Assembly: GCF_030052815.1 (NCBI RefSeq)
Contig: NC_079502.1
Coordinates: 7,282,103 to 7,346,102 of the forward strand
Origin: Hevea brasiliensis
Taxonomy: Eukaryota; Streptophyta; Magnoliopsida; Malpighiales; Euphorbiaceae
Length of the DNA stretch: 64,000 nucleotides
Direction: 5' to 3'
Made by a program: the position numbers and the translations under genes. The notes under the pieces were generated by a model. The model worked only from the letters and a program-made list of their open reading frames with translations, was not told the DNA's origin and searched no databases. Of this stretch, positions 1 through 64,000 are shown one piece after another; position 1 is the stretch's first letter; each line of letters opens with the position of its first letter.

Positions 1-1756
1 TATCTTGAATTCTCATCTGCTACATACCAGGTAACTCTTTCTTTTTGCTCTTAATCTTTACAATTCCTGGTAATTACCATTTACTTTAACTTTTGATAAC
101 ACATTGCATGAGACATTGAGGACAATGTCCAATTTTGAGTTTGGGGGTGCACATTCTGATTTTTGGTTTATTTTTGCTTCATTTTTCACATTTTGAGTAT
201 AGGAACATCTCATCCCATTTCATTTACATATATTGTAAATATTTTACATATATTTCCACACATACATATACATAACACATTTACACACACATTATACATC
301 ACTTAGAAATTGTACACATTGCATACAAATAGACTCCCTCCATTTAGTTAATGCATTACTCATTTTAGGAATCATGCATCATGCATTAAAATCTTTTGCC
401 AAATCCCTTGAGTATTGAAAATGTGCCTATGAGAGTGATTTGACTCACCCTTTAGTTGGGTTTGTGGATTGAAAGTTTCCTAAAAGGTGCAAGGTTTTGA
501 AGTGTCTATCCCTTGCCTATATCTTCTTAGCCAAAAAGCCACCCAACTAGTCATTTGGAGATGAAAGTGTTTAGAGGGAGTTATTGGATATAAGGTAGTC
601 AAATGATGTCTCACCAATCCTAGAACAAATTTTCTAAACCTTTCAAGGCGAAATACCAGCTTATACTTGAAAAGAGAAATGATTAGGCATTCTTTGATTT
701 AAACCCTCTCATTTTAAACCTTTGGCCTTTTTTTCCTAATTAAAATTAACCCTTGCAAACCCCTTTAAACCTTTTTATTCCTAATTTTTCTTGAAACCCT
801 TATTGCTACCTAGCCAATGAACCAAACACTCCAACCTTTTTCATGAGAATAATATTGAATATTAGGTACACTTTCTAAAAATAATAGAAATAAAAATAAA
901 AAAAAAGAAAAAAAATATACAATAAAAGGGAGAAGAAGTGCTTGTCATCTTGTAAAAGTGCTAGTATATGTGCTTTTCACTATTGCCATTCGAAATGAAA
1001 GAAATCCACCCAAAGTATTAAAAGAAATGAGTTTGGGGGTGGCAAATTTTAGGGACAATTATCAAAAGAAAATACAAAATGCAAGTTTAAAAAATCAAAT
1101 GTCCCTCATTTTTATGTGTTTTGTAAACTATGCTAGCACTTGACAATTCTCATTATGTATTTCTCTCCTCCACTTATATATATAAAAAAAAAGAAGAGAA
1201 AAAGAAAAAAATGTAATAAAATAAAAAGGTGTACCTTATGTTGTCAAAATTGAAAATATTCTCATGCTTTGAACCCTTTTTTTACCCATTTTTCTTCTTA
1301 GCCTCATTTTGAACCCCATGGCCCCATTACATCCCTAAAAAGACCTTTGATCTCTTGATAGTACTTGCTACATTAGTGGAGATGGGAGTAGGGAATTTGC
1401 CTATGGGATTGGAAAACTATTCATCTATTCATTCAATTCTATCATTCCATGTTGAGATACTTTGGTTATCAATTGTCCTAGAATTCTTTTTGAGCATGAC
1501 TATCTCTTTTGATTTGTTGGTTTGGGGATTTTGAATGATAATTGACTTGATGGCTAAGCGGTGAAAGCTTGGATAAGCATTAGATTCTTTGCATTTTGAA
1601 GGATGGGTATATGGATTGTTGGTATGGCTAAAGGTGTGTTTAGTTACTTTAGTAGGTAATTTTCATAGCTCTTTGGATAAGGCACCCCTAAAAATTTTTT
1701 GCATTTCATTTTAAAGTTTGCTTGAGGACAAGCAAAAGCTTGAGTTTGGGGGTATT
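1..1756 (+). mobile_element. 3' internal part of a Ty3/gypsy LTR retrotransposon (Athila/Tat-type)
   Basis: This stretch runs from the window edge to a polypurine tract (gagtttgggggt) directly before the LTR that starts at 1757. No long reading frame is present, as expected of the non-coding zone between pol and the 3' LTR in Athila/Tat-type elements. A 'TTGAGGACAA... GAGTTTGGGGGT' block occurs at about 115-149 and again at 1722-1753, and the tract alone also at about 1029-1040. The element is cut by the left edge, so its coding part cannot be seen. The family call rests on the tract and on the sequence at the LTR's 3' end. Confidence 0.75.
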
Positions 1757-3373
1757 TGATGCATACATTTTGCATAGTCATTTTGGTCTAATTTTATAAC
1801 CATTTTTATTTGATTATTAGTCATTTTTAGCTAATTTCATTAGTTAATTAGTTAGTTTTTCATAGTTGTCAATTTTGCATTAATTTGTAATTTTTACTTT
1901 GTTTTGTAGGAAAAATGGTGTTTTTGAAGGACTGAAGAGAATTTTGCCATTGAGGAGTGTCTTCTACAGCCAAAGATGTCAAAAATAAGTTTTCAAGCTG
2001 AAATATGCATTGACCAAATTGTGCATAACTTGCCGCATAAGCTATGCAGATCTGCATAAGGAGAAAGATCATTGTTCCAGAACCAGCCGAAATGTGCATA
2101 AGGAGACTGCATAGCTTATGCACATTCTCGCCTCCCTTATGCACCTTCACGGAATTGTGCATAACCTATGCACCAAGTCATGCAGTTTCGCATAAGTGAC
2201 TCAGAACCAGTGAAGCGCATAAGGGACTGCATAACTTATGCAGTCCACTTATGCAGTCCCATAAAGAGTTCATTAATGAGCTGGCAGGAGATTCCCTCAA
2301 ATAATTCCTCCTAGAACATACCATTTTAGGGCTCCATTTCAGAAAAAATGCTATATATAGTCTCATTTTCCCATTTTTAGAAAGGAGACAAGGAGCAGAA
2401 AAGAAAAGGAGAAGAGAGGCAGAATTTGAGGAGTCACCTTCATCTTCCACACCATTTTCAACCAAGATTTGCAGATTTCTTTCTTTCCTTACATTTTTCT
2501 ACATTTCTAGTGTTTAATTTCTTACTTCTTAGCTTAGATTAAAGCTTTATTTCCATTTAAACTCATCATATCTTGTAAGCATTATGGATAGTGAGTAGTT
2601 TACCTTTGATTCTGGAGTAAGGGTTGTAATATTTGAGATATTTTGTGGATTTTGATTGGGTAATCCATATTTTGTGATCTTAATGAGTTTTATTCATTTC
2701 TTGTGTGCTTAATGACATGCTTAGTGTAGGATCCCATTAAGTGATGTTCTTAATCCATGGTTGAAGCACCGAAAGGAGAAGGCCTTGTGATAGATAATCA
2801 AGAAATTGGACTTAATTAACTTAGACCTAGAAATAGGCTAAGGATTAAGAGGATTCACAGATTAATTAAAGAACTTAATGGGTCTTAATTAATTCTAACT
2901 CCACGAAAGTAGGATTAATTTGATTAAGGCACTCTTTGTCTCACTCGAAAGGGAATTCAAAGGATTTAAGAATTAATCTCCTTAAAACCCATAAGTTTCA
3001 TAAAATTGGATAACCGATTTAAATCCCAAAATAGCTCGAATATGAAATCCCGAACTTCGGAATCGCCTTTTTACCATTGTTAATTTTCAATTGAATTTAA
3101 TTGTTTGCCATTTTCAATATTTCCATATTTGAACTTGCTTATTCCAATTTGACGCAATTTTAGTTTAATGCGATACATTGTTGAATAGAATATTGATTTT
3201 GCACATATAGATTTCACACTCCATTACTCATCAATTCACTTCTTTAATTTCATAGATACTTCGATTTAGTCAACTTTTATATCAAAAATTCAATCATTAA
3301 CACAACTCCTCGTGGGATCGATATTTTTCTATACTACTTGTACGACCCGTGCACTTGCGGTAGGGACATAACA
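1757..3373 (+). mobile_element. 3' LTR of the Athila/Tat-type element
   Basis: The LTR begins TGATGCATAC just after the polypurine tract and ends ACATAACA, about 1.6 kb, with the usual TG...CA borders. Its 3' part reads 'ctcgtgggatcgata ... cgacccgtgcacttgcgg', a signature I recognise from plant Ty3/gypsy LTRs of this group. Positions 2008-2265 are rich in GCATAA/TTATGC pairs. The target-site duplication cannot be checked because the 5' end is outside the window; the candidate right flank is tatca at 3374-3378. Short reading frames on the minus strand inside are chance. Confidence 0.8.
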
Positions 3374-4108
3374 TATCAATTTCACTAATAATAATTTTTC
3401 TTTTTATATTTTTACTGATACAAAGTTTTATATCACAATACTAAATTTATTAGACATAAAAAATAATACATATGTAGATTTTATTCTATTTTCCTAAATC
3501 TAATAATATATTGATATTTATACTACATAATAAAATTTTTCTAATAATATAAATTTACCTCATATTTGTTTTAAGTACTCTATAAAATTTTTCTTAAAAA
3601 AATAAGTAATATATTATCAATATTTTGCCTAATTATTTTTATCAAAAAATATAATAAACATTAAAAAAAATTACCTCAACATTTTTTTTAGTTTTTATAC
3701 TTTTAATATTTTTTCATTATTTACAACTTTTCAATTACATTTTACATTATTTTCACCTAATTTTTTTCCCTTAGTAAATTTATGAATAATATTCAAAATA
3801 ATAAAATTATTTTTTTCTTTTTTTATTATTTTATGACCTTCTTTAGACATAAAATCATGTTCTAAACCTAATAATTTTTCAAATTTAAATTTTATAACAT
3901 AATATTTAAATTTATTACTTATATTTTTTATTTTAAAAATACAAATTATTAACTACACTATTATATAATTATATAATATTTAATTTCACTACAAAATTTT
4001 AAAAATGTTTTACTAATACATCAATTATTTTCTTTAATATGAAATTTATTATTACATATCATAAAAAAAAAACACATAAATATATACACTATACATACCT
4101 TAAAATGT

Positions 4109-4110
<2 letters not shown>
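3374..4110. other. AT-rich intergenic spacer
   Basis: Low-complexity, very AT-rich DNA between the LTR end and the GA microsatellite. I see no gene, RNA or clear element here. Confidence 0.6.

Positions 4111-4147
<37 letters not shown>
4111..4147. repeat. (GA)n microsatellite
   Basis: An uninterrupted GA dinucleotide run of about 37 bases, flanked by AT-rich sequence. Confidence 0.95.
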
Positions 4148-4149
<2 letters not shown>

Positions 4150-4233
4150 CTTCAAATGTTGAATAGTGTCAATGCATAAATCCAGTGCAGGAAATGAGAG
4201 GAGTCTGGATTGGCTACGGTAGCGTCTGATTGA

Positions 4234-4625
4234 AGCTAGGCGCTACAATTGGTAGCACCCAGCAGTTAGGCGCTGCCAATGATAGCACCCTACTGCTTCT
4301 TTTTCAACAACAGTGCAGATTCTGTATTGGTAGTGCAGCTAGACGCTACCATGGGTAGCACTCAGCTGTCTGACTTTTTTTTCGAATGATGAGAGAATCT
4401 GAACTGTTCACGGCAGCTAGACTCTACTATGGGTAGCACCCAGCTACTTACTTTCATATAACGAGATCTTTTTCGTAAAACGAGAGAATCTGTACTGTTG
4501 ACAGCAGCTAGACTCTACTATGGGTAGCATCCAGCTGCCCACTTTCGTAAAACAAGACTTTTTTTGCAAAACGAGAGAATTTATATTGTTGACAGCAGTT
4601 AGACTCTACTATGGGTAGCACCCAG
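4234..4625. repeat. Six-copy dispersed-tandem repeat with a hairpin core
   Basis: A core resembling AGCTAGRCKCTACYATGGGTAGCACCCAGCT occurs near 4234, 4264, 4337, 4415, 4505 and 4597. The third copy contains GCTACC-ATG-GGTAGC, a perfect 6-bp stem. The last three copies sit in a longer ~90-bp unit that also shares an 'acgagagaatctgtactgtt'-type segment. The block is far more GC-rich than its surroundings. I cannot assign it to a named transposon family. Confidence 0.75.
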
Positions 4626-4639
4626 CTGCACCTGCCATT

Positions 4640-6057
4640 TTAATTTTTTTTTTTTACATTTCAATTCAAAAGAAAGTTTATTATTACAAGTTAGTCCTTA
4701 GTTGTTACTCATGATTGAGTCTTCCTGTCTCTCTCCTCTACGTCATAAAAAATGCTCACTTTTGATAAATATTTTTTCCCTCACCCCCTTTTGATAATTT
4801 AATTTTTAAATTACCCTGTTTAGATAATTTTCCCTGGTTTTCTGCATGAAATTTCTTTTTTATTTTAATTTATTAATATATAATATAAATTTATTTATAA
4901 AAAAAATAAAATATAATTATAAATATAAGTTTCAAACATAATTTTAATAATCTATTTACATTTTTTTATTAAAATTATAATATTTAAATACATAATTATA
5001 TAAAAATAAATTATTTTTTAATAAAAAAAATAATGTGTTATCGTACAGGGAGTTATGAAGATTCTATGCATCCATTCTGCCCGACACAATATGGAGGCCG
5101 AGAAAATATATCAAATTTAGGAAGGGTCGAATTGATTCGAAAATTTTTGTTATCCTTATCTATCAGACAGATTTCACAATAGACGATATATATTCGAGTA
5201 TATCTCCTTCCTCTCAATCAAAATCCCTATCTTCATCATTACTCATTACTTGCAAGGATGATTCGACGCGGCCACAGGCTGGTCCAAACTGTGAATTAGA
5301 CTGGATCAACAGATTCATGAATTGGCCTAGAACTAGGGCATAGGGGCTGATTACAGTTCAAAGAAAATACATTCTGCCTTCTTGTCTATAATGGAATTTA
5401 ACAAATTTTCATATTTCAAAGTCAAAGATGTGGGCTACTTAAAGTCCTTGCCTTCTAAAAACTGCAGACAGATTGCTACCAACTATTAGCTTGAAAATTC
5501 ATCTCAAAGCCTCCCTATTCATCACTTTCATCTCCAATTCCATGTTGACTCCAAACAAAATGACGCCGAATTTTATTACTTGCTGATCTTTACAGTCCTT
5601 CAACGGTACCCTTTTCCAGGTTTTTGTTTCTTTTTTATTTTAGTGAATTTCTCTTAATTATCTTCTTAAAATCTTTGATGATTGTTTTAGCTTCTAGGTT
5701 TTTGGTTAGCCTGGCGTTTGTTAACCCAGCTTCTCCTAAAACCTCCTCCACTTCCTCTTCTTCTTCTTGTTTTCAGATTTTATATAACATTTATGGCGTT
5801 CTTATGATGCTTCTTTAAATAGAAAAACACTTTCATAGCTATATGTCCTGCTACTGAAAGGATCAAGCTTTTCTTTTTCTTGGGTTTAGCCTTTTGGGTG
5901 GATAATTTGATTGAATTCTCTTTTCTTCTTGAAGTTTGTGGAGTTTGGTGTATATTCCATCAAAGTTGAGCTTGGGTTAGTCTTTCAACAAAAAAACGAG
6001 ATTCAGAGAAGTAAGCAATTCAAGATTTGATATATTTCACTACAACATTCTTGAAAA
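4640..6057. other. Spacer and upstream region of the PBL-like gene
   Basis: AT-rich up to about 5040, then more balanced sequence leading to the kinase gene. Positions about 5363-5510 are related to about 8450-8692, upstream of the LysM-WAK gene (separate entry). Pyrimidine-rich sequence at 5600-5960 probably holds the 5' untranslated region; a short open frame at 5624-5818 has no recognisable protein features. Confidence 0.45.
5363..5510 (+). repeat. Copy 1 of the sequence block shared by two kinase upstream regions
   Basis: This segment (acattctgcctt ... gtctataatgg ... gatgtgggctact ... acagattgctacc ... ttagct) matches about 8450-8692 with scattered substitutions. The later copy has about 60 extra bases before 'cagattgctacc'. 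Part of the shared sequence is also the right arm of the 8142-8548 foldback, so this may be a decayed copy of the same mobile element plus flank. Confidence 0.7.
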
Positions 6058-7657
6058 ATGAGTTGTTTTTCTTGCTTCTCCTCTCATGACAAGAAAACAG
6101 CTAAAAGGTCAAGTAGCAGCAAAAGATCACGGCCACAGCCACCCATCTCTCCTCCTCATAAAAAAGAAAACAATATTGCAGCACCGCCACGGCCTGCTGG
6201 TAAGTATCTTTATGGGTTACCGAATCAAACAAAGCTAGAATTTGTGCAGGTTGTTGATCAAATCCACAGACTCGGTGTACCAATTAAGCTAGCTCCAATT
6301 ATGGTTACATGCATGCCTTAATTTCACAGTGATCAATCTTTTCTTGTTGGAAAGGCGTTATTATTAATTATTTGTTTGTGCAGAGAATCCTAAACCAAAG
6401 CCCCAAGCTGAACCAAATACCAATATGGAAGCCACCCATAATAACAACAGCAAGGAAGGTGGCAACAACAATATCACAGCACAGACTTTTACATTCCGTG
6501 AACTAGCCACAGCTACAAAGAATTTCCGACAAGAATGTCTAACTGGTGAAGGAGGGTTTGAAAGAGTTTACAAGGGAAAACTTGGGAAGACCAACCAGGT
6601 AAATTAATAATGAACACTCTTTTCTTCATGTCTATTCTTTGATACTCGTCCTGATGGTTTCTAATTTAATTCAGGTAGTGGCTGTGAAGCAACTTGATAG
6701 AAATGGGCTGCAAGGAAATAGAGAATTTCTTGTAGAGGTGTTGATGTTGAGTCTCTTGCACCATCAGAATCTTATAAATCTTATTGGATATTGTACTGAT
6801 GGAGATCAAAGACTTCTGGTATACGAGTACATGGCTTCTGGATCTCTTGAAGACCATCTATTATTAGGTACATATGATAAACCTTTATATATGTATATAT
6901 TAATTAGTTAGAATTATCTTGAATTATAATGATGTACTGTTTCATTTGATTTTCAGAACTTCCACCAGAGCAAAAGCCATTAGATTGGTTCACAAGAATG
7001 AAAATAGCATTAGGTGCTGCTAAAGGACTAGAGTATTTGCACAATAAGGCTAATCCCCCTGTGATATATCGGAACCTGAAACCATCAAAAATTTTGCTGG
7101 ACGAGGAATTTAATGCAAAACTGTCCGATTTCGGGCTAGCCAAGCTGGGACCTACAGGGGATAGAAAACATATTTCTGCAAGAGTAATGGGAACATATGG
7201 TTACTGTGCTCCAGAGTACCAAAGAACAGGCCAATTGAGTGTTAAATCAGATGTATACAGCTTCGGAGTTGTTTTACTGGAGTTGATTACAGGAAGAAGA
7301 GCCATTGACATCACCAAACCAACCGAGGAGCAAAATCTTGTCGCCTGGGTAACTAAGCACACTCATTTTTCTCTTTCTTTAGCTTGCAAGTGCTTTTCGA
7401 TTAGAAGTTATGTAATTTATTTTCCTGAACAGGCACAACCAGTGTTCAAGGATCCAAATAGATACCCAGAACTTGCTGATCCACTTCTTCGTGGAGAATT
7501 CCCAGTTAGGGCCCTAAATCAAGCAGTTGCAGTGGCTGCAATGTGTCTACAAGAGGAAGCAGGAGTTCGGCCATTGATGAGCGATGTAGTTAGAGCTCTG
7601 AGTTTCCCTGGAGGAGTTCCAGAAGCAGGCGCTGTTACACATGACAGTGGGGTATGA
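6058..7657 (+). CDS. RLCK-VII / PBL-type cytoplasmic kinase, probably a pseudokinase or decaying copy
   Basis: Five coding exons: 6058-6199, 6384-6598, 6675-6867, 6957-7348, 7433-7657, giving 388 residues. The protein has a Cys-rich, Lys/Ser-rich N-terminus and one kinase domain (about 85-370) closest to Arabidopsis PBL5-7-type receptor-like cytoplasmic kinases, which relay immune-receptor signals at the plasma membrane. VAVK (Lys124), DFG (241-243) and the [10 protein letters not shown] activation-loop end are intact. The P-loop reads GEGGFER (Glu107 for Gly), the catalytic loop reads YRNLKPSK (Asn223 for Asp, Lys228 for Asn), and the N-terminus reads MSCFSCF where family members often carry a myristoylated Gly2. 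After the stop, the -1 frame continues with DREVAEAIEW and ends at about 7759, so an extra base near 7648-7651 probably shortened the tail. Catalysis is unlikely; a scaffold role or pseudogene status are both possible. Confidence 0.85.
7349..7432 (+). other. 84-nt in-frame open intron of the PBL-like gene
   Basis: The borders are gcctgg|gtaact and gaacag|gcacaa. Joining restores the family sequence [13 protein letters not shown], so this is an intron. Its length is 28 codons with no stop, so retention would insert 28 residues without breaking the frame. Confidence 0.8.
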
Positions 7658-8141
7658 CAAAGACAGCACTCGAGACCGAGAAGTGGCAGAAGCCATAGAA
7701 TGGGACTCAAATTCAAGGCTTGCAGTGTCAAGGAGTGGAAGTGCTTCTTCATTGTAATATATCATCTGTTGCATATATACATGTAAATGGTTATGAATGG
7801 AGATGGGTTTTCTCTGGAGACATTTTATATTGTTCTATATAAACCCAATCTAGATTGAGAAAAGCTACTATGTCGTGCCCTTCATGTTATCCTCAAGGCA
7901 CCAATATGAGACCCTCATCATCATGTTAAATCTGTCATTGCCTCTTATAAAGCACAATTTTCTGCAAGCACGAAAGTCATCAAGCTTCCTACAATCAATC
8001 ACTCATGAAGATCCAGTCCTATGGCATTACCAATAGTTGTTAAGAGCTGACCAATTTATTTCACTGAAATTTTGCTTTCACTAATCATCTCTCCCTGGTC
8101 AGGTCAAATGATACATCATTTGAATATATATATATATATAT
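7658..8141 (+). other. 3' end of the PBL-like gene and spacer
   Basis: Positions 7658-7759 still look coding in another frame (see the kinase entry) and then become the 3' untranslated region. The rest has no gene that I can see; a short TA run lies at about 8124-8142. Confidence 0.5.
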
Positions 8142-8548
8142 AGACTTTGAGTAGCCCACGTCTTGGACTTTGAAATATTAAAATTTGTTAAAGTCCAGCA
8201 TAGACAACAAGGCAGAATGTATTTTATTTATTTTCTTTCTTTGAATAAATATTTTCAAGATTGAGACTGCAGTGATTATATATATATATATATATAATCA
8301 CTGCAGTCTCAATCTTGAAAATATTTATTCAAAGAAAGAAAATATTAAAATATATATTTGAAATATTAAAATTTGTTAAAGTCCATTATATATATATATA
8401 TATAATCACCAGTGCATAGTGCAGTCTCAATCTTGAAAATATTTGTTCAAAGAAAGAAAATAAATAAAATACATTCTGCCTTGTTGTCTATAATGGACTT
8501 TAACAAATTTTAATATTTCAAAGTCCAAGATGTGGGCTACTCAAAGTC
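8142..8548. mobile_element. Long foldback (inverted-repeat) element
   Basis: The left arm, 8142-8278, is the reverse complement of about 8400-8548 with only small differences. Both outer ends read gactttgagtagccca when taken inward. A perfect TA-centred palindrome of about 65 bp per arm lies around 8287, and a second partial copy of the arm is nested at about 8290-8400. There is no coding capacity. It looks like a MITE or foldback element with an internal rearrangement. It lies between the kinase and receptor genes. Confidence 0.8.
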
Positions 8549-8692
8549 CATGCCTCCTTAAAACTGAAGATACGTATTGAAATTGGTCAGTGATCCATTT
8601 CTGTGTTGTCATTAATCCATGTATACATGTGTTTTATCTAAAAAAAAAAAATACAGATTGCTACCGATTATTAGCTGGAAGATTCATCCCAG
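8450..8692 (+). repeat. Copy 2 of the sequence block shared by two kinase upstream regions
   Basis: Related to 5363-5510 upstream of the PBL-like gene. It overlaps the right arm of the foldback element, continues past its end (acagattgctacc ... attagctgg ... attcatccca), and stops about 45 bp before the TATA box of the receptor gene. Confidence 0.7.
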
Positions 8693-8737
8693 TAGCCAAG
8701 TCAAAGTATAACTCAACTTGTAAGTAACGCAAGGCAC

Positions 8738-8745
8738 TATAAAAG
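8738..8745 (+). promoter_or_regulatory. Probable TATA box of the LysM-WAK receptor gene
   Basis: TATAAAAG lies 47 bases upstream of the ATG at 8785. Plant initiation typically falls about 30 bases after a TATA box, which predicts a very short leader of roughly 15-20 bases. Confidence 0.6.
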
Positions 8746-8784
8746 ATAAATCCCTGACCAAACTCAATTCTAGCCTAAGAACTC

Positions 8785-10887
8785 ATGGCCACGGAGACAT
8801 CATCATCATTATACTGCCTTTTCATCTTCCACCTCTTTCTGTTCATAGTTCATCAACCATCAAATTGCCAACAAGAATATCTAAACAATACCCAGTTGAA
8901 CTGCGATCAAAACCCTTCCATTTCTAAAGGGTATCTTTGCAATGGCAATCAAATGCCATGCCAGTCCTTTCTAACCTTTTTTTCCCGCCCACCCTTTGAC
9001 TTCCCCATTTCCATTGCTTACCTCTTAGGTTCAGAAGCCTCAAGTATAGCCTTGATCAACAACATATCAGTCAATGACAGAATTCCCCCAGAGAAATCTA
9101 TCATAGTTCCTGTTTCTTGTTCATGTACAGGTAGCATTTACCAGCATAATACACCTTACACCATTAAAAGTACAGAAACCTATTTTAGTATAGCAAATGA
9201 CACTTACCAAGGCCTGACTACTTGCCAGGCCCTAATGGGTCAAAACTACTATGACCCCCAAAATCTTCAGGTGGGAACAGAGCTGATGGTTCCACTAAGA
9301 TGTGCTTGTCCAAGTCAAAACCAAACAGAAAATGGAGTGATCTCCTTGTTGATGTATATGGTGACATGGGGAGATTCGATCACATCAATTGCGAATGATT
9401 TTGGGGCCGATGTAGAAAGTATACTTACAGCCAACAGATTGCCACAGAACGGCGTGATCTTTCCCATCACTCCTATATTGGTTCCACTTAAAAGCGATAG
9501 TTGCAAGGTTAATCCAGGAGGGAAGTTCTTTTGCCACTGTCCTAACGGCTATCTTGCAGATGGAGCAGAAGGTCTTAATTGCAGACCAGAGAGTAAAAAG
9601 TTTCCTGTCAAATTGGTTACAGTGTTAGGTATGTCTCTCTCTTTCTTCTTTTTTCACCCAATTTGATTATCATATCCAGCAATTTGTTTATATTGGATCA
9701 CCCATCTATCTACTCCAGGCATCAGCATTGGTATCGGACTGCTATGTTTATTCCTTTTCAGTTACAAGTTATACAAATTCCTAAAGAATAGAAGACACAG
9801 AATTCGTAAAGACAGATTCTTCGAGCGAAATGGTGGCTTCTTGTTGCAACAAAGGCTCTCATATTTTGGAAGAGATAAAAAGTCAAATCTATTTACTGAA
9901 GAGGAGCTGCAACGAGCTACTGACAACTACAACCAGAGTAGATTTCTTGGCCAGGGAGGCTATGGAACTGTATACAAAGGGATGCTACCAGATGGTACCA
10001 TAGTTGCTGTTAAAAGATCAAAAACTATTGACAGAACCCAAATTGAACAATTTATAAATGAGGTTGTGATTCTATCCCAGATAAATCATCGAAACATTGT
10101 GAAGCTTCTTGGTTGTTGTTTGGAAACTGAGTTTCCATTGCTAGTTTATGAGTTCATTTCTAATGGAAACCTTTCCCATCATATTCATGAGCAAGACCAT
10201 GAATCTTCGCTTCCATGGGAGCATCGCTTAAGAATTGCAAGTGAAGTAGCTGGAGCAATAGCATATATGCATTCTGCAGCTTCATCCCCAATCTTCCATA
10301 GAGATATCAAACCTTCAAACATACTCCTAGATGATAAATATGGCGCAAAAATATCAGATTTTGGGACTTCAAGATCAATCCCATTAGACAGAACTCACCT
10401 GACCACTGCAGTACAGGGAACCTTTGGTTACCTAGATCCTGAATACTTCCACACAAGTCAATTCACAGAAAAAAGTGATGTGTACAGTTTTGGGGTTGTG
10501 CTAATAGAACTCCTAGCAGGGGAAAAACCTATCTCTTCTGCCAGATCTGAAGATGAGAGAAACCTTGTAGCACATTTCATATCATCGACAAAGGAGGATC
10601 GCCTTCTAGAAATTTTAGATCCTCGAGTTGCCAAAGAAGGAAGGAAAGAAGATGTTCATGCCATTGCAAAGCTTGCAGTGAGATGTTTGAGATTGAATGG
10701 GAAAAAGAGGCCTACAATGAGAGAAGTAGCAATGGAGCTGGATGGATTGAGGAAGTCTCAAAATTGCATACAAATTGATCAACAGCCTGGGTTGCTGAAA
10801 GATGAAGCATCCCTCATGCACCCTATTGGTGAGCCAGGACAGGACAACATTACCTTTTCCTTGGAAATGGAATCTACCACTTTCTAG
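8785..10887 (+). CDS. Chimeric receptor kinase: three-LysM (LYK4/5-like) ectodomain fused to a WAK-type kinase
   Basis: Two exons, 8785-9628 and 9719-10887, encode 670 residues. Residues 1-28 are a signal peptide. Residues ~40-235 form a three-LysM ectodomain with the Cys-X-Cys linkers typical of LYK proteins (CSC 112-114, CAC 173-175) and LYK4/5-like wording such as [16 protein letters not shown]. Residues 240-266 ([17 protein letters not shown]...C) resemble the EGF-like tail of wall-associated kinases. A membrane segment follows at ~277-298, then WAK-type sequence ([24 protein letters not shown]) and a kinase domain with every key residue: GQGGYG 359-364, Lys380, HRD 475-477, Asn482, DFG 495-497. 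The intron is in phase 1, just before the membrane segment, and separates the two ancestral modules. Known LYK4/5 receptors bind chitin oligomers but have weak or dead kinases; this one should be active. Its ligand is unknown. Confidence 0.93.
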
Positions 10888-11084
10888 ATTTCATCAGCTT
10901 TATGCATAGCATTTGCTTGCAAAGAATTCAAAGTTATGAATTATCTGGCATTCATGATCTGATCTATGTTTTCCCTTTCCAACCATTTGAAGATCCAATT
11001 CCATGTGCCCTTCTTCTAGTGTCAAATGATTACTATGATATTATTGACAATTAAATAAAATTATTGAAATTTATTTCTCCAATT
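10888..11084 (+). other. 3' untranslated region/spacer after the receptor gene
   Basis: AT-rich sequence with an ATTAAATAAAATTA stretch at about 11050 that could serve for polyadenylation. It ends at the target duplication of the LINE. Confidence 0.4.
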
Positions 11085-11100
11085 TTCTCTTTGTTCATGA

Positions 11101-12093
11101 GATATGTATGAAGGAGCAACTACTATTGTGCGTACAGTGGGAGGGGACACAAGAGATTTTCCGATCTCAATTGGATTACACCAAGGATCAGCCATAAGCC
11201 CTTACCTTTTTACATTAGTTTTAGATGAATTGATGAAATATATACAAGAGAGTATTCCTTGGTGCATGATGTTTGCGAATGATATTATTCTGATTAATGA
11301 GACACGAGAAGGAGTTAATAGAAAACTAGAAAGCTAGAGCTTTGGAGAAATACTCTAGAATCAAAGGGTTTTAAGTTAAGTAGAACGAAAACAGAATACA
11401 TGCATTGCAAGTTCAGTGAAGGCCAAACGGATGATAGGGAAGGAGTTAGTTTGAATGGAGTTGTACTGTCCCAAAGTAATCACTTTAAATATCTAGGCTC
11501 AGTCATTCAAGTAGATAGGGGATGTGAGGAGGATGTTAGTCACAGGATTAAAGCCGGATGGTTAAAGTGGAGACGTGGCACGGGAGTTTTTTGTGATCGC
11601 AAGATTCCCAATAAGTTGAATAAGTTGAAAGGAAAATTTTACCGTACAGCCATACGACCGGCTATGTTATATGGTAGTGAGTGTTGGATATTGAAAGAGT
11701 CGTATGCGTCTAAGATAAGAGTTGCAGAGATGAGAATGTTAAGGTGGATGAGTGGCCATACTAGACTAGATAAAGTCCGTAATGAGAGTATTAGAGAAAA
11801 GATAGAAGTGGTGCCAATTGAAGATAAGTTGAGAGAAAGAAGATTGAGGTGGTTTGGTCATGTGAAGCGTAAACATACGAAGGCTCCAGTTAGACAAGTA
11901 GAGCACATTAGGTTAGAGGATAGAAAGAAAAAAGGGGTAGACCTAAATTGACTTGGAGGAGAGTAGTACAATATGATCTAGAATGATCTAGAAGCATTAC
12001 ATATTTTCTGAGGATTTAACCCAAAATGGAGAAAGCGAATCCATATAGCCACTCTAAATTTTTTGAATAAAAGCTTAGTTGAGTTGAGTTGAG
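11101..12093 (+). mobile_element. 5'-truncated RTE-type LINE insertion with decayed reverse transcriptase
   Basis: Translation of 11104-11337 gives the late part of a reverse transcriptase (GLHQGSAISPYLFTLVLDEL, then FANDIILINET where active copies have FADD). After a frame break, 11400-11951 continues with the thumb/C-terminal region (YLGSVIQ, AMLYGSECW, RLRWFGHVKR). The insertion ends in a (TTGAG)n tail at about 12077-12093. The 16-bp sequence TTCTCTTTGTTCATGA flanks it at 11085-11100 and 12094-12109, an exact target-site duplication. The YADD-type aspartate change (N) and the frame breaks show it is dead. It inserted downstream of the receptor gene in the same orientation. Confidence 0.92.
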
Positions 12094-12109
12094 TTCTCTT
12101 TGTTCATGA

Positions 12110-12931
12110 AGATTTATTTCTCTTGATCTCTTTATTCTTCCTATTGGTTCTACATCAGTTATATCCATATGAGATATTATTTGCTTTGGCTTTAAGATTC
12201 ACACGTTTTTGTCCTTAAAAAGGAACAAACAACCCCACGATTTTGTCCATAAAATGGAACCTCGAGGGAGAGGGAGATTCTAGCCCCTAGTAGATGTGGG
12301 ATTTTGTATCATCATATATCAAACATACACAGAATTCAATCCAAATTTGGACTAGCAGAATTATTACGTGTAGCGGCATCAAATATCATTGTTACTTACA
12401 CAAGGTCCCATTCCATCCCATCTCTGCGCCATAGTATGTCAAGAGGCTATTGCTCTATCTCTTACATCAAACTTATTGAAAGCTTATGCATTATCATAGA
12501 CAAAACACAGTGCTTCTATTAACCACAACACGAGACTCAAATTAGTACAATACAAGAAAGGAAGAAAAGCAGCACACCTGACGGGCGTCCACAAAGCTTC
12601 TAATTTTTGAATTTGGATGCTCAGGTAATGTTTTAAGAAAGATCGAGGTCTTACCACTACAAGGCACTTTCATGACTCAAATACCAAGCATATATTTCCA
12701 TTTTCCAAATCTACTTGCAGATTGTTCCCAGCAGTTAGAAGATCAAGCTAATTAGCCATGGCCTTGACCCACAAACTTACCAGACGTCTTTACTTGTATC
12801 ATCTTGATTAATGGGTATTCTAAGAACAAATTCAAGAGTAAAACTTATTCATGAAATGGTTGATGAGAGGTTCTCCGCAAATTCCAGCACCACAGCCCTG
12901 GTAACAGAAAAGTTATAAGATGCCCTAAATT
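12110..12931. other. Spacer, no supported gene
   Basis: I found no continuous coding region. A minus-strand segment near 12850-12900 (AVVLEFAENLSS-like) may belong to the relic at 12932-13330. Confidence 0.4.
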
Positions 12932-13330
12932 TCACCCATCACCCATCACATTGTAACAGCAATTAGTATCATAAAATTCCTCAATTTGAATTTGTTTGAA
13001 CATTAAAACCATTCTAACTTGAATTTGTGGGTTGCCTGGATAAACTGCTGAAGTGGCCATAAAAAGCTGTTTCACCTCATCATCTTGTGCCAATTTCTCA
13101 ATCTCACCGCCTCCATTCTTCATCTGGGCACAACAAATCCACGCATTAACACTGTTATGATAGTGAACAAAATGTTCAAATTCCCTCTTCCTCCAAGATG
13201 CCCTTCAAGTTCAGCAAATTTACCCCTTGCCCATTTACTCCGCTAGCTTTTCCATCTCATGCCGTTTGGCCAGAGAAGCTACGGTCTGGAGGGGAAGGAA
13301 GATTCCAACCCAGCTTCGTGGCAGCGGCCT
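12932..13330 (-). pseudogene. Unrecognised minus-strand gene relic
   Basis: On the minus strand, 13123 down to about 13020 reads like protein (EIEKLAQDDEVKQLFMATSA, YPGNPQIQ) and is preceded by a good acceptor (tgcccag). Upstream, at about 13245-13285, another protein-like piece reads VASLAKRHEMEKLAE. A third possible piece lies near 12860-12900. I could not join the pieces in a consistent frame and do not recognise the family. It could be a decayed or multi-exon gene. Confidence 0.25.
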
Positions 13331-15459
13331 AATGCATGCGATGTGTGAATTGTATGTGGGAGTGGGATTTTTGTGTGATAGGTAAGGATGGCATTTATTT
13401 TCAATTTTGGCATGGACTCATATAATTGCTTAAATAAATCCTTTAAATTTTATCCCTTGATTGGATTGAGAGAAATAATAAAAAGAAAAGAAATATAATT
13501 TATCACATTTTCTTTATTTGAATAGCAAATAAAGAAAAAAAAAGAATAAATAAAGAAAAATGAAAAAAATTATATTTCTCAATTTTTTCTCATGAACTCA
13601 AAATATTTTTCTCTAATTTAGAGTGAAATAGAGAAAAATAAAGAGAATTATGTACCATTTATATTAAAATTACTTACACACTCTTAATATCATATAATAA
13701 TAAAATTATAAGTTCATGGTAATTAACTAATTTTGTTAGGAGAGAAATTTTCTCTATTTTAACAAAGTATCCAAACAATGGAAAAGAAATTTATTTTCTT
13801 TTATCTTCTTTTCTCTTCATTTCTCCTTTTTAATTTCCCTTCAATTTACTTGCTCAATTAAAAATCCCAACAAATGGGTAAAAGTAAATTAAATAAACTT
13901 TTATTATTTTGAGTCAAATGAGACTTTAACTTTTAAAATAAAGATAAAAAAGAAGCAACTGTAATTTGCTTCTAATATAAATCTTATTAAGGCTCGTCAT
14001 TAATTCTTTATGTTTAATTTGCAATATCCTAATAATTAAAATAATAAATTTTTCTTTACTGAATGGTTTAAGAAACTTATCTGTGAGATTAATAAACTTC
14101 AATAAATAAATTTCTTCAACTATTATGCAAATAATAATTTATCAATTTTCTTTAAAATGCAACATATTTCCACTGAGGTGTAGCCAATCATATCATACGT
14201 AAGTTTACTGATGAAAACTCTATACACTAAAAGATTTTTACACACAACCTTTACTAGATTTATATTAGAGATAAATTATAATTAAGCCTTTTTTTTACCT
14301 ATTTTTAAAAGTTAAAGAGTTTATTTATTCACAAAATAGTAAAAAAAAAAGACTAATTTGATTTATTTTTAAGATTTGAATGACTTATTTTATTTTTTTC
14401 TAAAAAATTGAATAATTTAAATAGACTTCAAAATATTTTAAAAATTTATATAAATATTTAACATAATTTTAAGAGTCTAAATAAACATCTTACCTATTTT
14501 CAATTATCCAAATCCATTTCATTTCTAATTATTAAATAATTATGCAAAAATATCCAAACCTGCTTAATTTTATATAATACATAGTCATCAAATCTAATAA
14601 ATATAACATATATATTTACAAGTTTCAATAGAAATTGAAATTTACAAGTTGCAACATATTTAATTGCCACAAGATTGAAAAAAAAAAAGTTAATTCGAAC
14701 TTTTATGGGTATATATTATACACTTTATTTAGACTTAAAATTTGTTTGCAGGTTGTTAGTGAAGAATGAAGAATAATGGCTTAAAATTCAATTAAATTCT
14801 CGCAGTTACTGCAAAGTTTAATTTAGTTTATTTTTATTTTTTTTTAATTTAATTTAAAATTTTAAATTTAACCTCAATTTAATCAAAAATAAAAAAATAA
14901 GGAATTGACATTTTTAATTTTTAGCTTAAGCTAAGAAATTTAGTTTTAAAATTAAAAAATTAAACTTTTTTATTTTGATTTAAATCAAAAAATTTAACTT
15001 ATAAATTTTAATTTTTTAGATTTATATTAATTTAGATAAAAAATTAAGAATAAGCTAAATTAAATTTATCCAATAAATATAAGATTAATAGAGTATTTGA
15101 TACAAAATTAATAAAAAATAATAATTACATTTATAACTTATTTTAATACTATTCAATTAACTTTTTATCTTGTTACTATTTACTTTTTTTTTAAAATTAA
15201 AAATTAATTTTAAAAATTTAAATTAATAATTATACTATTTAAAAAATTATAATTTATAAAATAATATTTAACACTTAAGTTTTTAACATACGAGCAAACA
15301 CATCTTAAATTAAATATTATGCTGGAGAATAATTCAATTATGTATTGGCATTGAGTTTTACCAATTTCAATCATTAGGCTGGACAGCGAGGCCTCCGATG
15401 AACAACCACCACCCATCTACAGTGCAGACCACCAACAAAAACAGAAGATCCCAAAACAT
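13331..15459. other. AT-rich intergenic spacer
   Basis: More than 2 kb of very AT-rich DNA without a supported gene. Positions ~13430-13860 have purine-rich and pyrimidine-rich ends that are loosely complementary and could be a degraded MITE, but I cannot fix the borders. Confidence 0.5.
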
Positions 15460-15467
15460 TATATAAT
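15460..15467 (+). promoter_or_regulatory. Probable TATA box of the SLC35F-like transporter gene
   Basis: TATATAAT lies about 20-30 bases before a CT-rich leader (from about 15490). The leader appears to be spliced: donor tgcaag|gtaata at 15580/15581 and a likely acceptor ttccag at 15857, giving a second leader exon up to the ATG at 15956. Confidence 0.5.
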
Positions 15468-15955
15468 CAGGTCAGACGATGCTGTCTCGTCGCAGGGAGC
15501 TCTGGTTAAGGGTTCTCTAGCTGTCTCTCTGTTTCCTCGCAAAAAACGACAGCATAAATCTAACGTTGATTTTCTGCAAGGTAATAGATGCAAAGATCAT
15601 TCTTTTTTTCAATTTCTTTCCGATGCATATTATCTTTACAGATGCAAAATTAACGTCAAACGTGATATTGTGCTAATGTTATACGTTAATGGGTTCAATT
15701 AGTGGGTTTAAGAAATTAAGGGTTCTACTTATGTTTCTTTTTTTTTTTTTTTAACTTTATCGTTATTTTTAATTCATGTTTGTTCGGTTTTGCCTTTTTC
15801 ATATTAGGTAAGGCTTCGATGTAAACTGTGAGATGGGGTTATGCAGTGATTTTCCAGTATATGAGTTTTATTGATAGAGTTATATGCTATATTTGAAATA
15901 TCTGAGCTTTCTTGGAGAATTGAGGCGTGTTTGATTCAATATTGAGCTCTGAAGT

Positions 15956-18403
15956 ATGAAAACTAAAGTTTGGAGATGGGTTTTAGGTTTGATATACATA
16001 GTTGCTGTTGCAACTATCTGGATAGCTGCTAGTTTTGTTGTTCAATCTGTTGTAGATGCTGGGGTTTCACCATTTCTCGTTACATACATTTGCAATTCAT
16101 TGTTTGTGATTTACATTCCCTTAGTTGAAATTGGGCGCTATTTAGAGGATTCTTATGGAAGCTTGTTTTTCTGGAGGAATAAAAAGAGCAGCCCTTTACA
16201 AGAATTGGGAGATTCAGAGGAGGTCGTTCTTCTAGGAGAGAGTGATATGGGTGCAAAAGTTGATGGTTTGAATCCATCTGTTCCTTTGGAAGAGGGAGAA
16301 AGTAGTCATCATGGAGATGGTGTTGGTTCACCAGTGGAATTTACCTCACATTCCATTGAAAGGATCTTACCTTTAGAAGAGGCTAATAAAGGAGTTGATG
16401 CCAAAGGGCGATGGACACGCACTAGAGTGGCAAAGGTCAGCTTGCTAATATGCCCATTTTGGTTTCTTGCACAGCTGACTTTCAATCTGTCATTGAAGTA
16501 TACTACAGTGACGGTAAGCATCTTTCAATTCTGTGTCATGCCTGTGTCTTTATTCATCATGTTGCTGGAATTAAGTTTTCCCCCATGTTTTGTGCAGTCA
16601 AATACCATTTTAAGTACTGCTTCCAGCCTTTTCACCTTTTTGGTCTCTCTGGCATTCCTGGGTGAAAAGTTCACTTGGGTGAAGCTTGTTAGTGTTCTCC
16701 TCTGCATGGCTGGGACTATAATTGTCAGCTTGGGAGACTCAAAAACTGGTTTAAGCGCAATTGCTTCAAACCCTCTTCTTGGAGATTTTCTTGCTCTCAT
16801 ATCAGCCGGGTTGTATTCAGTGTACATTACACTCATTCGCCTAAAATTGCCTGATGATGATGATGATGGAAAGAGTGGTCAAGCCAGTATGGCACAGTTC
16901 CTTGGATTCCTAGGGCTTTTCAACCTCTTCATTTTCCTTCCCATTCCCCTTATACTGGATTTCACCATGTTAGAGCCGTTTAATATGATTACCTGGAAGC
17001 AGTTTGGTCTAATCATTGGCAAAGGTTTGTATTTCACGTCTTGCTTGGCATTTGAAAGTTTAGCTGCATTGTTTCAACTTTGTGCAATAAGCCTTGAAAT
17101 TGTTCAATGATACATCTTAGTCCAAATACATGAATTAGCCCATTAGCTAGCTGGGAAAAATTCAGTGCACCCTCACTTTCTTTTTCCACCTAATGCACCA
17201 TTATGCTTTTCTTTTTGCAACAAATTGGTAAGATTTCTTGGGCTTTTGGTTATTCAGGTTATTCTTGCGCTTTTGGTTTATGAGAAAATAGAGACGAAAT
17301 GGAATGAATTTAATGAATATTTCTTATGTTCACCTTTATAGTGATTAACAAGAAAGAGGCGATATCTGATTTCGCTTTTTGTTAAGGGTCGAAATTTCGT
17401 TTATCTTTATGACTAGGGATATCCCTGCATATATTATGTCTAGGGATGATAATAAAAATTAAAACTGTGATGTATTGAATGTAGTTGACATGCTACATCA
17501 TAATAGTCCACTATCTAATGCTAGAACATTTCTGAAAGTAGTTGATCAATGCCTTGTCTTTCTTGTGTTTCCTTGCCAATCTGAATTTGCCAGCCATTTT
17601 TAACAAGCTACTCTTACACTTTTTTATCTTTTCTCATTTGCATAATCTCTTTTGTGCAACCAGAGGAATGATCAGATCTGGTGGATGTTATTCTATCCAC
17701 TTTCGTGTAGCATAAGAGAACTTAGCCCATCATTATTGATATTTGTTGTTCTTTTATCAGAAAGAAAAGGAATGTTTTGCCATTTTGACATATCAGATTA
17801 TCTTTCATTTGAGAGGTTTATTACTTATAACATAATCAATAAACTACGTGAGCTAGTCGTTTTTTTGGCTTGGGCGTAGTGTCATACCATCATATGACTA
17901 GAAATAGGTTCCAGATATTCTTTTCTATAACTGGGAGAGAAAGTGTGGAATCGCAATTTTTTTCCTCTTTTATTTCCTAGATATGATTGATTACATGATG
18001 TAGATAATATTGGATTGAAGAACCTGCTTCTTCAGCAATTAGCATCCAACTTTGTTTCATATTTCTTTTCCTTTTTCCAACTTAAACAGGCTTGTTAGAT
18101 AATGTGTTGAGTGACTATTTATGGGCAAAGGCTGTTCTTTTGACAACCACCACAGTTGCAACAGCTGGTCTTACAATTCAGGTTCCATTAGCAGCTATTA
18201 TAGATTCACTAACAGGCAACGCCCCTCGCTTCATGGATTACCTTGGAGCCATGGCTGTGATGATTGGGTTTGCTGGAATTAACATTCCTTCTGATACTTG
18301 TAGCCAATCAATAGAAGCAAGTGTTGAATCAGAAAACCAAACTCTTAATTCAACTCATCAAGATCAGTCACCATCCCCGCAAGGAGCAGTTGGCATTTCA
18401 TAG
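15956..18403 (+). CDS. SLC35F5-like solute transporter (drug/metabolite transporter superfamily)
   Basis: Three coding exons, 15956-16513, 16598-17024 and 18090-18403, encode 432 residues. The protein is a multi-span membrane protein of the EamA/DMT fold, closest to plant proteins annotated as SLC35 family F or yeast YML018C-like. Visible parts are a first membrane span (WVLGLIYIVAVATIW), a long hydrophilic loop (~70-155), then spans including LICPFWFLAQLTFNLSL, SNTILSTASSLFTFLVSLAFLGEKFT and the WVKLVSVLLCMAGTIIVSLG repeat. An Asp-rich loop (DDDDDG) precedes the last spans, and the C-terminal tail is hydrophilic. The substrate is unknown; family members sit in vacuolar or Golgi membranes. 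The gene is intact and converges on the DeSI gene 380 bp away. Confidence 0.9.
16514..16597 (+). other. 84-nt in-frame, hydrophobic intron of the transporter gene
   Basis: The borders are gtgacg|gtaagc and tgtgcag|tcaaat; splicing gives KYTTVT-SNTILS as in the family. The intron is exactly 28 codons, has no stop in frame, and would encode a strongly hydrophobic segment (VSIFQFCVMPVSLFIMLLEL...). Retention would therefore add a possible membrane span. Confidence 0.8.
17025..18089 (+). other. Second intron of the transporter gene
   Basis: A 1,065-base intron, donor aaag|gtttgt and acceptor aaacag|gcttg, that restores GKGLLDNVLSDYLWAKAV. I see no element or second gene in it. Confidence 0.8.
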
Positions 18404-18783
18404 CGTAATATTGGTAGTTCTGTTAAATCACTACACAATCTTCAGTGATTTACTAGTGCATATGGAGCAATGCTTTTCACTGGAATTATTGAAAGTGCTA
18501 CACAGCTGTCATTCTTTAATTTAGCAATTGAACAGTAAAAAGTATTAGCATTCAAAGGTATTAGCTGGTACCACTCTAGCCATTTTGTCAGGCTCTGTTT
18601 CCTAATGTGTATTTTCCTTCCTCTTTATGTAATAGAAGAAATAGATAGTGTGATATATTAATTTCTCTGTTCATATTGAGCAGAGTCATAATTTGCAGCA
18701 GTAACACATTCAACAGGTTATGATGGATATGACATCAAAACCACTGTCTGAAGTCAATTGCTGTCATAATTTCTAACTCAGAT

Positions 18784-21172
18784 TCAATGCAAATTCCCAT
18801 ATCTTTGCATCACTCTCCTAGTTGCAAGAGCCGCAGCTTCACTTGCATGCAGTGTACCAGTAGCCTTGATTGCAGCAAATTCACGATCGATCTCCTCCTG
18901 CACCTTGCTCCGAGCATCCCCAATAGGGTCTGCTGCAACGCCATTAACCGACTGCTTCTCTACTGCTGCAGAAGGCTTGACAGCACGAGGTATTGACTTC
19001 TCTGACGTTGTTCGCTCCTTAGACTTGGTGTCTTCAGATTTAACAACTTCATCGGTCGCTCTGACAACTTTGTTTGTGGATGGACTAGGACCATTAACTC
19101 TGGATTTCTTAACATTTGTTGCAGCTGGTGAAGGCTGAGGCCTGAATTGTGGAGCTTGTGGGACAGCTCCTGCTCTCAATGTTGTCTCCAGATTTTGCAT
19201 CATAGGCACTACAATTCAAAAGAATAGGCATTAGATGATCAACCATTAAAATGAATGAGTAGACAAGCTCGACTGTTGATCACTAGAATTAGGCAAACAA
19301 ATGGACAATCCATCAGAACTCAAATGACAAGTCCATATAATTCGATAACAATCTGAACTTCATGAATGTATCGCAGAATTCAGTATCCCCAAAAAAGGTT
19401 TCTTTTTTGCTTATTTCCAATAAAAAAGAAAAACGAGGTAGAGGAAGCATTTGATTGCCTTTACTTCGCCGTTAAGAAAATTGTAGAATCAAGGTTATAC
19501 ATTTGAAATCATAAAAAGACTAGAATACATTAAAAAGCATTCACAAATAATCTATATTTCCATTCTACAGAATTAAATAAGGCAAAGTAGGCAAAGAATA
19601 GGTGGCAACTCACTTATAAGAGCACCCATTGGACTGCGCATAACTTCATTAGGGAGCTGAAGAATATATTGTGGAATGGTTGCACCCACCAAAAATTGTG
19701 CAACCTCATTGCTGAAGTTGTTGCAGTTGTGAGTAAGCAAACTGTATGTTTCAGCTGCATAGCGGGGGCTAATTTCCTGCAAATACAATTCAAATACATC
19801 TTGTGGTACATGTGTGATGCCCAAATCTACCACTTTAATTGGCGTTCCATATGGAGTTCTTCTAGCAGAGTCATGCTGTATGCCTCCTCCAAAATAGTAT
19901 TCATTACCATATACCACTACTCCTGTGTGCCTAACATGCACAAGAAAAAATAAATAAGACAGAAAATAAGCAAAAGAAGCAGCCAATAATTAAATGCTCT
20001 GAACCTTGTAGATTTTGATGGCACAAAAAAAAGGAAACATGTTAACAACCTATGCAAGATTAGCGACTTAAGTCAATAAAGAGTTGGATTTAATCTGTAT
20101 CCCTCAACACAGATGGTGCTTTTAAGGTTAGTTTCGTGATAGCTACAGCTGGTGGTCTAATCAGAGACCACATTTGAGCTTGTGTTCATGGGTTTACAAC
20201 AAGGAATGGGAACTGTAATCCAGTCCAAGGGCGTTTTGTTTCCTTCAAGGCTTATATGTTGTATACGATAAAAAATGTAAATGAGTTATTTTGTAGATTA
20301 GTTCATGTCTAGCGACTGTGTTGAAGGCAGGCGACTGCTAAGTGAATGACAAAATCAGCAACATCGACATTCCATAGCAGTGATGCATGTGATTGATTTT
20401 TGTGTCAGGCCAACCATCTCGTACACAAGCTAGTCCACACATACTAAAATCAATTGCATAGCGTGAAGAGTGAATCGATACTGCAACCTCTGACCTAAAC
20501 TAAACTTTTGACCTTGGTTCTCTTAATCGAGTCTCAATTAGTGTGTTGTGTTTGACTTATTTGTTTGAGAAATTCTAAGAGAGAGAGAGTGTTTATGTAT
20601 ACATAACAACAGTTAATAGTTGTGCATGCATTAAAGGGTTCGCAAGGTGTGTTTGTATTAAGTGTTTAGCTTATCCTAGAATTTTCGTTGCAGTCTTATA
20701 AATTTTAAGTGATAATGAATAATTCACTCCTTTCTCTAATTTAAGTTCAAGTTTCTGGATCTGAAACTTGTGACTCAGTAGTTGAGTGCTCCTTTTCTTC
20801 CTATCCGCCTCGTAAACTTTTTCAACTCGAATAACAATATCCAAGGGGTGCAGAAATTATGATGGTAATTGGCATGAGCTTGAATTTCCAGATTTCTAAA
20901 TGCAGATATACCATATCCAGACACTATGCATTTGTTTCCCTCCCTGCACTATAAACTTACCAAATGCCCTCAATAGCTTTACCCAAAAACGTTGTGGAAA
21001 GCCGACGTGCCAATCCTTGGCTGAGGTCATACACATTTAAGATAACCCTGTGACCCTCCTGGCACCAATTTAAACTGATGAGCAATAATCAACGCCACTG
21101 GGAATGGATCACTAGCAAAGCATGCAGAGACTTAAATTTTTAGGATATAACAGCATTTCATACCTCTGCCAT
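18784..21172 (-). CDS. DeSI-like PPPDE thiol isopeptidase (AT3G07090-type)
   Basis: Four coding exons in transcript order: 21172-21164, 21058-20961, 19930-19614, 19208-18784, giving 282 residues. The N-terminus reads [20 protein letters not shown]. The PPPDE/DUF862 fold spans ~5-150 with the expected catalytic pair: His37 ([20 protein letters not shown]) and Cys105 ([12 protein letters not shown]). In animals this family removes SUMO from some substrates; in plants the substrates are mostly unknown. The C-terminal ~110 residues are a low-complexity Ser/Pro/Lys linker ending in a helical segment ([20 protein letters not shown]). The first coding exon holds only ATGGCAGAG. A 5' leader exon likely lies at about 21749-21900 (donor ataag|gtgcgt), making the ATG exon about 12 bases long. 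The gene is intact. Confidence 0.92.
19931..20960 (-). other. Large intron of the DeSI gene
   Basis: A 1,030-base intron between the exons ending ...EGI and starting ...HTGVVV, splitting the Trp36 codon. It has a short GA run near 20579 but no element that I recognise. Confidence 0.75.
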
Positions 21173-21929
21173 CTCCTAATATAGAAAAAGATCAGCAACT
21201 ACAAGTCCTTTAACACCGCGAAAGATCTATCAACTGATAAAACTGACGTCACCAAATCTAAATCAAAAATAACAAGATGTCACCATCACACCACAAAGTT
21301 GCAATAAGAAAAAGCTGGCAACTTCAATAGCACAATAAGGTAGATATTTAAGAGGCAAGAAAAAAAATTAAAAGTAAAATTAACACTTTCTTCCTGAGAC
21401 TTTGTAAGGAATAAAAACCTCAAAATTCTGGAGTTTGCACAAAAATTTCTCCCAAAAATCAAGAATTCAAAATTAAAATTTATAATGAAATTAGGTAGCT
21501 CATTAGAGCAATATAATCAATCATACACAACCACTTCAAACTGTGTAGATCTAAATCAAATTCCATCCCATGAAAAAGAAACACAATCTAATCACTATAG
21601 AGTCTGCACCCTCCAAATTGCAAAAATCAAACATATCCTTGAGAAAAGGTCAGCATTCAATTGATTGAACAACCTCAATATCACGAAATGCAAATTATTA
21701 ACAATCAATTCCTGTGGAACAAACATTGACGAAGAGCAGCAAACGCACCTTATAGAACAAAATTTGGCCTCGGGCAACCTCCAGGATTCTTTGCGTAAAC
21801 ACAGGCCAAGGAAAAGGCGACCATCGCCTTTTATAGTTGGGGTTGGGACCCAAATGGTTCTCTCCAGCGACTCCGGCACGCGCGAGTCAGTGACCAAAGC
21901 CCTGGATTCCCCTTTTCTTCTATGACAAG

Positions 21930-22971
21930 CTTTCCAATTTTTTCTGACACGTGTCCTACATGGTGTTGTATTTTCGATTCGCGGTCTTTTTTTCTTTTTT
22001 TAATTTCGCGGTCTAGTCATTGTGTTTTTAAGCGTGTGGAATAACACATTTATATGTGTTATTATATTTTATTTAAAAAATTAAATTTTAGCGTTTTTTT
22101 ATATTTTTATAAATTATGAAAATTCACATTTATATGTGTAAAGGAAAAAATATTCCCGGATAAATATCTTTTACATATTTAATTCAGTAATTTAAGTTTT
22201 GCATAACTTATGAGTTAAATAATATTAATAATAATTTAACCTCATGACTTAATAAAAAAGGATTTAGCTTGATCAACTACTATAAGACATACTTAATAAA
22301 AAAATATTAATTAAATATAATAATTTATATTTTAATAGAATTATCAAAGATAACGATATATATGCTTATACATTTTAAAAGAGAAATATATCATCTAATT
22401 ATACCAATTAATTATTAGACAATTAATTTTCTATAATCAACTGTTGTTCAAAGCTTAGATAAAGGAATCCCATCATCATGTAGCAAGGTATTGCCCTTCT
22501 AATCATGCTTGCACACTATTTTCTCTTAACAATTTTAATTTGAGTATCAGAGTAAGACATTATAAATATTTTTTGATGAATCTCCAATTTATTTATTATC
22601 TATTTTACATGTTCATATATGGAGTGCAACAATGGTACTACTTATAAGAATAGATAAAAAGGTTATATTTTTCTTCATATATATAATTTATACTCTAAGT
22701 TCAAAATGAGAGAATGAGCCATTTAAAGAGATTCAATATTAAATAAAGGTAGATGACTTGGAATTTACAAAAGTCAAAAAATTTCTTATAGTCCTCCAAC
22801 AAATTTTTAGAGGAGTTATAAGATAATTTAATCTCTATCATTTGCTTGCTCGTTCTTCCATCCCATAATTTGTTAAAAATTGTTTTTCCTCAAATTTCAA
22901 AATTTTCAAAATGCTATTTCTACTTTGTTTGTGTGAAGTTAAGAAATCAGACGATGGTTTGAAAGCTTACT
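21930..22971. other. AT-rich spacer upstream of the DeSI gene
   Basis: The promoter of the minus-strand DeSI gene should lie at its left end. No other gene is visible. Confidence 0.45.
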
Positions 22972-22974
22972 TTA

Positions 22975-23752
22975 GGTAGTGTTTGGTTTACCTGTTGGGT
23001 GTAATTAATAATTAATAGATATACAAATAGGTAAATTAGAGTGTTTGATAAATTTAAAAGAGTAAAGCTGATAGTTGATAGGTAACTGATATAATACTTA
23101 TCAGCTGTAATTTGTATCAGCTCTATTTTTAGAGCTATTTCTGATCAGCTGATAGCTGATTCGATTTTATTTTTTATTTAGACCATATTATTCTTTTATA
23201 TTTAACTCAAAAATTAATATTATTAATGTTTTTATATTTTTCATTTATAATTTTAACATTTTAATTAACGCATTATAACTTTATTAAAATATTTTTTTAT
23301 TAATAATATAAAATATTTATTTATTATAAAAATACATTTTTTATATTTAAAAACTTAAAATTAATTATAAGTTTTTTCTTTATTAACATTAATAATTTGC
23401 TATTTTATAATTGTATTTTTAAAGTTATTTAATTATTTTTTAAAAAATTTAATTATTTTTTATTTCAATAATAAAATAAATAATATAATATAATAAATCA
23501 ATAATTATATTTTTATTTTAATAATAAAATAAATAATATAATATAATAAATTTATAATAATATATTTATTTCACTAATAAAATAAATTATATGATATATA
23601 TACTTATTAGTCATTTTACATATCAACGGTTATAACTAAATATAATTTTATCAAACACTTAATATAAATTAATTATTATCAATTATTAATTAATAATAAT
23701 AATTATTAGCTAACAGTTATCTGGTACATCTAATAATTAAATCAAACAGCCC
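22975..23752. mobile_element. Non-autonomous Tourist/Harbinger-like TIR element, copy 1
   Basis: About 778 bp flanked by TTA on both sides (22972-22974, 23753-23755). The ends are a short imperfect inverted repeat (GGTAGTGTTTGGTTT and, on the other strand, GGGCTGTTTGATTT). The interior is AT-rich and has no coding capacity. It is homologous along its length to 59989-60772, including the 'gctgatag', 'ctctatttttagagct' and 'tatcagctgata' motifs. Confidence 0.75.
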
Positions 23753-24023
23753 TTAAACAATTATCAGATTATTTGTTTGACTAAGCGAAGGAGAAGGTCA
23801 TCTAACAATGTGCCATTATTATCATTATAATTACAAAAATGCCACCATGAAGTTGCTGGAATGGATGGCTTACGTATTGGTTGTTACTCAACTAACTTCA
23901 AAATTGTCATAGCAATGCGCTGGAGAAAGTTTCACTTGTAATTACGGGACTGCCACCATATCCTTTGCTTTCACCGCAAGCTTGGTTTTTAGCCTTAATT
24001 ACACAAAATGCCATTGATTCTTA

Positions 24024-24160
24024 AGGTAGGTTTGATTTAATCATTGGATGGAACTGGGAGTTATTTTTGTTAACTGAAAATTGGTAATAGTTTATTTATA
24101 TTAAGTGTTTAATAAATTTTATTTAATTATTATTATTAATATATAAAAATAATGAATATG

Positions 24161-24206
<46 letters not shown>

Positions 24207-24511
24207 AAATCAATTATACTATCATACAGAAAAATACAAATTGCATATAAAGGAATATAAAAAGTTCTTTTACAAAATAAGTTAAAATTAAAGATAAAAT
24301 TAATAAAAGTTATTTTTATCAAATAATGAAAAATTATACAGTAATTCATGAATAGTGTCTATTTTAGAGTTGATAAAAATTATAGGTGTTATAGTTTTGT
24401 ATAAATTATCTATCAGCAATTAGTTATATTTTTACAAATTAATTAAATAATTTAATTTAATTATTTAAATATCTATTAATTATTAACTGCATTAAAAAAT
24501 CAAACGCTACC
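24024..24511. mobile_element. Small TIR element (MITE)
   Basis: The left end reads AGGTAGGTTTGATTT and the right end, reverse-complemented, reads AGGTAGCGTTTGATTT. Both ends abut a TTA/TAA target. The interior is AT-rich with a (TA) run at about 24165-24204 and no protein. It resembles the ends of the 22975 element but is shorter and clearly diverged. Confidence 0.65.
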
Positions 24512-24787
24512 TTAATCTACTTGTTCAATTGATAATTTCGCCATCACTTAGTTTTTGAAAGAAAGACCACCACTTTTTCCTTTATTTACACTTTGCCACT
24601 ACTTCATATCATGAAAGAAATTAAAAATTTTGGCTCTTATTTATCGAAGCGCGATAAATAGGTCCCTTAGGCAAATCCCACATCGACAAAATACGGAGAT
24701 GGTTTTTGGTTTAAAAAGTAATGATATATAAAATGGAGGAACTAATCACTAGAGGCGCCTTTTGGTGGAATGGCCTGTAGAGTTGAA

Positions 24788-24853
24788 AGAACTCCAGGGT
24801 TAAGCATGCTCACTTGAGATAAATCCTAGGATGGGTGACCTCCTAGGAAGTTC
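24788..24853 (+). repeat. 5S rRNA-derived segment in the 5' LTR of Cassandra
   Basis: The sequence AGAACTCCAGGGTTAAGC ... CTAGGATGGGTGACCTCCTA corresponds to the middle and 3' part of plant 5S rRNA, which holds the RNA polymerase III internal promoter. The 5' third and the extreme 3' end of 5S are missing or diverged, so it is not a 5S gene. Confidence 0.85.
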
Positions 24854-25150
24854 TCCATTCCACCTATGAGACAAAACCGTGAGGCTTATGGCCAAAACGG
24901 ACAATTCCTCTAGTGGTTGGAGCTCGATCATTACAATTGGTATCAGAGCCACTCGTGTGTCCTCTTGGGCGATGGTGGGGCAAACCTCAACGAGGACGCT
25001 GAGTTCCGAAAGGGGAGGAGATAGGTCCCTTAGGCAAATCTCACATCTGCAAAGCACGGAGATGGTATTGAGTTCAAAAAATAATGATATATAAAATGAG
25101 GGAACTAGTCACTAGAGGCGTCTTTAAGTGGAATGGCCTGGAGAGTTGGA

Positions 25151-25217
25151 AGAACTCTAGGGTTAAGCGTGCTCGTTTGAGAGAAATCCTATGATGAATG
25201 ACCTCCTAGGAAATTCT
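25151..25217 (+). repeat. 5S rRNA-derived segment in the 3' LTR of Cassandra
   Basis: The same 5S-like stretch as in the 5' LTR, more diverged (for example TATGATGAATGACC where 5S has TAGGATGGGTGACC), so its polymerase III promoter boxes are probably weakened. Confidence 0.8.
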
Positions 25218-25479
25218 CCATTCCACCTATGGGACAAAACCGCAAGGCTTATGGCCATAGCGGACAATTTCTCTAATGGTTGGAGCTCGATCGTTACAGC
25301 TTGATATGTATCAAAAATCTCATATGATACTATATATTGACAAACAAATGAAAATCATTTAAATAAAAAATAATTTATAACTAAATATTATTGAATTGAA
25401 AAATGATAACAGAAACATTTAAATTTAATTTTTTAAAAGTAAAATGTTTCTTATTTACTTGGCCATTTAATTGAGTTGG

Positions 25480-25787
25480 CCATAATAATAATAATAATAA
25501 TAATAAATTTTAGGAAAGCAAAATAAAAAGAATATTAAATTATTAATATAAAAAATAATATATACTAATTATAAATAAATCAAATTTCTATATTTTATTT
25601 TTATAACATTTTATGTAGACTACACTTTTATCTCTCAAATTTTTTAACAAAGATTTTATAATAAAAAATATAAAAATGCAATAAAAATATTTGTTAAAAA
25701 TATGAAATAATTTAAGATTAAATTATATGATAGTTGATTATTATAATACAAATTAATGATTAATTTATTTTAAACTAATGGCCATCA

Positions 25788-25826
<39 letters not shown>

Positions 25827-26246
25827 GAAGGTAAAATTTGGTAAATAATGTTTTTGCAAAAAAGAATTTATAAAAAAAATAATATAAATAATTTTTTAAT
25901 ATTATATTTAATCATAAAATATCTTAATTTTTAAAAATTAAAATAAAAAATAATATTTTAAATCATAAATATTAAAATAATATTATAAGAAATAAAAAAT
26001 AATAATTAGTATTTATAAAATAATATAAATAATTTGTAGATATTACATTTAATTACTAAATGTTTTAATTTTTAAAAATATAGTAATTTAAATCATAAAT
26101 GCTAAGGTAATATTATAAATAATAATGATAATTAAAATAGAAATAAAAAAATAAATAATAATTAATATAAAAGAGAATATTTATGATTAATTATGAAATT
26201 ATAAATTAATAGTCAATGTTTCTTAAATTAATGGTTATAAATTGTC

Positions 26247-26283
<37 letters not shown>

Positions 26284-26690
26284 CACTAAACGTAACATGT
26301 GATAAATAATATTTTATATAAATGAATTTATAAAAAAATAGTATAAATAATTTTTAAGTATTATATTTAATCATAAAAAGTTTTAATCTTTTTAAAAATC
26401 AAATTTTAAAGAAAATAATATTTTAACTAATAAATATTAAAGTAACATTATAAATAATAATAATAATAATTAAAAGATGAATTAAAAATTAAATAATAAT
26501 TAATATTTACAGAATAATATAAATAATTTATAAATATTATATTTAATTATAAAATATCTTAATTTTTAAAAAATTAAATTTTAAATAAATAATAATTTAA
26601 ATCATAAATTTTAATGTAGTATTTTAAATAATAATGATAGTTAAAAGTTAAATAAAAAATTAAATAATAATTAATATAAAAAAAATATTT
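25480..26690. repeat. AT-rich tandem duplication with period about 456 bp
   Basis: A (TTA)n block recurs at about 25791-25827 and 26249-26283, each followed by the same series (gataaataat, gaatttataaaaaaa, tattatatttaatcataaaa, aaatcataaat). Within each copy a ~180-bp sub-repeat built on 'ataatataaataattt ... tatttaat' recurs. There is no coding capacity. Confidence 0.65.
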
Positions 26691-27244
26691 ATAGAAAGTG
26701 ACACATGACAAATTTTTTAAGCAAATTGTTACATGTCATTTTTCTGTGAATACATTACTAATATATATATATATATATATATATATAAGGATTGTGTTTA
26801 GAAAATTAAATTATATAATAATTATATATTACAACTTCTAGGAAATATAGAAAAATAGCTATCAATAAATTTAATAAAAAATTATCAATTAGTATAAATA
26901 TGATAGATTTAAAATCTTATATTCTCTTAAATTTGTTTTATAAAAATATGGACCATTTTTTCATTAAAAAGTGAAAATACAACATATATAAAATTAGTAT
27001 ATGTTTTTATTAGGTAAAATTAATAAATTAGTTCAATTAATTCTTAATTTTTCTTTTTTCTAATTAAATTGAAACTTTCAAGTATTTATAATAATAATAA
27101 CAATAATAATAATAATAGCTATTTATTATAGTATTAAAGTGTAATAATTAAATAATTTGTAACTTATATGTGCATTATTAGAAAATTAATAACTTACTCA
27201 TAATTTAAAGAAATTATATAATTAATTAAGAAAAAATAAAACCT

Positions 27245-27280
<36 letters not shown>

Positions 27281-28920
27281 TCTAAGTAATAATAAAATAA
27301 TACAATATGATTAATACTAATACTACTTATTTATTAATTATACTATAAAGAATATAAAAAGAAATAACGAAAATAGAATATTAACATAAATTTCTTATTT
27401 TTCATTACTATGAAAATAAAATTTTATTTCATTTTTTCATAATTCATTTTATATATATAACATTTAATATATAATTAAAAATATATTTTTATTAAATTGT
27501 GTTAAAGTAAAATAAAATTAAGGTAAATTAAAATTTATTAAATACATAAAAAAGAGATAAAGGATAAATTATTTAACTATATATGATAAGAGGACAAAAT
27601 ATTTAACTCTATGTGATAATTCTTATAGTATAATTCTAAATTATTTTATTAATTTTAAGATGTATAATTCTTAAATTTTTATAATTAAATTAAATAATAA
27701 AAAATTTAAGAATCCTTAATGCGAAATTTATAAATTTTTAAAATATATCTGCTATTTTTAATTAGTTAGCCATCAAAATTATGTTAATAATAGTAATAGT
27801 AAAAATATTTAAATATGTGTTATATTACATGTCATTTTCCTGTAAATACATTCTTACTTTATATATATATAAGAATTATATTTAGGAAATTAAATTATAT
27901 AATAATTGTATATTACAACTTTAAATAAATATAGAAAAATAGTCATCAATAAATTTAATTAAAAACTACCAATTAATATAAATATGATAGATTTAAAATA
28001 TTACCTCCTCTTGAATTTTTTTTTATAAAAATATGAACTAATTCTTTATTAGAAAGTGAAAATGCAACACATATAAAATTAGTATATGTTTTTATTAGGT
28101 AAAATTAATAAATTAGTTCAATTAATTCTAGTTTTTTCTTTCTCTAATTAAATTAAACTTTTTAGATAGTTATAATAATAATAATAATAACAACAATAAT
28201 AATAGCTATTTATTGTAGTATTAAAATGTAATAATTAAATAATTTATAACTTATACATGCATAATTAGAAAATTAATAATTTAATCATAATTTTAAAAAA
28301 TTATATAATTAATTAATAAAAAATAAAACTTCAATATATATATATAATTTTTCTAAATAATAAAAAAATAATATAATATGATTAATACTAATATTACTTA
28401 TTTATTAATTATACTATAAAGAATATCAAAAAAATAACCAAAAATTGAATATTAACATAAATTTCTTATTTTTCATTACTATGAAAATATTTATTTTATG
28501 TTTCATAATTAGTTTTATATATATAACATTTAATATATAATTAAAAATATATTCTTATTAAATATGTGTTAAAGTAAAATAAAATCAAGATAAATTAAAA
28601 TTTATTAAATATATAAAAAATAGAGAAATGATAAATTATTTAACTTTATATAATAAAAGAACAAAATATTTAACTCATTGTGATAATTTTTATAGTATAA
28701 TTATAAATTATTTTATTAATTATAAGATGTATAATTCTTAAATTTTTATAATTAAATTAAATAATAAAAAATTTAAGAATCCTTAAATGATAAATTTATA
28801 AATTTTTAAAATATATCTGCTATTTTTAATTAGTTAGCCATACAAATTATGATAATAATGATAATAGTAAATATATTTGAAAGAAAAGTGTTACATGTTA
28901 TTTCCCTGTAAATACATTCT

Positions 28921-28979
<59 letters not shown>

Positions 28980-29451
28980 ATAATTGTATTTAGAAAATTA
29001 AATTATATAATAATTGTATATTACAATTTTCAACAAATATACCAAAATAGTTATCAATAAATTTAATTAAAAATTACAAAATTAATATAAAAATAATAGA
29101 TTTAAAATCCTACCTCCTCATGAATTTGTTTTATAAAAATATAGACTAATTCTTCTAGAAAGTGAAAATGCAACACATATAAAAATTAATATATGTTTTT
29201 ATTAGGTAAAATTAATAAATTAATTCAATTAATTATAGTTTTTTCTTTCTCTAATTAAATTAAACTTTTTAGGTATTTATAATAATAATAATAATAACAA
29301 CAATAATAATAGCTATTTATTATAGTATTAAAGTGTAATAATTAAATAATTTATAACTTATATATGCATAATTATAAAATTAATAACTTAATCATAATTT
29401 AAAAAAAATAAACAATTAATTAATAAAAAATAAAACTTAAAGTGGGGGCAG

Positions 29452-29503
<52 letters not shown>

Positions 29504-30485
29504 TCTAGATAATAATAAAATAATATAATATAATTAATACTAATATCAATTATTTATTAATTATACTATAATGAATATAAAAAAATAATGAAAATTGAAT
29601 GTTAACATAAATTTTTTATTTTTCATTACTATGAAAATAAAATTTTATTTCATTTTTTCTTAATTTATTATTATTATATATATATATAACATTTAATATA
29701 TAATTAAAAATATATTTTTATTAAATACGTGTAAAAATAAAATAAAATTGAGGTAAATTAAAATTTATTAAATATATAAAAAAGAGAGAGGACAAATTAT
29801 TTAACTCCATGTGATAATTTTTATAGTATAATTCTAAATTATTTTATCAATTTTAATATGTATAATTATTAAATTTTTATAATTAAATAAAATAATAAAA
29901 AATTTAATAATCCTTAAATGAGAAAATTATAAATTTTGAAATTTATCTGCTATTTTTAATTAGTTAGCCATAAAAATTATGGTAATAGTAAAGATATTTA
30001 AAAGAAAATTAGAATTAAATACTTAATATAAAAGACAATAATTACTTACATTAATTATTATAATTATTAAATATAATAATTTTTATATAGTAAGTGCCAC
30101 GTGACAGCACTAAAATTTAGAGTATCACGTGGCAACAATAAGAAAAAATCTCTTTGCTTTATATATATGTGTGTGTGTGGCAAGGCAATAAATTTAATTT
30201 AATATTGTCATTTGGTATATTATAACTTTCAGAAAATATAAAAAAATAGTCATCAATAAATGTAATTAAAAATTACCAAATTGTATAAATATGATAGATT
30301 TAAAATTTTACCGCCTCTTGAATTTATTTTATAAAAATATGAACCACTTTTTTATAAAAAAGTGAAAATGCAACATATATAAAATTAATATATGTTTTTA
30401 TATTGTAAAATTAATGAATTAATAAATTAATTTAATTAATTCTTAATTTTTTCTTTCTCTAATTAAATTAAACTTTTCATGTATT

Positions 30486-30531
<46 letters not shown>

Positions 30532-31400
30532 GCTATTTATTATGGTATTAAAGTGTAGTAATTAAATAATTTGTAACTTATATATGTATAATTATAAAAT
30601 TAATAACTTAATCATAATTTAAAAAAATTATATAATTAATTAATAAAAAATAAAACTTCAAATGGACAGGTGTGCACACACATATATATAAATTTTCTAA
30701 ATAATAATAAAATAATATAATATTAATAATACTAATATTAATTATTTATTAATTATACTATAAAGAATATAAAAAAATAATGAAAATTAAATATTAATAT
30801 AAATTTCTTATTTTTCATTACTATGAAAATAAAATTTTATTTATTTTTTTCATAATTTATTATATATATATGTACATAACATTCAATATATAATTAAAAA
30901 TATGTTTTTATTAAATATGTGTTAAAATAAAATAAAGATAAATTAAAATTTATTAAAAATATAAAAAAGAGATAGATGACAAATTATTTAACTTCATGTG
31001 ATAAGAGGATAAAATATTTAATTCTACGTGATAATTTTTATAGTATAATTCTAATTTTTTTTTATTAATTTTAAGATATATAATTCTTAAATTTATATAA
31101 TTAAATAAAATAATAAAAGATTTAAGAATTCTTAAATGAAAAATTTATAAATTTTTGAAATAAATCTGCTACTTTTAATTAGTTAATCATAAAAATTATG
31201 GTAGTTATGGTAATGGTAAAGATATTTAAAAGGAAATTAGAATTAAATAAAAAATAGAATTTAATACTTAATATAAAAAATAATAATTACTTACATTAAT
31301 TATTATAATGGTAAAATATAATAATTTTTTATATAGTAAATATCACATGGCAACAATAAAACTTAGAGTGCCATGTGGCAATAATAAGAGAAAACCTTAT
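26690..31400. repeat. Tandem array of four ~1.1-kb AT-rich units
   Basis: Two landmarks recur in step: 'aatagctatttatt' at about 27117, 28204, 29311 and 30531, and 'ctgctatttttaattagtta' at about 27749, 28818, 29947 and 31166. This gives units of about 1.07-1.22 kb. Each unit also has a TA microsatellite, an (ATA)n block, and segments such as 'gcaacacatataaaatta' and 'catttaatatataatt'. A partial fifth unit follows to about 31600. No protein is encoded. I do not recognise the unit; it may be an amplified element or a young satellite. Confidence 0.8.
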
Positions 31401-32010
31401 TACTTTATATATATATAGATATAAATATATAATAATTTAATATTACCATTTGACATAAATATATTGATTTTAGAATCTTATATGACAGACTAAGGAAAAA
31501 CTTAATTATTTTAAATGTTGTCGCGTGATATAACTATGAAGGTTTTGAAATCTTACATGGCAACACCAGAGAAAAACCTGTTTACTTTATATATATATAT
31601 ATATATATATATTACTTTCTACTTCTCTTTTATACTTTATTTATATATAATGAAATACTTTTTATTATTTATATTTATTATTTGATATAAAATGTATTTT
31701 AAAAAAATAAATGAATCAATTAGAAAATCATTTTTGTGTTATAACAACCTATTTTGAAGTTGTGGGTATAACAAGACAATATTTGGGTTGAGAAAATTCA
31801 AAATTCATAGAATTTAACAAAATCAATTTAATTTAAAATTTTAATTTCATGAATTTATATAATTTTCGTTGTTTGGCACATTAAAGCTTCATTTATTTTC
31901 CTGAAAAATATTTTTTTATGTTTAGATACTTAAAAAAATAAATCAATAAAAAATATTTTAAAAAATAAACAATTTAAAAAAATTCATAAAAAATCATTTT
32001 ATGAATTTTG

Positions 32011-32100
<90 letters not shown>

Positions 32101-32126
32101 ATGTAATATTAGTTTAACATTGTAAT
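31400..32126. repeat. Array edge, AT-rich spacer and long (TA)n run
   Basis: Positions 31400-31610 repeat the 'ggcaacaataagagaaaacc' part of the array. A (TA)n microsatellite of about 80 bases spans about 32018-32098, just before the LTR that starts at 32127. Confidence 0.75.
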
Positions 32127-34703
32127 TGTAACACCCCAAAATTTTATTATTTATGAGTATTTTTGGTATTTTAATTTTATTTAAATTTTAGGAATTTTTT
32201 TGAGATTTTTCGGATTTTAAAAATCGGGTTCGATTTTCCGAAAATATAAACTTTGAGGATTTTTAAAAATTAATTTAAAGACCACGTGGCAAAACTAAAA
32301 ATATATTTGGAGTATACGTATTTTTCTGAGTTTTATGGAATTTTTTTCGGAATTTTTGGACCTCGTTTTCGGTCCCGAGGCAGAGTAAAAATTCAAAATT
32401 TTGTATCCTGAATCGAACCGGTCGAATCGAACCGGACCGGATCGGACCGTCCCTTTTCCTTCTTCCTTTTCTTCTCCCGCGCGCGATGGCTCTCTCCCTT
32501 CTCTCCCTCGTTTCTCTCTCCTCTCGCTTCTAGCGCGCCAATGACCAGCCAGCCAGCAGCGCCGCCACCAACCAGTGGCCACACGCTCGAACTGGCAGCG
32601 TGAAAACGCCGCGCCACAAGGCTTTGACTTCTCCGGCCAAATCCGGCCGATCCGGCCACCGATTGGACAGGGTCTTGTGTCCAAAATCATCTACTCGGCG
32701 AGAGCTTTCCATAGACACCAAGAACGCCGAAATCCATCGAGCGGATTGTCCGATTTTTGCTCGGGAAGATTTTAGCCTATTTCGACTTTTGGGCTAGATT
32801 TCTCGAAAACCGTGAATCCCACGAGAAAACCGAGGCCACCAGCACACTCCATTCGTCGAGAGCTTCGCAACGACATAAATTTCGAATTTTTTCGACACCG
32901 TTTTTCGGTGGGTCCCACGGAACTTCGCAGTGTATTTTCGAGCATTTAATGAGCTTAGAAAATTCTGAAAAATTTATGTACTAACCCCCGTGTTATGGGC
33001 TTTGTGTAGGTATCCTCGATTCGCGGAAATTCGACAGTTGACCGGGTCTGCAAATTTCGGGCCAGACAGACCCGTTACCGGAAAAGTCTCCGAATTGGAC
33101 CGAGGTTTTGGCTAGCCCCCCATTTTCAGACGTCCCGAGCGCGTTCCCGAAGTCAGAATCGGCAAAGGTAAACCCGAACCTTGTTTTTTCGTAATTTTCT
33201 AGTGCTTAAATAGGATTAAAAATCCATAAAATATTCGTGGTAGCTTAGAAAATTACGATTCTTTTTGCAATAGCTTAGTAATATTGCTAAGGACCGCGGG
33301 GCAAAGTTTTATAATTTTTAGAGCTTGTTTGGGCAGTTTTTTGTAAAAATGATCAATAATAAGGACTAAATTGAAATTTTACGTATTGTGATGGGTGATT
33401 GATTTGATGGGCCCAGGAGGGGCTGTGTGATATGATTGAACTGTTGATATATGGATTGTGAATATAGAAGTGCGTTTTTAGCCCTTTGCAAAGTTGGGTA
33501 GGTCCTAGGTATAGGGAGACTCACTGGGATTTTCTGCACGACTTAGGGCGTAATTGGTCTTTTCTTTGTTTGTGTTGAGTCGATTGTATTAAATAAATGT
33601 AATATGATTGTCGTGAGCGATGACCTTTCTTCCTCCGCCCAGCCGCCACAGTGATTGTCGTCAAGTCTGTGAGTAGAATATTAATTTTAATTGTAATTTC
33701 GATATTATTATATGTTCAGCATGCCCATGCATCACTTATATGCATATATTTATGTAGTTAAACTCTAGGCATGATTTTTGATGCATTGATAAATGTTAAA
33801 GTGCTATGTATGTTATTGTGGTAATTTGGAGCAGTGTGCGTGCGTTGGCGTGCGTGTGATGTGGTGTGGACTATGGATAGGACGCAGACACGGCTTGAGT
33901 TCTTCATTGGGACCGGTCCTTGGGGTAGACACGGCTTGAGTTCTTATTTGGGACCCGATTTGGTATTTAAGTGGAAGTCCGAAGTGAGTTCTTCACGGCA
34001 CGAGTTAGATTTAAGAGAGCTGTATAGGGGATCAGCTCCCATATATTATGATTGATGTTACAGGGTGCGTGAGTGCTCCAAATTACCTTTGTGATGTTAT
34101 GATGTGAAAATGATGTGGATGTTACATTTCACTCTACAGGGTGCATTAGATTTAGATAGTTATAGAGATTATGGTTAAAATTGATATTTTACTCTCTGAG
34201 TCGAACGCTCACTCCTGTTCAATATTTTTCCAGGCCACAGGAGGATATTTTTGAGGTTAACTTGCTCACTTTCCTCGCAGGTTGTTTATCAATGTTTGTG
34301 TAATTTTATTAACTCCTAGAATTTCCGCATGTGTTAGAGGTATTTATTTGATTATGGTCTGTAATATTATTATCATGTTAGACCTGTAAACGTATAATGA
34401 TATGCATGTTTGATGGATTGGATGAGGGAGCTGAGCTCCCATTTATTATTATGTTGATGAGTATGTGGAGGGTGAGCTGAGCTCCCCAATGGATTGTTTA
34501 TTGTGTTTACAGGTCGGGTGAGTCAAAAACTCCCCGTTGGTAAGTCCATTTTATAGCCGGACTCTGTCCATTTGTTTTCTTGAAATTGGGCCTAAATGGG
34601 CCTCAGCATTGGGTAAATGAACAGTTAGGCTTACTACGGGCCTCGGGGGCTTTAGGCTGGCCCAGGTCCTAGTGCCGGTCCGGCCCATAGGTTGGGTCGT
34701 GAA
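32127..34703 (+). mobile_element. Solo LTR of a Ty3/gypsy chromovirus (Tekay/Del-like)
   Basis: About 2.6 kb beginning TGTAACACCCC and ending near GGGTCGTGA, matching the typical borders of long Tekay/Del LTRs (TGTAACACCC ... GGGTCGTNACA). GC content rises sharply over the AT-rich flanks. No internal domain, primer-binding site or second LTR is adjacent, so it is a solo LTR. The 3' terminus has decayed and no clear 5-bp target duplication remains. Several open frames inside (for example 32295-32690 minus) are chance products of the GC-rich stretch. Confidence 0.75.
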
Positions 34704-34850
34704 AATAATAAAAAATATTTTTCATATATAAGTTATTTTCTACGAAATAAATGAAGGCTCAATATATGAATTTTGTTTTTATAACAACATTTATTTAAAA
34801 ATTTTATCATTGATTAAAAATGTGATGTTCCATAAAATTTCACTCCAGGC

Positions 34851-35073
34851 CTATTTGGCATTACTTTTAAAATTACTGTTAAAAAATTATTTTTTTAAAT
34901 ATACTAATTAAATAGTATTAAAAAATAATTTAAAATTAAATTTGATAAATTTTAATCAAGAGAATACTAAAATAATAAAATAATTTTTTTTAAATTAATT
35001 TTTCAATAGCATCTAAAATGATACTTTTATTTAGAAAAATAGTTTTAAATCTTTAAAAATAATACCAAACAGA
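34851..35073. mobile_element. Short MITE-like inverted-repeat element
   Basis: The left end (ctatttggcattacttttaaa) and the reverse complement of the right end (ctgtttggtattatttttaaa) match closely over about 21 bp. The interior is AT-rich and non-coding. The target duplication is not clear. Confidence 0.5.
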
Positions 35074-36450
35074 TACTTCCTAAACGAAATTTTGAAATAT
35101 AAAACGCGAGATTTCAAAATATAAAATTGGGAGGAACTATAGAAGATGTGCAATTTTTAACAATGTATGAATTTTTGTTTGTTTTTGTCAATCAAATAAT
35201 AAAATTTAATAAAATTTGTAAATTTTGTGAAAATTTACATTTAAAATCCTTAGATTTAAACATTGTTATAAGAGTAAGCAAAATTCAGTTTAATCTATAA
35301 AAATTGATTGAATTGATTTAATTTTTTAAATTATTAGATTATATTTAAAAAAAGATTAATTTGATTTATTTTTTAAGAAAAATTAATAAAATTAAATTGA
35401 ATAATTTAATTTTTAATTAATTATTATCAAATCTCAAATTATAATTAAAATAAGAAATATAATTGAACTTATCACAAAATGAGTAAAAAAAACCTCAAAT
35501 GCTCAACCTCGTAAATCGAATCAAATAAAATAAAATTAATTTTATTTAATTTTTTTAAATTTAATTTAATTTGTTAAAAATTATAATTTAATTATTTAAT
35601 TTATTTTTAGCAAACTATTCAATTTAATCTCTATATTTATCGAGAAAGTTTAATTTAACTTACTTTCAACTTTTTGTTTAAATTAACTCAAAAATTTTAA
35701 TTTAAATTCAATTTAATCTAAAAATTAAAATTTATGGAGTAAATATTTTGATTTCTTAATTTTAGAATTAAATTTCTTAATTTAAGCTTAAAATTAAAAA
35801 GTTTAAATTCTTATTTTGTTTGATTTTTAAATTAAATTTAGTTTAAATTGAAAATTTTAAATTAATTTAAATAAAAAATTAAAAATAAATTAAATTAAAT
35901 TTTCTTAATAAATATAGGGTGTAATTAAACTTTTAACTATTTATTTTTTGATTATAAAATTAATTTAATTTATCAAAAATTATAAATTTATTTAATTATT
36001 TAAATTTAAAAAACGAATTAAATCGAATTGAATTGATCAACGTCACTTGTAAGTTTCCCTAATGAATTTTCCCAACTTCACATTCGATTGAAGTCCGTCG
36101 CAGGCTCGTAGCGGGCCTTGCCAATGCGCGAGCCAATTTATTATGTCCGTCTGGCATGGCTTTCATCCTACGTGAATTCAGCGCATGTCACAGTCACACA
36201 AACACTTAGACATCGAACACCTATACCCCCCCCTTTAACTCCACCCCAATCATCAATCACCTATCTGCGACTCCCCAACTCGCGCGTGCTCGTGAGCTGT
36301 TTCCCTTTCATATTATAACTTGTTCGCTACTTAACCTCTCGAAAGCGCAGTGACCGCCCGAACCCATTAAATGTTACACACTTCGTCTCCGAACCTAACT
36401 CCGAACCAGAGGCGCATTATAAATAAGAAAAAAAAGAGACCTGCACCTCC
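35074..36450. other. AT-rich spacer, then upstream region of the LUH-like gene
   Basis: Very AT-rich to about 36040, then a C-rich, pyrimidine-rich region (36050-36450) that fits the promoter and start of the leader of the LUH gene. No separate gene is supported. Confidence 0.45.
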
Positions 36451-37044
36451 ACGGTGGCACCATAATGAGCTTTCGGCGAATGTCACTCCATGCTACCGAT
36501 TCAGTTCTGCTTTTTCTCTCGCACTGTTAAAGTTCGAGCTGTTCTACTTCGGTTACACTCAAACGGAGTCTTCAATCGCCATTTTTTTTGTCAGCTTCGG
36601 CAATTCAAGACTAAGTCGAAACTGGTAAGAGTTGTATGGAATTCTCGGTTTTTGAGCTAATTTTTCTTTTTGGCTGATTTTTTTGCTAATTTTTGTTTAT
36701 TTTTTTAGCTGATCTTCTTTGAATTTAGCGTTTTCCATGTGGAGATCTTGCGAGATTACGTTGTAGTTCATCCATTCCAGTTGCAGAGCTTAAGTTTGAG
36801 TTTAATCAGACATTAGTAGAAGGATTTAGTGACTAATTTGCTCTTTTAAGAAATTAAGACAAGATTATATATGTTAAGCTTGGTTTATAGTTCCTTTATA
36901 TTTTCCTCAGCATCTTGTACTTTTATTTCCTTTTTTTGGTTGGAATTCTTATTTCGTAGGAGATATCTGAAGTAGTGATGCTTCTTTTCGCAGATAGGAG
37001 CAGTGATCACTTGTAATTCTTTAATCCGTTGAAAAAACGGAAAT
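36451..37044 (+). other. Spliced 5' leader of the LUH-like gene
   Basis: A donor (cgaaactg|gtaaga, exon end 36624) and an acceptor (tttcgcag|ataggagc, exon start 36994) define a leader intron of 369 bases before the ATG at 37045. The transcription start is a guess within the CT-rich part after about 36480. Confidence 0.55.
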
Positions 37045-40000
37045 ATGGGGCAGAATAATTGGGAAGCTGATAAGATGTACGTGTTATGTTTATTTTTGAT
37101 TTTGGTAATCAGTGTTAATAAGTTCATATCCAAGTTTTGTTTGTCTTTCAGTGTTATTAGCTAAATCATTCTAGTGATATTTACTTTTTTTCCTTTATAA
37201 GGCTTGATGTGTATATTCACGATTACCTGTTGAAGAGAAAATTGCATAATTCTGCAAAAGCTTTTATGACGGAAGGAAAGGTTGCCACAGATCCAGTAGG
37301 TAATGGTTTTAGCTAGTTGGGCAACTTCAATATATTTTGTTCACATAATTGCCACCATACTATGCTATGATGAGACTGTTGACATTTCTTTAGTTAAGAA
37401 GTTTGTCTACAAAATTCAAACTTTAATTAGGTGGATGTGTAAATGACATACTCTTTATATTGTGATGCTTGGTATGCCATATTGAACTTTCAGAAAGTTT
37501 AAGTTATAAATTGTTTGTGCAGCCATTGATGCACCTGGAGGATTTCTATTTGAATGGTGGTCTGTATTTTGGGACATATTTATTGCAAGGACAAATGAGA
37601 AGCATTCTGAGGCTGCCGCAGCTTATATAGAGGTTTCTTTGATATCTTTTTTGATTTCTTGATTTGGTGTTACTGTTTTCTGTGGTCGAGAAGATAAGTT
37701 ATGTGCAATCACTTCAATTTTCATTTTCTAACTTTAATTTCTATGGAAAATAGGCACAGCAAATCAAGGCGAGGGAGCAGCAACTGCAAATGCAACAGTT
37801 GCAACTAATGCAATATCACAATGCTCAGTTGCAACGTAGGGACCCTAATCATCCAGCTCTTGCTGGTTCTATAAATGCTATTAACTCTGAAGGAATGATG
37901 GGGCAGCCATCAGCCAGTGTCTTGGCTATGAAAATGTATGAAGAACGAATAAAACATCCACATTCTTTGGACTCAGAGAAATCACCAGCTTTAATAGATG
38001 CTAATAGGGTGGCCCTCTTCAAATCAGCAACCAGTCAGCACGCGTATATAACATTTACTTTTCAATTTTTCTTTAATTAAGTGCATACTGGACCTCTATT
38101 TTGAAATTCATTCAACTTGGTTGGAATGGATTATGAATTTCTTTATTTCTTGTGAATTCAGCCAGCTGTTACAGGGTAATTCTGGGAACATGTCTGCAGC
38201 TTTGCAGCAGATCCAGGCACAAACCTCATTGACAACTGTAATTACTTGGACAAGAACCTGTGCTTTTAGTTTGCTAATTTCTGTGATTGTTTCATTATTT
38301 CTGTTCATCTAGAATGTCCAATCCACCAGTTGTGACCTGTTTCACACGTGGAGTTTGTAGGACATCAAAGGTGAAGTTAACTTGGGCCCAACTCAGAAAA
38401 GTTTGCCGATGGAACCCTCATCAATCAATGGACAAGCAATTTTACAATCAAAGTCCGGAATAAGTGGTGCAGGTAATTATAGGAAGAGATTGTCTTATGA
38501 AAGTTTTTGACCATTTACATGAGTAGAGTACACTTTAATTTTGCCCATAAAATTTTATATACAACATGGATTTGCAAACAAGGGTCCACAATTATTGTTT
38601 CTGTTATTATTCTCGTACTGAGACATGGTAGCTTAATTGAATAAATGTTTAATAAGAGAGAATTCAGTAGAAATTTTGCCATTTAGGATTTCTGTCTCAA
38701 CTGGTCCAAATTTAGGTAGTTTAACCTAGACAATGTTAATATCTAAAATCTGAGTTTTTAATACTTGAACAGACCTAGCTGGTCTCTTCTGATGTTATTA
38801 TCTATATGGATCTGTGTGGCTGTGTATTGGATTCCATGACATATACCACGGTAAAAACCCATTAAGGATGGATGCCACATTGAAAATCATCATAGATTTT
38901 AATCATAGTGATTAGGTTCAAATACTGCCAAAGGCAATTATGAAATATGGTGATTCTTATAGATTGAGAAATAGATAGAGCTGTCAAGTACTGACACATT
39001 ATGATGGATATGGGCACTCATGATGGGTCCCTAACCCAAGCCCATAAAATATAAGACAAGGCCCATGATGGGTCTATATACTAAGCTTATGCACTTAGCC
39101 TTATCTATGAGCGGCTGTTGAAACAAATTGAAAACTGCAAATGGAGCAGTTTTTGACAACTAAGAGACATGCTATAGTGGTACATATATATTTGATCAGA
39201 AACTTTAAAGTTAAGTGAAGTGCATGATATGGAGAAGGCTAGTGTGAGAACAAAGTGGTAGTGTTGCTTGGAGCAAAACTGAAGCAGGAGCAAGTAAGCA
39301 ATCATAAGGCTCTTGGTGCATTATTGTGCTGTAATCTTTCTCAAATTATTTCTGTGGGAACCACTGCAAGTCCAGGTAACATTGAGACTGTGATTTTTAT
39401 GCATGGTTCAAGTTATTGTGACCATGTACAGACCATGTGATGCAAGGTTGGTTTTATGAGTTTAATATGCATGAATGATAATATGCACATGTATACTTTG
39501 ATCTTGGCTTGTATATATGTCTAACATTGGTATCAGAGCCTTGCTACCTGTTATTCTTGGTCTATAGATGATTATTAACGTGATAAATATTTGTTAGAAT
39601 GATAGAAATGGTGTTTGGCTTTTTCTGTTACAATTCTGGATATATGTAAAATATGTTCGTCATGCTTAATTTGGACCTTCAAAACTTGTTTTGTATTTAT
39701 CTATTGGATGTGTTTTTTATACCATATGAAACTAGAGATTCCAATCTTTTTATAGATATATGGTATGCCTTTTTGGATAAAAACCAAGAAAGTTATAGGC
39801 TTGTAAAATCCAAAAAAAAAAATCCGAGTTGTGGAATTTTTTAAGAACATGATCAAGTTACCTACTTTGAGCTTATATACCTCTTTGTATACTTATCCAT
39901 TGTGAGTTTTGTCTATACCATGTTAAACTAGACATTTCTAGCTTTCTATAGGTATATAGATTGTTCATTTTGGATTTAATATAAGAAAGTTATAGCCTTA

Positions 40001-43000
40001 CAAACTTAGCTAAAAATTAAACGAAATCTAGAATTTTTTGGAACCTAGGAGAGATTGAAGAAGATCCATCTTGGTCCTGTTTCAATCTCAGCTTAGGTAG
40101 TTTGTTCTAAAACGTCAACTTAGTGCCCTTATTTCACAACTTAGTGCCCTTATTTCTCAAAATAGATTGTTCTAGCTTTCTATAGGTATATAGACTGTTC
40201 ATTTTGGATTTAATATAAGAAAGTTATAGCCTTACAAACTTAGCTAAAAATTAAATGAAATCTAGAATTTTTTGGAACCTAGGAGAGATTGAAGAAGACC
40301 CATCTTGGTCCTGTTTCAATCTCAGCTTAGGTAGTTTGTTCTAAAACGTCAACTTAATGCCCTTATTTCACAAAATAGGTAGTCCAAATTATTTAAAGCA
40401 CCTAAAACCCCCCACTGGAAGAAATACGATTGCCGAAAACGCCTGGAGCGCAGTGCGTGGCACACATGCCCGCATCGACATGTGTGAAGGAGGGGCCATG
40501 TGCAGCATGCTAGGCTTGGCGCACTTAGCCTAGGTGCACTGGAATTGGGGCACCAAGCCCAGGCTTGTGCCTAGCTCAACCCTGATCCAACCACATATTT
40601 TAAAAAAAATAATAATAAAAAAGGGAAAATAAAAAAAAATCACTGGAAAGAATTATAATAAGGTCTGTTTTTTTAAAAAAAATATTGGTGACATAAAAAA
40701 ATTAATTTTTTTGGCATTTCTTTATTTTTATTTATTTAAATATTTATTTAAAAATTCATAAATATTATTTAAATTGATAAAAAATTCAGAACAATGTCCA
40801 AAAATATTATTTTTATTATTCCTTTTATTGTCACTAGAAATATTTTTATTTATAAAAAATATATAGTTATTTTTATTTTTTTTTATTTTTCCCTTTTTTT
40901 TTCAGAAAATGGTGCTACTCCTCTTAGTATTTTCATTGCTTACTACAGAGCTAGGGTGGATGAGATTATTAGAGAGTTAATCATACTTGAAATGGATCCT
41001 AAGGATACTCCTGATGAAATTGAGCGTCTTGTGCATCACATAATCACTGTAAACAAGAGGATGCAAACAATTATTTGGGAATGAAATTTTTTTGCGTGAT
41101 AATGATTAATGAGAAATATGGGGCACTAAGGTCGCATTGCTTGATCCGAACCTAATAGGAATGCTTTATTCTATTGGGGTTTTGGTGAATGGGTTTTGTA
41201 GACGTTTGGTCATGGATTTTATCAAGGAATATGCAAAATGGGCTGCTAAAAGACTGCGAGTATTTCACTCAGTCTATCTAAATGTGAAAAAAAAAAAAAA
41301 ATCCTTGACTAAGACAATACTTTCTAAAGTGGACTGTGAGCTAAAACTTAAACTTTATGATGCTATTAAAGCATTTATGCCTGTGACTAGGGTCTATATT
41401 AGACGTTAGGTAAACTTTTCGTTGTTTCTATTTCCTTTTGAATATTTTGATATTGTTACTGTTAGTTGAATGTTGTTATTTTTTTTTTGTTTGTTGTGAA
41501 TATTGAACAGTGTTTATTTTTGTGATAATAAATGTTGTGTTATTTTATTTTCGCATATATTTATTTTTATATTATTGTTCAATTTTCATTTTTTCCTTTT
41601 ATTTATTTAATTATTTATTTTCTGTTAAATAATTAAATATAAGTTAAGGGAAAAAAATAAAATTTATTATAAGAATAAATTTATTAAATCTTAAATTATA
41701 AGTAGTTTAAGAATCAAATCTTATATAATTATTTGCGTCCTCTTGTTCACAATGATTACATGATGCAAAAGACACTCAGTTTCATTAAAAGTATGCTTAG
41801 GATGTATTTCAAGTGTGATCAGCTCTTTAATCATCCCATCTACTCTATCTTTCTACTAAGTAGTTAAGGTTCTACGACTACACACCATTTGCACCATTTT
41901 TTTTTTGGAAAAAAGGAAGTAAAAATAAGATCCTATTAAACAAAAAAATAATTATATGTTTTTTTATAAATAAAAATATTTTTAGTGACATAAATTGAAA
42001 GGAATAATAAAAAAAAAATTTTTGGACTTTTTCTGAATTTTTGTCAATTTAAATAATATTTTATGAATATTTAAATAAATAAAAATAAAGAAGTGCCCAA
42101 AAATATTTTGTCACCAATATTTTTTTTAAAAAAATTTGGACCTTATTAGAATTTTTGGCTAGTGAAAAAATTCCTCAAAAAATATATATTTTTTTAATTT
42201 TTCTTTTTTTTATTTATTTATTTTTCTTTTAAATTGTGGCTAGACGAGGGCTGAGCCAGGTTTAAGCTAGAGCTGTCAGAATGCTACAGGAAATTTTGAG
42301 ACCTTTGCGAATTTGCTGGGCTTTGTTTGCTGACCTGCCAAATAGGGATAACTGACCTTATATTTGCGTAAAATAAACCAGAAAATATCTGTGATAGAAT
42401 AGCCTGTCCTATCTTATTTGCCCATTGGCTTGTATTTCTGGTTTAGCAGTTGTTTCCCTGTCCATGTGTTTAAAATGCTACTTTCATGTTCTTTTTCAGA
42501 CGTGTGACTTTTCCCCTTGTCTTTCTTTCACAAAGGAAATCATTATGCCATTTACTTCCTAAGGGATTAGGTTAAGTAACCTTGTTAAACTTTGTTTGGA
42601 AAGATTGCTATCTCTGATTAGAGGGGAAAATTGATTCTTTTATTTTGCTCATTCAGGGTTGAACCAAGGTGTAACTGGTCTTCAATTAAAGGGTTGGCCA
42701 TTAACTGTAAGTTTATTTGGTTTTTCTTCTGCTGGATATTCTATGCATCTTTTATTTGCAAATTTCCATTCCCATGACCACAGAGCAAACCAATTCTTCA
42801 GGGAATTGACCAATTACGGCCAGGTTTGGGTGTACAAGTGCAGAAACCTTGTCTGCAGACCCAAAATCAGTTTCTTTTGGCTTCGCAACAACAGCAGGTG
42901 GCACAAGCGCAAGCACCATGCAGCCTCGGGAATTCAAGTAACTTTGGAGACATGGATCCACGAAGGCTAAATCAGTTGCCTAGGGGTAGCTTGAATACAA

Positions 43001-46000
43001 AAGATGGTCAATCCACAAGAAATGATGGGTCAATATGCTCTCCTGTGCAATCAAGCTCGCCAAAGGTTTGAACTCTTAATTAATCATTTGCAATGTAAGA
43101 GCACACTTCGTTTATCAAGTCTTAACTATTGAAATTTATTTAACATTTACAGTAAATAGTCCCTTTTAAAATTAATGGGAAATTTTGCTTTCATCTAAAT
43201 ATTGCATATACTTTGATCACAGCAAGAAACCTTATCTGAAATTTAATGGCCAAATAATTGAATTAATCATGTCATTCATGTTTGATGGTGTGAAATTAGA
43301 GAAGAAGAAGAAGAAGAAGAAGAAGAAGAAGAAGGGAAGAGAATTGGAATGAATTGCTTAATTTTTTTGTCAAGATACTGGGATTTTATAGAGGAATATA
43401 TTGAAATAATACAGTCAGTATCTATAACTATTCCTATGATCTGTGCATGATTCTATCCTTAGTGATCTGCGTAATCCTAACCTAAAATACATAATACAAT
43501 TCCATAATTCTAGCTTATGATTTAACAGATGGTAAGATAAAAAAAAAAAATTATTTATTGCAACAAGTATGGAAAATCAGCAGTGATTTTATCTGCTCCT
43601 CTCCCTCCTTCCGTTTCTCTCTTTTAATCTACTTGACTAATTAATAAATAAATAATTGATACAATGTAATACAATATATCTATCAAGTACATTTTTTACT
43701 GAATGATTTTTTAAACATTTTAGCAACCGTAGATAGTGGTATTCATTGACTATTAGCCATCAACTATCAACTACTTTTTGAGGATATATCTTGTGATAGT
43801 TTTCTTCAGTTGACCAAGTCAAACATCTCTCAATTTTAGCAGATATAATCCTTCGGATGTATTGTTGCCCTTGTCTATTAAATTACCTTTTGAGAAATAG
43901 AAAGCTTGGCTCTCGATGATAATATTAATGAATTTTCAGTCTTATGTATAATGACTTGGTACTTGTAGATTAGTTGACACCATTTATTTTTGAAAGGCTC
44001 TAGAATAAGAGAAAGCAACTTGTTTGTCCTCAAGTGTGGAGTGGCATAAAGCATTATTTTTTGCTTCACTGACTTGTACATGTGAAAAGCTATCTGATAC
44101 ATGTGTACATGATTGGCCCTTTGTTTGCCAAGCAGGGTTGTGCATTCTTGTGTTTGGACTTCTCTTGCCTCTGTCTTTTATGCGTATATTGATTTAGAAC
44201 AACTCAATCATCATATGTTAATTCATCAAAAGGAAAGTCAAACATTGTAAGGTAAAAGCCCCTTCAGTCTAGAAGTGATAACGAAGTCACGCCAATGTTA
44301 TGCTTTCTGCAAAATAGGAAGATCATTGACTTCAATCTTTTTCATTTCGCTTTTCTATTTTAGATTTGGGTTTGCAGACACTATTGAAAGGAACAATACA
44401 CTAAACCATGCTTGTTAATGTATTAGTATCGGACTATTTAAGAGTGTATATGCAATGCATTTCCATCCATGTTTCTTTTTCTTATAATCACATTTATATA
44501 GCACAGCAAGTATGACTTTCTAAGCTGTGCACTTGTGTCCCTGAAATTCTGATCTATTCTAAATGCATCTCTGAAATCTTTTATGAAATTTTATATTGGA
44601 TTTGGTCACCATTGCTCTGTGTCATCCTTTCTAGCAGTACTGATTTAGAACTCTGGAGTCTTTAATTGGTTGTACATACCTTATTGCTAAATATTTGGCG
44701 CACTGTTAAACAGATGAAGATGGCCCAGATGCAGCATTCTTCCTCTGAACAGCAGGACCAATTGCAGCAGCAACAGCAGCCGCAACAGGTTGTCCTTATT
44801 GACAATTAGTTTAAATAACTTACTTTACGAGCTGATCCATGCACAATATTTGCAACTGTAGTGCAATTTGCACTACAATGTTGTGCTTTCTAACTAGAAT
44901 AACTGCAAAAATTTATTGTCCCAACAATACTCTAGTGGCTGGCTGCAGGGTAACAGGAAAAGGAAGCAACACTCTTCTTCTGGAGCTGCCAACAGCATTG
45001 GTACAGGGAATACTGTGGGTCCTTCACCCAATTCTCCTCCATCAACTCATACCCCTGGTGATGGAATAGCGACGGCGAGCAGTTTGCAGCATGTTAACAG
45101 TGTTTCAAAAGGCTTGATGATGTATGGTCCGGAGGGTTCAGGAGGTTTTGCATCATCTTCCAACATGCTGGTATATTTGTTTTACTTATCCTGACATAAA
45201 AATAAGTAATTAAGTGAAGAAATCATATAGCAGGTACATCTGTAACATAATTGCAAGTATGAATTATGAGATGCTCTCTCTAGTTCTCAAGAATATATCA
45301 TGTATGACATGCTACGTTCTATGATATATTAATGTGTCCCTGCCAGTATAAAAATATCCGATTTGTTTCTTGTTATTTTATCAGAACTTTGTTGTTTAAA
45401 AGGATTTTCTTCCAATCCAACTGCATTTTGGATATTTTGTTTAAAAGGATGCCTTGATGACACCCTAGTGTAGAAATTACATAAAAATTAGCTTGACTAC
45501 TTTCTGAAGAGATCATTTTGTTAGTGCAGGAAGACATGGACCGCTTTGGAGATATTTCTAGTCTGGATGATATTGTGGTACAGTTTCTTCCACATGATGG
45601 AGGGGATGGAAGCAATTTATATGGAACACTAAAGCAAAGTTCCACTGAGCACCAAAAAGAGTCTACTAAAGGTATTCCACTGTGGCATCATTCTATTCTG
45701 TCTGTACAGAGTTGGAATGACTGTTACTTTCTACTTAAGCTGCGGTTAAAGTCTCACGTGCAGGTTTTACTTTTGGTGAGTTTGGTTGCATACGGACAAG
45801 AAATAGCAAGATCACTTGCTGTCATTTTTCTTCTGATGGAAAGTTGCTAGCCAGTGCTGGGCATGACAAGAAGGTATAGTGTATGATACTATATGTGGTA
45901 AAACATGTTTGAGAAAAATATTTTCCAGCCTGATAGGTTATCTCACTTATTACTCATAATAATGTCTCTGTTAAAAGATAAAGCGTTGCTTGAAATCCCA

Positions 46001-47905
46001 AGATCAGAGGCTAATTAGGTAACACAGGCAGTACCTCCTGCTGCTATTACAATAAAAGATCACCTTATGAAATCACAATGCCAAGGCACTGTCGAGGTTT
46101 TTGTGTTCATGTGTGTGACAACTGATAATCTCCTTTGTAATCTTCTATTATCAATTGTATGTAGCCTCTAGCATAGTAATATATTGGGTGTGAACTCAAA
46201 TAAGATCTGGTTCAATTACTTTGTCAGCAAATGAGCAAAAAAACACAGAAGTTAAGTACATAGAATGAGAATATGAGATTTAAAGCTAAAGATTATACAA
46301 GTTTCTTTTTGCTGTATGCATTAGGTTGTCCTGTGGAACATGGATACCCTGCAAACGGAGAACACCCCTGAAGAGCACAAACTAGTTATTACAGATGTTC
46401 GTTTTAGGCCAAATTCATCTCAGTTGGCCACAGCATCAGTTGATAAATCTGTTCGGCTATGGGATGCAGCCAATGTGAGTATCTTTTCTTACTCTTCATA
46501 AACCCAGTCTATTGCTGAAGCCTTTAGGCGTGGGCCTGGCATTGATGATATTTTTAATTGTAACATCTTAAGTAGCATTTAGAATCTTAGATCCTTTGTT
46601 TGCTTGCTGTGCTCTCAGTGTTCTGCCAATTATGTCTAATCCTTATCATAAACTGTCATGCACTCCCATTCCTTTGTTTTGCTTGCTCTGTGTTCAGTGT
46701 TCTGCCAATTATGCCTAATCCTTACCATAAACTGTCATGCATTCCCATTCATGGTACAATGATTTATTCTTTCATGTCTTTGTTGCAGCCAAGCTATTCC
46801 CTGCGTGCATACACAGGGCCCATGCCTGTCATGTCCCTTGACTTCCACCCTAAGAAAACTGATCTTTTCTGTTTTAGTGATAACGACAATGAAATCCGCT
46901 ATTTTAATATCAATCCATTCACATGCACTCGTGTTTCTAAGGTTTGTTCACTTAATTTATCTTTCCCATTAACTGTTTCATTTTTCATTAGTAAGATGCA
47001 ACAAATCATTGTCCTGTTTCAATCTTCTGCTCAGGGAGGCACTGCTTAAGTGAGATTTCAACCAAGAATTGGACATCTACTAGCAGCAGCATCGGATAAA
47101 GTAGTTTCCATCTTTGATGTTGAAACTGATAGGCAAACACTCTCATTCCAGGTATTGCATTTGAAATGGACTGTTTGTTGTTGGTGATTCTTGGCTGAGC
47201 TCAAGCTATATATACCCCATTGTAGATTGAATAATGAATTGTATGAAGGGTAGCTTTCAGAAAATCCTCTCTTTTTTATGTTTTATTGTTCATCATTCAT
47301 TTCCCCGTCTTAATTGCAGGGGCATTCTGAAATGGTAAACTACATATGCTGGGATGCAACTGGGGATATTCTGGCATCTGTTAGTCAGAACTTGGTGAAG
47401 ATTTGGTCTTTGGCCTCAGGGGAGTGCACTCATGAGTTTAGTTCTAATGGAAACCAGTTTCATTCTTGTGTTTTCCATCCAAGCTATTCAACTCTCCTGG
47501 TGATAGGAGGAATCTCGGTAGGTATAGGCAAACTTTTATAATGACTTGCCAGAGACACTATATATAGTAGGAGGCATCATGATGCTTTTCTTCATGGTTT
47601 ACAAATAGGCTTTGTGATATTTGTTTGAATCTAGTGTAAGGTGTCGATATTTTATACACATGATATATCATGTAGGCATCCCAATATCATGGTGGCTTTC
47701 TCAAATGGTGGATATAGTTCTAATTATTTTATTTCTTGAAAAAATAAAATTGCGGCTGCAGTCTTTGGAGCTATGGAACATCGCAGAGAATAAGAGTATG
47801 ACAATTCCAGCACATGAAAACATAATTTCAGCCTTGGCACAGTCACCTGTCAATGGAATGGTAGCTTCCGCAAGTCATGATACTTCTGTTAAGCTATGGA
47901 AATGA
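37045..47905 (+). CDS. LUH: LEUNIG_HOMOLOG-type transcriptional corepressor, with a premature stop
   Basis: Seventeen coding exons: 37045-37076, 37202-37299, 37523-37632, 37754-38043, 38162-38237, 38361-38472, 42657-42706, 42802-43065, 44714-44788, 44949-45170, 45530-45671, 45764-45873, 46325-46474, 46789-46941, 47035-47151, 47320-47517, 47762-47905. Together they span 781 codons. Residues 1-~87 are the LUFS/LisH domain ([20 protein letters not shown] ... [14 protein letters not shown]), which in Gro/Tup1-type plant corepressors binds SEUSS-like adaptors. A Gln-rich middle follows, with the RKRK motif, then seven WD40-type repeats from ~500. LUH acts in the nucleus in flower, seed-coat mucilage and auxin control. 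All splice sites look usable, but codon 633 is TAA (47047-47049) where the context GGTA-VRFQPR suggests Gln. The predicted product lacks its last ~148 residues, including three WD repeats. Confidence 0.9.
38982..39540 (+). mobile_element. Orphan LTR and primer-binding site of an LTR retrotransposon
   Basis: A segment of about 545 bp starts TGTCAAGTACTGACA and ends GTCTAACA. It is followed by TTGGTATCAGAGCC, the initiator Met tRNA primer-binding site used by many plant LTR elements. No coding domain or 3' LTR follows. The LTR borders are inferred from TG...CA next to the primer-binding site. Confidence 0.55.
39937..40372. repeat. Tandem duplication, period 234 bp
   Basis: A segment starting tctagctttctataggtata at 39937 repeats at 40171 with very few differences over about 200 bp. 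A third, much more diverged copy is detectable at about 39700-39830. Confidence 0.85.
40560..42265. mobile_element. Element with ~300-bp terminal inverted repeats and an exon-like interior
   Basis: About 40565-40880 and 41930-42262 are inverted copies (for example 'ttggtgacataaa ... ggcatttctttatttttattt' against 'aaataaaaataaagaagtgcccaaaaatattttgtcaccaa'). The 1-kb interior contains two protein-like stretches: 40900-41084 ([31 protein letters not shown]), preceded by a good acceptor (ttttttttcag), and 41137-41409 ([20 protein letters not shown], ending [10 protein letters not shown]). I recognise neither as a transposase. A Mutator-like or Pack-type element with captured host exons would fit; the borders are approximate. 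Confidence 0.6.
43300..43335. repeat. (GAA)n microsatellite in a LUH intron
   Basis: About eleven GAA/AAG triplets in a row inside the intron between coding exons 8 and 9. Confidence 0.9.
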
Positions 47906-48031
47906 GTCCAGATGTTAGTTTTGCAGAAATCTGGATTTCAAGCAATGGCACGGGTGGTTACGGGTTACATCACTTACGCCTTTTTTTTTTTCCCTTAATC
48001 CTACATAAATGTATTAATTGCTTAATGTGTA

Positions 48032-48070
<39 letters not shown>

Positions 48071-48535
48071 TTACTGTGATTCCATTTGATTGAAGATTAT
48101 TAGGATCAAGAAGCACAAGGAGCAGTTTGTGTGGCGGAAAGATTGAGTGTGAGGTTGCTAACTGGCTGTACATTACGCGTACCAAATTCTGTTCTTGTTA
48201 CTGTTTGAGCTTCTCATTTTTTTCTTTTTAATAATAATAATTATTATTTTTTAAGAGATTTGTACTGTTTGAGCCTGCTTGGTATGGAGAAGAAATGCGT
48301 AAAGCAAGGAATAACATAGAATTAGGCTGTCCACGAAAAATTGTACCCTATCATGTTGATACCAAATTAAATTTATCTTCATTGTCTTGGTTTAATTATA
48401 GTCTTTATGGACTGGAATTGTATTGAATTGAAAATAAACTAAGGAATTGATTTTACATGTATATTTTTTAAGCATTTTTATATATATTATATAATATTGA
48501 TAAAATTATATATATTTTTTATATAATTAAAACTG

Positions 48536-48585
<50 letters not shown>

Positions 48586-49550
48586 TATTTGATATTTTTA
48601 TTTATTTTTCAAAATTTTTAATAATTGGAGTCATAAATGGTTTAAATCACGTTGTAGTTCTTAATTATATATTTAAATTTTAGTCGTTAATTATATTTTT
48701 TTAATTAAAAAAATTATATAATTAAGAAAGATAAAAAATAATATAATATACTTTTAATACTAATATTGTTATTTTGATAGTAGCATTATCATTTTACAAA
48801 TTATTTTGATGTTAAAAATTTAAAATTGTTTTGATATGCAGTGCAAAATCAAATTGAAATCGCATCTTTGTTTAATCGATTCCTTTGCCTCATTGTTTTG
48901 GAAATGAAGAATTGTGCAAAACCCGACTAGGCTGTTTAAGGCATAATTACAAAGATTCATTCTCCTGTGAGAATGGCAATAATGATTTCAATTTAGGTAT
49001 GCTTGTGGAAGTCTTTAACTATGATTCCTTTTTGATATCTAATTTTGCATATTCATATTTTTAAAACAAATATAACATGTACACACAAATGATCTCCTGA
49101 CAGTGGGAATGACGTGTGACAGCTGAAGGAAAGCTGTTGATGAACACTGGACTGGACCCAAATGCAGTCTACTCCTCATCTATTACCTATTTCACTTTCT
49201 ACAAGAAGCCGATGTGCATAAGAACCAAACCAAATTAGCATTTGAACAAAAGTGGATAAGCATCTGCTACAAGTGTTAGTTGTAAATCACAGAGTTTGAA
49301 GATACATCTCCTCACCCTTAAGGAGCTTGTTAACATGATCAATCTCCAATGTATCCCTTGTGCTTACACGCAATTGGTCTCATGGAAGGTCAAAAGAAAG
49401 CATGACCAAGCAATCACCAAATCCAGTATGTGCTACGTAACAGTAGAAATGCAATCACAAAATTCAAGTGTTATGAAACTCTCTTTTCCAAGTAAAATTA
49501 GACTAATACATACACCTATGCTTTCAACATCAGGCTAAGAGTGAACAATC
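47906..49550. other. 3' region of LUH and convergent spacer to the BSD gene
   Basis: The 3' untranslated region of LUH probably runs to about 48300 and contains an (ATT)n run at 48031-48070. Beyond it are AT-rich sequence, a (TA)n run of about 44 bases at 48539-48582, and the 3' untranslated region of the minus-strand BSD gene ending before 49551. No other gene is seen. Confidence 0.55.
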
Positions 49551-52500
49551 TCATGGAGTTGGACGTTCCAAACTTGCTGCTTGCTTTGTTTCTGCCATTT
49601 CAACTTCAAATGCACCAGAATCTGAAGATATTTCCTTCTCCGTTGCCATCCTTTTAATTTTTGCCACTCGTATGGCCTGCAACTCATATCTGATAAACAA
49701 ACCAAGAACCAATATGTCAGATTTTGTATGTGGATGTGCAAATTAATATACCGATATATCATATATGTCCGTGTGAGAAATAAATAGGTAAATAATATAT
49801 CTTGTGCAACTGAAAGTGCAGGCAATAAATAACTATCAATCTCCTGTTACTCACGAGATTACGCTCAAGGCATTTATGAGATTAAGCAACTGCTTAGCGT
49901 GTTAAGTACCAATTGCAATTATGGTATAGGGATCTATAAAAAAAAGGGTTAAAAAAAAAAAAGACCATACTTAAGACTAATCTGGAGCTAGTGCACATAT
50001 AAAGGAAAAATATGCAGATCTAATAATTTCAAAAATAACAAAAGCAACAAAATGAATCCAGAATTAGCATATATGTCCAAACCTAAAACCAAAATTAGTA
50101 CCAAACAATTTCAGCTGTGGCCTGCATCGTAGATAGGACTAGGAGATGAGGCAACCAGCCATACCTTCTGAATTATTTTCTTTAGAGATATTATCTCAGT
50201 TAAAGATTTTCTCAAGTATTTATCTAAAAATGGAAGAATTTGTTTCCAGGCCAAAGATCAACTGTTTGCAAACTAGTGCAGGAACAACAGTATTTCAATT
50301 GAATCTATCCTATATGTTATTATAACTTATGAGCTATGGTGTTACACATTCTAAACAAACATGTTCATTCCCTCCCTAATTGCTTATTACTTGAAAGATC
50401 ATCGTGAAAAAGCACTACATTAGGTCCAATTAAAAGTCCTACTTGTGAGAAAAGCAGTTGCATGTATAAAAAGAAAGCTCAGATTTCTACTGAAATGATA
50501 CTGCTCCAGTGGAGTCTGCAGCACACTTCATACTGAATCATTCTCTTTCAAGTTATGCAACTGCACTATGAGGTCCAATTAAAAGAGTCCTACTTGAGAG
50601 AAGCAGTTGCGTGTATAAACAAAGCTCAGATTTCTACTGTACTGATTCTGCTCTAGTGGAGTCTGCAGCACACTTCATACTTAATCATTCTCTTTCAAGT
50701 TATGCAACTGCATTGATACCTAGAATACCAGTAACTTGAGACATTATGAACTCATGATTGAAGAATAGACAGTCTAGTCCTGCAACAAGGATTTGAACTA
50801 TTGGAAAAAGTTCTATCCTTTGTCAAAATGTGCTTCAGAACTCTGCTGGAGAATGATTGTTACCCTGGATGGATCATACATAGCCAGTCTCAAGTCCAGA
50901 TAAAAGGGAAGCGTGGCAATAGGTGACAGCTCAATAGATGTAGCCCTAAATCTAGTAGAATGGAGGAAAAGAATCATATAGTCAACGCCAACTAGATTAG
51001 GATAAAAACTTAGTTGAGTTGAGTCTCAAAGGTTCTTCAAATGAACTAGAAACTGACCATTTAATCTGCTAGCTTAACAATCCTTTCTTCCTATGCACAA
51101 AGTGCCCAAATATCCTTGTGCCCATTTACATGTTATGCATCCCATTCAAGTTTCACATGAATAGTTATGTCTTAAAACAATGAATATGTAAAGAATTTAG
51201 AACACCTATGCACTAAATGAGCATGGAAATCTAAATTCAAAAAGTTGAAACATTTATCCTTTTCAGCTTTCCATGTATAAATTACTCCAGGATCATAAAG
51301 TCGAAGTGGATATGCTATATGAAATTAATATTTCTATAAATCCATATATATATATCAAGTATCAACAGTCCAGTTACAAGAGAGTTAATTGCCTCCAAAA
51401 ACCATAAACATTAGGCAGCCCTTGTATCATAGAATGCTGGCAAACAGAGAACAATTATGTGTATTGTTTTCAAGCCACAACTTTTTAACAAAAGGGAAGT
51501 GAGTCCATGAACATTTAAGTTGCCGTTTAGACTGGGGTTTGGCGAAAAAATGTAGGCATCAGTAATAGAGAACCAAATTTATTAAAACAGAACGATACAT
51601 GCATAAATGCTTCCTCTTCCAATAGGGTCAAGCCTTGTCTGCTTGAACAAAATGGTACAAGCAAAGTTTCCAACTCTTAAGATAACAGTGAAAATACAGC
51701 TTCTACTGCAATAAATTCCAAAATAGTATGATTAAACCACTGAAAACTTACAAAACTTACTCAGCTATGTAGCTCTTAACAAGTGTAAAATAAATCCTCC
51801 AAAATTCTCGTTCCTTCAAGTGGCCAGGGCAAAGCCTAAATCTAAGTTGTGAAAGTTCCTGGAGAGAAAAGTAGGGATATAGCAGAAGAAAAATCAGCTA
51901 AAACAGCAATCTTCATTTTACGCAAGTTGAAGTACAAAAACAGCCATGCCAACAGGTACAACTAAAGGATAAAGTAGCCATTTGCCCCCTTCTAATTTAT
52001 CATCAACAGGTAAATAACCTCAAAAATAACTTTGTGGGCAATTAAGTCCCAAAAATACACACCCAATTCAGTCATAATTATGACATAATCACCAACAATA
52101 TGGCACTGGCTGCATCACCTGGGTGCTGAATCACCACCCTTATTATATTGGTTAAAATCCCCCAATAAAATAAAATACAAGCTAATTCCTAAATGCTAAG
52201 GAATAGCAAATTCCGCACAAATTGCTAAAAAGAGAAGCAAGAAATAGCAGAGTAGAAATTAAAACCTTGACTTTGGAAAGAACAAGAGTAGCATGTCGCT
52301 CTTGCCATTGAGAGAGATCCTTTCGAATATTGGCCGATGTAGTTGCAGTAGTAGCAAGAACTTCATCGCTAAAAGTAGCAGCTCCGGTAGTTCCATCTTC
52401 TTCAGCTAAAAAGATTCAATCAAAACCCACAACTAATCAACATTTGAAGCTCTTGGTAAGAAGAAAATTACAGGCAATGAAAAAGAGTGTTACCCGGAAG

Positions 52501-52665
52501 TGGGAAATTCTTGAAGGTGTCAAGTGTGAAGGACTTGACATGATCGATTAATTGAGAAGTGACTCCAAGCAGCTCTTCATCTTCATCTGCATGTGTTTTT
52601 CGCTGCTGCTGATTTGGGCTTTTGGCGTTTTTAGCGTTTCTTCGAAACCATGAAGACCAGTCCAT
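49551..52665 (-). CDS. Small BSD-domain protein
   Basis: Four exons in transcript order: 52665-52494, 52405-52266, 51858-51761, 49689-49551, giving 182 residues. The N-terminus reads MDWSSWFRRNAKN, followed by a Gln/Glu-rich stretch. A helical region (ANIRKDLSQWQERHATLVLS) leads into the BSD signature: LRFRLCPGHLKEREFWRIYF then TLVKSYIAEYELQAIRVAK at ~100-150, with the paired Phe-Trp that defines the domain. BSD domains occur in the TFIIH p62 subunit, synapse-associated proteins and DOS2-like proteins, but the job of the short plant proteins is unknown. The acidic tail ends SLERPTP. The gene is intact. The ATG at 52665 is chosen over an in-frame upstream ATG because family members start MDWSSW. 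Confidence 0.88.
50422..50712. repeat. Tandem duplication, period 149 bp
   Basis: A segment starting aggtccaattaaaag at 50422 repeats at 50571 with a few substitutions and small gaps; both copies end ttatgcaactgca. Confidence 0.9.
50935..51024 (+). mobile_element. 3' tail fragment of an RTE-type LINE
   Basis: The sequence 'aatcatatagtcaacgcc ... ggataaaaacttagttgagttgag' resembles the 3' end of the LINE at 11101-12093 (atccatatagcc ... aataaaagcttagttgagttgag). It is heavily truncated. Confidence 0.6.
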
Positions 52666-52749
52666 GGCATTGCCAGGAAATTGAAGCTGAAATTCTAGAT
52701 ATTTTGTACCGTCCCTCAATTTAGGGTTACAATAATAATTTAACAATAT

Positions 52750-55700
52750 AAGTGATTTAATTTTTAATTACAAACAAAATTTATTACTTTACTTATATTA
52801 CTTAGCGGCAGATTTAGAATTTTTTTTTTACAATATTAATATATAAAAAATAATAAATATTATTAAAATAATTTATAATTTAATATCAATATCTTATAAT
52901 TAGACTCAAATAAATTTAATATGTTGAAAACTATTTAAAAAGTATATTATTATTATTAATATTAGAGATAAAAAAAATGATATCACTATTTTTTATATTT
53001 ATCAATTAATCAAACAGTTATTATTATCGAACACTTTTATTTTAAATTACTATATGAATAACTAACAGCTGACGATTAGATATTAAGTAACAATAAATTT
53101 AATGTTACTAAAATTAAAATTGAACAATTTTTTTAGATAAAATAAAGTTGAAGGATAAGATTGAAGCAATCAATAAATCAAGGAATGGTGGTGAATAAGA
53201 ATTACTTGCATTGGTCGCACTCTGCAATAATATTATCTTGGACTTCTCTCATTGGAATATTTGTGCATAGCCCATGTTTTTGGGCCCATTGTTGTTGGTA
53301 TGTGTTTGTTTCTTCCATTAAAAAAAAATAAAAAATAAAATAAAATTGGAGTGAGATTTTCAGCCCCAGACCCATTGGACCTGGTTTTTTGATTATGGGT
53401 AGTCCATTTTTAAAAAATATATTAAAATTATAGTATCAATCAAGTCTAAGCCTCTGAGATAAGTTAGATTTTAATTTAATTGCACTTTGTAGATAAAGCC
53501 CTTGCTTAAATCAGCTAATTTAGAGCATTTCACTCACTTGTCTTCACCCTCTCAATAGATCTAAATTCCAGTTCGATAATATTAGTTATTTTAGTAGTTA
53601 TTAGTTATTCTAATAGCTATTAATTATTTTACAAATTGTTAGTGATTAACTGTTTATATAGTGATTTAAAGTAGAAGTATTTAATAAAAATAGCTGTTAA
53701 ATATAAAAATAGTTATATATCTTATTGATCCTGATCAAAATGCCCTCTCAAGCTCTAAAAGCTAAGAATGGTAGTTTTTCATTAATCACTCTTTCAATTT
53801 TTAAATGCTACTATAAATATTATGTTACCGAATAGTATAAATGTAATTAATGAGAGCTCTTTGAGTATATCTAAAGACCGGTGTCCACCGTTAACGATTG
53901 ATGTTATTGATTTAATTAATCCTATAAGAAATGATCAATTAACAATTTCAATATAGATCTCAAGATATTAAGATGTGAATAATTTTAAATTAAATTAAAA
54001 AATTAAAATGCTACCACGCTTGATGGTGGCTTCACACCGGACTTACAACTGCAAATTACAGTGCTTACAGGATTTAAAGCAAACCCAGATAGATTATCTC
54101 ATGACGAACCTTTAGCACCAGGAATAGATAATGGGTTTATGAAAGTGTTGTCCGTCAATGATGACAGATAACGCATGCAAATAGCTGGACATCATGGGAC
54201 TTCGTTTTGTCATTCGCCCACCGCCGCTCACAATTATTGTAAGTATATCGATTGTGACTATGATGGTGCTAGAGCTCGAATAAGTTCATTAATTGTGAAA
54301 CAAAACATGAAAGCAAATAAAATGCTCTAACTCGTATTGTTTTACCCTTTTAGAGATTAGGTTATGAAAATGGTCAGTTTAATTTTAAATTAAATTCAAA
54401 AATTAAAACATATTTTATAAAAAATAAAATCGAAAACTGATCTAAAAATGTTAATTAAATTGAATTGAATAAAAATAAATTAGTTCAATAGCTTCTTTCA
54501 GTACCTCTTTTAAATTTTTCTGTGTGAATTCAAGCGAAGGAAAGTCAAAAATGTAAACTTGGAAATGGTAACAAAATCTAATCAAAGTGGAACAATGTTG
54601 ACTAGTGAATATTTTTGGGTTTCAAGTATTCAACTAATAGAATTAAAATTCATTCATAGCTCCCATGAAATTAAGGCCATATATGACCAAAAAAAAAAGA
54701 AAAGCTTTGTAGGGATCAATGCATGGGCATTTCCATGTGGCTAATTGACCATGAAAGCCAGACATGGCCTAAAGACTTTGACTTAGAAGTAAGAAAATTT
54801 TTTGTTGCTATCTACATGAATGGAATGGTGGTGGAGGTGGAAGATATCATATCAAGTAATATCCTTTAAGTGTAATTATATAGAAGGTGGAACCCACTAG
54901 ACCCACCTGCACAAACCCACTAGTAGGTGGTGGAGGGTAATCATATAAAATTATTAAAAAGTAGCCACACCTCCACTCCCTATTCTCTTCCCCTTTCCAA
55001 TGTTATTTGAGTGCTCTTCTTTTCTTTCTCTTTTAAGCTTTTTGACTCCTCCATATTACTTGTTTGCTTATTTGCTTTGCTTTCCTTCAAGAGAAAAGTG
55101 ATTATACTTTCACAATATGACAAATTTAAAGCACAAAAATTGATTGTATTTGTTTGATAGATAATGATCTAGTATAATTATTTAGACTATGCATGCTTTT
55201 CTCTATGTAACTAGGTTTTCATCATGGATGTTATAGTTGAAGGAGGGATATAATAAATTTATCTTATATCTAATGATACAATTGTGAGGGTAAATTTGAC
55301 AAATAGTATCTAAATTTAAGAATATGATATGTATCAATAAGATATTTAAATTTTAATTTATAATAAAGATCTTATATGATCTTCAATATTTAATTTTTAA
55401 ATTATTTATATTGGTGTAATATTTATTAAATTGAAAAATTATATTTTCATAGATTTGATAGTTTCGAATCGACAAATTTTATGAGTTATTAAAGTGTTTA
55501 TCTGTATAATTTAGATTGTCGATACTGTGAGTAGATAAAGAATAAAATTAAAATTTTTTTAATATGTGTTAAATTAGTATAAAGAAAATATAATTTTTTT
55601 TAATTTGATAAGTGTTACGTTAATAAAATTAACTTGGAAATTGACTCCTGAAAATCATAGAGAATTTTACGTTACTTAAAGTAAATAAGAGAGTTTTATT

Positions 55701-58700
55701 TTACAAATTAGAGTTTAAATACTTCACTATTACATACTTTTAAGTTAAAATGCCATTCATATAATTTATCCTGTATCGATATAATATGAATCTTATATGA
55801 AAAGATTACTTGTGAGTAAACTCTCACTAATGAGAGAACATTAACAATAAAATCCCAAAAAGAATTTTTAAAAAATTAGACAAAACTAGCTCATTTTATT
55901 TGAGAAAAAAAAAAGAAAAAGGAAAAACACCATTTTATATCACCATTGAATACTCTATATACCTAAATATTATATAAATGTTTATAGTGTTGTATTTATG
56001 GTTTGTCCAAAAATTGGATTCATGAGAAGTCATAATGAAGCTATGTTTGAACATTGGATTTTCAAAGATGACTTTCATATTTTATAGGATGCTTTTGTCT
56101 AGTACCTAATGTTCAGGCTTTATAGTTGATGAGAATCTGTTTCTAGTGGTTGGCCATGAGAAAAAGAAATTTCTTGTATGCATTTAGGTGTATAATTCAT
56201 TTATGCACTCAGTGCATATCTGTCATGTTATAAAAATTTTTAACATGTAATTATAAATTATAGGAATTAATTATTTGATAAATTTATATATCAGTCATGA
56301 ATTGGCAGGTTGCATAATTAAATCATACACCCAAATGCATACAAGAGTTGTTAGTGTGAGAAATCTTGCCAACTTTAAAACCCAGAAGAAAATAGCATCT
56401 ATCCAGAAAAATTCATTTTCTTGCATAATATATATTAGAGGTGGAGATAAAATAATTTGAAATTAAATAATTTATAAAATTTAAAAAATAATTTAATAAT
56501 TTGTATGATTTAATATGAAGCTAGTTCTTTTGATTTGATTTAATCAATTCAATTTTTGATTAAAAAGTTAAATAAATTAATTAATTAATTTTAAAGAAAA
56601 TATAATATTTTAATTCAAAATGACTATAAATTCATAAATTAATAAAAACTCATTTATGAATAACAATTTAATTGGTAATTTGAACTAATTTGTAATTTTA
56701 AATGGCCCACCTTAATATAAAAAAAAAATTCACAATTTTAATGTGACTTTTATCTAAAAGGCCACTCCATCTCTCTATAAATTTTATAATTTATGTATGG
56801 CTTTTATTTTTTTTAGTAAATAAATAAGGAAAGCAGATGAATTTGAGTCTGCTAGACGAGTAATATGCCTTTAATTATTAAATTAAGCTAGGCTGAACTG
56901 TTTCTAGTTCATTGGCTCTTTTGATTTAGTAATTTAATCATTTGTTTTATTTAATTTTAAAGTATACATTAATTCAATTGACTAAATTTCTGGTTCTTGA
57001 GTTGGATGTTGAAGTGAGAAGAGTGAATGCTATAGGATAATGTTTTCTTAACTCCCTATCTTTAATCTTTTGGCTAACCATTAGATATGCTTGGGGAGAC
57101 ATTTCTTCCCTCTTTTGAACCCAAATCTCTCCACAAAGACTTCAATAATAAGTTGCCCTCAAGTTATGGTCTATGAATTAGGCCATCAATACACCATTTT
57201 TACAAGCAATGTGGGATTTCAAAAGAACAGACTCTATACATCGAAACACCTGAAAAAGATAATATATAATATTATACACATAAACATAATTTTAATTTTT
57301 TTTTTGACAAAAAATATGCATAGCATATAAACAACACACTAATAACAATGTGGGATGTTGAAGAAATTTTTTTTTTTTCATTTAATTTGGAATAATATTG
57401 AAATTTTTTTCAATAAAGAATATATAATCATGAGTTCTAGAGAAAAGGATTTTTGAACCAACAAAGGTATGGATGTTATATTGAGGCAGTAGGCTACATT
57501 TACGTCTCCAACGGTGGCCAGAATTTTGCAATAAATAATGGTAGTTAAAGGAGTGATAATCATCCCATTGAGGCTGATTTCTCCAATTTAAAGGTTCAAT
57601 AAGAAGAATATGATATATTACGAATCAAATAAGAGTTACAAAGATATCATAAAATTATACAATCATTAAATATTACTATTAAGTGAAGCTTTTTTTTACT
57701 AGTTTAAATACTCTATTAATTAATTTAATTTGCATTTTTTTTAGGAAATATGATCATTTTCATTAAATTGAGATAAATACAAATAAAAAAATAAAAACGT
57801 CATATACTATAATTTTAAATTAAGGGATTTACAATAAATTACTTATAAAAAATAGCAATTGTTTTAATTTAAAGGATTCAATATTTTGACAGAAAATTTG
57901 AGTTAGTCAATATGTGGAAAGCATATATATATATTCGATAATGATCTATCATTATTCAATTCCAAGATCTTTCTATAAGATTGATCAAGTAGGAGTGCAT
58001 GATTTTTGGGGTTCTAAATCATACCGAACCAAACTTGTTTCATTATTTTAATTTGGTTTTGAGTATTCATTAAGAATCAAATTGAAACTATATTTAAAGT
58101 ATATCAAATTCAAATCAAACCAAAAATTGGTTTTATACAAGTGATTTTTCTATGATTTTAAAAATATGCATATTAATATAATTATACATTTATATTCAAT
58201 TAAGATTATATATATATATATATATAACCTAATATTGTTTGTCATTTCTCTATATTTTTTTTAATAATTATAGTTATAAACAATTAAATCACCTTATAAT
58301 TTTAATTATAAGAGTGTTACTACATTAAATAATATGTTTAATTCTTAATTATATATTTACATTATAGTTAAAGATAATATAAATAAAAAATAGTTAAAAT
58401 GTATACTTATATTATTATATAATATGCTTAATCTTAAATTATATATGTATTTATAATTAAAATTACATAACTAAGAAATAACTAAAAGATATATCTTATA
58501 TGTTATATTATGTATTAATAACTAATTTTATAATTTATTTAAAAAATTAATTTTTAAAAAAATTAAATAATAATTATGTATAATTTTCTATGAAAATAAT
58601 TAAATAAAATTATTTCAAGTATGGAATTTTCTCCAAATTGTTAAAGAATCAAAGAAAAAATGTGCTGAAATTTTAATTTGATTTCAATTTTTAGATAAAT

Positions 58701-59985
58701 CCCAAATTAAAATTAGATCTTGACACCTATATGATCGAATAATCATCAAATTTTGATCTTATACTAGAGGAAAAAAAAAATTTACATCGCATATGAAGCA
58801 TCATATCCAACAACTTCATGATATGAGAAAATAATAAACACTTACACATGAGAAAATACAATTTTAAGATTTATTAATAATAATAAATATAGTATAAATA
58901 AATATTTATTTTAAAAGGATATGAATTTAAAAATATCAAAAAAATAAAATAAAAAATATATTAAAAAAATGACAAGTAATAATAACATTTACGAATGACC
59001 ATTCAAAAGTGCCCTCAAAGAATTAAAAAAAAAAATTAGAAAAGAGAGAGAAAAGAGGAGTAATTATTGTTTACTTCTATAATTATGATTTACTTGAGCC
59101 AAAATCAGCTTTTTTCATTTTTTAAATTTAGCAAAAAAAAGTTTTTTAAAAAATGACAAATTTTAAATTACAATTTTTTATATATTTCGAAAATTTAAAA
59201 AAGTGTGTGGCTAGTGAAATTTTAAGCGATAATTATAAATAATAAAATTTCACACTTAAATCTATTTAATTTAACTATTAGATATAATTGATAATTGATA
59301 ATCGATGAGAATAAATTTTAAAATATAATTAATTTATAAATTATAGCATATAAATATCAAATGTCTATCAACTTTTAGTTTTATTTTTAAAAAATTTATT
59401 AAATATTTTAATTTATTTATTTGGGTGTTCATCCTTTATTAGTTATGCTCAAAAGATTAACCATTTGTATTAAATGGTTGGGACAGATTAGACTCATCAA
59501 CGAATCTAAGTAATTAATATGTCCTAACTTTTTTTTTATAGGAAAATATGTCCTAACTTTGTTACATAAGGGAAAAAAAATTTTACAGAGCAATTTGTAT
59601 TATGATATTAAAAAAAAACATATATTTATATCTTTTAAATATTAAAAAAATGAAAGCATAAAAATTTCAAAAATAAAAATAAGCTTTCTTTTTTAAGAAA
59701 ATAAAAAATAGAGCTCCCATTAAAGAGAGACAAAATATAAATTTAAAATATAAAATTTCATACTATTTCAATTTTAAATAAAGATATTTAAAATAAGTTA
59801 CATATATAAAATATAATAGTAATTATCTTAATTTAAAAGATATTATTGTATTAACGCAGCATTTAACATTTAAAATATAAATTAAGGCTCTTTCTAATTG
59901 AAGGAATTAATTATATAAATATTAATAAAAAGCTTATCCAGCACATAATTACCAAAATTCTGGGATAAAGTATACATAAGGAGAC
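52750..59985. other. 7.2-kb AT-rich spacer
   Basis: Contains the promoter of the minus-strand BSD gene at its left end. Otherwise it is AT-rich DNA with short TA runs (for example about 58207-58226) and degraded repeat-like segments. The small open frames (54559, 56275, 57091, 57378) show no domain or signal, and I do not call them genes. Confidence 0.5.
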
Positions 59986-59988
59986 TTA

Positions 59989-60772
59989 GGGGGTGTTTGG
60001 TTCATCTGTTGGGTACAGCTGATAGCTGATGAACACCTAAACAGGCGAACTGAAGTGTTTGGCAAGTTTTAAAGAATAAAGCTAATAGCTGATAGGCAAT
60101 TGATATGATAGTCATTAGCTGCAGTTTGTATCAACTCTATTTTTAGAGCTGTTTCTCATCAGCTATCAGCTGATAGTTAATTTAGTTTTATTTTATATTT
60201 TAACCATATTATCTTTTTTTATTTTACTTAAAAATTAATATTGTTAATATTTTTTTCTTTTTTATTTATAATTTTAATATTTTAATTAACGTATTTCAAC
60301 TTCGTTAAAATAATTTTTATTAATAACATAAAATATAAAATATTTATTTATATCTAAATACTTAAAATTAATTATAAAGGTTTTTTATTAACAATAATAA
60401 CTACTTTATTATTTTATCTATATTTTTAAAATTATTTAATTTTTTTAAATAATTATTTTCTAATTTTAATAATAAAATAAATAATATTATACGGTAGATT
60501 AATAATTATATATTTATTTTAATAATATAATAAATAATATTATATATTTAATTTAATAATAAAATAAATAATATAATATAATAAATTTATAATTTTTTAT
60601 TTATTTAAATAATAAAATAAATTAAATGATATATATTCTTATTAATTATTTTATATATCAATAATAATAATTAAACATAATTTTATTAAATATTTAATAT
60701 AAATAAATTATTATTAATTATTAATTATTAATTAATAATAACAGTTACCAGCTTTATTAAATCAAACAGATT
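59989..60772. mobile_element. Non-autonomous Tourist/Harbinger-like TIR element, copy 2
   Basis: About 784 bp, homologous along its length to 22975-23752. It begins GGGGGTGTTTGGTTC after a TTA and ends near aaatcaaacagattc; the right-hand TTA has decayed. 'ctctatttttagagct' and 'tcatcagctatcagctgata' are conserved. Confidence 0.7.
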
Positions 60773-62289
60773 CTTGCAAGGCTCAAGAAAATGGGTGGAA
60801 ATTGAATATGGAAGCATAGAGAAGGGGAAAATCCATTAAGATTAATTAATATATAAAAAATAATTAAGACAAGTGTTGTGTAGGTGTACCTAAAATTAAT
60901 ATCCAGTCAAAATCATATCTATTCACGGGTACAATTTTGACACAAACTTTTGACCCACTTCTTAATTATTACATCTAAATGCTATGCAATTATTTATGTT
61001 CCAAACATTCTCACTAATTTATTCTTAGGGGAAACCTTTTTTTTAATCGAAAAATGACATAATAATTCATTAAAAACCGAAAAAAATTTCAGAGCTCAAT
61101 TCAATCTGTCTCAAATTTAATCAATTTTATTCTGATTTTAATTTATGCAAGACAAATAAAAAGGGCTTATCCCTGCTCAAATTTACATAATTTACTCCAT
61201 ACAGTAGTGTATTATATTTTTTATTCAAAATTATTTATTTTTATATATTTATATATTATAATTTAAAAAATATATAAATATAATTTTAAAATAATATCTA
61301 AAACTTGTATTTTAATTATATTTTATTTTTTAATAAATAAATTTATATTATATACTAATAAATTAAAATAAAAAAAATCTCCTCGCAAGAAACTCACCCC
61401 ACTCATCCGACCATGAACTTTTGTGAGGTGGGGATGGGGAGTGATCCCCACTCCCAACTCTCTCCTTGCATCAAAGCTGAACCACCAATTGAGAAGAGAA
61501 AATCCTCATCCTCCATAGTTGAAGCTCAATTTGAGCTGGTGAACCTCCAAATAACACTATTGAAGCCAAAACTAGTTGGCATAGAATCTTAAAAGCCAAA
61601 AGGCAAAGCCACCTAATATGGCCATAGGAGGGTGATACTAATAGAATTCACCGACTTCTCATTCTCTTATAAATTTAGTGTTGGCTATCCATCTATCGAG
61701 ATTCTGTAATATTGAAGATATGAACTGTTAATATTTTATGAAAAACTCGGAGGGGACAAACTGTCGTTTTAACTGTAAGAAAAGCACAAAGCGGTAAAGT
61801 GCAAGTGAATGTTCAGAATGTCTAATTAATAAATTCATTTTGTTCCCGCTTTTTTTATTATTATTTTATTTAATCGGCAAATCAAAAGGAAAGCAAAGCT
61901 CCGCTTTTCCAGCGGCACTTTACTACATTTTTTCAAGGCTTTAGACACACCCCAAATGCCTACAGTGACACTTGCTTCATTTCACTTCTTCACCTTTTAT
62001 GGTGTAATTCAAAGCAGCTGTAAGATTTGATTTAGGCATTTTTAAGCTTTGATAGCAAAAGCATAAGCATGACCCACATGGTAAAAAGGGAGGCCCATTG
62101 CTTTGGACAGTTGCAATCTTTGGTTTTGAACATCACTTGTTTGACAAAAATGGCCAAAGAAGAACTTCACCAACAGCTACTTCTCCAACTGGGTCTCCTT
62201 CTCTGTCTCTCTCCCTTAACCCCACTTTCTTCCTCCTTTATTCTTTCTCTTCATCTTCACGCTCTGCTTTTCGTTGTTTTCTCTTTGGC
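60773..62289 (+). other. Spacer and upstream region of the NPH3-like gene
   Basis: AT-rich to about 61380, then mixed composition. A CT-rich leader with C-rich and TCTC motifs at about 62160-62290 is the likely 5' untranslated region. An in-frame ATG at 62098 would add 64 residues (Ser/Leu/Phe-rich, leader-like), which I reject as the start. Confidence 0.45.
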
Positions 62290-63162
62290 ATGGAGAAGCT
62301 CCACCAGCAACAACAGCAGCAGCAACTCTCCTTGGCTAAGTGTTCCAGGCAGCGATGCAATGAATGGTTTGTTTTTGATATAAAAGTTATATTCTTGGGT
62401 GTTGTGATTCTCTCTCTCTATCTTTTTTTTTTTTTTTCTTTTCTCTTTTTTCTTTGTTGTTTCCTCCCTCTTTTTGCTCTTTGATTGTTGCTTTAGTACT
62501 GTGGTGAGTGGTAAGTGGTCAGGTTGATCTTATATTTTGTTCCAATTCTTGCTTGCTGCCTTACATACTCGTTGTCTTCCCTCTGCTCTTCTCTTTCTTA
62601 TCCTTGCTGGTGTGATGCAATCACCGGTTTTGCATCTTTCTTTGTCAATGTTATGGTATTCTAAGTAACTTAAACTTCAAACTTTCTTCTTATCCGTTTA
62701 CTGGCTTTCATCTTCTTATTTACCTTGATCATTGTTGCTTCGAGATATTTCTACAATTTCAAATATTTCATTGAAAATGCATTCTCTGTCCTGCTTTTCT
62801 TTTCTTATATCAAGATTTCTGATTCTCATCATTTTTGGATCTGCTTGTTGTTCATGTGCATATTTTTGCCCTTTTTTTTGAACTTCTGTTCTTTGGCAGA
62901 ACTTTCTATTTAATTCCAGTTGATTTTGAATATTTCCTGGAGGCTTTCTGCTTTGTTTCATCATAAGGGTTTTATGTTTTTTTGCCTGCTAAGAGTTGGT
63001 GTCTGCATGCAAAATCTTTAATTGTGAACTTACATTTTAAGTTCTGAAATAGTTTAAGCGTTCTTTTGTGGTGATTGATAATTATTTTGTTGTAGGATTT
63101 TTCGGGATGTCCCTAGTGATATCACGATAGAAGTGAGTGGAGGGACATTCGCATTGCATAAG
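62290..63162 (+). CDS. NPH3/RPT2-family BTB protein, 5' end only
   Basis: Two exons are visible: 62290-62366 and 63096-63162, the first 48 codons. The start reads MEKLHQ followed by a Gln run and LAKCSRQRCNEW. The second exon gives IFRDVPSDITIEVSGGTFAL then HK, the opening of the BTB/POZ domain of NPH3-family proteins, closest to the At5g66560-type subgroup. Family members act as CUL3 ubiquitin-ligase adaptors or scaffolds in phototropin and auxin-transport signalling at the plasma membrane. The rest of the gene (normally ~600 residues) lies beyond the right edge. The join is in frame (TG|G Trp) and the next donor is cataag|gtaaat. Confidence 0.85.
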
Positions 63163-64000
63163 GTAAATTTTTGCAAGTTTATTTCTGAATGACTAAATTT
63201 CTCACTGATCAATCATATACTGCCTGTAATATGGATGAAACTTCTTTTAGCATAGTGTGGTGAACATAGAAAGTGCTTAATTTGCCACTGAAGCTTTATG
63301 GAGTTCAAGTTTTACTGAGATTAATATAATCATTTTGTTTGGAAGACTTAGTGAATAAATAGAAGTATACGCAGCAAAAAGAATGCAAGGAGCATTTTTT
63401 TTTGGAATTTTGGAGTCGGCAAACTTCATGAATCTTGTTTTCTGGAAAACTTCTGAATCATTATAAATTAAGTTTTATTTGCTACTTGGTTACACACATT
63501 AAAATAGGTAACCTACCCTCAGTGAGAAGGATAGTTATGAAGACTGTTGTTCTGAGTAGAACAGTCAAAAGTTTCTTACTTTTTCTCCATCAATTATGTA
63601 GGAAGAATATGAAAGCTTTAAGTTACAGTTGAATTTTAGAGTTTTATCTTACCATCCCAGATTAAAATCTTGGTTTTGTGATAACCAATTTTGTCCAGCT
63701 TCAGGATAAGATTTACAAGACATCCTAAAATTTTACACTCTTAATTGTGAGGTAAAAAACTTTAAATTTTCACTTTCCAAAAATGCCTTTCCGCCTCCTC
63801 AAATTTCTGGTTATAGATCCACTAAGAAGGTGGGCAGCAATCAGCATTAACCAAATAAGCTGGTATAGGTAAACCCAAAGGCTGCTTCTGTCTCTGTCAG
63901 GGGAGATGCCAACCATCTCTTCTTTCTATTGACCAAAAATTCTATCCACATATGGATGTGTGCTTGGTTTGACAGTCCAAGACTTAAACAACTAACAAAA
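63163..64000 (+). other. Intron of the NPH3-like gene, running off the window
   Basis: The sequence after the donor at 63163 has no exon that would continue HK-FPLVSRSG as expected for the family, so this intron is at least 838 bases long. Confidence 0.7.

Follow-up and report, generated by a model that had tools for sequence, protein, structure and literature searches.

A LysM-III receptor kinase gene of Hevea brasiliensis, with a LYK4/5-type ectodomain on a predicted active WAK-type kinase, in a group that appears to be older than the rosids

The LysM-III group of receptor kinases, with LjLYS20/21 and MtLYR5/6, was explained by the fusion of a Group II LysM triplet with the kinase of another family, and it was reported only from rosids (Richards and Rose 2019, PMC6625017). 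In the available text of a second paper, which cites Arrighi 2006, the group is named LYRIV, and its kinase is placed close to those of the WAKs (Buendia et al. 2018, PMC6207691). No function is given for any LysM-III member in the available text of these two papers, and Hevea is not mentioned in the main text of PMC6625017. In the open-licence literature, no further paper on the group was recognised, which is weak evidence that the wider range presented below is unpublished. For cotton, the available part of a review describes that GhWAK7A acts with GhLYK5 and GhCERK1 in chitin sensing, as separate proteins (PMC8003243).

For Hevea brasiliensis, a gene was identified in a window of 64,000 nucleotides, the whole stretch of DNA analysed, to which all positions refer. 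The gene comprises positions 8785-9628 and 9719-10887 (+), and the spliced frame encodes 670 amino acids, identical in every letter to the annotated Hevea protein P3X46_017898 (P0001). It belongs to the published LysM-III (Group III, LYRIV) group, and its architecture is not new. The original prediction had left open whether the LysM-WAK combination had been described; it had been, as LysM-III (PMC6625017) and LYRIV (PMC6207691). The following features were assigned:

8738..8745 (+), candidate TATA box TATAAAAG, about 40 nt upstream of the ATG, read from the sequence only
8785..9628 (+), exon 1, 844 nt, with signal peptide, three LysMs, half-EGF tail and the start of the membrane span (ATG at 8785, GT donor at 9629, product equal to P3X46_017898)
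8785..8868 (+), putative signal peptide, residues 1-28 (hydrophobic N-terminus before QQEYLNN; the solved chain 9gxf of CHIP13 starts at the matching QQEYLNN)
8959..9129 (+), LysM1, LysM1_NFP_LYK, residues 59-115 (PF23446, E 1.1e-23)
9118-9126 (+), CSC linker, residues 112-114, at the end of LysM1, read from the translation
9139..9300 (+), LysM2, LysM2_CERK1_LYK3_4_5, residues 119-172 (PF23472, E 6.9e-27)
9301-9309 (+), CAC linker, residues 173-175, directly after LysM2, read from the translation
9346..9489 (+), LysM3, LysM3_LYK4_5, residues 188-235 (PF23473, E 9.1e-19)
9502..9582 (+), C-terminal half of a WAK-type EGF-like domain, residues 240-266, four Cys, C..CxC..C (pattern in 102 of 119 fusions, tail-profile matches in WAKs)
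9629..9718 (+), intron, 90 nt, GT..AG, phase 1, inside codon 282 (sequence; the kinase-only ORF P0182 reads up through apparently the same acceptor)
9719..10887 (+), exon 2, 1169 nt including the stop, with the remaining membrane span, juxtamembrane region, kinase and C-terminal tail (sequence)
9829..9861 (+), WAK-type juxtamembrane motif, residues 319-329 (NGG[FLYMIV]L in fusions and WAKs)
9928..10728 (+), WAK-type protein kinase, RD type, predicted active, residues 352-618 (PF00069, E 1.6e-51; catalytic residues; groups with WAK kinases)

By frame and annotation, 9629-9718 is the single intron, which gives the two-exon structure of LysM-III / LYRIV. For the splice itself, the support comes from the continuous reading frame, from the annotation and from relatives. 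P0009 and P0085, from 'lgn' contigs of 2188 and 2660 nt that are probably transcripts, encode 673 and 695 amino acids, both with LysMs and a kinase. Phase 1 of the intron had been predicted correctly, and its position was corrected: it had been placed just before the membrane span, while codon 282 is already among the opening residues of the hydrophobic span.

In the surroundings of the gene, an apparent receptor-like cytoplasmic kinase was recognised by eye on the same strand upstream, at 6055-7657 (partial Pkinase match, ORF 6950-7654). A near-perfect inverted repeat is present at 8140-8551, with arms of 132 nt (8140-8271 and 8420-8551, 96%) and a 61-nt palindrome inside; lying in the promoter region about 230 bp upstream of the ATG, it looks like a MITE. 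Just 3' of the gene, 11101-11951 reads by eye like a degenerate non-LTR retrotransposon reverse transcriptase, and ORF 11322-11948 within this stretch gave no Pfam match. A U6atac minor spliceosomal snRNA was identified at 63799-63935 (-), with 55.5 bits against a cut-off of 33.

For the ectodomain, the LYK4/5-like module of three LysMs with CSC and CAC linkers was recovered as predicted, by the Pfam LYK4/5 profiles and by the linkers at 112-114 and 173-175. The closest sequence matches of the ectodomain were Lotus CHIP13 (9gxf, 7.7e-63) and then Medicago LYR4 (9gxz, 1.1e-58). An AlphaFold2 model, run on a 48-row alignment, reached a mean pLDDT of 79.4 and a pTM of 0.53, at which the placement of domains relative to each other means little; the LysM triplet and the larger part of the kinase were modelled with high confidence, and pLDDT stayed under 50 in most of 239-272 and in 499-516 of the kinase. 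In a fold search with this model, CHIP13 with chitooctaose (9q83) was matched with a TM of 0.91 by target length, an rmsd of 1.4 and 52% identity; over the CHIP13 structures, alone or with chitooctaose, the values were 0.88-0.92 by target length, 1.3-1.4 and 52-53%. Medicago LYR4 followed the same fold with a TM of 0.92, an rmsd of 3.0 and 46% identity. With the whole model, the top matches were kinases, FERONIA first.

Protein searches gave the best 120 of 409, the best 120 of 7974 and the best 120 of 7946 matches above threshold. Of the 193 retrieved proteins, 119, counting that of Hevea, combine a LysM match with a near-full WAK-type kinase, and a chance origin of the domain combination is therefore out of the question. 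Here, a fusion is defined by a LysM match and a kinase more than 60% identical to that of Hevea, which holds for 118 rows; P0029 was added after its placement in the tree, giving 119. LYK4/5 and WAK are set labels assigned in this analysis. Among the 45 WAK rows, 21 contain GUB_WAK_bind and 25 contain EGF_CA, and one is Macadamia P0104, which also has LysMs.

In a LysM tree of 134 rows, one clade (100/97) united the 108 fusions with 17 unlabelled rows, most of them models whose kinase is short or missing; this clade adjoins LYK4/5 of Proteales and Tetracentron (93/90). Of the LYK/LYR kinases, the kinase trees covered the LYK4/5 type only (6 rows) and no Group I LYK kinase. In a quick kinase tree of 174 rows, all fusions were located on one side of a branch with an SH-aLRT of 92, below that tree's star. 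This side also holds five rows first labelled WAK, namely P0029 and four kinase-only ORFs, and 6 changes were needed with the initial labels. In a more careful kinase tree of 61 rows, with 26 of the 118 fusion rows and 35 WAK rows, the fusions formed one clade (100/92), whose nearest neighbour was a clade of 15 WAK rows. Since there is a single fusion clade in both the LysM and the kinase tree, it is shown that one LYK4/5-type ectodomain joined one WAK kinase once and that both halves trace to a single fusion event. Lotus P0073 ('LysM type receptor kinase', 678 amino acids) is found inside the fusion clade; no row is named as Medicago. Separate phylogenies of the two parts, as proposed with the original prediction, thus place the LysMs with LYK4/5 and the kinase with WAKs, and the same domain order was found in 118 further fusion proteins among the matches listed.

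A misreading of two adjacent genes as one, by assembly or annotation, is an extremely unlikely source of the Hevea gene. Such a model may exist elsewhere: Macadamia integrifolia P0104, a model of 913 amino acids, carries a whole WAK, with galacturonan-binding, EGF-like and kinase parts, behind a LysM triplet of the LYK4/5 type. However, the same two modules are found in 119 fusion proteins, the LysM and the kinase halves each give a single fusion clade, and the Hevea product was annotated by others as one protein. With 118 other fusion proteins among those retrieved, and homologues in many genomes, the assembly error that had been named as a refutation of the original prediction is excluded. 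P0104 itself was not accepted as a group member, because it has kept the whole WAK ectodomain and its kinase lies outside the fusion clade. Its LysMs group with LYK4/5 of Protea and Tetracentron in the LysM tree (91/67 and 94/70), and it may be either a read-through gene model or a second, separate LysM-WAK fusion.

The Hevea kinase contains the G-loop, K380, E396, H475-R476-D477, N482 and D495-F496-G497. Identity to this kinase is 64-86% for the 118 fusions, 56.5% for P0029, 53-68% for the 45 WAK rows and 32-37% for the 6 LYK4/5 rows. Counted on near-full kinase rows only, with truncated kinases left out, the VAIK Lys, the alpha-C Glu, His-Arg-Asp and the catalytic-loop Lys and Asn are present in all 119 fusions. 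The DFG Asp is found in 117 of 119 (one gap and one Glu in the others), and the xPE Glu in 108 of 119 (seven gaps and four other letters in the remaining 11). In contrast, all six LYK4/5-type kinases show Asn in place of the DFG Asp and Lys in place of the HRD Arg, the first three glycines of the G-loop are gaps in all six, and in four of them Asn replaces the HRD Asp; the VAIK Lys and the alpha-C Glu are kept in all six. Judged from these residues, the fused kinase is predicted to be active. Both expectations held on this point: the WAK kinase is catalytically complete, with every residue checked present and a position among WAKs in the trees, and the LYK4/5 kinases look weak or dead, as the six compared lack the DFG Asp and the three G-loop glycines.

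Between LysM3 and the membrane span, a C..CxC..C tail was identified in 102 of 119 fusions by a relaxed pattern and in 88 of 119 by a stricter one. Among the 17 fusions that do not fit the relaxed pattern are several truncated models, the protein of Liquidambar and P0018 (P3X46_017488), a second LysM-III copy in Hevea. P0018 is listed with a contig as long as that of the first copy, and its stalk has Asn-rich repeats, as in a Manihot relative, P0105. At E values up to 10, a profile of the tail gave 18 matching stretches for the 45 WAKs, 23 for 900 shuffled sequences and none for the 6 LYK4/5 proteins. Four of the 45 WAKs (16.4, 14.3, 13.6 and, barely, 7.6) scored above the best shuffle, at 7.2. 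The WAK matches lie in the last EGF, directly ahead of the membrane span, and the relation of the tail to EGF rests on the three clear matches and on this position. The stalks of all six LYK4/5 proteins are proline-rich and lack the tail pattern. The juxtamembrane motif NGG[FLYMIV]L was found in 107 of 119 fusions, in 35 of 45 WAK rows and in none of the 6 LYK4/5 proteins. Because the tail matches the last EGF of WAKs and is followed by a WAK juxtamembrane motif, the fusion point is most likely to be within the EGF-coding stretch of a WAK gene.

The kinase-only ORF P0182 opens with residues that look like an intron end (FFTSG) ahead of the conserved IGIG, as is the case for the Hevea intron. 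This suggests that the position of the intron is common to the Hevea gene and P0182, and the intron is likely to derive from the WAK donor. The exon-shuffling idea of the original prediction has thus gained ground, as parts of two genes were joined near an intron according to the trees, the tail pattern and the juxtamembrane motif. Its WAK-like part does begin at about residue 240. Its "EGF-type tail" is related to the WAK-type EGF, as the C-terminal half only (240-266) and not as a complete domain.

By Pfam at E 0.001, no WAK, GUB_WAK_bind or EGF domain was identified in the Hevea protein. A folded EGF domain in the stalk is not supported, on this ground and by the pLDDT below 50 for most of the tail in the AlphaFold2 model. 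The same observations bear on the view that the protein is essentially a WAK, sensing pectin or the integrity of the wall with the LysMs incidental. Its kinase and juxtamembrane region are indeed of the WAK type, but with the WAK, GUB_WAK_bind and EGF domains not found at that threshold, and with half an EGF predicted to be mostly unstructured, this view is very improbable.

Four of the 119 fusions come from named non-rosid species, Nepenthes gracilis (Caryophyllales), Bertholletia excelsa (Ericales), Liquidambar formosana (Saxifragales) and Orobanche minor (Lamiales). The NCBI lineage is Pentapetalae for all non-rosid member species, and these lineages are grouped as superrosids and superasterids. 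Colocasia P0064, Tetracentron P0113 and Protea P0115 were rejected as non-rosid members, since their kinases are of the LYK4/5 type (34-37% identity).

In a 45-row tree of LysM and kinase together, the root was placed by choice on Nepenthes and Bertholletia (99/92). The branch of Liquidambar and P0009 came next (97/84), and then the rosids including Orobanche (100/99). Within the rosids, the expected groups were obtained (Myrtales; Fabales; Rosales; Malvales with Sapindales; Euphorbiaceae with Linum), with Salix separate from the other Malpighiales. Nepenthes and Bertholletia were also outermost in the LysM tree rooted on Colocasia LYK4/5, with weak forks (91/38 and 94/81), and in the WAK-rooted kinase tree, again with weak forks (88/46 and 86/76). 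The quick kinase tree left their order open but kept them outside the rosids at 96. Since the Nepenthes, Bertholletia and Liquidambar members branch outside the rosids, the fusion appears to be older than the published rosid-only origin and the group more widespread than reported. Such branching would be expected if the fusion had been inherited from a common ancestor of superrosids and superasterids. Contamination is an unlikely source of the three members, as they lie on contigs of 22, 40 and 56 Mb and branch outside the rosids. The origin would thereby be moved from the rosids back at least as far as the ancestor shared by Saxifragales, Caryophyllales and Ericales, which raises the question of whether, and for what reason, the fusion was lost elsewhere.

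The protein P0192 (OROMI_007299) of the parasitic plant Orobanche minor was placed differently: it does not group with asterids but shares a group of four rows with proteins of Trema and Morus, among the Rosales copies (100/100 in the 45-row tree). A tree joining Orobanche to Nepenthes and Bertholletia was rejected with an AU p of 4.8e-44, for a group that was chosen after the tree had been seen. The simplest reading is a horizontal transfer from a Rosales plant, and the Orobanche copy is a candidate for such a transfer from a host. Contamination is unlikely here as well, given a contig of 110 Mb, though less surely than for the other three.

The most likely function of the Hevea protein is that of a predicted receptor for GlcNAc oligomers with an active kinase of its own. 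We consider it probable that it is a LysM-III receptor kinase of the plasma membrane with a single membrane pass, predicted to be a GlcNAc-oligomer sensor and to signal through its own kinase. The LysM triplet would bind a GlcNAc oligomer, chitin or a related molecule, and a CERK1-type partner would probably take part in ligand binding. By sequence, the LYK4/5-type ectodomain is connected, by way of the WAK-type half EGF, to the membrane span, the juxtamembrane region and the complete RD kinase of a WAK. The receptor itself would phosphorylate downstream targets, whereas LYK4/5 receptors would need the kinase of a partner. A possible binding of chitin is suggested by the similarity in fold to CHIP13 with chitooctaose.

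Among 108 members, mean pairwise identity is 54% in the LysM region versus 73% in the kinase, with the LysM value lower in 5769 of 5778 pairs. Given this much stronger divergence of the LysM region, ligands may differ among members and from CHIP13. This rapid divergence would also suit an ectodomain that no longer binds chitin, in a protein acting as co-receptor, decoy or negative regulator like some LYRs. LysM receptors can be negative regulators: by its title, PMC12697376 reports negative regulation of chitin responses by grapevine VvLYK6. However, the catalytic residues are kept across the group, unlike in a decoy, and a loss of chitin binding is regarded as rather unlikely. The GlcNAc-oligomer receptor is the preferred reading. 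A self-contained chitin-type receptor is a sensible one also because LYK5-type and WAK proteins, partners in cotton, are here fused in one protein.

A wider scenario is offered tentatively: the fusion would hard-wire a LYK5-type chitin sensor to a WAK kinase, predate the split of superrosids and superasterids, have been lost in asterid lineages and have been gained later by a broomrape from Rosales. The group represents a natural domain swap, in which a type of sensor with a dead-looking kinase in its parent family was given a live-looking one from another family and retained it for a very long time. From the fusion, LYK5-type and WAK signalling are also predicted to be physically linked, in the way reported for cotton.

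Compared to the known systems, the Hevea protein shares with LysM-III / LYRIV the Group II type LysM triplet, the CxC linker between LysM1 and LysM2, the two exons, a kinase unlike that of other LysM-RLKs and close to WAKs, and the same proposed origin by fusion. Hevea itself is a rosid; the published range comprises rosids only, whereas the members identified here include Caryophyllales, Ericales and Saxifragales. In sequence, fold and the Pfam LysM3_LYK4_5 profile, the ectodomain is like that of LYK4/5 receptors, by match to Lotus CHIP13 and Medicago LYR4; the likeness to Arabidopsis LYK4/5 is by Pfam family names only. In the six LYK4/5 proteins compared, by contrast, the DFG Asp and three glycines of the G-loop are missing, and the stalk is rich in proline where the Hevea protein carries the half EGF. 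With the WAK/WAKL proteins, it has in common the kinase, the NGG-LL juxtamembrane region and the final half of the membrane-proximal EGF, but GUB_WAK_bind and a complete EGF are absent and LysMs stand in their place. In cotton, GhWAK7A and GhLYK5 are separate partners, while in Hevea LYK5-type and WAK-type modules are present in one polypeptide.
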